Below, piece by piece: positions 1 through 64,000 of a stretch of DNA of 64,000 nt. Below the pieces are notes generated by a model. It did not search any database, had not been told where the DNA came from, and was given only the letters and a program-made list of their open reading frames with translations. Position 1 is the stretch's first letter. Every line of letters begins with the position of its first letter. Source of the stretch: Gammaproteobacteria bacterium (GTDB lineage: Bacteria; Pseudomonadota; Gammaproteobacteria; Pseudomonadales; Azotimanducaceae); contig VXNM01000003.1 in the NCBI GenBank assembly GCA_009840545.1, forward strand, positions 124,001 to 188,000, given 5' to 3'. The position numbers were made by a program, and so were the translations under genes.

Positions 1-191
1 AACGAAAGTCCTGTATCTCTGTTGTCGAAGACAACCGGCCGATATCCCGCTTCGACGAACCCATCTAACAATGAGTCAGGCCAATGAATCAACTGGCAGC
101 CCAGCCCGTGTATTAGAAGGATGGGTGTTGAGGCACGGGAGCCTCGGTGTTCGAAGCAGATGGTGCCGCTTGGTGCCCTAAATACTGGCAT
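1..191 (-). CDS. alpha/beta hydrolase, N-terminal part (runs off the window)
   Basis: Reading the minus strand from an ATG at 191 gives an open frame to the window edge. It contains HGLGCQLIHWPDSL followed by GYRPVVFDNRDTGLS. These match the oxyanion-hole HG motif and the FDxRDTGxS strand of the alpha/beta hydrolase fold (proline iminopeptidase/epoxide hydrolase-like). The catalytic nucleophile lies beyond the edge, so the substrate cannot be told. The frame stays open upstream and an in-frame GTG near 230 would add a hydrophobic stretch, so the start is uncertain. It is divergent from the next gene. Confidence 0.7.
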   Translation of the reverse strand, partial: MPVFRAPSGTICFEHRGSRASTPILLIHGLGCQLIHWPDSLLDGFVEAGYRPVVFDNRDTGLS

Positions 192-375
192 TAGGCTCGA
201 TAGACATGGGATTGGCAGCAATATTAGCACCAACGAATTTCGTAGATGGTTCGTGAAGGAGTAATGGATTTGGCAGGTATTTGTGAAAGCACGGAAATGG
301 GGCTTTTTTGCGAGTATTTCCTTCGTTAATAGGTGTTTGTGCAGAGTTGCAAAACCGCTCTAGACGCCATTCAAC

Positions 376-987
376 GTGTCATACAATGCGAGAAACTCGA
401 CACGATCAGCAACCTCAAGCTTGTTGCCAGTTAGTCAAGTGATTAAAGAAAACGAACTAATCAATTCCCTCAAGAAGGACATCTTGCCACGTCTGCTGGA
501 TGGAGCGCTGCAAGGTGTTTACGCATTTGTACTGATTTATTTGGCCCAAACGCTCAAACCGGAGACTATGGTTTCCAATTGGAAAGACTCGATCTGGTTT
601 TTGTGTTTTATGTTGCTGTGGGGAGCGCAACACGCCGTCTTTCGAATGGTGTTGCTTCGAAGAGCAAGTCGCGTGGAAAGTCGCTATAAAGGCTTGCCTG
701 ACGGCTTGTACTTCATAGTGACTCGAGCTATGACTCCGCATACGGGTGACGCGTTTTTTCAAGCATTGGGACTGTATTTATTGATGCTTTGGTATTTCGA
801 TTCGTGGATGCTTCATCTTCCCGAGTACATGGCTAATCCTATCTGGTCACTTGCTGTTGTACCGTTATGGCTGTTGCAAAATCGATTTCTAAGAATGATC
901 TTGGAGGAACGCGGAGGCAACGCCTTCTATAAGCATATGTACGGCACGAAAATCGTGGATGTAACGGACGTAGAGACGCAAGACTGA
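376..987 (+). CDS. hypothetical four-helix membrane protein
   Basis: A 203-residue protein with four hydrophobic segments, at about residues 38-57, 71-92, 127-145 and 152-170. The polar C-terminus is rich in Asp and Glu. The call rests on the ordered spacing of membrane segments and the absence of a better frame. The last residues (YKHMYGTKIVDV) faintly recall the end of RDD-type membrane proteins, but the diagnostic Arg-Asp-Asp pattern is not visible, so I give no family. The start is GTG; a second in-frame GTG at 439 is possible. It stands alone. Confidence 0.55.
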   Translation: MSYNARNSTRSATSSLLPVSQVIKENELINSLKKDILPRLLDGALQGVYAFVLIYLAQTLKPETMVSNWKDSIWFLCFMLLWGAQHAVFRMVLLRRASRVESRYKGLPDGLYFIVTRAMTPHTGDAFFQALGLYLLMLWYFDSWMLHLPEYMANPIWSLAVVPLWLLQNRFLRMILEERGGNAFYKHMYGTKIVDVTDVETQD

Positions 988-1348
988 AGGTCAGGTCTCT
1001 GCTTCTTTGCCATCTCCATTACAGGATCACTGGCTTTTAGGAATGCGTTCTGCCGTTGTGAAGTTCCTCCCTTCCCTTTTGTGCATATTCCCCCTGGCAG
1101 CCCCCGTTGTAACGCTTGAGCAGTCGGGTGAATTTGCCCGAAATTTCGTGCAGACAAAAGTGCGAGTGCCTAAAGCAACAACTATGGAGATACTGCGCTA
1201 GTGAGCTTCAAGTAGCCTTGTCGAGCAGCAGCAATCACTCGATAAAATCCTCGCGGAATCGTGCATCTCATTCGCCAAATTCTCTTTTGGGCAGTAGTGA
1301 GAGCGCACCGTCCGACGTCGACTCAAATAGAAATCCAAGGAAATTCTT
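988..1348. other. intergenic stretch, no gene seen
   Basis: No frame of either strand gives a convincing protein. The only recognisable element is a Shine-Dalgarno AAGGA at 1337-1341, seven bases before the ATG of the following VOC pseudogene. Confidence 0.5.
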
Positions 1349-1746
1349 ATGACAGACTCAGTGTTGCCCTTTCTCATGTTTCAGAACAAAAAGGCACAAG
1401 AAGCCATTGCTTTTAAGTTGAGCTAATTCCCAACAGCAGCGTGGAGGAAATTCGGCACTATGGAGATTCCAATCCGGACTTTGCAGAGTTGATCATGTTT
1501 GCAACAGTATCAATCGGTGGTCAGAAGGTTCTTTTTAGCGATAGTCCCATTGAGCACGCATTCAATTTCACTCCATCAACATCGTTGTTTGTGGCATGTG
1601 AGTCAGAAGACGAGATTAAGTCACTTGCAGAAGCTCTCGGGGAAGGCGGAAGAGTGCTCATGCCTTTGGACTCTTACGGTTTCAGCAAGCAGTTCACATG
1701 GGTTGAAGATCACTTCGGCGTGTCGTGGCAGTTGAATGTTTGGTAA
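1349..1746 (+). pseudogene. PhnB/3-demethylubiquinone methyltransferase-like VOC protein, frameshifted
   Basis: From the ATG at 1349 the frame reads VLPFLMFQNKKAQEAIAF, the standard N-terminus of PhnB-type VOC proteins, then stops at TAA (1421-1423). The rest of the family continues in another frame to 1746: PNSSVEEIRHYG, then SPIEHAFNFTPSTSLFV, then GGRVLMPLDSYGFSKQF and FGVSWQL. The offset fits loss of one base in the TTTTAAG run near 1411-1417, where family members read FY. Everything else matches at normal length (about 130 residues). It could be a recent pseudogene or a homopolymer sequencing error. A good Shine-Dalgarno site precedes the ATG. The function of the intact family is generally unassigned despite the name. 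Confidence 0.75.
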
Positions 1747-1915
1747 TACTCCAGACACAATTCCCTGTCTCTGTGAAGTGCATCGAAGGCCAATTCAAGT
1801 GCGGAATACGTAATGGGTTCATCTGTATGTTTGTTGTGTTTTTTGTGGTACTTCGCTGGCTGCAAGAGTACAATTTGAGAGCAATCGCCACCACCGCTGG
1901 CATTGGAGGCTATTT

Positions 1916-2518
1916 ATGAAGAAACACTTTTTAGGAATTGCACTAGCGGTAGTTCTTTTCCTTGCTGCAGCGAGCGTTACGGCTGCGGATTTTCAAGATG
2001 AATGGGGTCCGGAAGTGGGTTCGGAGTTGCCTGAACTTACCGTTAAGGACACTGAAGGAAACGACAGAACACTCGAAGATCTTACGGGCGACAACAAGGG
2101 AATTGTTCTTTTCTTCGTTCGCACATCGAATTGGTGAGGGTACTGCAAACGGCAACTAGGTGAGTTGCAAAAGAGACACACAGAACTTACATCGCTCGAC
2201 GTTGCAGTCGCAGCGGTGACCTACGACGCAGTACGACAAAACCGTGAATTCAGCACGGAGAATGAACTCGGTTATCCACTACTTTCAGACGAAGGCGGAA
2301 CGACCGTTAGCAGACTCGGAATTCGCAACGAACAATACGAAGAAGGGTCCTTTGCCTATGGTGTGGCAAATCCGGGGATCATGGTTATCGATGCGGACGG
2401 CAAGATCGTCTTGAAACGCGCTGAGGAAAAGTATTCCGAAAGACCGTCTTTCGACGAACTTGTGACGGCTGTCAAAGACGCCGTTTCAGATGAAGAGTCC
2501 GGGGAGACTGAAGAGTAG
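1916..2518 (+). CDS. periplasmic peroxiredoxin/thioredoxin-fold selenoprotein (in-frame UGA as selenocysteine)
   Basis: Two apparent reading frames (1916-2137 and 2165-2518) are the same frame, interrupted only by TGA at 2135-2137. Read through as selenocysteine, the product has 200 residues. It begins with a Sec signal peptide (MKKHFLGIALAVVLFLAAA, cleavage near residue 23-24) and continues with an AhpC/TSA-type fold: LPELTVKDTEGNDRTLEDL, then FFVRTSNW-U-GYCKRQL. The UGA falls exactly where homologues carry the redox Cys of W-C-x-x-C (U74, with C77 as resolving Cys). The C-terminal half keeps YPLLSDEGG, GVANPGIMVIDADGKIV. An SD (GGAGG, 1905-1909) lies six bases before the ATG. The hairpin just after the UGA is listed separately. 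The likely role is reduction of peroxides or disulfides in the envelope; that part is inferred. The alternative, a nonsense mutation, would have to hit the catalytic Cys by chance. Confidence 0.85.
2135..2168 (+). promoter_or_regulatory. bacterial SECIS-like stem-loop behind the UGA codon
   Basis: GCAAC (2152-2156) pairs with GTTGC (2164-2168), leaving a seven-base loop TAGGTGA. The loop begins 19 nucleotides after the UGA and has G residues, as SelB-binding bacterial SECIS elements require (known loop distance about 16-37 nt). Geometry and position fit; there is no experimental proof. Confidence 0.7.
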
Positions 2519-2613
2519 TAACACTTCGAGGCTGACTCAGCTTCAGCAGGACTTTCTCGTTCTCAGTTAGCTCGGAATGTCTTGTGCGAGAGCGATCAGT
2601 TCTAGTCCAATTT

Positions 2614-2650
2614 AACCCGTCAAGAGCAAGCTCTTGGCGGGTTTCTTTTT
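2614..2650 (+). terminator. Rho-independent terminator of the selenoprotein gene
   Basis: A 14-bp stem with one G-T pair has its left arm at 2614-2627, loop AA, and right arm at 2630-2643. It is followed by TCTTTTT on the plus strand. It lies 95 bases past the selenoprotein stop. The stop codon of the opposing membrane protein gene sits inside the left arm. Confidence 0.85.
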
Positions 2651-3336
2651 GTCTCGTGAACGGACGATTGGGTGCTATAGCGAATCGCGAAACCAGTACG
2701 AAGCCACAGTAACCAAGTCAAGACCGGGTAGAAAGTCAAAACGCTGGCCGATCGCCATTCGGTCGAGTTTTCGAGCCAACGCGTTTCTTCGAGAATAAAT
2801 TTGGCTACACCGTGTACCAGCAATTCAAGGAGTACAAGCGAACACAGACCGATTTTGACGACGATAATCCAATTGAGCCTGAGGCGACGACGGCATTGAT
2901 AGGTAAGCATGCATTCCGCAATGAAGGTAAACACAAAAAATATGATCGTTCCATATCTTCTCAATGCTCTATAAACCTCACCTTCCGATCCCAAGAAAGT
3001 CAGATAGACAACCAAGAAAATTGATCCAATCAAGCCTAACGTCGTAATTGCTATTGTCGAACGAGTATCTCGATCCAGTGATCTCAACCAATGATGCGTA
3101 AGTACCCAATACACCGCAGTTAGTGATGCGGCAGGAATCATTACTGCCTTAAAGATGAAAAAACTGAGACCTTCGCGACCCGATTGGCTGATGGTTGTAC
3201 AGCCTTGGATGTGGGGGAAACAATGGGGCACGATTCCCTGAGAAACCGATATCAAATATCCTGCTGTTGCGCTCGCCCAATACATGACCCACATAAAAAC
3301 AGGTACGTGGCGCATGTCCAATAGCGACTTTTTCAT
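2620..3336 (-). CDS. polytopic membrane protein of unknown function
   Basis: A 238-residue protein with about six hydrophobic segments: near residues 12-33, 61-80, 93-115, 128-147, 158-180 and 200-218. Between the first two is a conserved-looking extracytoplasmic loop with GIVPHCFPHIQGCTTIS, containing two Cys that could form a disulfide. The topology and the P-x-I-S-x-x-G-style loop resemble Frag1/DRAM/Sfk1-type membrane proteins, but I hold this only as a resemblance. It is a single gene, convergent with the selenoprotein gene and sharing its terminator. Confidence 0.7.
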   Translation of the reverse strand: MKKSLLDMRHVPVFMWVMYWASATAGYLISVSQGIVPHCFPHIQGCTTISQSGREGLSFFIFKAVMIPAASLTAVYWVLTHHWLRSLDRDTRSTIAITTLGLIGSIFLVVYLTFLGSEGEVYRALRRYGTIIFFVFTFIAECMLTYQCRRRLRLNWIIVVKIGLCSLVLLELLVHGVAKFILEETRWLENSTEWRSASVLTFYPVLTWLLWLRTGFAIRYSTQSSVHETKRNPPRACS

Positions 3337-3529
3337 GAGTCGAATTCTAGAGGTTTATTCATGCAAACCCGACCCTGCGGAGCGAGCGGCTAACGGGTAC
3401 GAGCAAGACACTGAAGATGTGTAGTTTCATGGTTCGGATTTTTGGGGCACATGTCAAGCGTCTGTGTGGAGGCCTCAAGAAAATTTGATCGTCAACTGTT
3501 GTCGATGGGAAAGATTGCGTGCTGGGAAT

Positions 3530-4036
3530 TCAGCGGTTCTTCAAAATATTGCGAATTCTCGCGCGAACCGAAGCGGCTTCCGATTCGATGCCATGGGCAA
3601 GCATGCCATCCACTTTTTTCCGATATCGCGGAAAACTCAAAGCTAGCTCATTGAACCCGTTGTAAGCCCATGCTCTGATGAATTTATTCTCGCTCCTGAT
3701 AGAGGCATTCAGGAAACTCTCCAAACCGACGCAATCGTCCTCATGGATGTCCAGATATGGAAGGCACTGGAGGAGATGTAATTTGCTTTCCCAGTGATCC
3801 TGATCAATCACGGCACTAATCACAATGCGGCATTCAGCAGCGGCTAGAGTATTTCCTGTTTCGAGATGCTTCTTTAGCAACCAAGTTGCCGCACGCTGTG
3901 ATTCCTCTTGTGTGATATACGTCAGAATCGTCGAGACAAAATCTTCATCGGCACAATATCGCTCGTAGACTGACTGCAACGCCACGGCGGACTTGCGGTC
4001 CCAAGAACCAATCTCTTCGGACAATGACTTCGTCAC
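3530..4036 (-). CDS. HEAT-repeat-like hypothetical protein
   Basis: A 168-residue protein composed almost entirely of amphipathic helices. The C-terminal half reads FIRAWAYNGFNELA, then FPRYRKKVDGMLAHG, then SVRARIRNIL, a spacing typical of HEAT-type helical repeats (Pro and Arg at helix turns). No catalytic motif or signal peptide. It stands alone between two gene-free stretches. Function unknown; such proteins usually act as protein-binding scaffolds. Confidence 0.6.
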   Translation of the reverse strand: MTKSLSEEIGSWDRKSAVALQSVYERYCADEDFVSTILTYITQEESQRAATWLLKKHLETGNTLAAAECRIVISAVIDQDHWESKLHLLQCLPYLDIHEDDCVGLESFLNASIRSENKFIRAWAYNGFNELALSFPRYRKKVDGMLAHGIESEAASVRARIRNILKNR

Positions 4037-4419
4037 GCGTGGCTCTTGCGGCCTTGAGCAGATTCAGCGACCACTTAAAGCATCTCCTAGCGCGAGCATT
4101 TCAGGTTGAAACAATGCGAAACACACTGAAATCCACCGACACTTGAATTCCGAGCCGGTTCGAAGGCAACGATGCTCCACTTAGAGTGCTAAAAGTTTGC
4201 ACCATGAAAATCTCTGACGGACAGCAAATTCAGGTTCGACAAAGTAACACAACCTGATTGCTGGCGGTAGCGCTCCCAGTCTTGGACATGAGACCGTCGA
4301 GAACCATGCGTGCACTTCCTGTTCCTTGTATCCACTAAAGTTCTAAACAGTATTCTCACAAGCTCCTTAAGTGATCTGTTAGCCGTAAAATTTCGCTTTC
4401 TATAGCGTTGGAGCACGAA
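4037..4419. other. intergenic stretch, no gene seen
   Basis: About 380 bases without a convincing frame. It ends with GGAG (4409-4412), which serves as ribosome-binding site for the next gene. Confidence 0.45.
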
Positions 4420-4953
4420 GTGGCATATCGAATATCGCGTGTGACTACGTCCAAAGGTGACCAAGGAACGACAAAACTGGCTGACGGCAAAACTCTTGAC
4501 AAGTTTGATGGCAGAGTCGAATTGTCGGGAACGTTGGATGAAGCAAACTGCTCAATTGGAGTGCTAGTTCAACACGTCGACGACGAATATCAGCACACAC
4601 TCGTCACAATTCAATCTAGGATTTTTGATCTGGGTGCTGCCGTAGCAACGGGAGATCCACAGCCGATCTGGCAACGCGAGACTGATGCCATCACCAATGC
4701 AACCAAGGAACTCAATGACCAATTGCCACCACTGAGAGAGTTTGTTCTTCCTGGAGGCGGGAAAGCCTCGGCATATGCGCATGTTGCAAGATCCAATGTG
4801 AGGCGAACCGAACGGGTGTTTTGGAAATACGCTCCTGATTCGCTCAAAGAAGCAGGTCTCGGTGCTTTCTTGAATCGCGTCTCCGACTATCTCTTCGTGT
4901 TGTCACGCATAGTTGCGGAGCAGGAGCAATTATGGGAGCCTCTTCGATCATGA
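4420..4953 (+). CDS. PduO-type ATP:cob(I)alamin adenosyltransferase
   Basis: Transfers the adenosyl group of ATP to cob(I)alamin to make coenzyme B12. The family signatures occur in order: T-S-K-G-D-Q-G-T-T near the N-terminus (phosphate binding), RVELSGTLDEANCSIG, FVLPGG, then ARSNVRRTERVF and FLNRVSDYLFVLSR. In known structures the Arg residues of the RRxER helix and the Asn-Arg pair contact ATP. Length is about 177 residues, as usual. I chose GTG at 4420 because it follows GGAG by seven bases and yields the usual N-terminus; a TTG at 4408 is an alternative. No B12-dependent enzyme is adjacent, so it probably serves a B12 enzyme elsewhere. Confidence 0.93.
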   Translation: MAYRISRVTTSKGDQGTTKLADGKTLDKFDGRVELSGTLDEANCSIGVLVQHVDDEYQHTLVTIQSRIFDLGAAVATGDPQPIWQRETDAITNATKELNDQLPPLREFVLPGGGKASAYAHVARSNVRRTERVFWKYAPDSLKEAGLGAFLNRVSDYLFVLSRIVAEQEQLWEPLRS

Positions 4954-5319
4954 CGAGTGTGCAATCTTAGATAACTGAATAGAAACGTCAGGTTTCCACA
5001 CTTCATCCTCAGTCGATGTTCTAGTTGTATACCAAGAGGCTTCAAACTAAGCCTAGGTACTCTAACAAATGAGGAAACAGTTGCTATTCCAAGACAAAGC
5101 AGTGGATTGTCGCCGCAGTGTACGTTCACGACCCTCGATTCCGTATTTCGTGCCACATATTTACATTCCGAACCGGATGGTGTAGAGTCATTTCATTGCT
5201 GGACAAAGATTCAAGCATTTCGAGATTAAAGGATTGCATGTATACATGCTGTACGATTCAGTGCGACTAAGCTCTAATATCGTAGAAATTAGCGCCGACG
5301 AAATGGGTCGAAATTAGTC
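4954..5319. other. intergenic stretch, no gene seen
   Basis: About 365 bases, locally AT-rich. No frame, strong hairpin or repeat could be supported. Confidence 0.45.
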
Positions 5320-5607
5320 GTGGAGTGGATCACTCCAGCAATAACAGTTATAACTGTTATAGGTAGTGTGTGGGCTATAGTTTGGTTCATTCAAAAACAA
5401 ACAGAACAATTCACCAACGAAGTCAGAGAAATAAGGAATGAATTTCGAGACGAACGGATGGAGGAACTAGAACGAAGGCTGAGTGGAATTGAGGGACAGA
5501 TCTCTGGTCTACAAGAGTTTAACGAACGAATAGATAAGTTCCTCACTCAAACAGAATCCTTCAATAAAGGGAGAAACTTTGAAGCACAGCAACGTGAACA
5601 GGATTGA
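5320..5607 (+). CDS. small membrane-anchored coiled-coil protein
   Basis: A 95-residue product from a GTG start. One hydrophobic segment (about residues 5-24, ITPAITVITVIGSVWAIVWF) is followed by a long charged helix with heptad-like spacing (EVREIRNEFRDERMEELERR...). This is the layout of small inner-membrane coiled-coil proteins. No known family recognised. It overlaps the next small frame by 29 bases, so the two are probably translationally coupled. Confidence 0.5.
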   Translation: MEWITPAITVITVIGSVWAIVWFIQKQTEQFTNEVREIRNEFRDERMEELERRLSGIEGQISGLQEFNERIDKFLTQTESFNKGRNFEAQQREQD

Positions 5608-5767
5608 TCCGCCTGAATTTAGTCCGGAACGCAAGTACAACAAGGAAGAGTTTGAGCGTCGACTAAAGCAAATGGAAGACACCTGGAAGAGGTATATTGA
5701 ATCGTTACCGGATAGCGAGCGAAAATTATTCGCTGAGAAGTGGAAAGAATCTAGACCAAGTAAGTAG
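5579..5767 (+). CDS. small charged hypothetical protein
   Basis: A 62-residue, highly charged, helical product starting at TTG, with AAGGGAG five bases upstream (5567-5573). An in-frame GTG at 5594 is an alternative start. Its sequence (PERKYNKEEFERRLKQMEDTWKRYIESLPDSERKLFAEKW) looks like a real soluble helix pair, but I recognise no family. Probably co-transcribed with the preceding coiled-coil gene. Confidence 0.4.
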   Translation: MKHSNVNRIDPPEFSPERKYNKEEFERRLKQMEDTWKRYIESLPDSERKLFAEKWKESRPSK

Positions 5768-5933
5768 GTCTCCAGAAGCATGTTTGAGGTGCGACATGTT
5801 TGGTGGCCACGCCCCAATCCAACGATATCCTGCTTGAAGTTCTGAAATACTCTCCTTCGATTTGTGTTTCCGCTATGAATGTATAAGCGAGCTTCTGCTG
5901 AAGAACACTACCAAACCGATACGAAAACTCTAG

Positions 5934-7235
5934 CTAAAGCACCAGCTTGCGAATATCCGCCAGTCGCGACACCAGGGCTTGAACGAATCGACCGGCTTCG
6001 GCGCCATTTATCGCTCGATGATCGTAAGACAAGGAAAGCGGCACCACCCTTCGTGGACGGAATTCTCCATTTATCCATACCGGTTTGACTGTCATTCGAG
6101 CCACGCCCAGAATTGCTACTTCAGGCGCATTGACTACAGGTGTAAACCCTGTTCCACCAATATTGCCCAGACTTGAAACTGTGAAAGTGGCTCCCTGAAT
6201 GTCAGCCGGTTTCAACTTCTTTTCTTGAGCAGCTGTCGCCAATTCGTTTGCCTCGGACGCAATTTCTCGTACGCCTTTGCGGTCAGCATCTCGAATTACT
6301 GGAACTACTAGTCCATCTGCCGTATCGACTGCCATTCCGATGTTTACAAATTTCTTCTGAATCAAAGACTTCAAATCTGAGCTAATGGATGAATTGAACT
6401 GCGGAAACTCGATGAGCGTGCTTGCACATGCCTTGATGATGAAGGGAACCGGCGTCAATCGACTGTCTCGGTCAGCTGCTTCAGAATTTAGCTTGCTTCT
6501 AAACTCTTCCAATTCACTGATATCGGCTTCGTCATGCTGAGTTACGTGAACAACATTGAGCCAACTACGTGAGAGATTTTCCGCGCCTCGTGCCTGGATT
6601 CGTGTCAGAGGAACTTCCTCGACCTCTCCAAAACGACTGAAGTCCGGCAACTCGATCGGTGGAATTCCTGCTCCTGCCGCGAGGGTTTGTGGTTGAGTGA
6701 AGGACTGCTTAACAAATGCCTTTACATCGTCTTTGACTATTCGTCCGTTCGCTCCCGAGCCATTGACTCGACCCAAGTCAACACCGAGTTCTCGTGCGAG
6801 TTTCCTCACGGCTGGTCCAGCATAGATTGACGATCCATCTTCCCTTGTCGGAGAGATTGCTGAACCTTCAGGTGTAGGCGGTGTTTCGGGAATCGGACTG
6901 CTGTCGCGAACGGGTTGTTCGGGCGTGGTTTCAGCTCTCTCCTGGGACGCGTCCGCCTTCGATTCCTCAGTCTTTTCTTCAACATTGGATGCGGGAGCTT
7001 CCACATCTAAAGTTGCTATGGAATCGCCCGTATTTACTACGTCTCCAAGAGCCAAAGAGATGTCTGTGACCGTACCTTCAAATGGAGCCGGAACCTCCAT
7101 GGAGGCTTTGTCGGACTCAATGACGATCAGTGCGTCGTTTTCAACCACGCGATCACCGATCGAGACGCAAATCTCGATTACTTCGACGTCCTTCGCGTCG
7201 CCGATGTCAGGAATTACTACTTGCTCGGTAGTCAT
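5934..7235 (-). CDS. aceF: dihydrolipoyllysine acetyltransferase (E2 of pyruvate dehydrogenase)
   Basis: Transfers acetyl groups from E1 to CoA in the pyruvate dehydrogenase complex. One lipoyl domain (residues 1-78) carries the lipoylated Lys in ESDKASMEVP (K43). A Pro/Glu/Ala-rich hinge follows, then a peripheral-subunit-binding domain (about 138-175, AGPAVRKLARELGVDLG...GRIVKDDV). The C-terminal catalytic domain carries the active-site motif YDHRAINGAEAGRF (His406). At 433 residues it is the single-lipoyl form; E. coli has three lipoyl domains. Its start overlaps the aceE stop by four bases (ATGA). No lpd gene follows in this window. Confidence 0.96.
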   Translation of the reverse strand: MTTEQVVIPDIGDAKDVEVIEICVSIGDRVVENDALIVIESDKASMEVPAPFEGTVTDISLALGDVVNTGDSIATLDVEAPASNVEEKTEESKADASQERAETTPEQPVRDSSPIPETPPTPEGSAISPTREDGSSIYAGPAVRKLARELGVDLGRVNGSGANGRIVKDDVKAFVKQSFTQPQTLAAGAGIPPIELPDFSRFGEVEEVPLTRIQARGAENLSRSWLNVVHVTQHDEADISELEEFRSKLNSEAADRDSRLTPVPFIIKACASTLIEFPQFNSSISSDLKSLIQKKFVNIGMAVDTADGLVVPVIRDADRKGVREIASEANELATAAQEKKLKPADIQGATFTVSSLGNIGGTGFTPVVNAPEVAILGVARMTVKPVWINGEFRPRRVVPLSLSYDHRAINGAEAGRFVQALVSRLADIRKLVL

Positions 7236-9904
7236 TGATGTAGAGGATTCGGTTTGCTTGGATCTATGTCCAATGCCTTTATAGCCGCTGCGACTTCAGT
7301 GAGAGCAATGGATTGATTGTCGGCTAGGCTGCGCAACGCTGCAACAGTGATGAATCTCTCGTCGACCTCAAAGTGATGCCTCAATTGAGCGCGGGTATCG
7401 CTCCGACCGTATCCGTCTGTCCCAAGTACAAAATAGGGTGCATCAAAGCACCCTCGGATCGACTCGGCATGGGACTTCACGTAGTCCGTCGCCGCTACTA
7501 CTGGAATCTCTCCGTCTAGTAGGGTCCCGGCGTACGGTCTCTTTGGATCCGCTTCCGGGTGCAGCATGTTCCACCTTTCCGTCGCACTTCCATCACGCAT
7601 TAGTTCCGTGAAACTCGTCACGCTCCAGATTCGAGCCGTTACATCGTATTCCTCACTCAATCGTTGACCAGCACGAAGCACCTGCTGAAGAATGGTTCCG
7701 CTTCCTAGTAGGTTGACTACGCGACCACTAGTACGAGAGCTATCACCAATCGTTGTGTAGTGGTACATTCCTTTAATGATTCCTTCTTCAACACCTTCTG
7801 GCATCGGGGGTTGAGCATAGTTCTCGTTCATTAAGGTGATATAGAAGAACACCTTTTCGGATTCGGTATACATGCGACGCAACCCGTCGCAGACTATGAC
7901 GGCAAGTTCGTAGGCAAAACACGGGTCGTACGCTACACAACTTGGATTCGTACTGGCGAGCACATGGCTGTGTCCATCCTGATGCTGCAGTCCCTCACCG
8001 TTGAGAGTGGTACGGCCAGCAGTAGCTCCAAGTAGAAATCCCCGGGCTTGCATGTCGCCAGCAGCCCAGGTCAAGTCTCCGACTCGCTGGAATCCAAACA
8101 TCGAATAGAAAATGTAAAACGGAATCAGGGTGTAACCATGGCTGCTCGAAGACGTCGCTGCTGCCAGCCACGCTGCAAACGCTCCGGCTTCATTGATTCC
8201 CTCTTCCAAGACCTGTCCGTCGCGAGTCTCTTTATAGGCTGTGAGTGCACCCGCGTCCACGGGTTCGTAGAGCTGGCCTTCGGATGAATATATGCCCAGC
8301 TGGCGGAACATTCCCTCCATTCCAAAAGTTCGAGCCTCATCCGGAATTATCGGAACAATCCGATCGCGAATCGCCTTGTCTCGCAACAAGGTTGCTAGGA
8401 TTCGCACAAAAGCCATGGTCGTGGAAATCTCTCGATCGCGGGAGCCATCCGTCTGACCCTTCAACGCATCCAATCCTGGGACTTCAAACCCATCCTCGAC
8501 CTCGACGCGACGCGGAATGCAGCCTCCCAGCTTTTCTCGCTGTTGGCGCATGTAGGTCATTTCAATGCTGTCGGCTGGTGGACGGTAATAAGGAACACCA
8601 TCAAGTTCCGAATCATTGATGGGAACATTGAATCGATCTCTGAATTGCCTCAACTCATCGTTATTGAGTTTCTTGACTTGGTGAGTAGTGTTTTCGGACT
8701 CACCTGCGTCCCCCATGCCATACCCCTTGACCGTCTTGGCCAAGATCACAGTAGGTTGACCCTTATGATTCATCGCTTCGTGGTATGCAGCGAACAATTT
8801 GTGTGGGTCGTGACCTCCTCGATTCAAGCGTTCGATTGCGTCGTCCGACATGTCCGAAACCAGTTCTAGCAGTTCTTCATACTTGCCAAAGAATTCTGAG
8901 CGAGTAAAGCCTCCCCCCTTCGCCTTGAAGTTCTGATATTCACCGTCGACCGTTTCGTCCATGAGCTGCTGCAAGAGGCCATTGCTGTCCCGTTCAAACA
9001 AGGGATCCCAGTGACGGCCCCAAACAACCTTGATGACGTTCCAGCCTGAACCTCTGAACTCTCCCTCGAGTTCCTGAATGATCTTGCCGTTGCCTCGCAC
9101 CGGCCCATCAAGTCGTTGTAGATTGCAATTCACAACAAAGATGAGATTGTCGAGGCGTTCTCGTCCTGCAAGCGATAGCACACCTAGAGACTCGGGCTCG
9201 TCGCATTCGCCATCGCCAAGAAAAGCCCACACCTTTCGGTCGCCCATCTCGACGAGTCCCCGAGCGTCGAGATACTTCATTACGTGGGCTTGATATATCG
9301 CCTGAATTGGTCCCAATCCCATAGAAACTGTGGGAAATTGCCAATAGTCCGGCATCAATCTCGGATGTGGATACGACGAGAGTCCCCTGCCCCCAGTTTC
9401 CTGCCTGAAATGGTCCAAGTGCTGCTCGTCGAGCCGACCTTCCAAATAGGAGCGAGCGTAGATTCCCGGTGAACTATGTCCTTGGTAGTAGATGAGGTCG
9501 CCGAGATTGGAATCCGAAGGGCCCCGGAAGAAATGGTTGAAGCCTACTTCATAAAGAGTGGCCGCCGATGCGAAAGTTGATATGTGCCCGCCCAAGTCCC
9601 CGTCCCTTCGATTTGCACGCACCACCATCGCCAGTGCGTTCCATCGAATGAGACTCCTAATCTGTCTCTCGATGTGATCGTCACCAGGCTTCATGGCCTC
9701 GCGCGAAACGGGAATCGTGTTTCTGTAAGGTGTAGTTGTCAAAAACGGGAGCGGAGCTCCCGTTCGAGCGATTCTTGAGGAAAGTTTGCTTAGTAGGTAA
9801 GAAGCTCTTTCGCACCCCTCGTGTTCTAGTACATCTTCAAGAGCGTCCAGCCACTCTTGAGTTTCCTGAGGATTTTGATCTGGTACGTGGGGTGGTCGAG
9901 CCAT
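7232..9904 (-). CDS. aceE: pyruvate dehydrogenase E1 component (homodimeric type)
   Basis: Thiamine-diphosphate-dependent decarboxylation of pyruvate and reductive acetylation of the E2 lipoyl group. At 890 residues it is close to E. coli AceE (887). The ThDP/Mg motif GDGECDEPES, with the downstream NCNLQRLDGPV, is intact. The N-terminus PPHVPDQNPQETQEWLDALE is the region that binds the E2 domain in known structures. It forms an operon with aceF. The first about 50 codons and leader are duplicated at 14.1-14.3 kb (see that entry). A hairpin CGGGAGC/GCTCCCG lies inside the gene at 9746-9762, exactly where the duplication ends. Confidence 0.97.
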   Translation of the reverse strand: MARPPHVPDQNPQETQEWLDALEDVLEHEGCERASYLLSKLSSRIARTGAPLPFLTTTPYRNTIPVSREAMKPGDDHIERQIRSLIRWNALAMVVRANRRDGDLGGHISTFASAATLYEVGFNHFFRGPSDSNLGDLIYYQGHSSPGIYARSYLEGRLDEQHLDHFRQETGGRGLSSYPHPRLMPDYWQFPTVSMGLGPIQAIYQAHVMKYLDARGLVEMGDRKVWAFLGDGECDEPESLGVLSLAGRERLDNLIFVVNCNLQRLDGPVRGNGKIIQELEGEFRGSGWNVIKVVWGRHWDPLFERDSNGLLQQLMDETVDGEYQNFKAKGGGFTRSEFFGKYEELLELVSDMSDDAIERLNRGGHDPHKLFAAYHEAMNHKGQPTVILAKTVKGYGMGDAGESENTTHQVKKLNNDELRQFRDRFNVPINDSELDGVPYYRPPADSIEMTYMRQQREKLGGCIPRRVEVEDGFEVPGLDALKGQTDGSRDREISTTMAFVRILATLLRDKAIRDRIVPIIPDEARTFGMEGMFRQLGIYSSEGQLYEPVDAGALTAYKETRDGQVLEEGINEAGAFAAWLAAATSSSSHGYTLIPFYIFYSMFGFQRVGDLTWAAGDMQARGFLLGATAGRTTLNGEGLQHQDGHSHVLASTNPSCVAYDPCFAYELAVIVCDGLRRMYTESEKVFFYITLMNENYAQPPMPEGVEEGIIKGMYHYTTIGDSSRTSGRVVNLLGSGTILQQVLRAGQRLSEEYDVTARIWSVTSFTELMRDGSATERWNMLHPEADPKRPYAGTLLDGEIPVVAATDYVKSHAESIRGCFDAPYFVLGTDGYGRSDTRAQLRHHFEVDERFITVAALRSLADNQSIALTEVAAAIKALDIDPSKPNPLHQ

Positions 9905-9947
9905 CTGTTAAACGTGATTTTTCGCCGTCAGATTATAGACTCTAGGG
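9762..9947. repeat. direct repeat copy A (aceE leader plus first codons)
   Basis: This stretch and 14086-14270 are clearly homologous in the same orientation, with mismatches scattered over both coding and leader sequence. Copy A is the functional aceE 5' end. Homology stops at the hairpin at 9746-9762. Confidence 0.9.
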
Positions 9948-9960
9948 CTTTATTGCTTAA
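9932..9960 (-). promoter_or_regulatory. candidate sigma70 promoter of aceEF
   Basis: On the minus strand a perfect -10 TATAAT (9937-9932) lies 17 bases after a weak -35 TTAAGC (9960-9955). It is about 27 bases upstream of the aceE start, implying a short leader. In the duplicated copy at 14.26 kb the same -10 has become TATAGT. Confidence 0.45.
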
Positions 9961-10199
9961 GACCTGGTAGCAACTTGCCAAATTCTTCATTACGCTTGTG
10001 CAGATACGATAGTACTGAATAATTGAACATGATAGAGGTAGAGTAGAAAGAGCAATGAAGAAGTTCCCAAAGACCAGCATTAGAGACCGGACAAAACTCT
10101 TTCGAAGCGAGCGTGAGAGTCTGAAAGCCGCGACCCGAGTGCAATAGCACGAAAACTTTCAACGCCCGCGATTTGGACACTATAAGGCCTACGTGCTCA

Positions 10200-10350
10200 A
10201 GCAGCATTGCATTCGATGGTGCGCAAGCAGCGCGTTTCAGGCATCGCCCACGGCTGGCGCGTTGTTCGAATACATCCAATTGCCCTCACAACAAGTGGTT
10301 CGCCACCATCTACCTCGTCACCACCGACAAGGACAGAATCTCAGCTGCAG
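10200..10350 (+). pseudogene. relic of an IS1595-family transposase
   Basis: Three plus-strand frames carry consecutive pieces of an IS1595/ISXO2-type DDE transposase N-terminal region. They are RKQ-like residues near 10215, then GALFEYIQLP (about 10258-10287), then HNKWFATIYLVTTDKDRISA from 10287. Together they match the family pattern CRKQFSV..GT.FE.(S)K.PL.KWF.AIYL.TT.K.GIS. At least two frameshifts separate the pieces and the catalytic DDE part is missing, so it is a dead fragment. It lies between the two aceE-derived direct repeats, consistent with past mobile-element activity there. Confidence 0.6.
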
Positions 10351-10481
10351 CATCGTCTTTTGTTCGTGTGCGCGATTCACTTGCCGTCACCGGCGAAGAT
10401 TCTGTATGGTGAAGCCTTGCAGGCATAGATCTTGCTGGCATAGATGCAGAGGCAATTTCGAAAATTAGACTAAACAGGTAG

Positions 10482-13400
10482 GTGGAACTCAGTGCAGGCA
10501 CGCCATTGAGCACATCGGGAAGCAGAATCCTTGCTGCAATTCGGGCCGAATTTGAAACCACCAAACGGCTTACACGATTCAAGATTTTGCGAATCGTACT
10601 GCCGTTGGCCACGCTTGTCGCTTACGCGATGTCCTGTTTTATCTATGTGTTTGTCGCGCCGTACTCTCCAACTTTTGGCGCTGCGACTCCAAAGTACCTT
10701 CTGGAGAACATCGACCCTACATTCTTCCTGATCTTTCAGCTAGCTGCACTATTCCTCGTGTTTGATGCACCGCATCGCCATCGGAGTAATCAAATTGCCG
10801 AGGTTTTGGATGCGAAACCTGTGTCAAACTTCGAGCTACTCATGGGTCGAGTGATTGCAACCGCGGCGTTGATATGGCTACTTGTGGTAGTAGTCGTTCT
10901 CATTCCATGCTTGATTGGACTAATTGCTGCCGTTTGGGGTTTTGATTTTGCCGAACCCATCGCAATTGCGTCGGTTCTAAACCTTTTGTTTCTTGATGCA
11001 CCCACCACGCTTCTGTATTGGTGTGCGTTTGCCGTGCTGTTGACCAGCATTCTGCAACTTCGCGTTGCGGTCTTTGCTGTGGCTGCAGCTTTCATGTTTC
11101 TGTGGTTCTTCTTGACCGTTGAATCGCCCTATTCCGTCTTGTCGCTAGTGTCGCCGTCTTCAAACGACACTCTATTCATTTCTGATTTAGCACCTGAATT
11201 GGTTTCAGTAACTGTCCTTCTCGTCCGATTGGCCTCTCTCTTACTTGCATTTGCCTTCGTCCTGCTAGCGGCTGCATGGATTAAGCGAAACGACGACCCG
11301 TCATCGACGAATGTTCGAGTTGTTGCACCACTTGCTCTTGTCGCTTGCGCAGGAATGTACGGATTGGCCAGTGCGATGGTCTTTGGCGCACTAGCGGAAG
11401 ACAAGCGGTGGCGAGAATTTCATGCCGCCGCAGAGGAAGGACGAGAGCTAGATCTCAAGAGAATATCAGGCACTGTCAAACTCGACGCCAGGTCGAAGTT
11501 GGAAATCGACATGAAATTGGAATTTTCTGCCGACTTGCTAGATTCCGAGCCCCTTGTATTTGCCTTCAATCCGGCAATGAACATCCAATCGTTGGAATTG
11601 AACGGGTCCGATGCCAATCACACTTTCAAAAATGGCCTACTTCACCTGCGCAATCCAAATCTGCTTGAATCGCATTCTGATCAAACTCTGCGAATCGTAG
11701 CTCGGGGCCGACCCAACCCTCGTTTTGCTTACTTCGACAGTGCAGTCAACTACAAGGCTGATCCAAATGCTCCGATTCAGACCACTTCATTGTTCGGCAG
11801 CGTAAACTCGCTGTTCAGCTCTCGATATATTGCATTGATGCCAGCCATTTGCTGGTATCCGACTCCAGGTCCCATCAATGGTCAGTTCTCCAGGCAACAG
11901 CATGGGTCGGACTACTTCGATGTCGACTTGACTGTCAAGTTGTTGCCATCAAATCTCTTGCTTGTCGGTTCCGGAACTACGACCGTCCAAGGTCAGGAAG
12001 AGTCGACTTACAACATTAGGTCTCACGCGCCCATGCACGAAATTGGCTTATTTGCGTCGTCATTTTTCCACATGGAGACTGAAATCGATGGTATGACCAT
12101 TGCAATGTACTTCCACATGAGCCATGCAAAGCATCTCGTCTGGATCGACGACTTCGAACAATCCTTCCGATCGGAAGTTCAAGAGTGGCTTCGACGCTAC
12201 CTCGACCTCGGACTGACTCTACCGCAACATTCCTTGTCGTTTGTGGAAGCTCCCCGACAACTGCGGACAGTGGGTGGTGGCTGGCGGATGGACTCGGTCG
12301 CCGCGCTTCCGGGTGTCGTTCTTGTCAAAGAACACGGCTTCCCAACAGCTCCACTTTCTGTCGGTCTCGCTCGAATTGAGGAGAGTATTGACGACCGGGA
12401 GCAACGTCGGGCAAGCCAGACAAACCTCGTAGCGGAATATTTGGCACGTGGATTGGAAACAGACAATCTGTGGGTCGGTCTGCCTAACACTTTTTGGTCG
12501 GAAGTCACCTCTGCCACTGGAGAATACGCACAAGCTCTCGACCAAATCGCTCGTTCTCTTATTGGGTCATTAGCACCCAATCCATTTCAGTTTTTCTCCA
12601 TCTATTCAAGCTCGCACATCGCACACATGACTGGTGTAAACCTCAATATATCCAGCGAATTCTTAGGCGCTGTTCTTTACGGCCGTCCGGTGCCATCGCC
12701 CATTCAATCCTTTGTTGACGACTATGGGCGGCGTGCGTCTGTTTGGAACTACGTTGAGAACCTCGCCTTTTCGGATTTGCCCACAGGCGACAATCAACGC
12801 GATCTCGAATTGATGCTGTTCAAGAGCAACGAAATCGCGAGAGGATTGCTCTCGGTAAATGGCGAGGCGAAGGTGTTCAAGTGGCTCACAAACTTACAAA
12901 GGGAATTCGCAGGATCTACTTACACATACCACGACATGCTGGTACAAGCCAACGAGTTCGAATTGACCGTCGATCCGTTTCTTACCGACTGGATAACAAA
13001 CGCCTCGCTTCCAGGCTACGTGGTGTCTCGAATGAGTGTTGATCGAATTGTGGACGATGCTAGAGGAAACCCCCAATATAAGACGAGCGTGACGGTTAGA
13101 AACATGGAGCCAGTGGGTGGACTTGTACGTCTGCAATACCCAACTGAAGAGACGTGGAGCTGGATGTTTCCCTACTACACGCAGTCAAAGGGAGTCTATA
13201 TCCCTGCAGAGACCTCTACGCGCATAAACCTGATCACTCCCTATGAAGTTCGTAATGCCCAGTTGCTACCGGGTCTTTCCATGAATCGAGGTGCAATTAG
13301 CCTGCAAAAATCCTCTTCGACTATTAATGAGTTTCCTGAGGTTAAACCTCCCCCATTTGCAGAGCGAAGCGACTGGATGCCAATTTCCGAAAGAGGAATC

Positions 13401-13961
13401 ATCGTCGACGATCTCGATGCAGGATTTACGGTAACTCAACGTGCTCCCAACTTAGCACGGCCGACATCGATTGGCCCCGTCGGATGGTTTGCCTCACCAC
13501 GACTCCAGTTAGAAATGGACAGTGGCTTGCCGTACTTGGGGACCTATTACGAACGCATTCGCGAATTCCGAGTGCCTCGTGGAACTTGGGGAAGAATAGT
13601 TGAAAGCTCTGCATACGGAAGATATCGAAAGACAGTAGCACAGGCTTGGATCAGAGACACAATACACACCGCGCGCTTCACGACGGAGTTGCCTGAGCCT
13701 TCCCAATGGACACTCTCCTTCCATGTTCCCAGAAGTTGGCGACCGGGACCGAATCTGGATTTGCAGTGGCAGTTCAAGATTTCCAACGATAGCAAGGAGT
13801 GGTATCGCGAATTTGACGTCGGTTCCAAAGTGCCCGGGTGGAACCTAATTGGAAACTTCGATCTACCCAAAGGAGCTATTCGCGTGGAATTAGTCGCCTC
13901 TTCGAAACCTGGTCATGTCTACGCGGACGCAATTCGCTGGACTAGATCACAAGATCCCTAG
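10482..13961 (+). CDS. ABC-2-type permease / degenerate M1 aminopeptidase-like fusion
   Basis: 1159 residues from a GTG start. The N-terminal about 310 residues hold seven hydrophobic segments (roughly 37-62, 79-97, 124-154, 166-191, 192-215, 239-266, 281-305), as in ABC-2 permeases fused to M1 peptidases. The following periplasmic part resembles the M1 beta-domain and peptidase domain (ALMPAICWYPTPGP, TIAMYFHMSHAKHLVWIDDFEQ), but no HExxH zinc motif occurs anywhere, so peptidase activity is unlikely. The last about 140 residues, ending in PGWNLIGNFDLPKGAIRVEL then YADAIRW, look like a golvesin/xanthan-lyase C-terminal beta domain. Such permeases normally sit beside an ABC ATPase; none is found here. 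Function unknown; possibly envelope protein or polysaccharide handling. Confidence 0.7.
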   Translation: MELSAGTPLSTSGSRILAAIRAEFETTKRLTRFKILRIVLPLATLVAYAMSCFIYVFVAPYSPTFGAATPKYLLENIDPTFFLIFQLAALFLVFDAPHRHRSNQIAEVLDAKPVSNFELLMGRVIATAALIWLLVVVVVLIPCLIGLIAAVWGFDFAEPIAIASVLNLLFLDAPTTLLYWCAFAVLLTSILQLRVAVFAVAAAFMFLWFFLTVESPYSVLSLVSPSSNDTLFISDLAPELVSVTVLLVRLASLLLAFAFVLLAAAWIKRNDDPSSTNVRVVAPLALVACAGMYGLASAMVFGALAEDKRWREFHAAAEEGRELDLKRISGTVKLDARSKLEIDMKLEFSADLLDSEPLVFAFNPAMNIQSLELNGSDANHTFKNGLLHLRNPNLLESHSDQTLRIVARGRPNPRFAYFDSAVNYKADPNAPIQTTSLFGSVNSLFSSRYIALMPAICWYPTPGPINGQFSRQQHGSDYFDVDLTVKLLPSNLLLVGSGTTTVQGQEESTYNIRSHAPMHEIGLFASSFFHMETEIDGMTIAMYFHMSHAKHLVWIDDFEQSFRSEVQEWLRRYLDLGLTLPQHSLSFVEAPRQLRTVGGGWRMDSVAALPGVVLVKEHGFPTAPLSVGLARIEESIDDREQRRASQTNLVAEYLARGLETDNLWVGLPNTFWSEVTSATGEYAQALDQIARSLIGSLAPNPFQFFSIYSSSHIAHMTGVNLNISSEFLGAVLYGRPVPSPIQSFVDDYGRRASVWNYVENLAFSDLPTGDNQRDLELMLFKSNEIARGLLSVNGEAKVFKWLTNLQREFAGSTYTYHDMLVQANEFELTVDPFLTDWITNASLPGYVVSRMSVDRIVDDARGNPQYKTSVTVRNMEPVGGLVRLQYPTEETWSWMFPYYTQSKGVYIPAETSTRINLITPYEVRNAQLLPGLSMNRGAISLQKSSSTINEFPEVKPPPFAERSDWMPISERGIIVDDLDAGFTVTQRAPNLARPTSIGPVGWFASPRLQLEMDSGLPYLGTYYERIREFRVPRGTWGRIVESSAYGRYRKTVAQAWIRDTIHTARFTTELPEPSQWTLSFHVPRSWRPGPNLDLQWQFKISNDSKEWYREFDVGSKVPGWNLIGNFDLPKGAIRVELVASSKPGHVYADAIRWTRSQDP

Positions 13962-14543
13962 TAGCCCCGTTCGCAACACCAATGGGTGTCAATGTCGAGA
14001 AGAGTGTCTCACTTTTGTCAACTTCCACGGGCGAACTGGCCCACCCCTGAAATTGTTTCCGCTTGCTGCTCTCTGATTTTCTCCCATTCGAGTGATTCTT
14101 GAGGTTAGTCTGCTTAGAAGGTAAAAAGCTCCTTCGCACTCCTCGTGTTCGAGTACATCCTCAAGAGCGTCCAACCACTCTTGAGTTTCATGTGGATTTT
14201 GATCCAGTACGTGAGGTGGTCGAACCATCTGTTAAACGTGGTTTTTCGCCGTCAGACTATAGACTCTAGGACTATGTTGATTGTGCCGTTCCAGCAACTC
14301 TGCATCTTTACCAATTGTTAGTCATCGTATATACGAAGCCACTAGGTGAGCTGTCTAATTGCGCCAGAGTACAGAAGGACTAGACCGAAAAATTCAACGT
14401 TATCCATTCGATGGGCTTAAGATTAATTGGACTGTTTAGGATTCGCTAAATTCGCTCTCCGTGCGGGGTTGCCAAGATTTTCCGGCATGTTGAGACTTTC
14501 AGTTCGATCCTGCCCTCTTAGTAGTGTTCTCTCGTGCAACCCA
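13962..14543. other. gene-free stretch holding the aceE 5' duplicate
   Basis: Apart from repeat copy B (14086-14270) I see no gene. The frame 13989-14228 on the minus strand is only the aceE fragment running into unrelated sequence. Confidence 0.6.
14086..14270 (-). pseudogene. truncated duplicate of the aceE start and leader (repeat copy B)
   Basis: The minus-strand frame from 14228 begins M-V-R-P-P-H-V-L-D-Q-N-P-H-E-T and follows AceE for about 49 residues with about 10 substitutions. It then runs into unrelated sequence and ends at 13989. The duplicated segment also includes the non-coding leader (TGTTAAACGTG, CGCCGTCAGA). The copy is in the same orientation as aceE, 4.3 kb away. Divergence is spread over coding and non-coding positions, indicating no coding constraint and an event that is not very recent. 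Confidence 0.85.
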
Positions 14544-14834
14544 TTAGCTTTTGAGGTCTCCATGCTTCTTTTTTAACATTGCGAATGACTCGACCTTTAA
14601 GCCGGTTGAAGACCCTTGAGATAGGCGGTCGAGACATTCATTTAACGCATCCATGAATTCGTCCATCTCCGCATCACACATCAATTCAATTTGTGTTCCA
14701 TCTTTTAGATAAAACTTTGCGACATTACAGCCCACACAAGATACTGACCTAAAGTAGTCGATATTGCGTTCGTTAACAGACAGTTCATTGTCCTTGCGGT
14801 CATGCAGAACGAACTCAATGCGGTCTTTTTCCAC
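14544..14834 (-). CDS. small hypothetical protein
   Basis: A 96-residue soluble product with an N-terminal beta-rich part (RIEFVLHDRKDNELSVNERNIDYF, then CVGCNVAKFYLKDGTQIELMC) and a helical Asp/Glu-rich C-terminus. It looks like a short two-strand-plus-helix domain. No family recognised. It lies downstream of the AbiEi-like gene on the same strand with about 120 bases between. It does not resemble the AbiEii nucleotidyltransferase toxin that would be expected next to AbiEi. Confidence 0.45.
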   Translation of the reverse strand: MEKDRIEFVLHDRKDNELSVNERNIDYFRSVSCVGCNVAKFYLKDGTQIELMCDAEMDEFMDALNECLDRLSQGSSTGLKVESFAMLKKKHGDLKS

Positions 14835-14955
14835 TCTGGATTCTTTTTGATAATGAGTCTATCCAATTAGTGTATACGGTCATTTTTCGGGCCTATCCAA
14901 AGAACTAGCAATGGCAGCATCATTTTGGACTATCGAAGCTATCAAACGGAAATAG

Positions 14956-16044
14956 TCACTGTACACCATTCAAGACCCTTTGCCTCAAGAATTCAGCAGC
15001 CTCTTTACCGCGTTCGCCGGCACGACAAAGATCCAAGTAAGTCTGTAGCGGGCTAGTACAAATGATGCCCTCAACTGGTTCAATTACGTCCTCTAGGACA
15101 CTGGAATCGCCTGTCAATTGCACAACTACATTTCCCCCTTCTCCGACACGAACTGCATTTAGCGTTTCTTGGATGAAATCAAGTACAGAGGGAGTCGCAT
15201 AGAGAAACTCTGTGCTAGTTCGACCATAGGGCGCGATCCATCGAGCCGCCGTGAATGACCCGTACATCACTTTACCGCAAGTCGACTGATCGGAAAACAA
15301 CCGTCGAATCGAACTCTCTAAGCTCTTTCCATGAAGAGTTGTGTAGAGCGAAATTTCCTCCAAATTTGGACTATAGCTTTCGTTCCACGCATCCAAAACG
15401 AGATCGGGCGCAGCCAGTACGATCCCCTCGTGTGTTTCTTGCGCCCACTCTCGACTCAAAAGTCCACGTCGTACATTACTTGCAAGCCCTAGGCTTATGT
15501 GTGCCGCCGATGCCAGTTCCTTGACCCTCCAGGGTCGTGTTGGCTCTTTGAGCATGGCTCTAATCATTCTCGATGCCTTTGTGCCAAACAGCGACTTCAA
15601 GGCACGTCGTTCCGGTCGAGGTGTGATGCCCGTGGCGATATCTACTAGTAGGTTTGGAAGCTTCAAGTACGAGTTTCCAGCCAAATCCATATAGTTGGTT
15701 CCATTGAACTTACAAATCTCTCTCGATTGCTCGGAAAGAAATGGAGCCACGAATAATGGAATTGCGTTCATGTTTGATGCACTAATCGCATTTCTCAGAA
15801 ATAGGACTCCGTCTCGAACGGTGCGAGGTTGTCCATTGGATTTGACTTCGACAGCTAATTCCATTGGCCGACCAAGCACGTTAATTCTTGCTATCGCGTC
15901 GAATCTTGGACCGCGTACATTGCCTGCAACTTCAAATTTGATACTTTCCAATGCGACATCGTCAAAATTGCTACAGAGACCACTCAGTAGTGGTCCAACA
16001 GATCGAGTGATGTTGTAGTCGTAAAGACTTGCTTCTAGAATCAT
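14956..16044 (-). CDS. AbiEi-like winged-helix protein with nuclease-like N-terminus
   Basis: 362 residues. The C-terminal part ends in EGIICTSPLQTYLDLCRAGERGKEAAEFLR, the signature ending of proteins annotated as type IV toxin-antitoxin AbiEi-family regulators. A winged-helix segment precedes it (RPWRVKELASAAHISLGLASNVRRGL, about residues 172-198). The N-terminal domain contains RFDAIARINV then ELAVEVKSNGQPR, an arrangement of acidic residues and E-x-K seen in PD-(D/E)XK folds; this is only a resemblance. No AbiEii toxin gene is adjacent, so the protein is either an orphan or acts differently. A perfect palindrome upstream may be its operator. Confidence 0.65.
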   Translation of the reverse strand: MILEASLYDYNITRSVGPLLSGLCSNFDDVALESIKFEVAGNVRGPRFDAIARINVLGRPMELAVEVKSNGQPRTVRDGVLFLRNAISASNMNAIPLFVAPFLSEQSREICKFNGTNYMDLAGNSYLKLPNLLVDIATGITPRPERRALKSLFGTKASRMIRAMLKEPTRPWRVKELASAAHISLGLASNVRRGLLSREWAQETHEGIVLAAPDLVLDAWNESYSPNLEEISLYTTLHGKSLESSIRRLFSDQSTCGKVMYGSFTAARWIAPYGRTSTEFLYATPSVLDFIQETLNAVRVGEGGNVVVQLTGDSSVLEDVIEPVEGIICTSPLQTYLDLCRAGERGKEAAEFLRQRVLNGVQ

Positions 16045-16092
16045 TTGTCTGCATTACCCTCTAATACTGTGTGTTTCACTGTTATTCATTAT

Positions 16093-16108
16093 TTCAACAT
16101 TTGTTGAA
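16093..16108. promoter_or_regulatory. palindromic candidate operator upstream of the AbiEi-like gene
   Basis: TTCAACA-TT-TGTTGAA is a perfect 7-2-7 palindrome about 50 bases upstream of the AbiEi-like start, in an AT-rich stretch. Position and symmetry suit autoregulation by a dimeric winged-helix protein; there is no direct evidence. Confidence 0.35.
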
Positions 16109-16539
16109 TAAGATTAATATGCTGATACTGAAGTCTTTGTCAATAGAATGGGACAGTTCCAGACCAGAATGGTTAACTAACAGGTCAGGTTCCAAAATTG
16201 GGAATTCACGGTCCGACCTCACACAATTCAGTAGTGTGTGACCACAATCTAGGTCTGAAGGAACGCTGAGCGCGAGAGTTATGTATACCTTGTTTGAAGC
16301 TAATTCGAAAAACAGGATCCAATAATCCTCAAAAGGATCAGCAGAACAGTATCCATCAGTGCAATGATTTGGACGGCGTGTTTGACATTGAAGAAAACGT
16401 GCCGTGTACACCGGGACTGCTTGTTGACGACACCATCGAATGGGATGGACCATGACAATCCTTTCCGTCTTGCTAAGACAGAAACGAAGTGGACCGATCT
16501 TCCCCTTCGCACTCGCATCCACAAGACCAGGTGACTAAA
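16109..16539. other. intergenic stretch between divergent genes
   Basis: About 430 bases. A minus-strand open frame covers it (16094-16522) but its composition does not look like a protein. It ends with AGGTGA, the ribosome-binding site of the DprA-like gene. Confidence 0.4.
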
Positions 16540-17778
16540 GTGAGTTTGTCAGCCCGTTCTCAAGCATTGGTACTTCTGACGGTTCCCTTGACGAAAATTG
16601 AACCCGATCGCCCCAAAGCATTGACAATTGGTGAATGGAATCGATTCGCGATGTGGATGAAACATGGATCGCTTAGCCCCGAGGACCTATTCAAAAAATC
16701 GGCACACGATCTCCTGATTGATTTCAACGATAGAACTGTGACTCCTGACAGAGTGCAGTGCTTACTAGATCAACGACTTGCTTTGGGGTTAGCCTTGGAA
16801 AAGTGGCAACGCATGGGCATCTGGGTGCTTACCCGTGCGGACCCAGAGTACCCAAGCAAATTGAAAGAGAGATTTAGGAGCAATACCGCACCCGTGCTCT
16901 TTGGTTTTGGAAGCAAATCGCTCCTTAAGACAGACGGAGTCGCTGTCGTAGGCTCCAGAGATGCTAGTTCAAGTGATTGTGAAAGAGCTTATCAATTCGG
17001 GCAATTGATAGCTGACCAAGGGTATTCGATTATTTCGGGAGGTGCGCGAGGCATTGATACCTACGCAGCAAATGGTGCTCAAAGCAAGGAAGGTACGGTA
17101 ATTGTCGTACTGCCCAACGGCCTGTCAAAAGCTAGCACATCTTCTAAGTACCGCGACCTCTTGATGTCCAAGAATTTACTGCTCCTGTCTCCAATCCATC
17201 CCGAATCTAATTTCAATGTAGGCGTTGCGATGTCTCGCAATCGCTACATCTACGGTTTGTCAAGCGCGGCCATAGTTGTTTGCAGTAAGGAGAATGGTGG
17301 AGGTACTTGGCACGGGGCATTGGAGAACATCAAAAACAATTGGGTGCCCTTGTGGGTTAGTAAAACAGAATCTCAGCCAACCGGGAACGAGGCTCTCGTC
17401 AATCATGGTGGAAAATGGTTGCCGGATCCATTGCAATCAATCGACGATTTGTTTGTAGCTCGAGTGAAAAATCAGCTTGGATTGAATCTGGAACTAGATG
17501 AACTCGACCAACCTAGTCCTACAAAAGCCAAGCCTATGTTGCATGCGGTTGGCGAAAGAAGTTTGTATCGAGCTTTTCTCGAGGAACTGGATCGGATCAC
17601 CAGCCAGCATCCGATGTCCCGAGATGAAATCAAGAGTAGTTTGGACCTCACACGTTCGCAGACTGAAGACTGGCTCAGGAAGGGCGTGGACAATGGGGAA
17701 ATCAAGAGATCTATTAAACCGGTGCGTTATCAATTTCTTCAAGATCTCTTTTCAGGCACATCATCAGATGAGGTTTGA
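16540..17778 (+). CDS. DprA/SMF-like SLOG-domain protein
   Basis: The Rossmann-type core reads VAVVGSRDAS, then GYSIISGGARGIDTYAANGA, EGTVIVVLPNGL, and later VAMSRNRYIYGLSSAAIVVC with GGTW. These are the ligand and DNA-binding elements of DprA/Smf proteins. A C-terminal winged helix (MSRDEIKSSLDLTRSQTEDW) follows a variable linker. The family's N-terminal SAM/HhH part is only weakly visible. I chose GTG at 16540 because AGGTGA lies five bases upstream. Canonical DprA loads RecA onto single-stranded DNA in transformation. This gene sits beside an AbiEi-like gene and small unknown genes, so a defence-associated role is possible. It could still be the cell's only DprA. Confidence 0.8.
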   Translation: MSLSARSQALVLLTVPLTKIEPDRPKALTIGEWNRFAMWMKHGSLSPEDLFKKSAHDLLIDFNDRTVTPDRVQCLLDQRLALGLALEKWQRMGIWVLTRADPEYPSKLKERFRSNTAPVLFGFGSKSLLKTDGVAVVGSRDASSSDCERAYQFGQLIADQGYSIISGGARGIDTYAANGAQSKEGTVIVVLPNGLSKASTSSKYRDLLMSKNLLLLSPIHPESNFNVGVAMSRNRYIYGLSSAAIVVCSKENGGGTWHGALENIKNNWVPLWVSKTESQPTGNEALVNHGGKWLPDPLQSIDDLFVARVKNQLGLNLELDELDQPSPTKAKPMLHAVGERSLYRAFLEELDRITSQHPMSRDEIKSSLDLTRSQTEDWLRKGVDNGEIKRSIKPVRYQFLQDLFSGTSSDEV

Positions 17779-18006
17779 AGTCCTCAAGGGAGGAATTGGC
17801 TCTTCAAAAGACTCTTTGCTAGGACTTGCCAATGATTCGCTAATCACAATTGCTGGGTTTCGAGCAGAAAAATCAAAGAATACGCCCGCGCCACGACTCT
17901 GTCCCTCAATAGTGCGAAAGTAGTTTCCCTCATTATTCCCTTCCCAATCTAGCTCAAATCCCGTTTTGAGAGCTTTTAACAAATCTCGGTGATTCACAAC
18001 AAGCAC
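17764..18006 (-). CDS. small hypothetical protein
   Basis: 80 residues from a GTG that directly follows the TGA stop of the preceding frame in the same register (TGAGTG). The sequence (FELDWEGNNEGNYFRTIEG then AGVFFDFSARNPAIVIS) looks like a small beta-rich domain. It overlaps the 3' end of the convergent DprA-like gene by 15 bases. It may be an independent, translationally coupled gene or the tail of an originally longer protein. Confidence 0.35.
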   Translation of the reverse strand: MLVVNHRDLLKALKTGFELDWEGNNEGNYFRTIEGQSRGAGVFFDFSARNPAIVISESLASPSKESFEEPIPPLRTSNLI

Positions 18007-18408
18007 TCAAGAAGTGCTAAATCGTGCGAGTAGCTGTTTCTTGAGATTTCTTGCTCCAGACGAGAGATTCCCATCCTCTGCCATCGCGTAGTTCACCCAC
18101 CAACTTTCAAGAGATTCATTTAATGCGCTTTCCAATTCCTTTCGCGAAAACGCATGCAGTGACAATCCGAGATCTCCCTCCACGAAATAGCACGAGTCTA
18201 TTGGAAGAAAGCTAACCTCATAGCACAACGGTGGATCGGCATACCAGACTTCATTATTGACTCGGATTCTTGAGACTACTATCGGAGATGTATCAATGCG
18301 GCGGCTATCCCCCACCGACTTCGGGGAGTGTTCGTGTTCGTTGTCAATCATTTCAATGGTTCCTCCAATTTCCGATTGATAATCAATCTTCAAAGCGAAC
18401 TCTCGCAC
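18007..18408 (-). CDS. hypothetical protein
   Basis: 133 residues from a GTG start. A beta-rich stretch (PIVVSRIRVNNEVWYADPPLCYEVSFLPIDSCYFVEGDLGLSLHA, in part) is followed by helical KELESALNESLESWWVNYA and a basic tail. No known motif. It sits between two other small minus-strand frames and is probably co-transcribed with both. Confidence 0.45.
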   Translation of the reverse strand: MREFALKIDYQSEIGGTIEMIDNEHEHSPKSVGDSRRIDTSPIVVSRIRVNNEVWYADPPLCYEVSFLPIDSCYFVEGDLGLSLHAFSRKELESALNESLESWWVNYAMAEDGNLSSGARNLKKQLLARFSTS

Positions 18409-18437
18409 CCAACCGAGTACGCCCAGAAAATGGCGGT

Positions 18438-18608
18438 CTAGCTATTCTTTCTTGTGTCGGAGTTACGTTTCCCCGTAAGCAATCCAAGCAGCACTTCGTC
18501 GCTGGATAGGGGTCGTTCCGGCCTGGGCGGAACAGGCGGTCTTTCGGGGATTCTCAGAGACTTGCGGCCCGACTTCCTTTTATCGGAACGGAGTGAATGC
18601 TCTTTCAT
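18438..18608 (-). CDS. very small Arg/Pro-rich hypothetical protein
   Basis: A 56-residue frame from ATG at 18608 (MKEHSLRSDKRKSGRKSLRI, then a Pro-rich PERPPVPPRPERP and DEVLLGLLTGKRN). The basic N-terminus, proline linker and short helix look non-random, but it has no known homologue I can name. It ends 29 bases before the next minus-strand start. Confidence 0.3.
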   Translation of the reverse strand: MKEHSLRSDKRKSGRKSLRIPERPPVPPRPERPLSSDEVLLGLLTGKRNSDTRKNS

Positions 18609-18723
18609 AGGGTAGTCCCATCGTAATTTGGGTTGCTGAAGGCATGAATTTGGAATCTATACACCTTAGTGTTTCGGTAAAACCATATGTCAATGCATTT
18701 TTCTTTAACCCTCGATAGTTTGT

Positions 18724-19626
18724 TCATTTAGATGGAAATAACCAAGCCGCTCCTCGGACTCCGCTTGAATCCGAGTGTTTTGCAGGCAAAATCTTGGTCT
18801 TGCCTTCGGATTTGCAGGCATAGGACCGTAGTCGATCAGGAAGTTCGTCGTAGATTTCAACAATGTTGGACGCACCTCCACCCAAGACCACTACATCGGG
18901 GTCCATTGCGTTCACCATAACTGCTAGGGAACGAGCTAGTTGGGAGATATAGAGGTCGATGGTGGGACACATACCGAGACCGGCGATCTCTGGTCCTCTC
19001 AGGTTCTCTCCAGTCAATTCTCGATGGGTTTGTTCGAGACCGGTTCCAGATACGAATCCCTCCACACAATTCGTCTGTCCACAGTGGCATTCGCGGTCCG
19101 ACAGAAGATTCTCCTGTTCCACGGTCTTGGGGTCGGACCGAAACTTTGGAAATGGATTGTGTCCCCACTCTCCACTCAGCCCATTGGGCCCTGTCAGCAG
19201 ATTCCTATCGACTACCCAACCTCCCCCGCAACCGGTTCCAAGGATCACACCGAAAACGCAGAACGATCCCACACCCGCACCATCTAACGCTTCTGACAGT
19301 GCGAAGCAGTTTGCATCGTTCTGAATACGGACGGGTCGTCCCAGCACTTGCTTGATGTCGTCCAAGAACGGCCTGCCATTTAGACATGTAGTGTTAGCGT
19401 TCTTCATTGCCCGTTCAGATTCCACCCACGCACCCGGCGTTCCCATTCCGACAGAGGACGGAGTCGACGATGAAGTATCAAGGCGATTCACGAGAGCTTT
19501 AATTTCCAACAAAGTATTTGCATAGTCGGAAGGAGTGTCTACTCGTTCTCGACCCACGATGACTCCCGAGTCATCCATCAATGCCCCCTCGATTTTGGTT
19601 CCGCCTAGATCAATTCCTATGCGCAT
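18724..19626 (-). CDS. ROK-family sugar kinase
   Basis: Phosphorylates a hexose or N-acetylhexosamine with ATP. From the ATG at 19626 the protein begins MRIGIDLGGTKIEGALMDD (ATP phosphate loop) and has the catalytic region RIQNDANCFALSEA. The ROK zinc motif is complete: GEWGHNP followed by CHCGQTNCVEGFVSG. The second ATP motif PDVVVLGGGASN lies near the C-terminus. 300 residues, usual for fructokinase/NagK/glucokinase-type ROK enzymes. The exact sugar cannot be told. Placement 20 bases after ampD suggests co-transcription and hints at amino-sugar salvage from cell wall, which is an inference. Confidence 0.9.
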   Translation of the reverse strand: MRIGIDLGGTKIEGALMDDSGVIVGRERVDTPSDYANTLLEIKALVNRLDTSSSTPSSVGMGTPGAWVESERAMKNANTTCLNGRPFLDDIKQVLGRPVRIQNDANCFALSEALDGAGVGSFCVFGVILGTGCGGGWVVDRNLLTGPNGLSGEWGHNPFPKFRSDPKTVEQENLLSDRECHCGQTNCVEGFVSGTGLEQTHRELTGENLRGPEIAGLGMCPTIDLYISQLARSLAVMVNAMDPDVVVLGGGASNIVEIYDELPDRLRSYACKSEGKTKILPAKHSDSSGVRGAAWLFPSK

Positions 19627-19646
19627 GTCCGCAAACTCGTTTCTCT

Positions 19647-20195
19647 CTATTCCGTCAGTGAGTGCATTAGTCGTATCCAGTCGAATTGAGGACCAGGGTC
19701 CCACTTTCGATCTCCAGCAATCTCATTGTGACCAACAATGTTTCCAAGAGCAATATCTGGGTATTTTGAAATTAGTGATTTCAAAACGTCGACAAGAGAG
19801 TCGTATTGTGAGTCAGTGAATGGATCGGTTTCTGTTCCCTCAAGTTCAATTCCGATGGAAAAGTCGTTGCAGTTTGACCTGCCTCCGTACCTCGACTCAC
19901 CTGCGTGCCACGCTCTGAGGTTGAAGGGTACACACTGAGTTGCTTGACCGTCTCTATCCACAAGGAGATGACTAGAGACGCGAACGTCCTTGAGTGAATC
20001 AAAACTTGGATGTGCGTTTACATCTATGGTGTTCGTGAACAGTTCCTCAATGAACTTTGTGCCAAAATGCCCCGGCGGCAAGGATATCGCATGAATTACA
20101 ACCAGTGATATTCGTTCCCCCGCCGGTCTTGCGTCGCGATTTGGACTCGCTATTTGCCGGGCCGAAACTAGTGTGTGATCCGACTCAATCTGCAT
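19647..20195 (-). CDS. ampD: 1,6-anhydro-N-acetylmuramyl-L-alanine amidase
   Basis: Cytoplasmic zinc amidase that removes the stem peptide from anhydro-muropeptides during peptidoglycan recycling. It shows VVIHAISLPPGHFG (first zinc His), SSHLLVDRDGQATQCVPF, AWHAGES, SIGIELEGT, and VGHNEIAGDRKWDPGPQFDW (second His and Asp ligands). 182 residues, usual length. Its start codon overlaps the potential first ATG of the divergent nadC by two bases. The ampD/nadC neighbourhood is common in gammaproteobacteria. Confidence 0.95.
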   Translation of the reverse strand: MQIESDHTLVSARQIASPNRDARPAGERISLVVIHAISLPPGHFGTKFIEELFTNTIDVNAHPSFDSLKDVRVSSHLLVDRDGQATQCVPFNLRAWHAGESRYGGRSNCNDFSIGIELEGTETDPFTDSQYDSLVDVLKSLISKYPDIALGNIVGHNEIAGDRKWDPGPQFDWIRLMHSLTE

Positions 20196-20214
20196 GCCCA
20201 GTCAGAAGTTCCAT

Positions 20215-21069
20215 ATGGATGTTCCGATCGAAGTTATTCGAAGCAATGTTGCTGGTGCTCTCGAAGAAGATTTGGGAACAGGGGATCTCCACAAAGATCT
20301 GATTCTCGATGATTCTCCAGTTAAGGGAACAATCATAACTAGATCAAGCGGCATTCTGTGTGGAACCGCATGGGTCAATGAAGTCTACCGTCAAATTTCT
20401 GAAGAAGTTTCCGTTGAATGGATTCATGAGGATGGTGAATCTATCAACCCAAGCGATCAATTAGCTTCGATTTCTGGTCCACCCACAGCATTGCTAGCAG
20501 CAGAACGAACAGCACTGAATTTTCTACAGCTTTTATCCGGCACGGCTACTCGAACTCGGGAATTCGTTTCGATGGTCGCGCATACACAAGCGAAGATCTT
20601 GGATTCGCGAAAGACGATTCCGGGTCTAAGACTGGCTCAAAAATACGCTGTAGCTACCGGAGGAGGAACCAATCACCGCATCGGGCTGTTCGACGCAGTT
20701 TTAATCAAAGAAAACCACATTGTTGCCTGTGGAGGAATTGAATCAGCTGTATCTCGAGCGCGAGACAAACATCCAGGCACTTTCGTCGAGGTAGAAGTCG
20801 AGAATACCGACGAGCTCGTCCAAGCAATTCGATGCAAAGTAGATCGGATCATGTTGGACAACTTCACTATCCTTCAGCTGAGGGAAGCTGTCAGACTTAC
20901 TCGCAGTTACTCCACTTTCGAGGACAAGACCATAGAACTTGAGGCCTCGGGAGGAATTGATCGATCCAATGTCGTACGGGTTGCGGAAACCGGCGTGGAC
21001 TGTATATCGTTAGGAACTCTAACAAAGGACATTCAAAGTCTCGATTTATCCATTGGATTCAAATGGTGA
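20215..21069 (+). CDS. nadC: quinolinate phosphoribosyltransferase
   Basis: Makes nicotinate mononucleotide from quinolinate and PRPP in NAD biosynthesis. Recognised by EEDLGTGDLHKDL, ERTALNFLQLLSGTAT, ILDSRKTIPGLRLAQKYAV, GGGTNHRIGLFDAVLIKENH, VEVEVEN and the closing EASGGID...GVDCISLGTLTK. I chose ATG 20215 (MDVPIEVIRSN), which gives the usual N-terminus; an ATG at 20194 would overlap the ampD start. 284 residues. Confidence 0.96.
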   Translation: MDVPIEVIRSNVAGALEEDLGTGDLHKDLILDDSPVKGTIITRSSGILCGTAWVNEVYRQISEEVSVEWIHEDGESINPSDQLASISGPPTALLAAERTALNFLQLLSGTATRTREFVSMVAHTQAKILDSRKTIPGLRLAQKYAVATGGGTNHRIGLFDAVLIKENHIVACGGIESAVSRARDKHPGTFVEVEVENTDELVQAIRCKVDRIMLDNFTILQLREAVRLTRSYSTFEDKTIELEASGGIDRSNVVRVAETGVDCISLGTLTKDIQSLDLSIGFKW

Positions 21070-21140
21070 GTCATCGACTCTTGTCGAAACGTTGCAATGC
21101 TGTATCGCTGAATCTCATCAATGGAATGGTCGCTTTACAA

Positions 21141-22289
21141 CTAAACTAGTTCGCACGGCATAAAACCACGATCCTCCCACCAGGATTTGCCGTGTTTGCC
21201 AGGGATTAGTAAGTCGATCTCCTTTGCAATTCGGCCTCCACGTCCATGATGTACTGAAATGCTCCTATGAGGAGAAGTGCTAGGTCTTTCGTAAATGGGT
21301 CGCTTTGGCCAAGTCTCCGCCATCGCTTTAGCACACATCGTTGCAGTGTCGCGCTGTCTTGCAGCTCTAACTAGAACTGTGGCTCCTGGCTTTAGGTGCC
21401 GACTTGATTCTCCAAATATAGATTGGAGTAGTTCTTGATATTCTGCTCTACATCCATACTTAGCAGATTTATTCCAATTTTTTTTGAATTCATGACCCAA
21501 TAGCCAGAGACGTAGCCAGTTGTCGTTCCAATAGTCAATAGCGCCACAGTACGGAGGAGAGGTAATAAGCAAGCCCGCCCTAATCTTGGGAAGTTTACGC
21601 AGTACAACCCGTGCGTCGCCAAGGATGGCATTGCCTTTAGCCAATGTGGGGACACCACATTCGTAACGTCGTCGAATCTTGGTAGCGAGCATAGCTATAG
21701 GATCAACATCTGGTGGAGAAGACAGACCTCGCATTGTCCACCATTTCACAGCGTAATCGGGAGAGTATGCGATTGTCGGGGACATTGCGTTTGACAGTCC
21801 GCTGCCGAGCTTGTCCTGCATGTGTAACGCAATAAACGCCATTAGGGTCCTATCCACTCTCGAACCTTTCCAATCCAATTCTCTCCGAGACGCTTTGAGA
21901 AATGCTCTGACTTTAGGAGACCAAGCCATCGTTTCAAACCTGCTTCGACTCTTTTTGTCACGCGCTCGCGTGGCCCGACCCATTTCATTTAACCTAGAGA
22001 CCACTCTGTCCGGATCTGGTTCTGGCTGCAGCTTGGTTGCTGTGAATATCCACGCTGCAGGATTAATGTCTATTGCCACCGATGGACGTCCCAATACAGC
22101 GGCGGTGAATGGTCCATTTCCTCTCCCACAACAGGGATCCAACACCGGTTCACCCTTGGTTGTGAGATGGTCAATAGCCTGCTGCGCGAATGAAGCCGGG
22201 AACATTGCGAGATATCGTCCCAGTCCGTACCATCGGCCTTCTGCAGTATTGCGTAGCCAGGGACTACTAATTTTTGGCATCGGTGTCAT
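21141..22289 (-). CDS. DNA methyltransferase of HerA-NurA operon 1
   Basis: 382 residues. SAM-binding motif I reads VLDPCCGRGNGPF (residues 49-61) and the catalytic motif is TSPPYCGAIDYWNDNW (243-258), so this is an amino-methyltransferase of the N4-cytosine/N6-adenine type. The target sequence cannot be told. It is the last gene of the operon; its ATG overlaps the NurA-like stop by four bases (ATGA). A role in marking self DNA against the HerA-NurA pair is inferred from linkage. The C-terminus (HRSISVHHGRGGRIAKEIDLLIP) is basic and may contribute to DNA binding. Confidence 0.85.
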   Translation of the reverse strand: MTPMPKISSPWLRNTAEGRWYGLGRYLAMFPASFAQQAIDHLTTKGEPVLDPCCGRGNGPFTAAVLGRPSVAIDINPAAWIFTATKLQPEPDPDRVVSRLNEMGRATRARDKKSRSRFETMAWSPKVRAFLKASRRELDWKGSRVDRTLMAFIALHMQDKLGSGLSNAMSPTIAYSPDYAVKWWTMRGLSSPPDVDPIAMLATKIRRRYECGVPTLAKGNAILGDARVVLRKLPKIRAGLLITSPPYCGAIDYWNDNWLRLWLLGHEFKKNWNKSAKYGCRAEYQELLQSIFGESSRHLKPGATVLVRAARQRDTATMCAKAMAETWPKRPIYERPSTSPHRSISVHHGRGGRIAKEIDLLIPGKHGKSWWEDRGFMPCELV

Positions 22290-23611
22290 TCCACCAGGCT
22301 ATGGATCAAACTTGTGCCAGTCTTTATGGGGAGGGATGCCCAACGATGTGCCCGTCGCAGAGCCAAAAATTGGTCGGTCCCGACACCCAATGGAGCGGCT
22401 GTACTAACCGCGTCGCCAAGTACTGAGGGATCGGGTGCATTGGTAAGTGGAACCCCGCCTGTATGATTGAATTCGGGCTGAGCAACATTCAACACTAGTC
22501 TTTGACCTGTAGGAGTTTTTAGGATTAGCGGACGTCCAAAATGGGTCAATTGACCCCAAGGCTTAGAGTTTGCAGAATGGCCAGCAACCACGTTTTCGCG
22601 GATATAGTTGTTGTCGGGTAGCCAATAGCTGTTAATTGGAATTCTGCTATTAGGCTCAGGTCCACGATCCAGCTCTTCAGAGTGTTTAACGAATGGACCG
22701 CTTTTGACTCCGGACATTACCAAGAGTTTGCCACTAGGCAATGCGTCTTGAAGAATTCCTTGGATTTTCTGAAGTTCTTGTTGAATTGCATGAGCCAGAA
22801 CTGCAATAGTCCCAAAGGCTGCCAATTGTCCGTCTAAAACAAATGCGGTTTCAGAGATTGCCACAAGTCCTTCCCTCGATTTCGTCAAACCGCGCAGCCC
22901 ATTAATTAACGCCAAGAGTTCCAATGTATCCATAACGCGGCTGTGACATTCCTCCGCAGATCTGTTCTCGATGAATTGCTCATGTATTCGCAAACCATCT
23001 GTAGTGTAAATGGTGGTTGAACAATGCGGGCAATCGTATTCCTTGCCAGGGGCTGGCATAGATAGGCCAGTGGCATCACAGTCCGGATTTGGACATTGAT
23101 CTACTTCATGCTTTTCGCCGAGTAGGTAGTAGAGGCTCGTAGCGAAAGACTCGCCACCTAAGGATGCAGATTGCAGTATTTTGTTGAATACGTGTCGAAA
23201 CCACTCTCTCGGTCCTGTGCCGTCGTTGGTTCCGGCATTGGTACCAGGTAGCATCGCTCCCAAGCTGTTTCCTTTTTCTGTACTTCGCAACTCCCTTGGG
23301 TCGACCGCACCGCTCAATGGTAGTCTAGGCAAGCTTGCTAACTTCGAGAGATTGATTACGACAACGCCAAGAGAAACTGCACCAACGTGAGTGTCAGGAA
23401 GTCTACCGGGAAACTGGTCATATATTCGTGAGCCGTCAATGGCTACTAGGTTTGTGCGTGTTTTGCCAATTGGGCACGGGAGAAACTTCGGAAGTGGCAA
23501 TACAGTATGAGCAGATGGCGGGTTGAGTTTTTCTCTAAACTGCTCAAACTCTTTTCCGTCCACAATACTCTGTATTGCGGCGAGTCCCGCTCTTTCATCT
23601 GGGTATGGCAT
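22286..23611 (-). CDS. NurA-like nuclease of operon 1, with inserted zinc ribbon
   Basis: 441 residues. The first catalytic acidic motif reads LVAIDGSRIYDQF (D59) and the second FVLDGQLAAFG (D260), both characteristic of the NurA 5'-3' nuclease fold (RNase H-like). Between them, C173/C178/C194/C197 (CPNPDC...CPHC) form a zinc-ribbon insertion not found in archaeal NurA. It lies 22 bases after the HerA-like gene and overlaps the methyltransferase by four bases, so the three are one operon. In archaea NurA works inside the HerA hexamer to resect DNA; here the pair is more likely used against foreign DNA, an inference from context. Confidence 0.82.
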   Translation of the reverse strand: MPYPDERAGLAAIQSIVDGKEFEQFREKLNPPSAHTVLPLPKFLPCPIGKTRTNLVAIDGSRIYDQFPGRLPDTHVGAVSLGVVVINLSKLASLPRLPLSGAVDPRELRSTEKGNSLGAMLPGTNAGTNDGTGPREWFRHVFNKILQSASLGGESFATSLYYLLGEKHEVDQCPNPDCDATGLSMPAPGKEYDCPHCSTTIYTTDGLRIHEQFIENRSAEECHSRVMDTLELLALINGLRGLTKSREGLVAISETAFVLDGQLAAFGTIAVLAHAIQQELQKIQGILQDALPSGKLLVMSGVKSGPFVKHSEELDRGPEPNSRIPINSYWLPDNNYIRENVVAGHSANSKPWGQLTHFGRPLILKTPTGQRLVLNVAQPEFNHTGGVPLTNAPDPSVLGDAVSTAAPLGVGTDQFLALRRAHRWASLPIKTGTSLIHSLVE

Positions 23612-23633
23612 GGTCTACTGAGGTTGCGCAGAA

Positions 23634-25811
23634 CTAGCGCGTGTCAATGGACTCGGCATCGTCCTTGATGTGGAAGCGATCCAACTGAACAGGCACGGTG
23701 TAAGCCTGAGAAAGGGTTCTGATTCTGACAAATCCTTGCTCGCTGACTTTCCCAATCTGTTCCGAAAAGTCTGAGAAATCCATGTATTCGGACACCACTC
23801 TACGTTCACGTTCAGAGTTGAGGTATGCCAGCACCCAGTTATCTGTTTCACTCAGAATTTCGGGCATCACGGAACTCGGTGCTTGGGTAGCCAGAACCAA
23901 GCCGATGTTCAGCTTGCTGCCTTCCTTTGCAGTCTTGGCCCAGACCGTTGTCAGACTGTCGTTTGCTCCAGCTCGGGGCAGCAAGTTATGCGCTTCCTCT
24001 ACATAGACGATGATATGCCCTTGTGTGGCCTCATCAGGATTCGGCTCTTGTGTGGGATCAAGACTGGCAACGGCAGAACGGAAGTTTGCGCTTTGTGCAT
24101 GATAAATGTGCCACATAACACGTTCTGCGGCGGCACGGTTGTGTTCAGGTTCACCCGCAGACTGGTCGATGATGACCAACTTGCCTTGCTGAAGGTCTCC
24201 GACTACTTCTTCAGCGAAATCAGTTGTATTGTTGGGATCGTGCTGCTCCTGCACAACTTGGAAAGCTCTGGGTCCATTTCGAGACTCGAAAATACGTAAT
24301 ACAGCTCGGAATCGTGGGTCTGCCCAAGCCTCATGATTGGAACTGGTGGCAATGTAATCTTGTTCAAAGGTATCAAACCGGCTTTTCTTGTCGTCGACAA
24401 ACTTAGCGAGAGATGTGAAAACAGTTATCAACTGATCCCAAGTAATATTGAACTGATTGTTGCCAGAATCTTCGAGAATAATTGCAGCCTGCTGATAGTC
24501 GGTAGCATTTGCGCTGCTGCTGTTTTGTGTGTGACGAAGAGCATCGATGAGATCTCTCGAGAACAATGACCACTTTCCAGGTCCTCTAATAGAGGGTTTC
24601 CAATTGGGCGCTTCTAGTCCAGCGGCGGCTAAGGCGGTTCTATACGCCAGCACTGCACGATAGTATCTGGTCTGGGCACTTAGGTTACCCATTGCCGATG
24701 GTTCTACGGCAAGATCCACATCACGGAAAGATGTCGTATAGCGAGCGGTCTCATTTGACATTGTTTCCTTAATTATCTCTTTGCCTGCTAGTAGTTGATC
24801 GAGTGCATTCGTTACTGCTTCGGCCTCTTGGACGGTCATCCACGGACGAGGAATTGGGTCCCCAAAAAAATTTAGTTTCATGATCTTGCGTGAACAATCC
24901 CAGGGCACAGGCATTAGTCCATAGGTAGCCACTTCAGACTTTCTGGAGAGTCCTAAAACCTCGTTGACTCGGTGTAAGCCTTTGCCGTCTTGAAAATTGT
25001 CTTGAGCATACTCGCCACTTAAGTCGAAGATGACTTGGCCGACTCGGTGCTTTGGATTGACCTTCCTCAGCTTGTAGATGGTCTCTGCAACTATCTTTAG
25101 CCCATTCGACTTTCCAGATCGGGACATGCCAAAATACGCCGTGCGTCGTTTCATTATGTCTATAGGATTGACGTGAAATTCTGCCTTGATCGCGTCATTG
25201 CTTTCGGCCGCCGCAAAGCGGGACACGCCGATCTTGGTGGTGGCGCTATTAATTGGAATGTCGTTGCTTCGGTGTTGATGGTTAACGATAAGATGCAGAG
25301 AACTAGGGTCTGGCTTCCATACCATCAGCTCATTGACAGCGTAGTAATTGTCGATGTCCTCAGCGAACTTGTATGAACCGTCCTGTTGTGGAGTAAACGT
25401 TCCTAGGACTGAACACTCCAAACCGTGAAGGGACATCTTGTCCCGGATCCATGAGGGCATTCGAGCGGACCACGGTCCCTCATTGCCGGAATCCTCTATA
25501 ACGCCTTGTCGTGTCTGATCGTTGTCGGCGGCCGACGGAAGTCGGGCCTCTCTCTGGATCCTAAGAAGAATAAAGGACTCGTCTGTTTCATGGCTATGTT
25601 TGGCGGCCATTAGGAACCCTCCTTTGGGTAGTCCGCCAGCTTGCTCACGGTCATGGTCGAAAACAGCAATCACAGCAGTGCTGTAAGAGATTGTGTAGAC
25701 CGCGCCCACTCGTTTGGCGAGTTCCCTAAAAGACTGGGGGTCTGGTTGTGTAGTATTTTGAATTAATTCATTAACAACTCCGGCCATTCCGCCGTTTGTC
25801 TGTTTCTTCAT
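23634..25811 (-). CDS. HerA-like hexameric ATPase of operon 1
   Basis: 725 residues. Walker A is FGMSRSGKSN (residues 227-236) and Walker B is HIIVYVEEAHNLLPR (599-613). The sensor region NIGLVLATQAPSSVMPEIL is also typical of HerA/FtsK-superfamily DNA translocases (DUF87 type). VIFDLSGEY follows Walker A as in HerA. The N-terminal about 200 residues form the beta-rich HAS-barrel-like region. First gene of the operon with NurA-like and methyltransferase genes. Expected to pump DNA into the nuclease. Confidence 0.85.
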   Translation of the reverse strand: MKKQTNGGMAGVVNELIQNTTQPDPQSFRELAKRVGAVYTISYSTAVIAVFDHDREQAGGLPKGGFLMAAKHSHETDESFILLRIQREARLPSAADNDQTRQGVIEDSGNEGPWSARMPSWIRDKMSLHGLECSVLGTFTPQQDGSYKFAEDIDNYYAVNELMVWKPDPSSLHLIVNHQHRSNDIPINSATTKIGVSRFAAAESNDAIKAEFHVNPIDIMKRRTAYFGMSRSGKSNGLKIVAETIYKLRKVNPKHRVGQVIFDLSGEYAQDNFQDGKGLHRVNEVLGLSRKSEVATYGLMPVPWDCSRKIMKLNFFGDPIPRPWMTVQEAEAVTNALDQLLAGKEIIKETMSNETARYTTSFRDVDLAVEPSAMGNLSAQTRYYRAVLAYRTALAAAGLEAPNWKPSIRGPGKWSLFSRDLIDALRHTQNSSSANATDYQQAAIILEDSGNNQFNITWDQLITVFTSLAKFVDDKKSRFDTFEQDYIATSSNHEAWADPRFRAVLRIFESRNGPRAFQVVQEQHDPNNTTDFAEEVVGDLQQGKLVIIDQSAGEPEHNRAAAERVMWHIYHAQSANFRSAVASLDPTQEPNPDEATQGHIIVYVEEAHNLLPRAGANDSLTTVWAKTAKEGSKLNIGLVLATQAPSSVMPEILSETDNWVLAYLNSERERRVVSEYMDFSDFSEQIGKVSEQGFVRIRTLSQAYTVPVQLDRFHIKDDAESIDTR

Positions 25812-26135
25812 ACTAAGGCTGGTAGTTCTGGCGCACTTACGATTATTCTAGTGGTTTCCGCAATGGAGCTAATTGTCTACCTCTCGGTTCGAGTCGAGGT
25901 TCGATTCCTTTGCACATTAGAAAATGATTGTCGACAAGCACCGAGAGAATTAGCGCCTGAAGGTAGTCCGCGGCTTTATTGGGCGCGTTCCGCATGCATT
26001 TATTAAGCGTCAGCTCTTGCCACAGCGCTTGAGAGCTTGCCGCTTTCTGCCGTTTTGTGACAAAGATGGCTCAGATCTCCAACAGTTGGCAGCTTGCCTA
26101 GTCGTCGGTGCAGTTTCCTATGCGATTGCCCTGGT
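25812..26135. other. intergenic stretch, no gene seen
   Basis: About 320 bases upstream of HerA 1. A GGTTCGATTCC motif at about 25910 recalls a tRNA T-loop, but no cloverleaf can be built. Promoter of operon 1 is expected here but I see no clear boxes. Confidence 0.4.
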
Positions 26136-28745
26136 CTAGTGGCAGTGAATGTGTACGGTTCCTTGATTGCCATCAACCGTTAGCATGTCTCCGGTGCTAA
26201 TCCTTCGCGTTGCATCACCGATTCCCAGAACAGCTGGAATCCCATATTCGCGTGCAATGATCGATCCGTGAGCGAGCAAACCTCCAATATCCGTTACTAG
26301 TGCAGATGCAAGTGGAAACATGGGAGTCCATGCTGGATTGGTTGTTGGACAAACCAATACGCAACCTGGCTGCATCTTGTGAAAATCCTTGGTTTCAAGT
26401 ATCACACAAGCCGGGGCATTGACGACCCCTGAACTCACTGCCGATCCCTTGAGAACTGCAGGATCGGGGTCTTTGGCTACCGGCTTTTCGGGGAAATTTG
26501 GATCCTGCCCGATACGTAGGGGTGGATTGAGAAACTTTTGTGCTTCCCCTAGAAGCTTACGGTCCGTGGCACGTTTTTGCAGTTCTTTGGTTCTGGCGTC
26601 CACATCGGTTGTCAAACCAATTGCATTGCCAATCTCGTCCGGAGTCAGGTAGAAGATCTCTGCCGGTTCCAAGAGGACGTTTCTCTTCGTTAGCCGCATT
26701 CCCAATTCCAGTGCAAACCGACGTAGGGCAGGCCATGCTTGGCCAAGGTAACGGAGGGCTTCTTCGCGCAGGTGATAGTCGCGTTGCACGCGTCGCAGCA
26801 GATGGTGGAACTGTATTCGCTTCCATGGCCCAAAATATGCGCTTATTCGTAAAGTAGTCTCATCTCTGAGCTCTTTAAGTTTCTGTTGTTGGGCGACAAA
26901 GTCATACTCTGCGTCAATTACTAGTGAAAAGAGGTTTCTGTAGGTAGGACTAGGGTCTTCTATCGGTGCTGGTTCCACGAAGTCAAGGGTGAACACTTGC
27001 CTGCCATAGGATTGCAGGTAGTTTTGCATCCGCTTAATCACCTCTTCACTTGCCTCTCGCTGCAGCACTTCCTGAATGTGAGCAGGACCTCCACGCAATA
27101 CTGATCGAAATAGCGGCTCGGAAGAACGAATGTCGCTAGCGATTTCTAGCAATTCGACCTGGGCGTTCAATGCAAGTGAATCAAAGCCGCTTAGCAACTG
27201 GCTGCTGGAGAATCCAGCATCTGTTGCATGTTTTTCAAAGAATTGATTAAGCCGGATTTCATGATTGCGGTTCAACGCAACCCCAAAGTAGATTCCATTG
27301 AACCAATGGTCGGCTTCGCAACGTGCCAACGCCCATATGCCGTCGAGAAGTTTGATTGATTCAAGGTTTTTCTCGCCAATTTCGTCCCAGTGTCGCAGAG
27401 TTTTCAAGTACTTGGGAAGCGCATCGTTCTTCCATCGTCGTATCCAACGCTTTCTGAGTCCTATTGTTGCCCGCCAACGTAAAAGTCTTCTCTTTAGAGG
27501 GTTGCGTGGCGGTCCTGGAGCTTCCATTTCCGGCGGGATCTTTGGTGTCCCCACACGCTTGTACGCGTAACCGTTCACCGTAGGATGAACGATAAAGCAC
27601 CACGGAGGTTGTGAATGTTCGAATGCGTAGGTCTTGGGGTAGGTCTTAGTCAGGTTCCTGCCCCAGGCTTCTTGTAAACCGACTTTGAGATAGGTCTCCT
27701 CGAAGAGTGTGCACACAGGCCCCGGGATGTGCTCCACGAGTTGGTGTCTCAAGATCAGAGCGTTCTCTTCCGGTGCTTTCCACTCGACGTTCTCAATTGG
27801 CACAGGGGGTAGACCTGTAATAGGGCGGGATTGGATGACGTAGATCTCGTTGTTGGCGATTGCCCATTCGATGTCTTGAGGTTGGTTGTGAAATGTGTCT
27901 TCTACACGCAATGCGATATCTGTCAGTTTCTCCAGAGACTCCGAAGTCAGCGAAGGCTGTCTCTGCTTGTCTAAATAAACGTTCACCGTAGAGACACCGC
28001 CTCCGTGATTGGCTATCGACATCGTCTTCTTGGCATGGACCTGACTTTCGACGACATTCCCTGAGCTGCGATCAATCTTGTAGAGATCAGGGTCTACATC
28101 ACCGCTTACTATTGCCTCGCCCAGCCCAAAACTTGCGTTAATCAGAAAGGAAGAGCGATCTCCGGTCGCGGGATTGGCAGTAAACAGAATGCCAGACACT
28201 TCGCTGGGAATCATCGACTGAATTACTACAGCCATGGCAATTTCAGTGGAGGAAATCCCCAATTGATAGCGATACATCATGGCGTTTGCAGACCACAAGG
28301 ACATCCAACAGCTCAACACAGCCTGAATTAATGCGCCGACTCCGACTACATTCAAGTGTGTTCGATGTTGTCCTGCAAAAGAAGTGTCTTCGAGATCTTC
28401 TGCTGTAGCGGACGATCGTACGGCCAAGGGTGTTTGGGTTGCTAGCTCGTGGGTTGCTTGAACTAGACAATCCAATACCGATTTTGGGAGGTCTTCCTCT
28501 CGAAGTAATGCCGTTATGTTGTGTTCAGCGCTTTCGAACGAGATCGTGCGACCGACAACTTCGGGAATGCATAGCTCCTTGATTTGATCTTCAAGTTTGT
28601 TGGTTCGCACGTATTCATGATAGGCAGCTGTGGTGAGTACAACGCCTGGCGGCACGGGCAAACCGTCCTGAGTCATTCGAGCAAGAGAGAGTGCTTTTCC
28701 TCCAACGGAATCGAGGGTTGAACCCTCTTCGAGCGACACTAGCAT
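26136..28745 (-). CDS. rifampicin phosphotransferase / PEP-synthase-like enzyme
   Basis: 869 residues in three domains. An ATP-grasp domain (1 to about 310) has VGGKALSLARM, PLAVRSSATAEDLEDTSFAG and SGILFTANPATGD, ending in DIEWAIANNEIYVIQSRPI. A middle variable domain is at about 330-760. The swivelling His domain has TDIGGLLAHGSIIAREYGIP with phospho-accepting His826. This order and the His position match rifampicin phosphotransferase (about 860 residues), which phosphorylates rifamycins using ATP; PEP synthase has a different C-terminal barrel. The middle domain decides the substrate and cannot be read reliably, so another acceptor is possible. Single gene between the two HerA-NurA operons. 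Confidence 0.85.
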   Translation of the reverse strand: MLVSLEEGSTLDSVGGKALSLARMTQDGLPVPPGVVLTTAAYHEYVRTNKLEDQIKELCIPEVVGRTISFESAEHNITALLREEDLPKSVLDCLVQATHELATQTPLAVRSSATAEDLEDTSFAGQHRTHLNVVGVGALIQAVLSCWMSLWSANAMMYRYQLGISSTEIAMAVVIQSMIPSEVSGILFTANPATGDRSSFLINASFGLGEAIVSGDVDPDLYKIDRSSGNVVESQVHAKKTMSIANHGGGVSTVNVYLDKQRQPSLTSESLEKLTDIALRVEDTFHNQPQDIEWAIANNEIYVIQSRPITGLPPVPIENVEWKAPEENALILRHQLVEHIPGPVCTLFEETYLKVGLQEAWGRNLTKTYPKTYAFEHSQPPWCFIVHPTVNGYAYKRVGTPKIPPEMEAPGPPRNPLKRRLLRWRATIGLRKRWIRRWKNDALPKYLKTLRHWDEIGEKNLESIKLLDGIWALARCEADHWFNGIYFGVALNRNHEIRLNQFFEKHATDAGFSSSQLLSGFDSLALNAQVELLEIASDIRSSEPLFRSVLRGGPAHIQEVLQREASEEVIKRMQNYLQSYGRQVFTLDFVEPAPIEDPSPTYRNLFSLVIDAEYDFVAQQQKLKELRDETTLRISAYFGPWKRIQFHHLLRRVQRDYHLREEALRYLGQAWPALRRFALELGMRLTKRNVLLEPAEIFYLTPDEIGNAIGLTTDVDARTKELQKRATDRKLLGEAQKFLNPPLRIGQDPNFPEKPVAKDPDPAVLKGSAVSSGVVNAPACVILETKDFHKMQPGCVLVCPTTNPAWTPMFPLASALVTDIGGLLAHGSIIAREYGIPAVLGIGDATRRISTGDMLTVDGNQGTVHIHCH

Positions 28746-29237
28746 TTGGGTAACAGTGCTTATTTGTCTGATGGGTCAGTTTCGCCTCTATTAACGACAG
28801 AATTGTAGATAGCGCGTTACCGCAGCTCGGTCTTGCGCACGATATCTAACGCACGCATAGGCAACTATGTCATATCTACCCAATACTGGGCAATGTCTGG
28901 CAGCAGGGGATTCCTGTTCATTCCAGTGAAATCAATCAGCACAGTTGCTCCCGATCACAGAGGCCATCCAACATGTGGACCGATTCACGATTGAATTGCC
29001 GAGATGGAAATAACGATTTGTAGCAGTTGCTCACCATCCCTCGGCAAGTACTGCTGTCTTGATCCACCTAATTTCCATTTAGGTTTCTGTAGCACCGAAC
29101 CCGGCATATTAGCCCAATTGTTAGTGCGCACATGTATGGAAGATCGAGCAAGAGCCACGATGTTGTAACTCTTAGACAATGATCGGCATCTGTTGAAGAA
29201 GCCGTACTAGTTCGTTCTCGTCAGGGGAGAGACGCCC
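28746..29237. other. intergenic stretch between divergent genes
   Basis: About 490 bases. Only GGGGAGAG (29224-29231), the ribosome-binding site of the EF-hand gene, stands out. Confidence 0.4.
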
Positions 29238-29918
29238 ATGTCAATTCAATTTCACAGAATCCCATCAATTTGTTTGAAACTTGCTTGCGTGGCAGTTGTT
29301 ACCTGCAGCGTTTCCATTAGTGGGAGTTCAGACGAACCCAACACAACCGAGCTAGACGAAACATTCACAAAACCAAGCATGGATCTTGCACTTGAAGATT
29401 GGCAGTCGGAAATGTCCAGAGTGAGTGAAACTATGAGCAAAATTTCTGCCAATATAGAGAAAGCGTTCGAACAAACCCAGGCTCATTTCGCCAAAGTTCA
29501 AGAAGCGGCAGAGAACTTCCAAAACGTCGCTATGCGCAATGTGGCGACCCAAATAAACTCAACCGTCAAAGACTTGTCCAAGTCGATACCCAAGTGGAGT
29601 TCAAAATGGACATCTAAGATCGACAGGCTAGATACCGATGGAGATGGAGCGTTGACATGGGATGAAGTCTCCGCTGATTCTCAAGTCGATTCGATCGACT
29701 CAGATGAAGAGATCTTTGTTGTTGGCTCGAAGTCGGGTAAGTCTAGTCTCGAGAGCGAGTTCGAATATATCGATCGCAATGAAGATGGAATAATTGACCG
29801 GTCCGAGATTGAACAGATCGTAGAAGAATTAGAAAGCGTAAAACAAAGCATGCAAGACATGGTGAAAGACCAGTTTGAACCTGAGGCTTTCGACAATCTC
29901 GGAGAGTCAATCAAGTAA
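29238..29918 (+). CDS. secreted EF-hand protein
   Basis: 226 residues with a signal-peptide-like N-terminus (basic RIP then a hydrophobic stretch to about residue 28). A long amphipathic coiled-coil region (about 48-118) follows, then two EF-hand calcium loops: DTDGDGALTWDE (132-143) and DRNEDGIIDRSE (179-190). Both have acidic residues at positions 1, 3, 5 and a Glu at 12. Probably an envelope or periplasmic calcium-binding protein. Function unknown; it stands alone with a strong ribosome-binding site GGGGAGAG. Confidence 0.75.
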   Translation: MSIQFHRIPSICLKLACVAVVTCSVSISGSSDEPNTTELDETFTKPSMDLALEDWQSEMSRVSETMSKISANIEKAFEQTQAHFAKVQEAAENFQNVAMRNVATQINSTVKDLSKSIPKWSSKWTSKIDRLDTDGDGALTWDEVSADSQVDSIDSDEEIFVVGSKSGKSSLESEFEYIDRNEDGIIDRSEIEQIVEELESVKQSMQDMVKDQFEPEAFDNLGESIK

Positions 29919-30706
29919 GTAACCACTAAGTACTTGGCCGCGTATTATTCCGACTGATACGGTCCCGTTGCTAGAGCACTTTGTTTGATTGAAGGTCTTC
30001 TAAGATTGAGTGTCGTCTACTCCTGCGCATCGAGCTTCATTTCAGAATCTAAAGATCTGGATACTCCACCCCAGATCGGTGTTCAGATAGGGAAAGGTCA
30101 CTATCCACATCAATTGCAAATTAACTTGCTGGCTGAAGATTGAACTCTTGAGCATCCAGTGTGGCTCTTTTGTAATTAAGTGTTGAAAACGACAAAAATT
30201 AGCCCAGTGTTTGTTTCAAGTGATTGATTTACAAGTCTAAGTTGTCTATGGACAATCAGACATTTTCCTTTATGTTGGAACCTCTGTGCAAGATGTCCTG
30301 TAAAGACCTGGCATAGCAGAAAGACCACGCCCGTTCGTTGCGCAGCAGTCGTAAAGAAATGAAAGCTCTCAAGAAACTCGACCGATGGATGACCGAAATC
30401 AGGCGATTCGAAAGCCCTCGCTCGGCGAGTGCGTAGTTTTGAAACCGTCAAATGGAGAAGATTTCAACACTTAATTTCAAATGAGCCTCCAGTGTAGGTA
30501 AGTCCGCACTTTCACTGCACATTTTGTGCACACATCACGTAGAGGACGTTCAGTGAACAGAATTCGAACACTCAGTATTCTGTGAATTTTGCCGCTATAT
30601 CGGAGCTCATAAGTTATTGTGTACTACTGATAAGCACAAAAGATCAATAAACCCGTACCTCGGCCGTAGATAGCATCCTTATCAACATCTCCGAATCAAA
30701 CAAACC
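29919..30706. other. intergenic stretch, no convincing gene
   Basis: Nearly 800 bases. A minus-strand frame at 30176-30451 (91 codons) exists but its product is unlike a folded protein. Weak hairpins occur at TGCACA/TGTGCA (near 30519) and ACAGAAT/ATTCTGT (near 30559). Probably eroded sequence. Confidence 0.45.
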
Positions 30707-31093
30707 TCATGCCTCTTCTCTTCGCCGGGAGAGCTCTCCCTCTAATGCTGCGATGCTGAATTGGTCATCGCCGAATGCTTCTTCAAGGACTTTGCTGCAC
30801 TCTTGTTCACTCTTTGTTTCCAAGTAATCCAAAATTATGGAGAATGCCTCTGGATAACTATGTGACTTAATACGCGAGTACCCCAGAAGCCTTAAGGCAG
30901 TGTATTGGGAAGCTATAGCTGGTTTTAGTTTTCGGTCTAAATGGGCGAGCAAGTGGCTGCAAGCAAAGCTGTAGACGAGAAATGACAGAACAAAGGCCAC
31001 AATGCCGGTCCACCAAGGACCTACCAGAATACCCCACACTATACCTACAAACAGGTTTGCAGGTATTGCAACACGCATTAAGATAGTTCTCAC
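30707..31093 (-). CDS. small membrane protein of unknown function
   Basis: 128 residues. Two hydrophobic segments at about 10-27 and 30-48 are followed by a soluble helical tail (ALRLLGYSRIKSHSYPEAFSIILDYLETKSEQECSKVLEEAF). Start is GTG at 31093 or ATG at 31078. Same strand as, and downstream of, the 31.2-31.8 kb gene, with a similar layout of membrane anchor plus helical domain; the pair may be one transcription unit. Confidence 0.55.
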   Translation of the reverse strand: MRTILMRVAIPANLFVGIVWGILVGPWWTGIVAFVLSFLVYSFACSHLLAHLDRKLKPAIASQYTALRLLGYSRIKSHSYPEAFSIILDYLETKSEQECSKVLEEAFGDDQFSIAALEGELSRRREEA

Positions 31094-31215
31094 AATTTCA
31101 CTGCCACCAATCTTTCCATATCTAATACAATAGGTCTCATGATAACTTTTACTTGCCTAAGCTCAGCTGTCATATTTCACAAAACTTCACAGTTCTTGGA
31201 AGCTTATTTAAGCCT

Positions 31216-31824
31216 CTAAATCCTTAACCTGTTCTTCCAATTGTATAGGGATTGTTGTAGGTCTTTTTCAGTCCATTTAAATACACGGGCTATTTCAACG
31301 AAAGCCTTCTCCTTCTCATCCATTTTTGATCCACTTGCAAACACATAAAAGCCTATCATATCTAATACGAAAACTAGGTTTTTCATATGAAAGTCAATCC
31401 ATGGGTGCTCAGAACCAGCTTCAACTTTAGACGAATCGAACGAATTTAACCACAAAGAAGTAGCAATTTCCTTTATAGTCCTATCCTGCAACTTGCCATT
31501 TGAAATATTTTCACTGATGTATTGTTCTGAAACAATATATCGATATCCTAAATTTCGTATAAAATCATCAATCTCTCGTGCCTCATCCATTGAAGGTTCC
31601 GCAGCATGTCCAACTATCTTGCCCAAGAGCTGAGACAACAAAGCAGCTTCTACTAGCTTTACATCGGGGATATCAGGTTTCTCTCTAGCTAAGTCAGCCC
31701 TTAATATTTCAATTCTGTATATATCAAGCTTCCTTAATCTTTGACGATTGGGAAGATTGACGAACACAAACCAAAGAAAAAATAAAAATATAAGTACTAT
31801 AATTACTAGGACTAGATAATCCAC
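31216..31824 (-). CDS. membrane-anchored helical protein, TerB-like in part
   Basis: One N-terminal membrane segment (LVLVIIVLIFLFFLWFVFV) is followed by an all-helical cytoplasmic domain. Two segments, EAALLSQLLGKIVGHAAEPS and MDEKEKAFVEIARVFKW, recall the acidic helix hairpins of TerB/DjlA-type domains, but the match is loose. GTG at 31824 is preferred over TTG at 31836 because GGGG lies six bases before it. Base composition is clearly more AT-rich than the core genes, suggesting acquisition. Confidence 0.55.
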   Translation of the reverse strand: MDYLVLVIIVLIFLFFLWFVFVNLPNRQRLRKLDIYRIEILRADLAREKPDIPDVKLVEAALLSQLLGKIVGHAAEPSMDEAREIDDFIRNLGYRYIVSEQYISENISNGKLQDRTIKEIATSLWLNSFDSSKVEAGSEHPWIDFHMKNLVFVLDMIGFYVFASGSKMDEKEKAFVEIARVFKWTEKDLQQSLYNWKNRLRI

Positions 31825-32313
31825 ATGATTCCCCAAAAAAGTGTAACTATGAGAGCTAAGAGCAAAGTCATTTCAGATTGTTTAGTTTCAAGACCAATTA
31901 CGATCCTTGCCACAAAGTCATACTTGTAAAAAACCTGCAAGCCACACGTGGCTTGCACGAAATTTCTCAACACCCAAAAATTTCCACAATTTTAATGGCA
32001 AAACGCAACAGAATTGGCTCAACTGAGCCATTCAATAGTCATCGATTGTCATCAACATTCCTCGAAATAGCCTAGCCTGCAGACTGTCGCTTCAATTGAG
32101 TCTTCATTCGCAATTCCAAGTTCAAACTTTATTCTTAGCCATCCCGACCCGAGAAGTTTAGCTCGGGTGTACAGTTGATTTACGTGCATGCTAGCAGTTC
32201 TCCCATTAAAATGCACTGTTCTAGGGACAACTTAATGGTCTAACATTTGAGCTTGCAAGTGAAGCTATCAAGTAAAATTTCGCTGCATATGTGCATTCGC
32301 TCATGTCTTTCAC
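31825..32313. other. intergenic stretch with terminator
   Basis: About 490 bases, no gene. It contains the terminator at 31930-31957. Confidence 0.5.
31928..31957 (-). terminator. Rho-independent terminator, minus strand
   Basis: TGCAAGCCAC (31936-31945) and GTGGCTTGCA (31948-31957) form a perfect 10-bp stem. Read on the minus strand it is followed by GGTTTTTT (31935-31928). It lies about 360 bases downstream of HerA-NurA operon 2 and probably ends that transcript, insulating the AT-rich membrane-protein genes. Confidence 0.8.
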
Positions 32314-33546
32314 TCAACTGACAGTGAATAATACAATGCTTTCTCGCGAGGGTCTTTTTCCATACTTGGCCATTTGCTGGGCACTATTTCCTCGCATACG
32401 GACTACAAGTAGCTTCTCACATGTCAAACCCGACATTTCTCCGATTTCCGCTGTAAGTTCGTCTACAGGAATAGGCAAACCGCCGTATTGAACGTTGCCC
32501 ACTACTATTGCTACTTTGGCTTTGTGCTTACACACACGACAAATTTCGTGCAACACATGGAAAACATCCAGAAAATAGCCATCGAGCATGTCTGCAATGC
32601 GTGACTTAGGTTCTTTTTCCCTTATTTGCTCTAGTGCTAGCATCAATTTTCTTGGATGTGTGTAATTGTCTGCCACGGGTCGTGTAGGACGCGCCTCCGG
32701 GTGAGAATGAAAGCTTTGGTAGCGCAATTCGCGCGTTTGTTCCCAATCTAGAAATCCAAACATCAGCTCAACTCCAAATACCCTCGAATAATCGTGTCGG
32801 TTAGGGTACGGAGGCGACGTAATTGCAGCGGAATAATAGCTGTTGGGATCAGGTAAAGACCTTGCGTCCCCTTTGTGTACAGACCAAACTGACTCTGTGG
32901 ACCGACGCGCATACCTCAAGTCGTTGACCATTGCGCTCACTTGAAGGTTGTATGTGTCAAATAGGCGAGCTACATCAACCTGTTGTCTTTGGACCCAGCT
33001 TAGCCAGCCACCTGTTGGGATCGCATGACTGTATTCAGGTATAAGCGAAAAGAGTGCAAGCCTAAAAAAATCTTGTTCTTCGCCGGACGCATCTAGATTC
33101 GAGATCATTCTGTCAATAGCATGGAAAGCTGGCAGTAGTTTTCCAGGAAGTGCCTTTTGGACCAAGTCCGGGAATTTCCTACGAGGAGTGGTGCAGCGAG
33201 TTTTTCGAAGGAGACTCTGAAGGACTAACCACAATCTCTCAAGGCGTGCAATGTTGTAGTTGGTTACTTTGACCTTTGCTGCAAAAACCGCAAGGGGCGA
33301 CAGGTCGTAGCCGGTTGCTGATACTCCTTTTTCCTTAGCTGCTAACAAAGAAGTGCCCGCTCCAACAAATGGATCTAGAATGCGATCTGTCGTGTCGAGC
33401 TTCCATTCGTCGATTAAAGAATGAACTAACTCACGACTAAAACTATGTGGAAAGACATACCATCGATGGATCGGTTGTTTCCTAGAATTATTGGGAACAA
33501 CGAGCTTTCGCCACTCGATCCGCTGCTCTAGCGGATAGTTCATCAC
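32314..33546 (-). CDS. DNA methyltransferase of HerA-NurA operon 2
   Basis: 410 residues. Motif I RILDPFVGAGTSLLAA (residues 55-70), motif II-like ATGYDLSPLAVFAA, and catalytic TSPPYPNRHDYSR (243-255) identify an N4-cytosine/N6-adenine amino-methyltransferase. Its ATG overlaps the HerA-like stop by four bases, making it the last gene of the operon, as in operon 1. Its sequence outside the motifs differs from the operon 1 enzyme, so the two probably recognise different sites. Role as self-marking enzyme inferred. Confidence 0.85.
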   Translation of the reverse strand: MMNYPLEQRIEWRKLVVPNNSRKQPIHRWYVFPHSFSRELVHSLIDEWKLDTTDRILDPFVGAGTSLLAAKEKGVSATGYDLSPLAVFAAKVKVTNYNIARLERLWLVLQSLLRKTRCTTPRRKFPDLVQKALPGKLLPAFHAIDRMISNLDASGEEQDFFRLALFSLIPEYSHAIPTGGWLSWVQRQQVDVARLFDTYNLQVSAMVNDLRYARRSTESVWSVHKGDARSLPDPNSYYSAAITSPPYPNRHDYSRVFGVELMFGFLDWEQTRELRYQSFHSHPEARPTRPVADNYTHPRKLMLALEQIREKEPKSRIADMLDGYFLDVFHVLHEICRVCKHKAKVAIVVGNVQYGGLPIPVDELTAEIGEMSGLTCEKLLVVRMRGNSAQQMAKYGKRPSRESIVLFTVS

Positions 33547-35411
33547 TGAAGTTGCTGGTAGAAGGGTTGAGGAAATTTAATCTTTATGGGCTGACGATAG
33601 ATTGGATGCGTAACGACGAGCTCTCCCTTGGCTAGTCTCGTCAAGTGCATTTTGATGTCATCGTTGAGGAATCTATAGCTCGACTGGCTCAGTTCTGTTG
33701 GTGCCGTACGACCATAGACCTTGGTCGCAGTGTTGCCAATGATGCGGTCATGAACTGCCGACGAAAACTGTTGTGCGGATGCCAACACTACCCCCATCGA
33801 CCTACCGCGTTCACTGATTTCGAGGAGATCCTCCAATATTGGCGATCCTTTGCCACGATCAGACGGCGCATACTTGTTGAGTTCATCAACGAAGATAATG
33901 ACTTTCTTTGGTGGTTTGTAGTCCGTCTTGTCAAACTTGCCCAAGTCCATTCCCATCTCGCCTGCTCCCGAAAATACGCCGTAGATGGTGCGAACAATAT
34001 CGCCAAACACAAGAGTTTGTTCGTTGTCATGCAGTTTCGCAATGTCTACGACATACGTAGAACCACCTTGTATTCGACTTAGAACGTCCTCGATAGTGAC
34101 CCAATTCTGATCCCTTGCCTCGACAAAAAGTCCCGTTGTCCGGTGGTGCACAACCTTTCGTAGGTAGCGAAAGAACCTCTCAATCGACCGAGGTTGAATT
34201 GCTCCCGGTGCCCCTTTCTCTTTGGCCCACAGTGTCAATGGGCTGCGATGGATCAAGTCGTTCCATGTCCTTACATCTTCCCACCCCTCTCTTCCTTCAT
34301 CTAAGGCATCCCGCGTTAAATTGACTATTGCATCCAAGACACTATATTCATCTGGTATTGCACCAAGCATCGCGTCGAACTTATCCACACAATCCAAGAG
34401 TTCATATGCGTACAACTTCACTTTTGTTGGATCCGGCTGGGGTGGATAGCAATTTGCTCTTTTGGAATCCTGCGAACTATCTTTTCCTACGGGCAGGAGA
34501 TAAGTGACGTTATCGAAGGGCTTAGGTTCCAATCCCAATTTATGCCACATTTGACGTTGTTCTGGATCTATTCGCTCATCGGGTTCTTGATCGATTGCAA
34601 GAAGGTCGTTGTACTTCACGTTCACTAATACAACTGCCACGTCGCTAGAGCGTAAGTGATCCTTCGAACCGTCGATTTGTCGGTCCATTGTCTGCAGTAG
34701 AGATTGAATGAGGAACATGGCGTAGCTCGTCTTTGTAGCAAGTCCCGAAATGCCGGATATATTGATGTGTGCTGATTGTGGACCGAGAACGTATTCCTTG
34801 TCTAATAGCGCAACGGCCTTCGTTCCGTTACTCATTTCAATCAATCCAGCTGGAACACAGATGGGCACACATTGGTCCATTTCTTTCTGTTTCATCGAGT
34901 CGATTCCCAGACCTATATGAATGCCATCTTCATTGGCAAACGACACAAGCGCTTCGTTTTGTACAGGCATATAGGTGTCTCTATCGTTCGCTAGAACAGA
35001 TACATCTGCGACGTTGGTACCTTGACGAGGCGTATTCGGTTCATCCATATGTTCACCAAAATCGTTCGCTATGTAATTTGAAAGATGACTTGGTGCATCG
35101 GTACTGTGATGAATATTTGTTACTAGTCCGTAGGTCACGCTATCGTCTAACTGTTGTTTTGCCGCCATGATGTCGAACGGGTTTAGGTATTGATTAGGCC
35201 GTAACCAGAATGAAAAACGTTCTGACGAATTGGGCGCTCGGTCTGTTGCAGTAGCTCTACCAACAACGTATTGCGATTGTTGATCTTCAGGCTCAATCGA
35301 ACGTTCATAGGAAGTCTCCCGATCCATCGAGAGGTCACTTTCTTTCGAATTCTGCAACGCGTTCTCCTCGTTGTGGTTTGTGCGATCAGAGCTATTGCGT
35401 TTGTTTTTCAT
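33543..35411 (-). CDS. HerA-like ATPase of operon 2 with atypical Walker A
   Basis: 622 residues. Walker B KVIIFVDELNKYAPSD (503-518), the following ILEDLLEISERGRSMGVVLA and the helix FSSAVHDRIIGNTATKVYGR are typical of HerA/DUF87 translocases. The Walker A position reads SGISGLATKTSYA (about 219-231), so the usual Gly before Lys is Thr. I believe related bacterial proteins share this form, but cannot check. The first about 60 residues are charged and disordered. It starts two bases from the NurA-like stop. Confidence 0.78.
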   Translation of the reverse strand: MKNKRNSSDRTNHNEENALQNSKESDLSMDRETSYERSIEPEDQQSQYVVGRATATDRAPNSSERFSFWLRPNQYLNPFDIMAAKQQLDDSVTYGLVTNIHHSTDAPSHLSNYIANDFGEHMDEPNTPRQGTNVADVSVLANDRDTYMPVQNEALVSFANEDGIHIGLGIDSMKQKEMDQCVPICVPAGLIEMSNGTKAVALLDKEYVLGPQSAHINISGISGLATKTSYAMFLIQSLLQTMDRQIDGSKDHLRSSDVAVVLVNVKYNDLLAIDQEPDERIDPEQRQMWHKLGLEPKPFDNVTYLLPVGKDSSQDSKRANCYPPQPDPTKVKLYAYELLDCVDKFDAMLGAIPDEYSVLDAIVNLTRDALDEGREGWEDVRTWNDLIHRSPLTLWAKEKGAPGAIQPRSIERFFRYLRKVVHHRTTGLFVEARDQNWVTIEDVLSRIQGGSTYVVDIAKLHDNEQTLVFGDIVRTIYGVFSGAGEMGMDLGKFDKTDYKPPKKVIIFVDELNKYAPSDRGKGSPILEDLLEISERGRSMGVVLASAQQFSSAVHDRIIGNTATKVYGRTAPTELSQSSYRFLNDDIKMHLTRLAKGELVVTHPIYRQPIKIKFPQPFYQQLQ

Positions 35412-35413
35412 AC

Positions 35414-36583
35414 CTATCTTCGGTGTTGTGTTGAATTCCTATCATCCAAGTCTGGCCATTTGATGCCTGCTTTTAAAACGTCATCAGAGTAGAATCCATT
35501 CTTGATGGCCTGTTCGGCCAGATATATTGGATAGAGATGAGCATGCCATCTTTGGTCCCTACCATGCGGCGTAACAGTTCGTTCTGCGACAAGCGCTCGA
35601 GAGAGACAATCCACCAAATCTGAACTCAAGGGTTGTCGCGATGGATTGGGATATTCAACTTTCATAACGCCCATGAGCGGATAGTCGAGATGTTGCTGCT
35701 CGCGGATCCGCAAGTACCAGAACGCCACGCTGCTATCGCCACGTGCGAAAGCCAAAGTCCGATTGTTTACCTCTAGGGACGCAAGCAATCGAAAGAGGCT
35801 AAGTCGCATTCTTCGTCCACGAACTCTCAAATGGAAAACATGATCCTTACTAAAGTTCTTTACTATCCCAACAAAACCCCGGTTAAACTCCTTGCTACTA
35901 AACTCCTTGCCCAAACTCCCGTCTATCGCGATATACGCCCCACTCTCGTCATGTCTGGCTAAGAGATTACGCAATAGGTCTGTCTCAAGGACTCGCATCT
36001 CCCAGTTTGCTTTGTGCGCAGCTCGCGAGCGTTGTTCAGTAGAACGCCCAAGAAGCTTACTCCTGTTATATGTGTCGGTCTCTCTAGTATCAACCAAGCG
36101 AATCGGAGGACGTGTGCGAACGTCCTTAATTGTGCTTTCTGCTTTACGCCAGACGGTAGACGAGATTTGCTTACGATTTAGTAGAACAATTATTTCCCTT
36201 CGAAAGTCTTCGGAACGAATCTGTACGTTGCCCTTATCGTCTCTATTGATCGCTGCAGCACCGATTTGGCCAAGTAGAACAGGTGTATTTCGATCATGTT
36301 CGACCAGCGTGCCAAGGAAAAAGGTCTTTACAGAGCCGTCGACAAAATACTGAAATAGATGCTTGCTCGTACGAGGTAAAGGCGGAACGTCGATATATAT
36401 GCGATTCTGTCTGACCTCCAAGACTTCCCTGACCGTCTTCTCGCCTTCGGTTCGAACACGATCATAGTGTTCGTCTACATCGAATTGTTGTAGGTATTGC
36501 TGTGCTTGTCCTGTTGCTGGCAGAATCTCCGGTCCATCCGACAAAGCAGCAAGTGTGGGCTGAAGGGATTCAAATGGATTCAT
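35414..36583 (-). CDS. NurA-like nuclease of operon 2
   Basis: 389 residues. Two acidic NurA-type motifs are present: FQYFVDGSVKTFFLGTL (D82) and AYIAIDGSLGKEF (D221). A C-terminal AFWYLRIREQQ...VDCLSRALV region matches the end of the family. Unlike the operon 1 protein it has no zinc ribbon. First gene of operon 2, so NurA precedes HerA here, the reverse of operon 1. Expected to digest DNA delivered by the HerA ring. Confidence 0.75.
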   Translation of the reverse strand: MNPFESLQPTLAALSDGPEILPATGQAQQYLQQFDVDEHYDRVRTEGEKTVREVLEVRQNRIYIDVPPLPRTSKHLFQYFVDGSVKTFFLGTLVEHDRNTPVLLGQIGAAAINRDDKGNVQIRSEDFRREIIVLLNRKQISSTVWRKAESTIKDVRTRPPIRLVDTRETDTYNRSKLLGRSTEQRSRAAHKANWEMRVLETDLLRNLLARHDESGAYIAIDGSLGKEFSSKEFNRGFVGIVKNFSKDHVFHLRVRGRRMRLSLFRLLASLEVNNRTLAFARGDSSVAFWYLRIREQQHLDYPLMGVMKVEYPNPSRQPLSSDLVDCLSRALVAERTVTPHGRDQRWHAHLYPIYLAEQAIKNGFYSDDVLKAGIKWPDLDDRNSTQHRR

Positions 36584-37088
36584 GTAGTAGATTCAGATTC
36601 TTCGTTTGAGAGGTTTGAATAGCAATCATGCTCGAGAGGCTTACTGGGCTGAATTCGCCAAAATTACAACAGTTTGGACTACAACATAAGTGATTGCGTT
36701 ATGTTAGCCGACTGTTGCAGGAATCTTGTCTTTAATCCCGATCGGAGGGGAAAGCGCACTCTTAGGGACAGTTGCGCTTATGGAAGTATCTTCGCGACAG
36801 CCTCTTTCACCGTTACGAAGTGGCAGTTGTGCATCGGTTCTCTCTTGAGTTGACCTAAACTACTTGGCGCGGAGCCACTGTCGGAGCAAGGATACAAATC
36901 ACCCTTATTCGTTCTCAATTCGTGTCGCAGCAGCGGTCACTTGCTCTAGAGAATTGGCTACCTTGATCCGAGCGTAACATGGACCATTCGCCGTCAAGTC
37001 GCAAGCCATGGCGAAATCCATCTTGCGATTGTCAGCCAAAGTCCAATGTGGTGAAGAATTCCAGTGAAAAATTCAGAAACGTGAACCA
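36584..37088. other. intergenic stretch, no gene seen
   Basis: About 500 bases upstream of operon 2 that should contain its promoter; no clear -35/-10 pair or protein frame could be supported. Confidence 0.4.
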
Positions 37089-37316
37089 TTAATTCCTATG
37101 CGTCCACCATAGAAACCAGACACCCGCAGACAATACGCCGACAGCTAACCAGCTCAGAACCCAAAGCGAAAATCCGCTCACGGGCTGCGAGGTCTCGCCG
37201 GTTGTTAGATCTACGTTGTATGTGTCTTCAAGTATCACTACTGCCAACAGGAACGCTGCACCGCTAATCGCCACAATTCCACCCAGCACCTTGCCGATTA
37301 TTTTCTTTAGATTCAT
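37089..37316 (-). CDS. small two-helix membrane protein
   Basis: About 75 residues from ATG 37316 (TTG 37328 possible). The basic N-terminus MNLKKIIGKVLGG leads into a hydrophobic helix (IVAISGAAFLLAVVI). A short polar loop and a second helix (WVLSWLAVGVLSAGVWFLWW) follow. Such layouts occur in holin-like and toxin-like small proteins, but nothing identifies it further. Confidence 0.5.
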   Translation of the reverse strand: MNLKKIIGKVLGGIVAISGAAFLLAVVILEDTYNVDLTTGETSQPVSGFSLWVLSWLAVGVLSAGVWFLWWTHRN

Positions 37317-37725
37317 TTTGTTACGCAATGTCCTTATGCTTCACATTGTCGTTGTGAAGCATGAGTGTAAAGGATGAAAGAACTACGAGCACGAGTTGGT
37401 GGCACTCACTGAGACAGTTCGTTAGCAATAACGTCTGTGGAGGAGGCAGTCCAAGATCATGTCCACGCGTAGCAATTTCGATCCTGTCATTCTCAATGCG
37501 AAACGGTATCGAATTGGATAGGCTACAGCTCTTATTGTAAAAAGCAGAGTCGTCATCGTTTGCCCACGTGCTGCAGCTGTTTAACTGTTTCACACCGCAA
37601 TTAGAACAAAGTTGGATGGTATTCTTTGAATCAATATTGTTTAGTAGTGTGTAACATTGACCTGAACAAACCTGAAGGATGCGAAGATCAAAAAGGTTTT
37701 TTCGGTTCCATCTTCTTCTGGCGAA

Positions 37726-37995
37726 ATGAAGTACGAGGTTGTATTCGCTAGAAGGCACGGCGTTTACTTGACTTCGTGTACGTGCAAAGCAGGTGAGCAT
37801 GGCATGTGGTGCAAGCATCGCACACAGTTGCTTGAACAGGTGTCTCATCGCGGACTCGAAGAATTGTTAGAGTTGCTTGAGTTACGTGATGAAATAGATC
37901 GGCAAAAGCAACAGATAGTCGCCAAACTGCAAGAACGCAGGGCAGAGTGCAACGAGGCAATACAAGAGTATTGCACGACGCCTGGGAGCATATAG
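37726..37995 (+). CDS. SWIM-type zinc-finger protein, possibly N-truncated
   Basis: 89 residues with SCTCKAGEHGMWCKHRTQLL, the CxC...CxH zinc motif of SWIM domains, followed by a helical tail (LELLELRDEIDRQKQQIVAKL). The open frame continues upstream of the ATG to about 37676 with KKVFSVPSSSGE, which matches how SWIM proteins usually begin. No ordinary start codon is present there, so the original N-terminus may be damaged. SWIM fingers bind DNA or protein. No neighbour suggests a partner. Confidence 0.55.
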   Translation: MKYEVVFARRHGVYLTSCTCKAGEHGMWCKHRTQLLEQVSHRGLEELLELLELRDEIDRQKQQIVAKLQERRAECNEAIQEYCTTPGSI

Positions 37996-38586
37996 ACTTA
38001 GGCTCAATTCTTGTGGAAAGGTTCGACAATCTGGCAGTTCACTTAGCGATGGATTCGTTTTGTGCCAATAGGTTTCCCTTAGATTAGTTGATCCATAGTC
38101 TTTCGCGCATTTGTGCAGTAAGCTGCCGCTCTCCGATACAGTGAACATCGGTGCTTCTCGTAAGTCCTTCGTTAATTCTCGATGGATGAAATCCGAATGA
38201 CTTCCTATTCTTTTTCAAGTCATTCGATTAATTGTGTAGTCTCGCAGGGCATCGGCATCTCTATCGACCTAACCTCTTCTCTCATTTATGTAGCTCTATG
38301 CACTACTTCGTACACTACCATTACGCTTCGTCACAAAAAGTCTTGAACTACATCCTTGCCCCCGCCATAAGGTGGGGTTGGATTTTGAACCAAACTGCTA
38401 CCTCTATCCACAACAGGATATGAAGCTCTGAATTGACAGTCCAAGAGCAATCCTCGGGAAATACTGAAGCCTTCATTGTGCTGGTAATTTGCCAAGTGTT
38501 GTCAACCTAAGCATTCCTCAAAATCAATTCACCAACAAGGCGTGGGTCCTCATTCATCATTGCCGTTAGCCTTCTCAAAGTGTCAA
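37996..38586. other. intergenic stretch with two hairpins, no gene seen
   Basis: About 590 bases. Inverted repeat GAATGACTT (38195-38203) / AAGTCATTC (38217-38225) and a G-C-rich hairpin CCCCGCC-ATAA-GGTGGGG (38360-38377) stand out; neither is followed by a clear T-run. Confidence 0.4.
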
Positions 38587-38943
38587 TCAGAAACTGATCG
38601 AATCGTTTTGGGATTCATTCGGATCTGCACTGAGACTTCTAGTGAAGGTAGATCTTGCCCGTTTTGGAAGGTATACGGCATCCATGGCCGCTCCTATTTC
38701 GTCAAGAGTTGGGTCCAACACGTGCTCGAGCTTTTGCAAACAGTTAATACAGAGAAACGCCATGGCAATATTGCCGATTGCGACTCCAGGGTCTCCACGT
38801 TCCATTCTCTGAACAGTTCCAAGAGAGACTCCCATCTTCGTGGCCATGTCTTTTTGCGACAGTCTTCGTCGCAACCGAGCCGTTCTGAGGGCACTACCAA
38901 TTCGAGCTGTTGCTCGCGAAACGACTGGTGTTAGATGCTTCAC
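38587..38943 (-). CDS. XRE-family helix-turn-helix regulator
   Basis: 118 residues from a GTG start. The HTH reads LRTARLRRRLSQKDMATKMG then VSLGTVQRMERGDPGVAIGNI (about residues 18-60). The C-terminus (LEHVLDPTLDEIGAAMDAVYLPKRAR) resembles XRE proteins encoded upstream of HipA-type kinases. No HipA-like gene follows it, so the partner is lost or never existed. Probably a DNA-binding repressor. Confidence 0.8.
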   Translation of the reverse strand: MKHLTPVVSRATARIGSALRTARLRRRLSQKDMATKMGVSLGTVQRMERGDPGVAIGNIAMAFLCINCLQKLEHVLDPTLDEIGAAMDAVYLPKRARSTFTRSLSADPNESQNDSISF

Positions 38944-39274
38944 GATTGTTCATCCGTTTACTTAATACTCTATATTTTAGTCTTTAGTCAAGTTTACAAT
39001 CTATATATAGATCATAATCTCTCTCAATGCAATGTAAAGACCTATCAACGCACGTCTATACAACTCACCGTACTGCCACCTGCTCTTCCTCAATCGAAGC
39101 GCACCCTTTGAGTAACGATTGTTTCGTTAGTTTCTCTGCTGGGAAACGATCGTTGCTTAACAATGCTATCCCATAGACGGCTATCATTTCGAAAAGACGC
39201 TTGTAGAGAAACGAAGGACCAGGTTGTCCGAACAGACGCCATGAACAGAAAATCACCAAACGACGAGGGCAAGG
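38944..39274. other. intergenic region with long inverted repeat
   Basis: About 330 bases between the divergent XRE gene and a secreted-protein gene, AT-rich near the XRE start (where its promoter would lie). The repeat is listed separately. Confidence 0.4.
39111..39157. repeat. 15-bp inverted repeat (possible structured RNA or operator)
   Basis: AGTAACGATTGTTTC (39111-39125) and GAAACGATCGTTGCT (39143-39157) pair over 15 positions with two G-T pairs, with a 17-base loop. No T-run follows on either strand, so it is not an obvious terminator. Confidence 0.5.
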
Positions 39275-39718
39275 ATGAAAGCACGAAAATACTCGACAGT
39301 ATTGCTGGTAACACTGACAATGTTGATTGCGACAGGGAGTTCAGAGCGACCCTATACCGATTTCCTCACCAAGAACAATCTCGATACGATCACGTTGCGA
39401 TACGACGAATTGCAGGATTGGCTGGATATGAGCTTCGAGTTTGGAAAACAAGCAATGCGAAATGCCGACTACTACAACCAATCAGTTCTGGATGACGAAT
39501 CGTTGGACCAGAGAAAGGAGACCTGGAAGGAAACATGTGAGCAAGCACAGAAAGTAATCAAGGCTAAAGCGAAAGACATTCCTGTAAGAAACAGGCTCAA
39601 CACTGATATACACAGGGTCATACCTCACCATCTCAACGAAAAGACCTCAGACTTCTTCGAATCCGAGGACATGCAGTGGGAATGTGATTTCCTGAAGAAA
39701 ATCATCGGTGGCAATTAG
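39275..39718 (+). CDS. small secreted hypothetical protein
   Basis: 147 residues. Signal peptide MKARKYSTVLLVTLTMLIATG, then a helical domain with two Cys (ETCEQAQKV and WECDFLKK) that might pair in the periplasm. No family recognised. It stands about 110 bases before the next plus-strand gene. Confidence 0.5.
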   Translation: MKARKYSTVLLVTLTMLIATGSSERPYTDFLTKNNLDTITLRYDELQDWLDMSFEFGKQAMRNADYYNQSVLDDESLDQRKETWKETCEQAQKVIKAKAKDIPVRNRLNTDIHRVIPHHLNEKTSDFFESEDMQWECDFLKKIIGGN

Positions 39719-39827
39719 ACGCGGAACTTTGGTATTAGAGCCTCTGTGGAATGTTCCAGAACACGATCTGCTTAAAGCATGCAAGCACTCTAGACCAAGG
39801 CAACTAGTACCACACTCCAGATAGTCA

Positions 39828-40742
39828 ATGAATCAAGAGAACTCAACTGCAAGAATGCGCATTCGGTGTCATGCTCTCGATAGTATCCATCAAAAACTGG
39901 CAGCGATGCTAGAACATTTCCCTATTCTCAACGACCTAGTGAGTGAGCAGGTCAATATCAATGCGTGGCCTTCAGTTGTCTCGGCGTTTGAACTCTTGGA
40001 ACAAGTACTAAAGGCATTGATTCAACTCCACGATCCTAATTACTCTCACCACGACATGAAAAAGGATGGTCATAAATTCAGAAAGATTTTCAACAGATTG
40101 AAAAAGGCGGATGTGAACCAAGAGGACGTGTTACGCCTCAATGAGGGATTTGCAGCCTATAGGTTTCTCCATGTCGAATTTCCCCATAACTCGCTTGCCG
40201 ACTTGATGAAAGACATCGATGGTGACTATGTTAAATGGCGTTATTACCCATTGGAAGGTTGGCTGAAAGGCACTCCCGCAAGAGCTAGCCCTCATGCACT
40301 GCTGGAAATCGCTCAGCATGCCATACACATTATCAAAGGACGTGTTTTCACTGATCACGGGTTGAAGACAGTGGGATGCCGAATAGCTTTTGAGTTCATG
40401 GAGTTGCTTCTTGCGCACCTCAGAGACCTAGCAATAAAGCCGGACAGCACCGAATTGATTGAGCAACTGAACACATGGCTTCAACAGAACGACGGAATCG
40501 TCAATGGCGTTTCTCGGGGGATTCGAAAGCTACGGCGAGAGAAACACTCCTGTACCTCCATTTTACCTTTGACTCCGTACTCTGTCTACAGTGTAATTTC
40601 ACACCTTCTCAAGGAACTCGAAAGACCAAATCAGAAATTCTCCTGGGCTGGAACCCAAAATGTTCAGGTCTTTCTCAACAGAGCGGTCTATGACGATAGG
40701 CCGTTCGTTTGGAAGGGGAATAGGTTTGTCAACGAAGAATAG
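39828..40742 (+). CDS. helical hypothetical protein, possibly HEPN-like
   Basis: 304 residues, mostly helical, no signal peptide. The N-terminal part (WPSVVSAFELLEQVLKALIQ, then HDMKKDGHKFRKIFNRL) has the look of HEPN/AbiU2-type helical proteins, but the R-x4-6-H catalytic motif cannot be assigned with confidence. The position just downstream of the type ISP enzyme (convergent) inside the island would suit an abortive-infection role. Tentative. Confidence 0.45.
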   Translation: MNQENSTARMRIRCHALDSIHQKLAAMLEHFPILNDLVSEQVNINAWPSVVSAFELLEQVLKALIQLHDPNYSHHDMKKDGHKFRKIFNRLKKADVNQEDVLRLNEGFAAYRFLHVEFPHNSLADLMKDIDGDYVKWRYYPLEGWLKGTPARASPHALLEIAQHAIHIIKGRVFTDHGLKTVGCRIAFEFMELLLAHLRDLAIKPDSTELIEQLNTWLQQNDGIVNGVSRGIRKLRREKHSCTSILPLTPYSVYSVISHLLKELERPNQKFSWAGTQNVQVFLNRAVYDDRPFVWKGNRFVNEE

Positions 40743-40875
40743 AATGTCAGAGGATACTCTCTTAATCTTAGAGTGGAGTCAAGACCAAACAATCAGCATT
40801 CAGCGAACACTTTTCACTTTGTCAGAATGGTACGTGCAAGCGAGAAGGAATACTGAACTAAGTACAGTTCTTTAG

Positions 40876-43800
40876 CTATAAGCTCAGACTTGGCAACTCG
40901 TTGATTAGTTTGGCAGTTTCCAAGCTTAATGTCACAATCCTCTTCAGTAATTTCAATGGATAGCCCGGATCTCCTACAGTCTGTATCGCGTAGTCATTTG
41001 CATCGTTGAGAATTCCGCTGGCCTTGTCGATCTTCACACACTGACGCTCCATCACCCACTCTATTGCCGACTTGCCGTTTACTACATAGTCGAATGCTTG
41101 CGGCGGAACTCCCGTCAACGTGATGTAGGGGTTATAGACAATCGTTGACCTATCCTTGCTTCCACCTGGCAACTTGCCAAATCTCATATCCGCGACCCGA
41201 TACTGACTGGCTGATGTCGTGAAGGAGTCTATTTCAGATGAGTACCGCACTTCGAGAGGATACTCATCGAGAGCTTCGTAATCTACATGCAATGTCCCGA
41301 GTTTTCGACCTATCTCAGCGAAGGCAAGAAAATCATCTGCATTTTGGACAGCTGGAATACGGGGCAACGATTTCACAAGGTTTGTAGCAAACCTCTCACG
41401 ATACTCCGGCGAGTGAAGAATCCCGTAGACATAGTAGAACAGTATCTCAGCATTTATTTGAAGAGAAGGATAGTGTGATCGAAATTGACTGAGTGCTTCC
41501 GATGACAGATTGCTGACCATGTAGGGACCATCGTCGTTGTCAGTCAGTTCAATGTAGTGCTGTCTTTCAAGGTGATCAACATAACGATAGAGCGGAAAGC
41601 ACTGTGCTGAACCAATCAAGTGAAGATCAGGCAATTGATCGACCATTAAGGTTGAAAAGTCCTGGTCTCCAACGCTCGTGACACAAATCAAGAGGTTGTA
41701 GCTGTTCTTGGAGGGAAAAATTGCTGGCAGCCTACTAACATAGTTGTTGTAGTCGCGATGAAAATATACATGGCATTTAGTAAACGGTCGATAAATGCTA
41801 GAAAAGAAGTTTTCTTTTGAGAACGTAACCTTCTTCCCATTTTCCACCCACTTTCTCCTAGCTCGATCCCAACTGAACTTTTGTGGATTCGTGTCGATAA
41901 AGTCTTCCACTCTGCCACTGAATGAGGAATCTTGAAACCGTACTACCTCTCCATTAAAAAAGTCTATTGATCGAAGAATGTTGTCGCTGAGAGTCTTTTT
42001 TGAGAAGTTGAAACACCAAGCATCTCGGGCTGTTTGCAGTCCGGCGGAATACAAGGAGAAAATTTGACTTCCTGTCGGGTTCTTCTTCTCTCCGATGGCA
42101 GAAAATCCATCGAACGATGGATCTCTCTTGTTGATCCAGTCGCCGTACTGGTCGGGCTGCAGCACCTCCCAATCGGTATTGCAAATGCTTCCGAATTCTC
42201 TGATCCGAGTCAGCTTTTCCTCGCGGCTGAGGTAGTCTCCGATGTCGTGATAGAAGATCTGACCTTTCTCCTCACATTCTGGATTTTTCGCCAAAATACT
42301 GATCGCTATAGCTGCTCTGCTGCCGCTACCGAATATCTTCCCTCCCTCTCTTCGAGATCGTTCCCCCGAGGTGCGTTGATTTCCCCTCAAATTGAAGATC
42401 CACATCTTCGAGTACTCTTCGGCTAAACATTTCCTCAATCCATCTTGAGAATTGCCGTCCAGCCAACCCGCATTTGTGACGAACGCCACGATACCTTTGT
42501 CGCCAATGCGATCGGAAGCCCATCTAATTGCTCGAATGTAGCTGTCGTACAGACTATTCTTGTTGGTTGCTCTTGATCGAGCCGCGTAGGACTCCACTAT
42601 TCTCTGATCTAGAGTCGGATAGGACAAATTCGCCGCGTTGTCGTTGGCACTTCGCTGTCCTGCGGAGTAAGGGGGATTACCGACAACGACTCTTATATTC
42701 AAGTGGCGTTGACGGTCGATGCGTTCTTGGTTGGCGGGGAAAATCTCCGCCAGCAATCCTTTGGTTTCGCCAAGGTTAAACGTGTCGGTGAGAAGCAGAC
42801 TGTTGAATGTCTCGTAGGATGCGTGAGGCAATCTCTTGTAGTAGGCCTGTTCGATGTTCATTCCTGCGATGTAGTAGGCCAATAGCAGGATGTCGTTGGC
42901 GTGAAGTTCTTCCCGATACTTGCGCGACAGACTCTCGTCCGGTATCAGTTCTGACTCTATTAGTCTGGCAATGAATGTTCCTGTTCCCGTGAACGGATCC
43001 AACACGTGAACTCCTTCGTCGCCAATGGAACTACCAAACTCCTGCTGGAGCACGTCCTCGACCGATTGAAGGATGTAGTCGACTAGCTCCACTGGTGTGT
43101 AGACGATTCCCAAGCGTTCGGAAACGCTCTTGAACGCGGTCTGAAAGAAACGATCGTACAGCTGGCGTATGAGTTCCTGGCGCGCTCCCGCAGTCTTTAC
43201 CTGAGAAGCCCTCGTCCTGACACTGTCGTAGAAGGTCCCCAGTGTTTCCGCTTCTTTTTCCAGATGATGGGCATCAAGTATGCTCAATACGGATTCAAGG
43301 GCTTTCGACACCGAATTGCTCTTTGAGAATGGATGGTCCTCGAAAACCGCGTCAAACACCGGGCGCGTGATCAAGTGTTGAGCCAGCATTTCGATGGCCT
43401 CTTCTTCCGTAACGGATGAATTCAAATCGTCTCGAAGCTCGTTCAAAAACTGAGCAAACACTTCCCTTGGTCCTTTGTTTGCGGGTGAGACGATCGTTGT
43501 TATTCGAGTCACGTGAGCCTGAGCAATGTCTGCTATGTCCGACGCCCAATCGCTCCAATACAGTTGTGAGCCACACTTCTTGACGATTATGGCGTTGAGA
43601 CCGCGCACAAAGGCGTCGTTGACTCTAAAGAGATCCTGCTCGACGGGCACATCGGGTTCCGGTCCAACTTCACCATTGTCTTTAGCGACATCTGGATCTC
43701 GATTGCCCTTGCGAGAGTCTGGTGGAATCCCATGCACTCTCGCCGCTTCCGTCATACTTCCATACGAAACAGTGATTCGCTCGTCCATCGGATCGCCAAA

Positions 43801-45147
43801 AGCCATGGCATTTATCCCCGCCTCCAATCTCTCGTCGTGAGATCGCAACGCGTTCAAAGTCTGCCAGACGACCTGATACCTGGTGTTGTCCTTCAATGCA
43901 CTTTCGATGTCGGCACCCGCGGGAATGCCTATTGGAAGAACGATGTAGCCCATTCTCTTGCCCGCGGCTCGGCGCATGACTCGACCTACTGCTTGAACCA
44001 CCTCTATTTGCGACTTGCGAGGATGCATGAAGATCACTGCGTCCAGCGAAGGTACGTCCACACCTTCTCCCAAGCAACGGACATTGGACAGGATGTGGCA
44101 AGTCTCCTCGCTACCCAGTTCTAGCCAATTCAGTCGTTCGGTTCGCACCTTGCTGTTGAAAGTGCCGTCAATGTGGCTTACATCGCAGTCGCCTCCACTC
44201 GATTGAGATTTGACACTGGACTGGTACTCACTGACCACGTCATTGAACATCGCCGTTACTAGCTTCGAATTGGCGATTGTGTTGCAGAACAGCAATGCTC
44301 TCTGCATGGGATCCGGGTCGTGCTCGAAGTCTCGAGGAATCCGAGTGTCCTTGTTCAGAGCTTTGTAGCAGCCCAGTATTCGTGTTGCGCTGTCGAGATT
44401 GAGTTCGTTGTCTCTGGAAAGAAGATTCTGCAATTCCTCACTGACTTCGCCTTCGTCGAGCGCAAGGACCACCACTCGGTAGTCCGAGAGAAGGTCGTTC
44501 TCGACCGCTCTCCCGAAGCTGTAGTAATAGAAAACCTTTCCGAATAGACTTTCGTCGTCCATTGAGCATAGTTCAATTGACCCCTCCTTAGCTGTCTTTT
44601 TCGTATCTGCTGCGAAAATTCTGGGAGTTGCCGTCATGTAGAGGCGTTTGCATCCACGGATGTGATTCTGATCGTGGACCCGCACAAAATTGGAATCTTC
44701 CTTGTAGTCGACGATCTTGCCTGTAGTTCTGTGCGCCTCGTCGCAGATGATCAAATCGAAGCCCGGCATTCCAGATTTCTTCTGTGCGCTCTCTATGACA
44801 TCGATGGATTGATAGGTGCTGAACACTACGGTCATCCTGTCGGAGGACTTGACCCTTACGTTATTTGCAAGAAGCACGGCATCCGTTGTCGCTGGCAGAG
44901 CAAGGTCCTGCAATTCGACCGAAATAACATCTCGATTGCCAGCATTGCGCCTTCTTCCAACACTGGCATCGGAACAAGCAGAGAAGGATCGAAGGTCTAC
45001 AGTGGCATCGCGGTTCCACTCAAGAATCGTCTGAGCCATCAGCGCAAGAGAAGGCACGAGCACCAGCACATGGCCCCCTGCACCCACGATGCTCTCCGCA
45101 ATGAGCTGTCCCGTGTAGGTTTTGCCCGTCCCGCACGCCATGATCAA
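40876..45147 (-). CDS. type ISP restriction-modification enzyme, helicase-methyltransferase part (downstream of amber codon)
   Basis: 1423 residues continuing the frame of the 45166-45723 nuclease piece. The SF2 helicase has Walker A MACGTGKT at its very start, DEAH (136-139) and MTATPRIF (171-178), with a second RecA-like domain to about 420. A coupler and a gamma-type N6-adenine methyltransferase follow, with VLDPFTGTGTFIARLI and GNPPYSAG (about 710-840). The C-terminal target-recognition region ends near VADMRFGKLPGG. Domain order matches LlaGI/LlaBIII-like single-chain enzymes. As a separate product it would start at TTG or ATG right at Walker A, too short a lead for a normal helicase domain, so the two pieces were one gene. 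Confidence 0.88.
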   Translation of the reverse strand: MIMACGTGKTYTGQLIAESIVGAGGHVLVLVPSLALMAQTILEWNRDATVDLRSFSACSDASVGRRRNAGNRDVISVELQDLALPATTDAVLLANNVRVKSSDRMTVVFSTYQSIDVIESAQKKSGMPGFDLIICDEAHRTTGKIVDYKEDSNFVRVHDQNHIRGCKRLYMTATPRIFAADTKKTAKEGSIELCSMDDESLFGKVFYYYSFGRAVENDLLSDYRVVVLALDEGEVSEELQNLLSRDNELNLDSATRILGCYKALNKDTRIPRDFEHDPDPMQRALLFCNTIANSKLVTAMFNDVVSEYQSSVKSQSSGGDCDVSHIDGTFNSKVRTERLNWLELGSEETCHILSNVRCLGEGVDVPSLDAVIFMHPRKSQIEVVQAVGRVMRRAAGKRMGYIVLPIGIPAGADIESALKDNTRYQVVWQTLNALRSHDERLEAGINAMAFGDPMDERITVSYGSMTEAARVHGIPPDSRKGNRDPDVAKDNGEVGPEPDVPVEQDLFRVNDAFVRGLNAIIVKKCGSQLYWSDWASDIADIAQAHVTRITTIVSPANKGPREVFAQFLNELRDDLNSSVTEEEAIEMLAQHLITRPVFDAVFEDHPFSKSNSVSKALESVLSILDAHHLEKEAETLGTFYDSVRTRASQVKTAGARQELIRQLYDRFFQTAFKSVSERLGIVYTPVELVDYILQSVEDVLQQEFGSSIGDEGVHVLDPFTGTGTFIARLIESELIPDESLSRKYREELHANDILLLAYYIAGMNIEQAYYKRLPHASYETFNSLLLTDTFNLGETKGLLAEIFPANQERIDRQRHLNIRVVVGNPPYSAGQRSANDNAANLSYPTLDQRIVESYAARSRATNKNSLYDSYIRAIRWASDRIGDKGIVAFVTNAGWLDGNSQDGLRKCLAEEYSKMWIFNLRGNQRTSGERSRREGGKIFGSGSRAAIAISILAKNPECEEKGQIFYHDIGDYLSREEKLTRIREFGSICNTDWEVLQPDQYGDWINKRDPSFDGFSAIGEKKNPTGSQIFSLYSAGLQTARDAWCFNFSKKTLSDNILRSIDFFNGEVVRFQDSSFSGRVEDFIDTNPQKFSWDRARRKWVENGKKVTFSKENFFSSIYRPFTKCHVYFHRDYNNYVSRLPAIFPSKNSYNLLICVTSVGDQDFSTLMVDQLPDLHLIGSAQCFPLYRYVDHLERQHYIELTDNDDGPYMVSNLSSEALSQFRSHYPSLQINAEILFYYVYGILHSPEYRERFATNLVKSLPRIPAVQNADDFLAFAEIGRKLGTLHVDYEALDEYPLEVRYSSEIDSFTTSASQYRVADMRFGKLPGGSKDRSTIVYNPYITLTGVPPQAFDYVVNGKSAIEWVMERQCVKIDKASGILNDANDYAIQTVGDPGYPLKLLKRIVTLSLETAKLINELPSLSL

Positions 45148-45165
45148 TTGGCCCCGATCAGATTG

Positions 45166-45723
45166 CTAAAATCCTCTAAGTGCCCTCTCCAATGCTTCTC
45201 GTTGATGATCTCTCGGCTGTTTGCCTGATCGCTGCCGCACGCCGAGGTTGTTGAGGATGGCGGACCAGTCGAGCGAACTCTCTTCCAAATCCTTTCGCTT
45301 TATGTGAATGAAGGGCTTTTCCTGGGACTTGATGAGATATTGGGCATTCTTCGACAGTTCCGTGGCCGTAGTATCGACGAGTATTCGAGAAGTGAAGATT
45401 GGATCTGTGGAGCTGGCGATAAACTTGCTTAGGTCTGACTGTCTCAGCGACCTGTCCCTCTCGTAGAACTTCGCCTGAATTGCCGTAAGTCCACTTCCGT
45501 CTCTCCGTCTAGCGACAAGATCGACTCCCCTGTCGGTCGCATCTCTACCCAATTCCCTTGCCCAGTCCGAGAACATCCACACTTTGTCATAGACGCCATT
45601 CTGGAGCTTGTCATAGGAAAAGTAGTGCTGAACAAGTAGCTCGAACGATGTTCCCTTGTCCCGTTCAGTCTTGGTTTCTTCTGTGAAACGAGAAAGAAGC
45701 TCGTCTAGAGAGGTACTTGTCAA
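45166..45723 (-). pseudogene. type ISP restriction enzyme, Mrr-like nuclease part ending in an amber codon
   Basis: 185 residues from TTG 45723 (GGGGAGG nine bases upstream). The PD-(D/E)XK nuclease motif is visible: GRDATDRGVDLVARR then LTAIQAKFYERDR. The end, QPRDHQREALERALRGF, is the usual lead into the helicase domain, but TAG (45168-45166) follows. After it the same frame continues QSDRGQ and then MACGTGKT. The whole would be about 1615 residues, the normal size for the family. One base change (for example CAG to TAG) explains the split, so nuclease and helicase/methyltransferase are now uncoupled unless the amber codon is suppressed. Confidence 0.85.
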
Positions 45724-45789
45724 GTAGCAAACCCTCCCCTCAAATCTTTGGTCTTAACAAAAGTCATCGAAACTGAATCTCGCGCTCAG

Positions 45790-47595
45790 TTAACGAGAGA
45801 CGTCTTGGAACCAGTCTCTTATTTTCAATGCCATTAATTTACGACGCGCCTCAAGAAAATCATCGTAGCTAAGTGGCTCACCGTTGAGCATTTGTACTGG
45901 GACACAATTTTGGGATAAATTGGCTTTTAGTTCACCGATATCGTCTATACCCCCATAGCGTAAGTGACCGCCTGCCACTTGCTCTAACAATTCTCCAAAG
46001 TAGTCCTTCGGAGAAGAAGCTCCAATGGCGATGTTTATTTCGCTTTGCGTAACTACGAAATTCGCAATTTGGTTGTATTCCCCGCGTCCCAATTTGAACT
46101 CCGATTGCAGATACTTTCGCGGGTATACATGATGTCTATCCCCATGATTGAGCAGCAGATCTCGAACGGATATGTCCTTCGATAGAAATCCTTTGTCACC
46201 AAAGTGCACCTGAGCTGCCTGATAGGCCACGAAGTATGGGCTCGTTGACGAAGAAGTGTCCATAAGTTGGGGTAGCATTCCGGTCCAATAGGTTTCTGGA
46301 AGTGAGCTTGTTATCACGGCTTCTACGTAACGTTCCAATCCTTGTGCGGTTACCTGTCTTATGTCTACGTCAAAAGCGGTTTCCGGATTTCCTGAATATC
46401 GTTGAGTCAATATTGACATGATGTACCAGCGTCGAACTAAGCTCTCAATTCTCGCTGGAGCTATGTTTTCGTCACGCCCGTGCAAATACAAAATGAATGC
46501 GAAGTTAAATGCGTTCTGACTGCGTATCATCGCGGATGTTAAAAAACCTCCGGACCGAATAATCATGGAAACTCGATTGAAATGGGTAGCATCCATAAAT
46601 GCTTCAATTCCCTCACTTAGTTTAGAAAAGGATTTTTCAGCAATCTCCTCTTCGTACTCTCGAGTTTCAAAGTTCCGGCCGGAAAGTAAAGCAACGAGGT
46701 CTTGAAGACGCCCGCGACCAAATTTGGATGTGAAAGCCACACGCAGCATGTCGGTATAGGTCGGATCGTAGAAATCGTCATTGACGTTTCTAAGCCAGTT
46801 CAATCTTGGCCAGAATTTCGATTGAACAAACTCACTATCTCCTTCCTCAATCTTTGAGAAAAACTCTGGAGCGACAGCAAGGTGGCAAAAATAGTCGATG
46901 GCCTTACGTAAAACATGTCCCCCATGTGATTCATTGACTGCAATCTTTGACATCGCAAAATCTGCTTGAGAGAGAGGCGTACCGGCCGAATTTACCCGTA
47001 TGAAAATCTCTGTTACTGTTTCTATGTCTAGGTCCTCAGCCAGCTCAATTAGACCGACATGGTTGTTTACCAGTTTGCTCAACCTCTCAACTACAGTTTC
47101 AACTTGCTTTGGGTCAATGGAGAGGTTTTGCTCCTGGTACTTACGTACGGATTCGAAAATACCTGTATTCTTGTCAAATACCTGTTGTATGTCGTCAATC
47201 CATCCAGGGTCCTTCTCAATTGCTGGATTTCGTACTTCAAAGCGTTCCTCTACGGGATGGAATGCAATGCGAATTCTGATTGTTCTATAGTCCTTAGTTA
47301 GCACCTGATGCCCGAGCAATGCTGCCATTAGAGCTGTAACTCGTTGCTGACCGTCTATGAGAATTCTCTTTCCTGATGAATGAGTTCCATCTTTTAGTTT
47401 GACTGTTGGATTGCGCCAAGCAATGAGGTATCCCACTGGGTACCCGTTGTAGAGTGAGTCCAAGAGGTTTCGAACTTTGGTCGCATCCCAGACGAAAGGA
47501 CGCTGTATCTCAGGAATCGCGATTTCACCAGAATTCACCCAAGCAAGTAACGTTGATATGGGATGGGGTGTCACTGAATATCGTTGCGTGGTCAT
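45790..47595 (-). CDS. GmrSD-like DUF262/DUF1524-type protein
   Basis: 601 residues. The N-terminal DUF262 (GmrS, ParB-like NTPase) domain has [20 protein letters not shown] and the signature [12 protein letters not shown] (DGQQR at 81-85), plus [18 protein letters not shown]. The C-terminal region has [11 protein letters not shown] followed by [14 protein letters not shown], an HNH-type arrangement as in GmrD/DUF1524. GmrSD enzymes cut phage DNA with modified (glucosylated hydroxymethyl) cytosine. Family-level function likely, exact target unknown. It lies 66 bases upstream of the type ISP gene on the same strand. Confidence 0.85.
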
Positions 47596-47977
47596 GGTTT
47601 GTCGAGTGAAGTTCTCCGTGAAGTTGAGGTGATTCAGACTAATCCTTGAGGCTCTTAATGGACTTTGCGAACATTAGTGCTATTGCTCACCTCGATAGAA
47701 ATCCGGACATACTGCGTGTAATAGCTGTCTCGAAATCAAAAACGAAGGCAATACTCATTACAATCATTCACATGTTTCATTCAACCAGATGTGACCTTGG
47801 TGTTTTGAGATGATTGGGCCATCCACTATCCCATGCTAGAATCCATTACCATAATGGCACAATTCAAAATACCTTAGATAGACTAGATTCAAACCTGGTA
47901 CAATTTTATTTAGCATATTACTCTACAGTCGAATATACGACTTTCATACACCACTCGCGCTAACTCCATTGATTAGA
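47596..47977. other. intergenic stretch, no gene seen
   Basis: About 380 bases, AT-rich towards the trio that follows. No hairpin with T-run or protein frame supported. Confidence 0.4.
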
Positions 47978-48538
47978 CTACAACTCTCCAAGAGAAGAAG
48001 GAAATTCCTGCGGCTTACTAAATAAACTCCATAACTGCAAAACATATAACTTCATTCTTAATTTCCGATTTTCCGTACTCCGTTCGATATAAACGTTTTG
48101 ACAAATATCGGCGTGATATCTCTTTTGCTCGGTAGCCGAATCGTATATACAAAATAACCGTTTGTTATCGTCACATCTTAGAGAACGAATTTTGCCACAA
48201 AACACACCAACAAATTCCAAGTGATTGCTAAACTTGGAACTGTTCATTTTCTCTGATCTTAGTTCATTGTCATCAGTGTAACTTAATCGGTCAACCGAAA
48301 GTCCTCGTTTAGTAACATCATTACGAAAACCTAAAGGAGTCTCATATCCATCTCGACCGACCTGTACACTTTCATACAGCGTACGAACAAGAATTTCCTT
48401 GTCCTTAACTATACCGGGCGAAAATTCGCTGACACTTTCAACTTCACATTTGCAATCGGGAAAAATCTCTCTATAGCGAGTACATTTACAAGTGTGTTCT
48501 TGGTATTTGCTTTCAAGTGCCTGACAACTACAATTCAT
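47978..48538 (-). CDS. Cys-rich hypothetical protein (third gene of an AT-rich trio)
   Basis: About 186 residues from ATG 48538 (TTG 48553 also possible). The first 40 residues hold seven Cys in C-x-C and similar spacings (NCSCQ, HTCKCTRY, DCKCE), suggesting a metal site. The middle reads LVRTLYESVQVGRDG then GLSVDRLSY. No known family identified. It starts within about 25 bases of the preceding gene's stop and shares its AT-rich composition. Confidence 0.55.
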   Translation of the reverse strand: MNCSCQALESKYQEHTCKCTRYREIFPDCKCEVESVSEFSPGIVKDKEILVRTLYESVQVGRDGYETPLGFRNDVTKRGLSVDRLSYTDDNELRSEKMNSSKFSNHLEFVGVFCGKIRSLRCDDNKRLFCIYDSATEQKRYHADICQNVYIERSTENRKLRMKLYVLQLWSLFSKPQEFPSSLGEL

Positions 48539-48561
48539 TCGAATTTTACACAAACAACTAC

Positions 48562-49206
48562 TTATGAAGCACGACTTCGCAATATTCTAAGCATATCTTC
48601 TGGCCAAAACTCAGTTACATCTAGTCCTTCATATCCACAGTACTCTCTAATGTCGGATGGTAGTCCACTCACCGCAATGTACTCAAATTTGCCATCACCT
48701 TTTGTACTTACTTCTGCTAGTATTCCAGAGTCTTTGAAATTCCAGTAAACACCTACTTCGCCGTCTTTTCCTAGCTGTGCAAATGGTATTGGTATATCAG
48801 AAGGTCTATTTTCAAGAAACACGAGCAAGTCTTCCACTGCTAGCGGACTCGGTGGCATGGCTCCATTCATGTCCCAGTCATTCTCTAGATCAAGATATGA
48901 CTGTAGATCGTCCCGTAGCTGACTTTCTTCCAGTAGATCGTCAGTAGATGGTTTAAAGGACAGACAAGTCCACGCACTCAACCAATACAAACCATTAACT
49001 GTGACACATGCTCTTATTCCCAAATCAGTATAGTTGCTTCTGAATTGCGGAACGTTTATCCCATCATGGTATAATTGCGAACTCAAACTACGCGCTAAAA
49101 CATAGTTAAACCTCCTTCTGGGTTGCGTAGTGAAATTCATCAACAATTCAGCACTGACATTCGCCGGATCCGAACTGCCTCTGATTTCAAAACTCATGCC
49201 TGTCAC
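48562..49206 (-). CDS. hypothetical protein (second gene of the trio)
   Basis: About 215 residues. LENDWDMNGAMPPSPLAVEDLLVFL, GKDGEVGVYWNF and GILAEVSTKGDGKFEYIAVSG recall a recurrent small-protein family in mobile regions whose pattern is W-D-x-x-G-A...P...A...FL...P-D-G-x-G-x-I-x-x-x-W. The family has no assigned function that I can state. Among several possible starts I prefer GTG at 49206, with GGGAG ten bases before it; the open frame extends to 49302 but would overlap the upstream gene by 74 bases. Confidence 0.55.
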   Translation of the reverse strand: MTGMSFEIRGSSDPANVSAELLMNFTTQPRRRFNYVLARSLSSQLYHDGINVPQFRSNYTDLGIRACVTVNGLYWLSAWTCLSFKPSTDDLLEESQLRDDLQSYLDLENDWDMNGAMPPSPLAVEDLLVFLENRPSDIPIPFAQLGKDGEVGVYWNFKDSGILAEVSTKGDGKFEYIAVSGLPSDIREYCGYEGLDVTEFWPEDMLRILRSRAS

Positions 49207-49228
49207 AATATTTTCACTCCCAACACCA

Positions 49229-50260
49229 TTATTCAGATTTAAATCGTGTAACAGCGGGTTCACCTTCGCCCGCATCGCTCTTTTGGGTAACTTGCAAGTC
49301 ATACTCGGTATTTGGCTTCAAATCAACAAACGAACAATGGCTAAATATAGTCTCAATTCCTGGGCTCCAATCTAATGTTCCCACTTCTCGTATTCTCACA
49401 ACCGAAGTTACCCTAGGGGACCATTGCGCCTCGATTGTATTGTCCAATTTATCCGGCAATGTTATAAATATCCTTTCTCCGTCCCAATCTATTGTCGGAT
49501 CTTTGGTTCTTCTAGACAACTGATGATCTAATGCCCTATAATTGACTCCGATCTTCGGTGCAATCACCTTAGAAATAATTTTGTCAAGCACGAGAATTGA
49601 CCTCAAGGGAATCATCAATCGCACAGTTGTATTAGCCGGATAAGAAAATAACATATTACTATCCTGTAGTATTCTCTGCTTGTCCCAGTAAATCAATTCC
49701 TGTCTAAACTTATCCTCCTTTTCCACTTGTTTACCCGATGAGTTGTCGGATTGGAAGGGTCCTTCACTCACTTCCATTTCAAAGTCATGGAGCTTTACTT
49801 GTTTATACACACGATTGAGTTCACTTCTTATTGATTTCGTCAGATTGTCATATTCGATGATCATGTTGATCCGTTTAGGGAGACTACCTCGCTTCTTCGT
49901 CACCTGAAGTTTATTTGTTCGAGATGTGAGCGATAGTAGCAAATGAAATGAATGTGCATAGGCCAATCCAAGGTTTGTCGTTGCGTGAAGACTTGAACCA
50001 ATATACTTAAATCTCCGGTTGTCAGGTAGTTGGGAAAACTTTCTTGCGAATTCATCAGGTGTGTGTGGCAGGCCTGCATCGTCCGTACCTAGTTCCTCGA
50101 ATCCGCCAAGTTCTCTCAGTATCGGATCGACGGCATAGCAAGCGGTATTTAGAAGTGATAAGATCATTTCAAATATAAATGGTACATTTGCATGCCGATT
50201 ACTTTTTGCATTGCTCAAGTTTACGACTTGTCGTCCTTGAGCCTTGTTAATTGGATTCAT
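49229..50260 (-). CDS. hypothetical protein with C-terminal fibronectin-III-like domain (first gene of the trio)
   Basis: 343 residues, no signal peptide. The N-terminal about 250 residues are helical with FIFEMILSLLNTACYAVDPILREL and HATTNLGLAYAHSFHLLLSL. The last about 80 residues (IEAQWSPRVTSVVRIREVG, then VDLKPNTEYDLQVTQKSDAG) fit a fibronectin type III fold, with the Trp and the LxPxTxYxxxV motif. A cytoplasmic FN3 domain is unusual and suggests protein recognition. It precedes two AT-rich unknown genes on the same strand. Confidence 0.6.
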   Translation of the reverse strand: MNPINKAQGRQVVNLSNAKSNRHANVPFIFEMILSLLNTACYAVDPILRELGGFEELGTDDAGLPHTPDEFARKFSQLPDNRRFKYIGSSLHATTNLGLAYAHSFHLLLSLTSRTNKLQVTKKRGSLPKRINMIIEYDNLTKSIRSELNRVYKQVKLHDFEMEVSEGPFQSDNSSGKQVEKEDKFRQELIYWDKQRILQDSNMLFSYPANTTVRLMIPLRSILVLDKIISKVIAPKIGVNYRALDHQLSRRTKDPTIDWDGERIFITLPDKLDNTIEAQWSPRVTSVVRIREVGTLDWSPGIETIFSHCSFVDLKPNTEYDLQVTQKSDAGEGEPAVTRFKSE

Positions 50261-51188
50261 AATAAATTGTTATACACAATCGTACCCTATGGCGACCACA
50301 AGCTCTGAACTAGCTCATTAGTAGCAGACAAGCGGAAGAGCTCGGTAATCTGCAACTCACACACATCGTCCACTGGACTGTTCGATTCCTTGGTCCGAGC
50401 TCTCTCGTAGGTCTTTTGGCTCCCTGCAAGAATGAATCGAGGTTTGTGATTGGAATAATGCAACCCTCTTTGTAGACAACGGCAATCTACGATTGTCTTT
50501 AACTTACGAATCATTCGAGCATTCAGTTGTTACAAAGTGATGTGGGAGTCTTGGTTGCGATGCGAAGACTGTTTGCGGTGCTCCTCCAAGTATAGATTCT
50601 CTGCCTCCAACGGAAACGCCAAACACAACCGGGAATCTGCTTGGGCTAACGCACATCGAATCGTGGACATCTTCAATGTCTACGAGTGCATTTTCCACAA
50701 AACTGTAGATACTACAAAGCTGCAGACTCATCACTTTCCTTCAGTCCATCCTGTCAAGACTCGTTTAGTAGGTACGATTTGAATACATCACATCCTTGTA
50801 ACAGAGCATTCGTCTAAATCCTACATGTCCACAGAGTCGTTTTCGAATCTGAGCTGACTCACACTGTATTCGAGACGGTAGTTGTGAAACTGCAATTTCA
50901 TTGCACCCACTATCAGATTTTAGTCTAAGCTGCGTGAGAGTATCGACTTTTCTCCATCTATGAGAGTCCGGACACGAAATTCCCGACCGAAAATGAAGGG
51001 CCAGCGACGTTCGAAAAATTCTTTGCGTAGGTGTTTGAATACGGTCGCGTACTCACCTTATAAACGTCGTAAGAGATCCCAAGAGTACGTTTATGGTATG
51101 GCTTTTCTTTGTTTAGTCATCCTCTTGGGCACTTTCGACTTCCTCGACATCGTTGAGAATTCCAGACTCCGCAGGCAGCAGCAAGGGC
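50261..51188. other. gene-poor stretch at the island edge
   Basis: More than 900 bases. Several short frames exist (50287-50514 minus, 50504-50734 minus, 50537-50782 plus, 50960-51226 plus) but none has a recognisable or clearly protein-like product, and the last runs into the tRNA gene. Probably island debris. Confidence 0.5.
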
Positions 51189-51265
51189 TGGTGCCGGAAC
51201 GCAGATTCGAACTGCGGACCTACTGATTACGAATCAGTCGCTCTGCCTAACTGAGCTATTCCGGC
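51189..51265 (-). tRNA. tRNA-Thr (anticodon CGU)
   Basis: The minus strand folds into a full cloverleaf. The acceptor stem is GCCGGAA/TTCCGGC, the D arm GCTC...GAGC, the anticodon stem ACTGA/TCAGT with loop TTCGTAA (anticodon CGT), and the T arm CGCAG/CTGCG with loop TTCGAAT. The discriminator is A, with an encoded CCA (51191-51189). It reads ACG threonine codons. It marks the edge between island and core genes. Confidence 0.95.
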
Positions 51266-51381
51266 ATCTTGGAAGACCGAGAATTATATTCTCAAGCAGT
51301 GGAGTCCCATAGTTATTCAAGACTGGGCGTTGCCTTCTTTGACGACATCGGACTCCATTCCCAAAATGGTTTAATTCCACA

Positions 51382-52230
51382 ATGGATGAGTGGATTGTCT
51401 TAACAGGTGCAGGGGTTCTGGGGCTCATATTCGGGAGCCTCCTAAACGTAATCATCTCTCGCGTTCCATCGATGACCGAAACCAAACTTCGCGCGGAAGC
51501 GTTTGAGTTGTTGAACATGGAGGCTCCCGACCGACCGACGCTCAATTTGTTTGTTCCACGGTCGCACTGTCCTGCCTGTCAGACTCCATTAAATCCGCTG
51601 CACATGGTTCCTATTGTGAGCTGGATTCTTCTTCGAGCCGAGTGCGCTGACTGTGGAGCAAAGATTTCAGCGCGCTATCCGCTCATTGAGCTCATTGTCT
51701 GCTTGCTGGCGGTTCTTGCGGTACTCGTTGCTGGAGTTTCGCTTGAATCGGCTATCCTGCTAATAGGAACGTCATTGTTGGTGGCTCTAGCGACTATTGA
51801 CCTTGAACAAGGTCTGTTGCCGAACGAGCTTTCATATCCGTTGCTGTTTCTAGGATTGGTTTCAGCGGTTCTCTTCCCAACATCCGCATTTGTTGCACCT
51901 GTGGAATCGGGGGTCATTGGAGCCGTCGTCGGCTATGTCTCTTTTTGGCTCATCAACCACGCCTTTCGTCTTGTTACAGGGAGGGACGGAATGGGCGAAG
52001 GCGATTTCAAACTTCATGCAGCCATTGGTGCATGGATCGGATGGGAACTCATGCCTTACATGATCGTGTTCGCATTCTCCATTGGGCTAATCTACGCGCT
52101 GCTACAGCTTGTCAAACGGACATACTCATTTACAGCTGGAATTCCATTTGGTGCATTCCTCGCCTTCTCAGCGATCATCACGATTTTTCTGCACGATCAG
52201 CTTTATGCTTGGACATTCTTGCGTTCGTGA
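51382..52230 (+). CDS. pilD: type IV prepilin peptidase / N-methyltransferase
   Basis: Inner-membrane aspartic protease that cleaves and N-methylates type IV pilin and type II secretion pseudopilins. The N-terminal FGSLLNVIISRVP and the zinc-binding four-Cys domain (CPACQTPLNP...CADCGAKIS) mark the bifunctional PilD type. The catalytic Asp motifs are DLEQGLLPNE and GMGEGDFKL. About seven to eight membrane segments; 282 residues. First gene of a pilD-coaE-yacG operon; pilB/pilC are not present upstream, as the tRNA and island lie there instead. Confidence 0.95.
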   Translation: MDEWIVLTGAGVLGLIFGSLLNVIISRVPSMTETKLRAEAFELLNMEAPDRPTLNLFVPRSHCPACQTPLNPLHMVPIVSWILLRAECADCGAKISARYPLIELIVCLLAVLAVLVAGVSLESAILLIGTSLLVALATIDLEQGLLPNELSYPLLFLGLVSAVLFPTSAFVAPVESGVIGAVVGYVSFWLINHAFRLVTGRDGMGEGDFKLHAAIGAWIGWELMPYMIVFAFSIGLIYALLQLVKRTYSFTAGIPFGAFLAFSAIITIFLHDQLYAWTFLRS

Positions 52231-52291
52231 AACCTAGCTTCCCACGCCTCGATATATGCAAGAAACTCAGAAAACATGGAGTTTCTTGTTT

Positions 52292-52921
52292 GTGAGCAAG
52301 TGGACTGTGGTTCTTACCGGCGGAATAGGTAGCGGAAAAAGTGTGGTCGCCGCAATGTTTGAATCCCTAGGCGTTCAAATTGTGGAGCAAGACGTGATTT
52401 CTCGTGAAGTGGTAATGCCAGGAACGAACGCTCTGTCAAGAATTGCAGAGCATTTTGGTAGTGGAGTGTTGAATTCGGATAGGTCGCTCAATCGAGAGAA
52501 CCTAAGGAAAAAGATCTTTGAAGATTCTGAAGAACGAAGATGGCTCGAGCTTCTACTGCACCCCTTGATTGGGGTCCGCACCATGGAACTCGTGGAGCAA
52601 GCCAAATCGCCATATGTGATCGTTGTGAACCCACTGTTGCGAGCCCGAAGCGGTTCCTATGACTGTGTTCTTGTCGTGGATGTTCCGACGGAGGTTCAAG
52701 TTCAGAGAATTGTGGAACGCGACGGAATCTCAACTGAACTAGCTGAGTCTATGATTGCTTCGCAAATCGATCGAGACGCACGTCTAGCAATCGCTGACGA
52801 GGTCATCGAGAACACGGCAAGTATGGACGAACTGAACCCAATTGTTGAACGTCTCCACCAGAAATTTCTGAACCAAGCGTCTCGACAGGCCGAGCAACTC
52901 ACTCGGTTCGAGAGCCAATAG
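52292..52921 (+). CDS. coaE: dephospho-CoA kinase
   Basis: Last step of coenzyme A synthesis. P-loop VLTGGIGSGKSVVAAMFESLG, then VIEQ-type VEQDVISREVV (Asp acts on the 3'-hydroxyl), HPLIGVRTMELV and NPLL, and the lid region QVQRIVERDGIS. I chose GTG 52292 because it gives the usual N-terminus; the open frame extends to 52256. About 209 residues. Sits between pilD and yacG, a common gammaproteobacterial order. Confidence 0.94.
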   Translation: MSKWTVVLTGGIGSGKSVVAAMFESLGVQIVEQDVISREVVMPGTNALSRIAEHFGSGVLNSDRSLNRENLRKKIFEDSEERRWLELLLHPLIGVRTMELVEQAKSPYVIVVNPLLRARSGSYDCVLVVDVPTEVQVQRIVERDGISTELAESMIASQIDRDARLAIADEVIENTASMDELNPIVERLHQKFLNQASRQAEQLTRFESQ

Positions 52922-53007
52922 CTAACGACTAAATTTTGCGCACAAGGCCAACGAATGTATATTTCTATGTGGCTGTGCCCGTTAATGAGTTTTGACAGCA
53001 ATTTGAC

Positions 53008-53211
53008 ATGACCAATAGCAAGACCGAGCTTCCCAAACAAGCATCCGTACGTTGTCCGACATGCGAGCGAAGTGTCAAGTGGTCAAAAGAGAGTCCTTTT
53101 CGTCCGTTCTGCTCCGAACGATGCAAACTCATAGATTTGGGGGAGTGGGTAGAAGAGCGAAGAGGATTCGTTCAAGAGGAATTTCCCGAAGGATACGATC
53201 CAACTCATTAG
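53008..53211 (+). CDS. yacG: DNA gyrase inhibitor / zinc protein YacG
   Basis: 67 residues with [13 protein letters not shown] and [17 protein letters not shown], giving the CxxC...CxxxC zinc site and the conserved FCSxRCkxiDLgxW segment. E. coli YacG binds GyrB and inhibits gyrase. Third gene of the pilD-coaE operon. It is convergent with argJ, 60 bases away. Confidence 0.95.
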
Positions 53212-53271
53212 TTTCATTCTCGATTCCGTTGGATCAACGTCTTTGGATCGACAACCAAGTCTTCTACGATT

Positions 53272-54486
53272 CTATGTGCGATACTCCGCGTTGATCTTTA
53301 CGTAGTCGTAAGAAAGATCCGTTGTCCAAATCTCGGTCGCGGCCGAGCCTCTTCCTAGACCAACTTGAACAAAAAACTCGGGTTCGGACATTCTCTCGGC
53401 TGCTCTCTCTTCGACGTAGTCTTCTACAACAAGTCCATTTCGCGCAATCGGAACGTCATCGATATTCAACGACACCTTGGACGGATCGAGATCTTCAATT
53501 CCGGCTCGTCCAATCGCCATGAAAATTCGACCCCAGTTGGGGTCTCCAGCAAAGGCAGCCGTCTTGACCAAAGGTGAGTGTGCAATCGTGTAAGCAACCG
53601 TCAGACATTCCTGTGCCGTTCGTCCTCCTTCAACTCGTACTGTTATGAACTTGCTGGCACCTTCTGCGTCGCGGAGGATCCGCATTGCGAGTTCCCGAAT
53701 CATTGGGGTTAGTCCGTCCAGCAGCTCTTTATATCGACCCGTGCCCACTTGATCGATTCGAGGAGCATGACTCCTGCCAGTGGCAAATATCACAAAGGAA
53801 TCACTGGTCGATGTATCGCCGTCGACAGTAAGCCGGTTGAAGCTGCGCTCTGACAGGTCGAATGCCAACGAATTCGCCACTTCTGGAGTCATGCTGGCAT
53901 CAGTAGCCACATAGGCAAGCAAGGTGGCCATGTCCGGACGCATCATGCCCGATCCTTTCACGATGCCCGTCGCGTTTACGCCTTCTCCTCCCAAGTCAAA
54001 CGAAAGAGACAATCCCTTCGGTGCAGTGTCAGTTGTGAGAATTGCTTCGGCGGCATCATTCCAACCGTCGGACCGGATCGACTCATACGCGCGACGAACT
54101 CCTTCGTTCATCCGATCCATGGGCAGGAACTCACCGATGACTCCCGTGCTAAAAGGCAAGATCTGAGATTCGTCGCAATCCAGCAGTCCTGCAAGTGTCG
54201 AACAGTACGATCGAGCGTCCTCGATGCCTCGGTCTCCCGTTGCGGCATTCGCATTGCCGCTATTGATTACAGCTCCCCGCACATGTCCCATTCTCTGTCG
54301 CGACAAGATGACTGGAGCTGCCTGAAAGGCGTTTTGGGTGAATACCCCTCCAGCGACAGTGCCTTCGTCGAAGACCATGACGACCAGGTCGTCTCGGTCT
54401 ACATATCTGATATTGGCCGTTACTGATCCAATCCTTACACCGTCGATTGGGCGCAACGGCAAGGTTTCAGGAAGGTTGACCGGCAT
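53272..54486 (-). CDS. argJ: bifunctional glutamate N-acetyltransferase / ornithine acetyltransferase
   Basis: Arginine biosynthesis: transfers acetyl from N-acetylornithine to glutamate. The self-processing site KGSGMMRPDMATLLAYVATD contains the nucleophilic Thr in MATLLAY. VVMVFDEGTVAGGVFTQN, INSGNANAATG and GDPNWGRIFMAIGRAG are also typical. 404 residues, usual length. It starts 29 bases after the secA stop and is probably co-transcribed with it. Confidence 0.96.
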   Translation of the reverse strand: MPVNLPETLPLRPIDGVRIGSVTANIRYVDRDDLVVMVFDEGTVAGGVFTQNAFQAAPVILSRQRMGHVRGAVINSGNANAATGDRGIEDARSYCSTLAGLLDCDESQILPFSTGVIGEFLPMDRMNEGVRRAYESIRSDGWNDAAEAILTTDTAPKGLSLSFDLGGEGVNATGIVKGSGMMRPDMATLLAYVATDASMTPEVANSLAFDLSERSFNRLTVDGDTSTSDSFVIFATGRSHAPRIDQVGTGRYKELLDGLTPMIRELAMRILRDAEGASKFITVRVEGGRTAQECLTVAYTIAHSPLVKTAAFAGDPNWGRIFMAIGRAGIEDLDPSKVSLNIDDVPIARNGLVVEDYVEERAAERMSEPEFFVQVGLGRGSAATEIWTTDLSYDYVKINAEYRT

Positions 54487-54515
54487 GGAGCTATAGAGTT
54501 GTGGGTTCTAATTCG

Positions 54516-57257
54516 CTAAGCTGCGCGACCGCAACACTGTTTGTACTTCTTACCGGACCCGCATGGACACGGTGCGTTGCGTCCAACTTTAGGCTGCTCA
54601 CGTTTGAATGTTCTGGCGGCTGGGGGTTCCCGTCCGCCATCGCTCGCGGATCCTTCGTGCTGATACCTCAAGCGCTGTAACGCTTCTTGCTGCCGACGCA
54701 GTTCTTCAGCGCGTCGGTCAAGATTTTGTTGTACTTCAACCCGAGACAGCATTCGTACGGTTTCGTGATTGATGTTGGCGAGCATTTCTTCAAACAAGAA
54801 GAATGATTCTCGCTTGTACTCCTGTTTCGGCTGCTTCTGGGCATAACCGCGTAAGTGAATGCCTTGCCTCAGTTGCTCCATGGCTTGCAAGTGATCTTTC
54901 CACTTTTGATCGAGGATTGAAAGCATTAGCCGCTTTTCAATCGCGTCTGCATCCAACCCAAGACTGGCCCACGATTCTCGTTTGGTTTGGTAGGACGACA
55001 TGAGTTCGTTGAACACTTTGTCTCGAACTGACTCGCCGTCCTTCACAGTTCCGTCTTCCATCCATTGGGCAATAGGCAATTGCATGCCAAAGTCCGAAGC
55101 TAGAACTCTCTCAAAACCTCCAACATCCCATTCTTCGGGAACTGAATTTGGTGGGATGTACAAGGAGGTCACTTCGTCGATCACTTGTGAACGCATTCCC
55201 TCAACGGTTTCGCTCACACTTCCCTGATCAAGGAATTCATTTCGATTCTTGTAAATCATCAGTCTTTGATCATTGGACACATCGTCAAACTCAAGCAAGT
55301 TCTTACGTATATCGAAGTTTCGTCCTTCTACACGTCGTTGAGCCCTTTCGATGGCGTTATTGACCATCTTTGCCTCAATCGCCTCGCCGTGTTGGATGCC
55401 CAATGACTGAATCATGTTGTTCCAACGCTCCGATGCAAACAATCGCATCAGATTGTCTTCCATTGATAGGTAAAAGCGTGATGATCCCGGATCACCTTGA
55501 CGACCGGATCGTCCTCGCAATTGATTGTCGATGCGCCGAGATTCGTGACGTTCCGTACCCACGATATGCAACCCACCAGCATCGATGACTTCCTTGTGCC
55601 GTTTGTCCCAGCTCTCCATGATGGCGGAGACCTTTTCTGGTTCGGGATCGTCGCCAAGAGCCGCTATTTCAGCATTGAAATTGCCACCAAGGACAATGTC
55701 TGTGCCTCGTCCTGCCATATTGGTTGCAATAGTCACATTGCCCGGTCGTCCGGCTTGCGCCACGATTTCAGCCTCGCGTTCGTGCTGCTTTGCATTGAGA
55801 ACACTGTGCTGAATCTTGCGTCTCTTCAGTTCCTTCGACAAACGCTCGGAGGAGTCAATCGAAGTAGTCCCGACGAGGACAGGTTGAGATGCTGCAGTAC
55901 ATTCATTGATATCTTGAACAATGGCGTCGTACTTCTCATCTTCCGTCATGTAGATCAGGTCATTGCGGTCGTCACGAATCATCGGCAAGTGAGTGGGTAT
56001 GACGACCACTTCGAGCTTATAAATCTGTTTGAATTCAAAGGCTTCCGTATCTGCAGTACCAGTCATTCCCGCCAACTTGGAATACAAACGAAAGAAATTT
56101 TGGAATGTGGTTGATGCCATTGTCTGAGACTCTTGGCGAATCGCCACCCCTTCCTTGGCTTCAACCGCCTGGTGAATTCCGTCCGACCACCGACGACCGG
56201 GCATGGCTCGCCCTGTGTGCTCATCAATGATGACGACCTCTCCATTGGTCACCATGTATTCGACATCTCGCTTGTGCAAAAAGTGAGCCTTTAGCGCCAC
56301 GTTGACGTGGTGAAGCAATCCGAGGTTTGATGAGGAATACAAGCTGTCGTCCTCAATCAATAATCCGGCTTTGGCCAGGTGCTGTTCAACGCGTTGATGC
56401 CCACGTTCGGTAAGCTCGACAGAACGATTCTTCTCGTCGATGAAGAAGTCGCCGGTATCCTCTGGAGCCTCGCCTCCAAGAACTGCCGGTAGAGCGTCCT
56501 CCACATATTCCTGCTGCTCGAGACGCGGTGCGATCTTGTTGATTTGCTTGTAAAGTTCGGTGTTTTCTTCGACAGCACCCGAGATAATTAAAGGTGTCCG
56601 CGCTTCATCGATCAAAATGGAGTCAACTTCGTCGACTATGGCGAAATTCAACCCTCTCTGGTATTGAGACTCCCTGCTGATGGACATGTTGTCGCGCAAA
56701 TAGTCAAAACCAAGCTCGTTGTTTGTCCCGTACGTTATGTCAGACTGATACGCAATACGCTTTTCTTCTTGAGCCTGCTGAGACTGAACAACTCCCACGC
56801 TCGCACCTAAAGCTCTATAGATTGGCCCCATCCAATCGGCATCTCGACGAGCCAAATAGTCATTCACCGTGACGATATGCACGCCGTTCCCGCTAAGCGC
56901 ATTCAAGTAGGCAGCCAAGGTTGCAACCAGGGTTTTTCCTTCTCCGGTTCGCATCTCCGCTATCTTGCCCTCGTGAAGCACGATGCCGCCAACTAATTGA
57001 ACATCGAAGTGTCGAGTTTGGTTAGCTCTTTCTCCAGCTTCACGTACGCACGCAAAGACTTCCGGCAGCAACTGATCCAGAGTTTCGCCCTTGTCGTGGC
57101 GATCTCTGAATTCGGCAGTTTTCTTTAGTAGCTGTTCGTCGGTTAGTTGGCTCGTTGATTCCGTATGGCTGTTGATCGTGCGGACCAGACCTTCCATACG
57201 CTTGAGTTCACGAGCGTTTTTGCTTCCAAAGACCGACTTCAGAAAGTTGTCTAACAT
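54516..57257 (-). CDS. secA: preprotein translocase ATPase
   Basis: Motor of Sec-dependent protein export. Walker [34 protein letters not shown], the [19 protein letters not shown] box, [10 protein letters not shown] and [15 protein letters not shown] are all intact. The C-terminal zinc SecB-binding tail reads [19 protein letters not shown]. 913 residues. Divergent from the DUF721 gene and followed by argJ. Confidence 0.98.
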
Positions 57258-57355
57258 ATAATCGATGGGCTTTTCGCGCCATCCATTTTACCTGTCGTCC
57301 TAGTCCATATAGGTACGGTTTAAGCGAATTGCAAGTAGACTAGACGGGGAAATTT

Positions 57356-57688
57356 GTGTCCATGTATCGGCTAAAAGACGTGCTAACTCCTAGCACAGGG
57401 CGTCGAAATCGCTTGACCCGTCTTTTGGATCGCGTTGCCGACGAACAAAACATGCTTGAGATCGTGCGTTCTCAGTTACCACCTCGCGAAGCGGCACACT
57501 GTATTGGAGCTTCAGTCAAAGGCACCACTCTGGTTATTTTGGCCGACTCGGCTTCCTGGGCGAGTCGCCTGCGCTTCCACACCAACAACTTGGTAGAAGG
57601 ACTCCATCATGTGGAGCAGTTCGCCAAAGTTGAAAAGGCAATAGTCCAGACCAACGCAACCGCTGCACGCTCCTTAGGGCCGATTTAA
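57356..57688 (+). CDS. DUF721/DciA-like protein
   Basis: 110 residues. The core AAHCIGASVKGTTLVILADSASWASRLRFHTNNLV matches the C-terminal DUF721 pattern (hydrophobic strand, S-x-x-W-A-x-x-L-x-x). DciA-type proteins help load the replicative helicase where DnaC is absent. Position divergent from secA is where gammaproteobacteria often carry DUF721. Start GTG 57356 with GGGGA five bases upstream; ATG 57362 is possible. Confidence 0.75.
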   Translation: MSMYRLKDVLTPSTGRRNRLTRLLDRVADEQNMLEIVRSQLPPREAAHCIGASVKGTTLVILADSASWASRLRFHTNNLVEGLHHVEQFAKVEKAIVQTNATAARSLGPI

Positions 57689-57876
57689 GGGAAAATACAC
57701 CTTCGCTTGATTCCGTAGCGACTCTCTTAAGGTCCATGGCTCTGCTATTGATCTTAACTTGGCACGGCTTACGTCCCTCCAACCTTTCTAGAGATTTTCA
57801 ACAATTTCACATGTGTGAGTAAAGTACTATTTCCGTCAAACCCTCCTCTTTGCTTGAGCTAAGGTAAGCCACACCC

Positions 57877-58080
57877 ATGGAATCAGACGACATTTGCAAA
57901 ACCATCGAAAAACAGAATAAAGCCACGAGGTCACTAATTGTCTGGATCGTTGCTTTGTTTGTTGTGGGCGGGGCAGTCTATAACTTTATACAGTTACAAA
58001 GATTCAACGAGTGCATGGACCTCGCGCGAAGCGCTATACACGAAACATATTGTGCGTCTCGCTATCCAACGATGTTTTGA
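57877..58080 (+). CDS. small single-span membrane protein
   Basis: 67 residues. A polar N-terminus (MESDDICKTIEKQNKATRS) precedes one membrane helix (LIVWIVALFVVGGAVYNFI) and a short periplasmic tail with two Cys (ECMDLAR, YCASRY). Ribosome-binding AAGGTAAG precedes the ATG. Function unknown. Confidence 0.5.
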   Translation: MESDDICKTIEKQNKATRSLIVWIVALFVVGGAVYNFIQLQRFNECMDLARSAIHETYCASRYPTMF

Positions 58081-58207
58081 AACCACACCGAGCCAGCTTT
58101 TGCGCCTCCAATCACGTGCTTTTGGACCTAGGTAGCTATTCGGATGTCAACGTGGGTCGATCGACCTACGAATCGAAGACTTTTACGTTCCAGCGCAGGG
58201 GACTCCC

Positions 58208-59164
58208 TTATGCGCCGGCAGCAATTGCCATCTCAGCTGGAAATGTCGAAATCTCACTGTAGAAATCTTGGTATCCCGCTGGCAACTCGGCAGAGTTTTC
58301 AAAAGTAACGTACTCCCACGCATGGGGAGTTTCAAGAAGCGATCTGACTAGCTGATAGTTTGTGCGATGCCCCGACCGGTGGCCAACAAACGTCCCAATG
58401 ACGTTGTGTCCCAGCAAGAACAAGTCTCCAATCGCATCAAGCATTTTGTGCTTTACAAACTCGTCCTTTAACCGAAGCCCCTCCTCGTTCAAGACTGAGT
58501 TTTCGCCTATGACTAGCGTGTTGTCCAAACTTCCTCCTCGCGCCAGGTTCATCGACTTCAGTCTCTCGTAGTCCGCGAGAAATCCAAACGTGCGAGCTCG
58601 ACTTACATTCTTTATGAATGCCGTCTGCGAGAAATTCACCGCCGAATAATCTGCATGATCGTGGAACACAGGATGGTCGTATTCGATACGAAATCTCACG
58701 CAGAAATCTTCGCTAGGCAGCAGTCCCGCATGGGCCTCGCCGCCAATGTCTTGAATCCCAACCTCATGATTGATCTTAATAAATTGCTTGGCGACAGGCT
58801 GTTCGACCAAACCGGCTGATTGAATGAGAAACACGAACGGAGCCGCGGACCCATCCATGATGGGAATTTCTGGACCGTCTACTTCAACAAGGGCATTGTC
58901 GACTCCAAGACCCGAAAATGCCGCCATGAGATGCTCGATCGTAGAAATCGTGACATCCTCATGACCGATGGTCATCGAGAGTGTGGTGTCCACAACGGAC
59001 TCCACCGATGCTGAAATCTCCAGTACGGAATCTAAATCCTTTCGTACAAAGGAAATTCCCGTACTTGGAGGAGCAGGGCGAATTGCAATATGGGATTTTC
59101 GACCAGTGTGCAAACCAATACCACTAGCGCGGATTTCATTTCTCAAAGTCTTTTGAGTGATCAA
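58208..59164 (-). CDS. lpxC: UDP-3-O-acyl-N-acetylglucosamine deacetylase
   Basis: Committed zinc-dependent step of lipid A synthesis, confirming a Gram-negative outer membrane. RNEIRASGIGLHTGRK, VTISTIEHLMAAFSGLGVDNA (zinc His), DGSAAPFVFLI, then FVKHKMLDAIGDLFLLGH (second zinc His and Asp) and GHRSGHRTN. 318 residues. Last gene of the division cluster, 31 bases after ftsZ. Confidence 0.97.
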   Translation of the reverse strand: MITQKTLRNEIRASGIGLHTGRKSHIAIRPAPPSTGISFVRKDLDSVLEISASVESVVDTTLSMTIGHEDVTISTIEHLMAAFSGLGVDNALVEVDGPEIPIMDGSAAPFVFLIQSAGLVEQPVAKQFIKINHEVGIQDIGGEAHAGLLPSEDFCVRFRIEYDHPVFHDHADYSAVNFSQTAFIKNVSRARTFGFLADYERLKSMNLARGGSLDNTLVIGENSVLNEEGLRLKDEFVKHKMLDAIGDLFLLGHNVIGTFVGHRSGHRTNYQLVRSLLETPHAWEYVTFENSAELPAGYQDFYSEISTFPAEMAIAAGA

Positions 59165-59195
59165 TGTTCACGAACTCCTGTGTGTTATTGCGCCA

Positions 59196-60434
59196 CTAGT
59201 CCGCTTGATCGCGAAACAGTGCAGGAATATCGCTAGCACTAATCCTTCGACCCATACCGCGTTCCTTACCTCGCTCTCGCAAACCGGCTACTCTTGAGTC
59301 TTCCTCGCTCTCTTCTCGGCTTCCTCCCTCACGACCAGAAAATCTCTCGTTGGCCGGGGCAGCCTGTTCAACCGTTCGTAGGTGCCTACGGGGCATTGGA
59401 GAAATTGAATCCTCGCGAATGCCAAAGGTATCGTCTACGCCGGTCACCAGAACCGTAACTTCAATTACGTCGTCCATTTCCGGATCTTCAACTAGTCCTG
59501 GCCAGACTCGTCCACTGGCATGCATCATTTCGCTGAAAACTCTAGAAATAGTGTTGTATTCATCGAGCGTGAGCTTGCCGGTCTTGATGTTGAACAACGC
59601 ATTGCGTGATCCTTTCAAGTCCACGTCGTCAAGCAGGGGACTCTTGATCGCCTGCAGAGTTGCCTCTTCTGCCCTGTTCTGCCCGTTAGCCGAACCCGTG
59701 CCTATTAGAGTGACTCCGTTGCCGTTTGAAGACAGCACGCTCTTCACGTCAGCGAAGTCTAAGTTCATGACTCCCTGCACGTTAACGATATCCGCAATTC
59801 CTCGAACCGTTTCGGCGGTATATGCGTTGATGTGGTTGAACGCATCCGAAAAGAAGACCTCTCCGCCCAATATGTTCGTGAGCTTGTCGTTTGGAATCGT
59901 GATAAGCGCATCAACACAACTATGCAACTTACGGATTCCGGCTTGAGCAACATTAGTCCTCGTCTCCTGCTCGTTGCTAAATGGTCGCGTCACGACACCT
60001 ACAGTCAGAATTCCCATGTCCTTGGCAATTTCAGCAATTACCGGCGACGCCCCTGTTCCAGTTCCGCCACCCATACATGCAATGAGAAACACCATGTCTG
60101 CACCACGAAGGCGATCTTCAAGATCACCAACGCTTTCCTGCGCCGCAGCGCATCCTACATCCGGATCCATTCCAGCTCCGAGCCCGCGCGTCTTCATCGC
60201 GCCGAGTTGAACCTTTTCGACGGTGTCCGGCAGCGTGTTGAGATCCTGAGTGTCGGTATTGGCGGCGATAAGCTCCACCCCCGCCAACCCTTGGTTTGCG
60301 ATGTAGTTGATGACGTTGCCACCACCTCCGCCAACGCCAATTACTTTGATCTTTGCGCCATTTGCCCCAGGGGCATCCGTGTCGGGCGCGATCTTGTAAG
60401 CAAAAGGTTGCTTCTCCTCTGAGCTTCCATCCAT
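59196..60434 (-). CDS. ftsZ: cell division GTPase
   Basis: Tubulin-like ring former. IKVIGVGGGGGNVINYI, AANTDTQDL, the tubulin signature MGGGTGTGASPVIAEIA and TRPFSNEQETR are intact. The C-terminal peptide DIPALFRDQAD is the FtsA/ZipA-binding tail. The open frame extends to 60623, but the first about 63 residues overlap ftsA and are not FtsZ-like; ATG 60434 gives the normal N-terminus (412 residues), 13 bases after the ftsA stop. Confidence 0.96.
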   Translation of the reverse strand: MDGSSEEKQPFAYKIAPDTDAPGANGAKIKVIGVGGGGGNVINYIANQGLAGVELIAANTDTQDLNTLPDTVEKVQLGAMKTRGLGAGMDPDVGCAAAQESVGDLEDRLRGADMVFLIACMGGGTGTGASPVIAEIAKDMGILTVGVVTRPFSNEQETRTNVAQAGIRKLHSCVDALITIPNDKLTNILGGEVFFSDAFNHINAYTAETVRGIADIVNVQGVMNLDFADVKSVLSSNGNGVTLIGTGSANGQNRAEEATLQAIKSPLLDDVDLKGSRNALFNIKTGKLTLDEYNTISRVFSEMMHASGRVWPGLVEDPEMDDVIEVTVLVTGVDDTFGIREDSISPMPRRHLRTVEQAAPANERFSGREGGSREESEEDSRVAGLRERGKERGMGRRISASDIPALFRDQAD

Positions 60435-60447
60435 GATTACATCCTTG

Positions 60448-61701
60448 TCAAATACTGTCGTAAGTCTTGCGCATCCATGCTCCAACAGTGTGCACGGCCT
60501 TTTGCATCGCGTTACGTTTTTGGTGGTTTTGGGACCGGCCTTCTTGCATCCGCCTACTTGCGTAGGACAACAGCCCACTACATGTGGCATAGGCCGGGTT
60601 TTGAAGAATGCCATCAAGACCATTGAGATCTCTTGGGCGTCCTAGGGATACTGGAAGATGAAAGACCTCTTCTGCGAGCTCAGTAACACCTTCCATGTTC
60701 GCAGCGCCTCCTGTTAGAACCACGCCTGAACCAAGTTTTGTCGTAGAAATACCTGCCTTGTCGAGAGCTTCTCTAACGATGCCGATTAGCTCTCTGTAAC
60801 GAGACTCCACTACAGCAGCAAGAGTCTGGCGAGATAGATTCGAGTCGGGACGGTCGGCAACACCAGGCACTCGTATCGATTCTTTCTCGTGAGTCAAGTC
60901 CTGCAACGCACATGCATAGCGAATCTTCAACTCTTCGGCATGTTGTGCTGGTGTACGCAATGTCATTGCGATGTCCTTGGTGACCGAGTCGCCGGCCATC
61001 GAGACCACTTCGGTATGCCTGATAGCACCATCCGTATACACCGCAATGTCAGTTGTTCCCCCGCCAATGTCCAACAAGCAAACACCAAGCTCTCGTTCGT
61101 CGTCAGCGAGTACCGCTGAAGCGGAAGCTATAGGTTCGACGACAATGTCGTCGATTCCAATTCCACACAGACTGACGCACTTTGTAACGTTGCGCACTGC
61201 ATTTTTGGCACAGGTCACCACGTGCACATTCGCATCCATCCTTGTCCCGGACATGCCCCGGGGCTCACGAATGCCACCTTGCCAGTCAATGACATATTCC
61301 TGTGGAATTACGTCCATGACCTTTTCTTCATTACTCAGGGGTACAGCTTGAGCCGACTCCAACGCCAACTCGAGCTCTTCCGTTCCCACTTCTCCAGTTC
61401 GAATTGCAACATTACCCTGAGAGTTAACTCCTTTTACGTGCTCTCCGCCGATGGACACATATGCGGAAGAAACACTCTGGCCAGCCATCGCCTGCGCTTG
61501 ATTCAATGCCGACTTGATCGCTTCAACCGTCGCATCGATATTGACGATCATCCCTTGGCGAACACCAGTGGACATGTGTGTTCCGATTCCAGTCACTTCA
61601 ACAGTTCCTGCGCCATTGCGTTTGCCAATACACACTGCAACCTTGGTGGTTCCAATGTCCAATCCAACTAACACCGAGGAGTTATTGCTCACTTTCGTCA
61701 C
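60448..61701 (-). CDS. ftsA: cell division protein FtsA
   Basis: Actin-like membrane tether of FtsZ. LVGLDIGTTKVAVCIG (phosphate 1), GVRQGMIVNIDATVEAI (1C domain), LLDIGGGTTDIAVYTDG (phosphate 2) and GSGVVLTGGAANMEG (adenosine motif). The C-terminal amphipathic membrane helix follows (KAVHTVGAWMRKTY). 417 residues. Overlaps the ftsQ stop by four bases. Confidence 0.97.
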   Translation of the reverse strand: MTKVSNNSSVLVGLDIGTTKVAVCIGKRNGAGTVEVTGIGTHMSTGVRQGMIVNIDATVEAIKSALNQAQAMAGQSVSSAYVSIGGEHVKGVNSQGNVAIRTGEVGTEELELALESAQAVPLSNEEKVMDVIPQEYVIDWQGGIREPRGMSGTRMDANVHVVTCAKNAVRNVTKCVSLCGIGIDDIVVEPIASASAVLADDERELGVCLLDIGGGTTDIAVYTDGAIRHTEVVSMAGDSVTKDIAMTLRTPAQHAEELKIRYACALQDLTHEKESIRVPGVADRPDSNLSRQTLAAVVESRYRELIGIVREALDKAGISTTKLGSGVVLTGGAANMEGVTELAEEVFHLPVSLGRPRDLNGLDGILQNPAYATCSGLLSYASRRMQEGRSQNHQKRNAMQKAVHTVGAWMRKTYDSI

Positions 61702-62414
61702 TCATGAGTAATGACTAGGGGACCAGACGCAATTTCGTCGTCATTGCTAAACGACGAATCGTCGTCCTCATCCATAACAACTACAGCGACACCTTGGTCG
61801 TATCGCGCATCAGCGACCAAACGAGACAGGTCCGTCTGACCTTCAAGTTCGCTGTACACAGATAAGAATCGCTCCATTCTCTCTTCGAGATCACGGGTCC
61901 CTAACAAGACGCTCGTGCCAGATTCTAATACGATTTTCAATCCTTCGCTTGTTCGAAGCGCATTTTCTAACATATCGCCATGTTCGAGGACTCGATCTCC
62001 AATGTTTTTTAGAGTCGAATCATTGACTGTTGGAGGAGTAACGGCAGCTGCCACAGCGTCCTTGAAATCGGGATTCGCCTCGACCTCAGCTGATTGCCTG
62101 GTCGAGTTTCCAGTTGATTGGCTCACGATGTCGATGTGCAATCGATTGGTTAGAGTCCGCCACACTTCCGCATCGTCAATCCAGCCGATTGATTCGATTT
62201 TTGACTCGACATCCGAGGACGCTAGTTCAACTTCTGAATCTTCAATCAAGGATTTAACCCGGGACCTTAGGATCGTTTCCTGTTCCCCTGTCACATCGCC
62301 GTGCACCACGATCACAGGTTCTGTACCACTCAGTTTCGTCCACGCTAGCGTGATACCAAGAGGTACGGCGATACCAATTAACAAGCCAGCCAGGAATCGA
62401 CCTATAGCGGACAT
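61698..62414 (-). CDS. ftsQ: cell division protein FtsQ (divergent)
   Basis: 238 residues with one N-terminal membrane segment (FLAGLLIGIAVPLGITLAW) and a periplasmic part. ESIGWIDDAEVWRTLTNRLHIDIV corresponds to the POTRA end of FtsQ, and ADARYDQGVAVVV to the C-terminal beta domain. Sequence similarity is weak, so position between murC and ftsA carries much of the call. The C-terminus ends in an acidic, probably disordered tail. Confidence 0.82.
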   Translation of the reverse strand: MSAIGRFLAGLLIGIAVPLGITLAWTKLSGTEPVIVVHGDVTGEQETILRSRVKSLIEDSEVELASSDVESKIESIGWIDDAEVWRTLTNRLHIDIVSQSTGNSTRQSAEVEANPDFKDAVAAAVTPPTVNDSTLKNIGDRVLEHGDMLENALRTSEGLKIVLESGTSVLLGTRDLEERMERFLSVYSELEGQTDLSRLVADARYDQGVAVVVMDEDDDSSFSNDDEIASGPLVITHE

Positions 62415-63832
62415 TGCCCGACCTCCTTGAACGCCATCGAGACTCGATCAATATTTCCTGCTCCTTGGATGGCTAGAACATCGTCCTTCTCAACCAAGCG
62501 GCTAACTAGACTCGTAGCCTCTTGAGCGTTACTTGCAAATGCCACCGGAACTCTTGCCGTTGCCTCAATCTCTCGAGCCAAGTCCGCTCCGTGCGCACCC
62601 GGTATGGGTGTTTCGCTCGCCGCATAGGTCTCTACCAGAACCAAAGAATCCACGTTCACCAGCACGGTTACGAATTCATGCAGAAGGTCCCGAGTCCTGG
62701 TGTAACGGTGCGGCTGATACACCATTACCAAACGGCGATTGGGGTAGATTTCGCGGACCGTCGAAATAACGTGCTGAACTTCAGTGGGGTGGTGCCCGTA
62801 GTCGTCAATTAGAGTGACCTGACATCCGTTTACGTCCGCGGCACGAACTTCAAACCGTCGGTCAATTCCATGAAAGTCCTTTAGTCCTTGAACGATGTGT
62901 TCATCTTCGATGCCTTCATCCGATGCGATTGCGATTGCACCCAGGACGTTTCGGACGTTTTCCTCTCCTGGCAATCGAATCTCAATGTCCAAAGAACTGA
63001 GTCCCTTCGGTCGATGCACACGAAATTTACAGGTCGGTCCATCATGCGACACGTTTTCTGCGCGGTAGTCGGCTTCTTTCGAAAGTCCGTAGGTCAAGAT
63101 CGGCCGGGCTAAATCTCTAATAATTGATCGAATCCCCTGATCATCAATACACAGAACGACCAGACCGTAGAACGGCAATCGGTGCACAAATTCCTTGAAT
63201 GCTTCAAGAAGCTTGGTGAAGTCTTGGGCATACGTTCCCAAGTGATCGCGATCAATGTTGGTTATCACGGCTACCAGGGGATTGAGGTACAGAAACGATG
63301 CGTCGCTCTCGTCGGCTTCCGCGACGAAGTAGCGACTCAATCCCATTCGCGCATGAGTTCCTTCGCTCTTTAACAATCCTCCGATCACATAAGTTGGATC
63401 CAATTGTGCGACCTGAAATATGCTTGCTATGAGACTGGTAGCTGTTGTCTTTCCATGTGTGCCAGCAACGGCAATTCCATATCGATGGCGCATGAGTTCG
63501 CCCAACATCTCTGCTCTGGAGACGACCGGAATCCGCCGACGATGCGCTTCGACGACCTCCACGTTGTCATCACTAATCGCGCTTGACACGACAAGAACAT
63601 CAGAGTCGCTGACGTGGCTAGCTTGGTGACCGATTTGGACTCTCACTCCCAATCTGGAAAGGCGGTTCGTTACGTTCGAACTCTCCAAGTCGGAGCCAGT
63701 GACCAAATAGCCCTGGTGTGACAAGACCTCGGCGATTCCGCACATACCTGCACCACCGACGCCGACGAAGTGGATGGTCTTGACTCGCCGCATGGGAGGC
63801 ATGTCCGTGACACTGAAAGAAACTTCGGTCAC
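62402..63832 (-). CDS. murC: UDP-N-acetylmuramate-L-alanine ligase
   Basis: Adds L-Ala to UDP-MurNAc in peptidoglycan synthesis. RVKTIHFVGVGGAGMCGIAEVL (UDP binding), AVAGTHGKTTATSLIASIF (P-loop), VAEADESDASFLYLNP, VITNIDRDHLGTY, DDYGHHPTEVQ and VYQPHRYTRTRDLL are all present. 476 residues from a GTG at 63832; an in-frame ATG at 63802 is possible. It overlaps ftsQ by 13 bases. It directly follows ftsW, with no murG between. Confidence 0.97.
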   Translation of the reverse strand: MTEVSFSVTDMPPMRRVKTIHFVGVGGAGMCGIAEVLSHQGYLVTGSDLESSNVTNRLSRLGVRVQIGHQASHVSDSDVLVVSSAISDDNVEVVEAHRRRIPVVSRAEMLGELMRHRYGIAVAGTHGKTTATSLIASIFQVAQLDPTYVIGGLLKSEGTHARMGLSRYFVAEADESDASFLYLNPLVAVITNIDRDHLGTYAQDFTKLLEAFKEFVHRLPFYGLVVLCIDDQGIRSIIRDLARPILTYGLSKEADYRAENVSHDGPTCKFRVHRPKGLSSLDIEIRLPGEENVRNVLGAIAIASDEGIEDEHIVQGLKDFHGIDRRFEVRAADVNGCQVTLIDDYGHHPTEVQHVISTVREIYPNRRLVMVYQPHRYTRTRDLLHEFVTVLVNVDSLVLVETYAASETPIPGAHGADLAREIEATARVPVAFASNAQEATSLVSRLVEKDDVLAIQGAGNIDRVSMAFKEVGQCPL

Positions 63833-63839
63833 CGCAACC

Positions 63840-64000
63840 TCACACTTTGGGTAGCTTGGGTTGTGTCATTTCAATGTGTGCGCGACACACCAAAGCGACA
63901 AGGGCACTCGAGACAATGAGACTATTTCCGCCATAGCTGAGAAAGGGCAAAGTGAGTCCTTTCGTAGGCAGCGCTCCCATCGCCACTCCAATGTGAATGA
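63840..64000 (-). CDS. ftsW: lipid II polymerase/cell division protein FtsW, C-terminal end (partial)
   Basis: The minus-strand frame entering from the window edge reads [20 protein letters not shown] then [16 protein letters not shown], the conserved last loop and helix of SEDS proteins ([16 protein letters not shown]). It ends in a short basic tail and TGA at 63842-63840, seven bases before the murC start. FtsW rather than RodA is inferred from the cluster. Confidence 0.93.

Follow-up and report, generated by a model that had tools for sequence, protein, structure and literature searches.

Peroxiredoxin-like (Prx-like) selenoproteins with a UxxC site were in print by 2005, when a survey of the Sargasso Sea reported 22 such sequences (PMC1088965). 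The GOS survey gives 225 sequences for Prx-like 1 (pfam00578) and assigns Prx-like 3 to pfam08534 (PMC2398784). Both domains recur in Table 1 of PMC13188914, where a 'Prx-like thiol:disulfide oxidoreductase' (PF00578) and a Redoxin family protein with a UxxC site (PF08534) are listed.

Here, we describe a gene at positions 1916-2518 of a 64,000-nucleotide stretch of gammaproteobacterial DNA (the window), which fits the predicted Prx-like UxxC selenoproteins as presented in PMC2398784 and PMC13188914, and which is a further example of a kind known from marine bacteria. With Prx-like 1 of the GOS survey and the Sargasso Prx-like proteins it shares PF00578, selenocysteine (Sec, U) as the first residue of UxxC, a SECIS-like hairpin and Cys homologues, a likeness of description rather than of sequence, by which the exact subfamily is not fixed. 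PrxQ/Bcp and AhpE proteins have the fold in common with it, but carry TxxC together with an Arg, whereas the window protein carries UxxC and has not kept the Arg. Two thioredoxin-fold models of NCBIfam were matched weakly, the TUGYCR motif (seleno)protein NF053656 with 17.3 bits against a cut-off of 100 and the SelL-related NF040769 with 38.5 bits against 120. An exact subfamily name was not found in the open-licence literature, as far as the available text of PMC13188914, PMC1088965, PMC2398784 and PMC12013277 goes. We put the probability at about 93% that the gene encodes an exported selenoprotein of 200 residues, in which Sec74 would be inserted through SelB and the hairpin and U74-C77 would form a redox pair.

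Results

The forward-strand frame starts with ATG at 1916, ends with TAG at 2516-2518 and has a single interruption, an in-frame TGA at codon 74 within the sequence FFVRTSNW-U-GYCKRQL. The original prediction had placed a lone TGA at the first Cys position of a W-C-x-x-C motif, and its coordinates and its reading of the site as W-U-G-Y-C were both right. A scan of the window for in-frame TGA codons with a Cys three residues away returned 13 places, 2135-2137 among them. Gene callers had been expected to break the gene up. This was indeed the case in an ORF listing under table 11 with a minimum of 80 aa, in which the gene shows as the 3' fragment 2165-2518 alone. The read-through product matches Pfam AhpC-TSA with 96.5 bits (cut-off 26) and Redoxin with 64 bits (cut-off 26.6), and both matches cross the TGA. 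PF00578 above cut-off together with UxxC is the combination that marks Prx-like UxxC selenoproteins. The listed PF08534 protein likewise has UxxC and a Redoxin domain; in the window protein, however, AhpC-TSA scores higher.

Judged by eye, the N-terminus looks like a signal peptide, which suggests that the protein is exported; the N-termini of two relatives (L023 and L025) appear lipobox-like, also by eye. Between 1700 and 2700 there are three terminator-like sites, where shuffled sequence has 1.2 on average. The upstream neighbour is a 3-dmu-9_3-mt (glyoxalase-superfamily-like) ORF at 1441-1746 on the forward strand, and the downstream neighbour is an opposite-strand ORF that gave no Pfam match. 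These two neighbouring ORFs provided no hint of a substrate. The features of the locus are collected in Table 1.

Table 1 Features of the selenoprotein locus in window coordinates.
Feature	Position	Strand	Basis
Shine-Dalgarno-like GGAGG, 6 nt 5' of ATG	1905..1909	+	Read in sequence
Predicted selenoprotein gene, 200 aa, Sec = residue 74, Prx-fold W-U-G-Y-C protein	1916..2518	+	Read-through translation, Pfam AhpC-TSA and Redoxin, conserved family
Probable signal peptide, residues 1-24, ...SVTAA	1916..1987	+	By eye
UGA predicted to be read as selenocysteine, U74	2135..2137	+	Translation, family comparison, Sec machinery in genome
Cys77, partner in UxxC site	2144..2146	+	Invariant in 37-row alignment
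Bacterial SECIS-like hairpin GCAACU-AGGUG-AGUUGC, loop 20 nt past UGA	2152..2168	+	Folding, register comparison, covariation
Probable intrinsic terminator, stem of 13 pairs followed by T-rich tail	2614..2643	+	Longest stem among terminator-like sites of 1700-2700

The genome holding the window comprises 3.39 Mb in 14 contigs and is 96.5% complete and 0% contaminated. The organism had been expected to possess SelA, SelB, SelC and SelD, and the full set was located above curated cut-offs, so that the contrary case, a genome lacking the Sec machinery, did not occur. A single tRNA-Sec match exceeded the Rfam cut-off (72.7 bits, with ten weaker ones below it) and was called tRNA-SeC with anticodon TCA (UCA) by ARAGORN. 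SelA scored 522.7 bits and SelB, a protein of 627 aa, 388 bits; selB lies 3' of selA and the two frames overlap. SelD (261.6 bits) makes up the C-terminal portion of a longer ORF of 725 aa. This ORF (L018:1402-3579, reverse strand) is an Ndh-SelD fusion with an NADH-dehydrogenase-like N-terminal part, and its SelD part reads, by eye, CGGC and not Sec. Ndh-SelD fusions carrying CxxC have already been described (PMC2398784).

To follow the UGA codon across relatives, 390 genomes of the order were searched at E<=1e-10. A homologue was present in 72 of them, and 30 match rows were flagged as containing TGA. Inspection of the codon itself in every one of the 30 flagged rows gave TGA at the U74 position in 29, spread over 26 genomes; the exception, G132, has CCG there, and we read its match as PrxQ-like. 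G812 has TGC at this codon. Since these two cases make the stop flag alone unsafe, none of the 26 TGA genomes was counted without a reading of its codon. TGA is likewise present in seven named MAG loci (L051-L057). In all, with the window's own locus counted among them, TGA occupies the U74 codon in 36 of 48 family members and Cys in 12 (L031, L036, L038, L040, L043, L046-L050, L059 and L060), a count that covers, among the homologues of the order, those with a flagged stop or a retrieved locus. Cys-containing homologues, as predicted, were thus located. L051, the nearest locus from a MAG that was assembled separately, is 91% identical and keeps the TGA, and W, U/C74 and C77 are invariant across a 37-row alignment. 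An in-frame UGA conserved where homologues have Cys is the pattern by which bacterial selenoproteins are recognized.

Beyond the order, a class search at E<=1e-18 returned the own genome alone (1 of 369). A phylum search with the family profile at E<=1e-20 returned 4 of 200 genomes, including the own one; two of the three further matches read as Cys and the third, L061, was not alignable at the codon. In the genomes sampled at order, class and phylum level, the TGA form was found in one order only. A second TGA-containing group (L062, L064, L066, L068 and L070) has the motif W-U-P-P-C-W-T-Q-L-G-E-L-R-D. The open frames around its matches measure 411-432 aa and exceed those of the other TGA-flagged matches in length, so that these proteins may be fusions. 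Three genomes hold two TGA-containing family copies each: L066/L067 in G333, L029/L069 in G039 and L027/L070 in G179.

The selA gene is present in 56 of the 390 order genomes. All 26 genomes with a TGA member have it, compared with 5 of the 46 that have other homologues (Fisher P=6e-15, a value inflated by shared ancestry; many of the 46 are distant matches, to E 1e-10, and possibly other redoxins). Another 30 genomes have selA and no TGA member of this family, which is therefore not what maintains the Sec trait everywhere. Two members of the organism's own family, G279 and G350, have selA and lack a homologue of gene 1916-2518 at E<=1e-10, so that other selenoproteins are expected there.

Selection on the two sides of the UGA was compared in three pairs, one of which includes the window's gene. 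The dN/dS values were 0.07, 0.05 and 0.05 on the 3' side and, similarly, 0.01, 0.08 and 0.10 on the 5' side. The frame downstream of the UGA is under purifying selection. These data bear on the simplest alternative, namely that translation really ends at the TGA, in a copy that has decayed or been truncated, or that a sequencing error has replaced TGC or TGT. TGA is a frequent stop in this DNA, ending 17 of the 38 open stretches of at least 200 codons in the six frames of the window. However, it is common to 36 loci at this very codon, the sequence 3' of it is constrained and its presence goes with selA. Based on conservation, selection and the selA association, we rejected decay, sequencing error and a plain stop, and regard this alternative as extremely improbable.

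Only marginally more credit is due to a decoding of UGA as another amino acid, e.g., Trp, by a near-cognate tRNA and without selenium. The homologous residue is Cys in 12 of 12 non-TGA members read and never Trp, the genome holds tRNA-Sec with the complete machinery, and, as described below, the TGA form is accompanied by a hairpin that has G in its loop. Insertion of Sec at residue 74 is accordingly what the sequence comparisons predict, with a confidence close to certainty.

In a tree of the 37 rows (176 columns), the Sec/Cys site was entered as C in every row and thus did not shape the topology. The Cys form falls into two groups. One of these comprises five rows, all from genus g53 (family f44), and branches with starred support among the Sec rows of f44, a position that suggests a change from Sec to Cys. 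The selA gene is retained in four of these five genomes, and one of the five, L031 (G204), shows a hairpin at the SECIS place without the loop GU, possibly a SECIS remnant or a chance product of Gln-Leu codons. As the tree was rooted at its midpoint, it does not fix the direction of the deeper Sec/Cys change.

A stem-loop of SECIS geometry had been claimed at the expected distance from the UGA, and a hairpin was found at 2152-2168, with a stem of 6 bp and a 5-nt loop, AGGUG, that has G at position 2. According to PMC13188914, the bSECIS model allows loops of 3-9 nt, stems of 4-16 bp, a G within the first two loop positions and a distance of 16-37 nt past the UGA, at an energy of -7.5 kcal/mol or lower. 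Loop, stem, G and spacing of the window hairpin all lie within these limits. Its energy lies on either side of the threshold, depending on the length folded (-7.0 kcal/mol in 48 nt and -8.5 in 55 nt).

At the same spacing, 33 of 36 TGA loci have an uninterrupted stem of 5 bp or more, compared with two of the 12 Cys loci, namely L031 and L060. Two of the remaining three TGA loci have 4 bp and the third, L028, has a stem mismatch. L028 (G298) stands alone among the TGA relatives in having no uninterrupted run of four or more stem pairs at the usual register, and its minimum-energy fold has a mismatched hairpin there. All 36 TGA loci, compared with 3 of 12 Cys loci, have G at loop position 2 and G or U at position 3, and the hairpin is part of the minimum-energy structure of 48 nt in 27 of 36 TGA versus 3 of 12 Cys loci. 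The threshold of -7.5 kcal/mol is reached in 48 nt by 29 of 36 TGA and 8 of 12 Cys loci, so that energy fails to separate the two forms. Compared to shuffled sequences, the folding energy of the hairpin is ordinary (z +0.35 in 61 nt and -0.72 in 41 nt), and thermodynamic stability was dropped as evidence for it.

Covariation was evaluated on 27 aligned TGA loci, 25 of them distinct. Three of the six stem pairs are altered on both sides, cells changed on both sides number 26 versus 8.6 in shuffles, and 98% of cells are paired, a value that does not exceed 41% at shifted positions of the partner. Two of five covariation measures did not rise above shuffles: 361 of 500 shuffles reached the number of pairs changed on both sides, and 481 reached that of pair types. 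Synonymous recoding gave P=0.025 for the stem of the window gene, and P<0.05 in 11 of 27 TGA loci taken singly versus 0 of 10 Cys loci; the weak P in many loci implies that the stem is partly a consequence of Gln-Leu codons. An Rfam search over 1900-2540 returned three matches, all below gathering score and none a SECIS.

The mature part of the protein was modelled with AlphaFold2 from the 37 rows, with Sec entered as Cys (mean pLDDT 92.2, pTM 0.88). The modelled fold is peroxiredoxin-like. The best PDB matches in Foldseek are Bcp4/PrxQ and AhpE peroxiredoxins, with 3hjp at a TM-score of 0.88 by target length and 0.79 by query, and the first ResA-type thiol-disulfide oxidoreductase appears at rank 18. 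Peroxiredoxins have the motif PxxxTxxC, with Thr three residues before the peroxidatic Cys, and an active-site Arg; the title of one Foldseek match mentions an AhpE R116A mutant. In a phmmer alignment to 2ywn, U74 falls on Thr, Cys77 on Cys and a Pro, nearly invariant in the 37-row alignment, on Arg, residues of 2ywn that we take to be the motif Thr, the peroxidatic Cys and the catalytic Arg. A canonical peroxiredoxin was therefore ruled out, with U74 in place of the motif Thr and Pro in place of the active-site Arg. Fold and residue alignment together describe a peroxiredoxin scaffold bearing a thioredoxin-like UxxC pair. Of the original label, 'periplasmic peroxiredoxin-like', the second word is right for the fold only, as U74 occupies the place of the motif Thr and Cys77 that of the peroxidatic Cys; the first word corresponds to the probable signal peptide seen by eye.

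Thiol or peroxide redox chemistry at U74-C77 is the probable enzymatic role. Within the selenoprotein reading, the protein could act as a peroxidase, with Cys77 or U74 reacting with a hydroperoxide and the other residue resolving. The peroxiredoxin fold, the PrxQ/AhpE structural matches and the alignment of Cys77 with the peroxidatic Cys of 2ywn speak for this sub-case. Against it, the WUxxC site resembles that of a disulfide oxidoreductase, and with both the Thr and the Arg replaced, the fold does not demonstrate a peroxidase function. We consider peroxidase activity somewhat less probable than an even chance.

Discussion

The selenoprotein reading implies the following sequence of events. 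SelB, carrying Sec-tRNA(Sec), would act on the hairpin 20 nt past the UGA, so that Sec instead of a stop is placed at residue 74, a step for which the comparative evidence is strong. Once mature, the protein would combine the fold of a peroxiredoxin with a U74-x-x-C77 pair of thioredoxin type. Most likely, the selenol of U74 would attack a disulfide or a peroxide, Cys77 would resolve the intermediate to a selenenylsulfide, and a periplasmic reductant would then reduce the latter.

Genes of this class are easily missed, as they yield nothing but fragments unless UGA is taken as Sec, and 0 of the 25 NCBIfam models listed reach their cut-off. The order holds matched Sec and Cys homologues, and 10 of 12 Cys members lack the hairpin, so that the costs and benefits of selenocysteine can be put to the test. 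A bolder reading, which we hold to be unlikely, is that of a lineage-specific exported selenoenzyme with its selenol at the Thr and not at the peroxidatic position, which would represent a new periplasmic Se-S redox cycle, either of a peroxidase or of a disulfide reductase. If this were true, the Sec and Cys versions within the order would be a natural test of the benefit of selenium in one enzyme.
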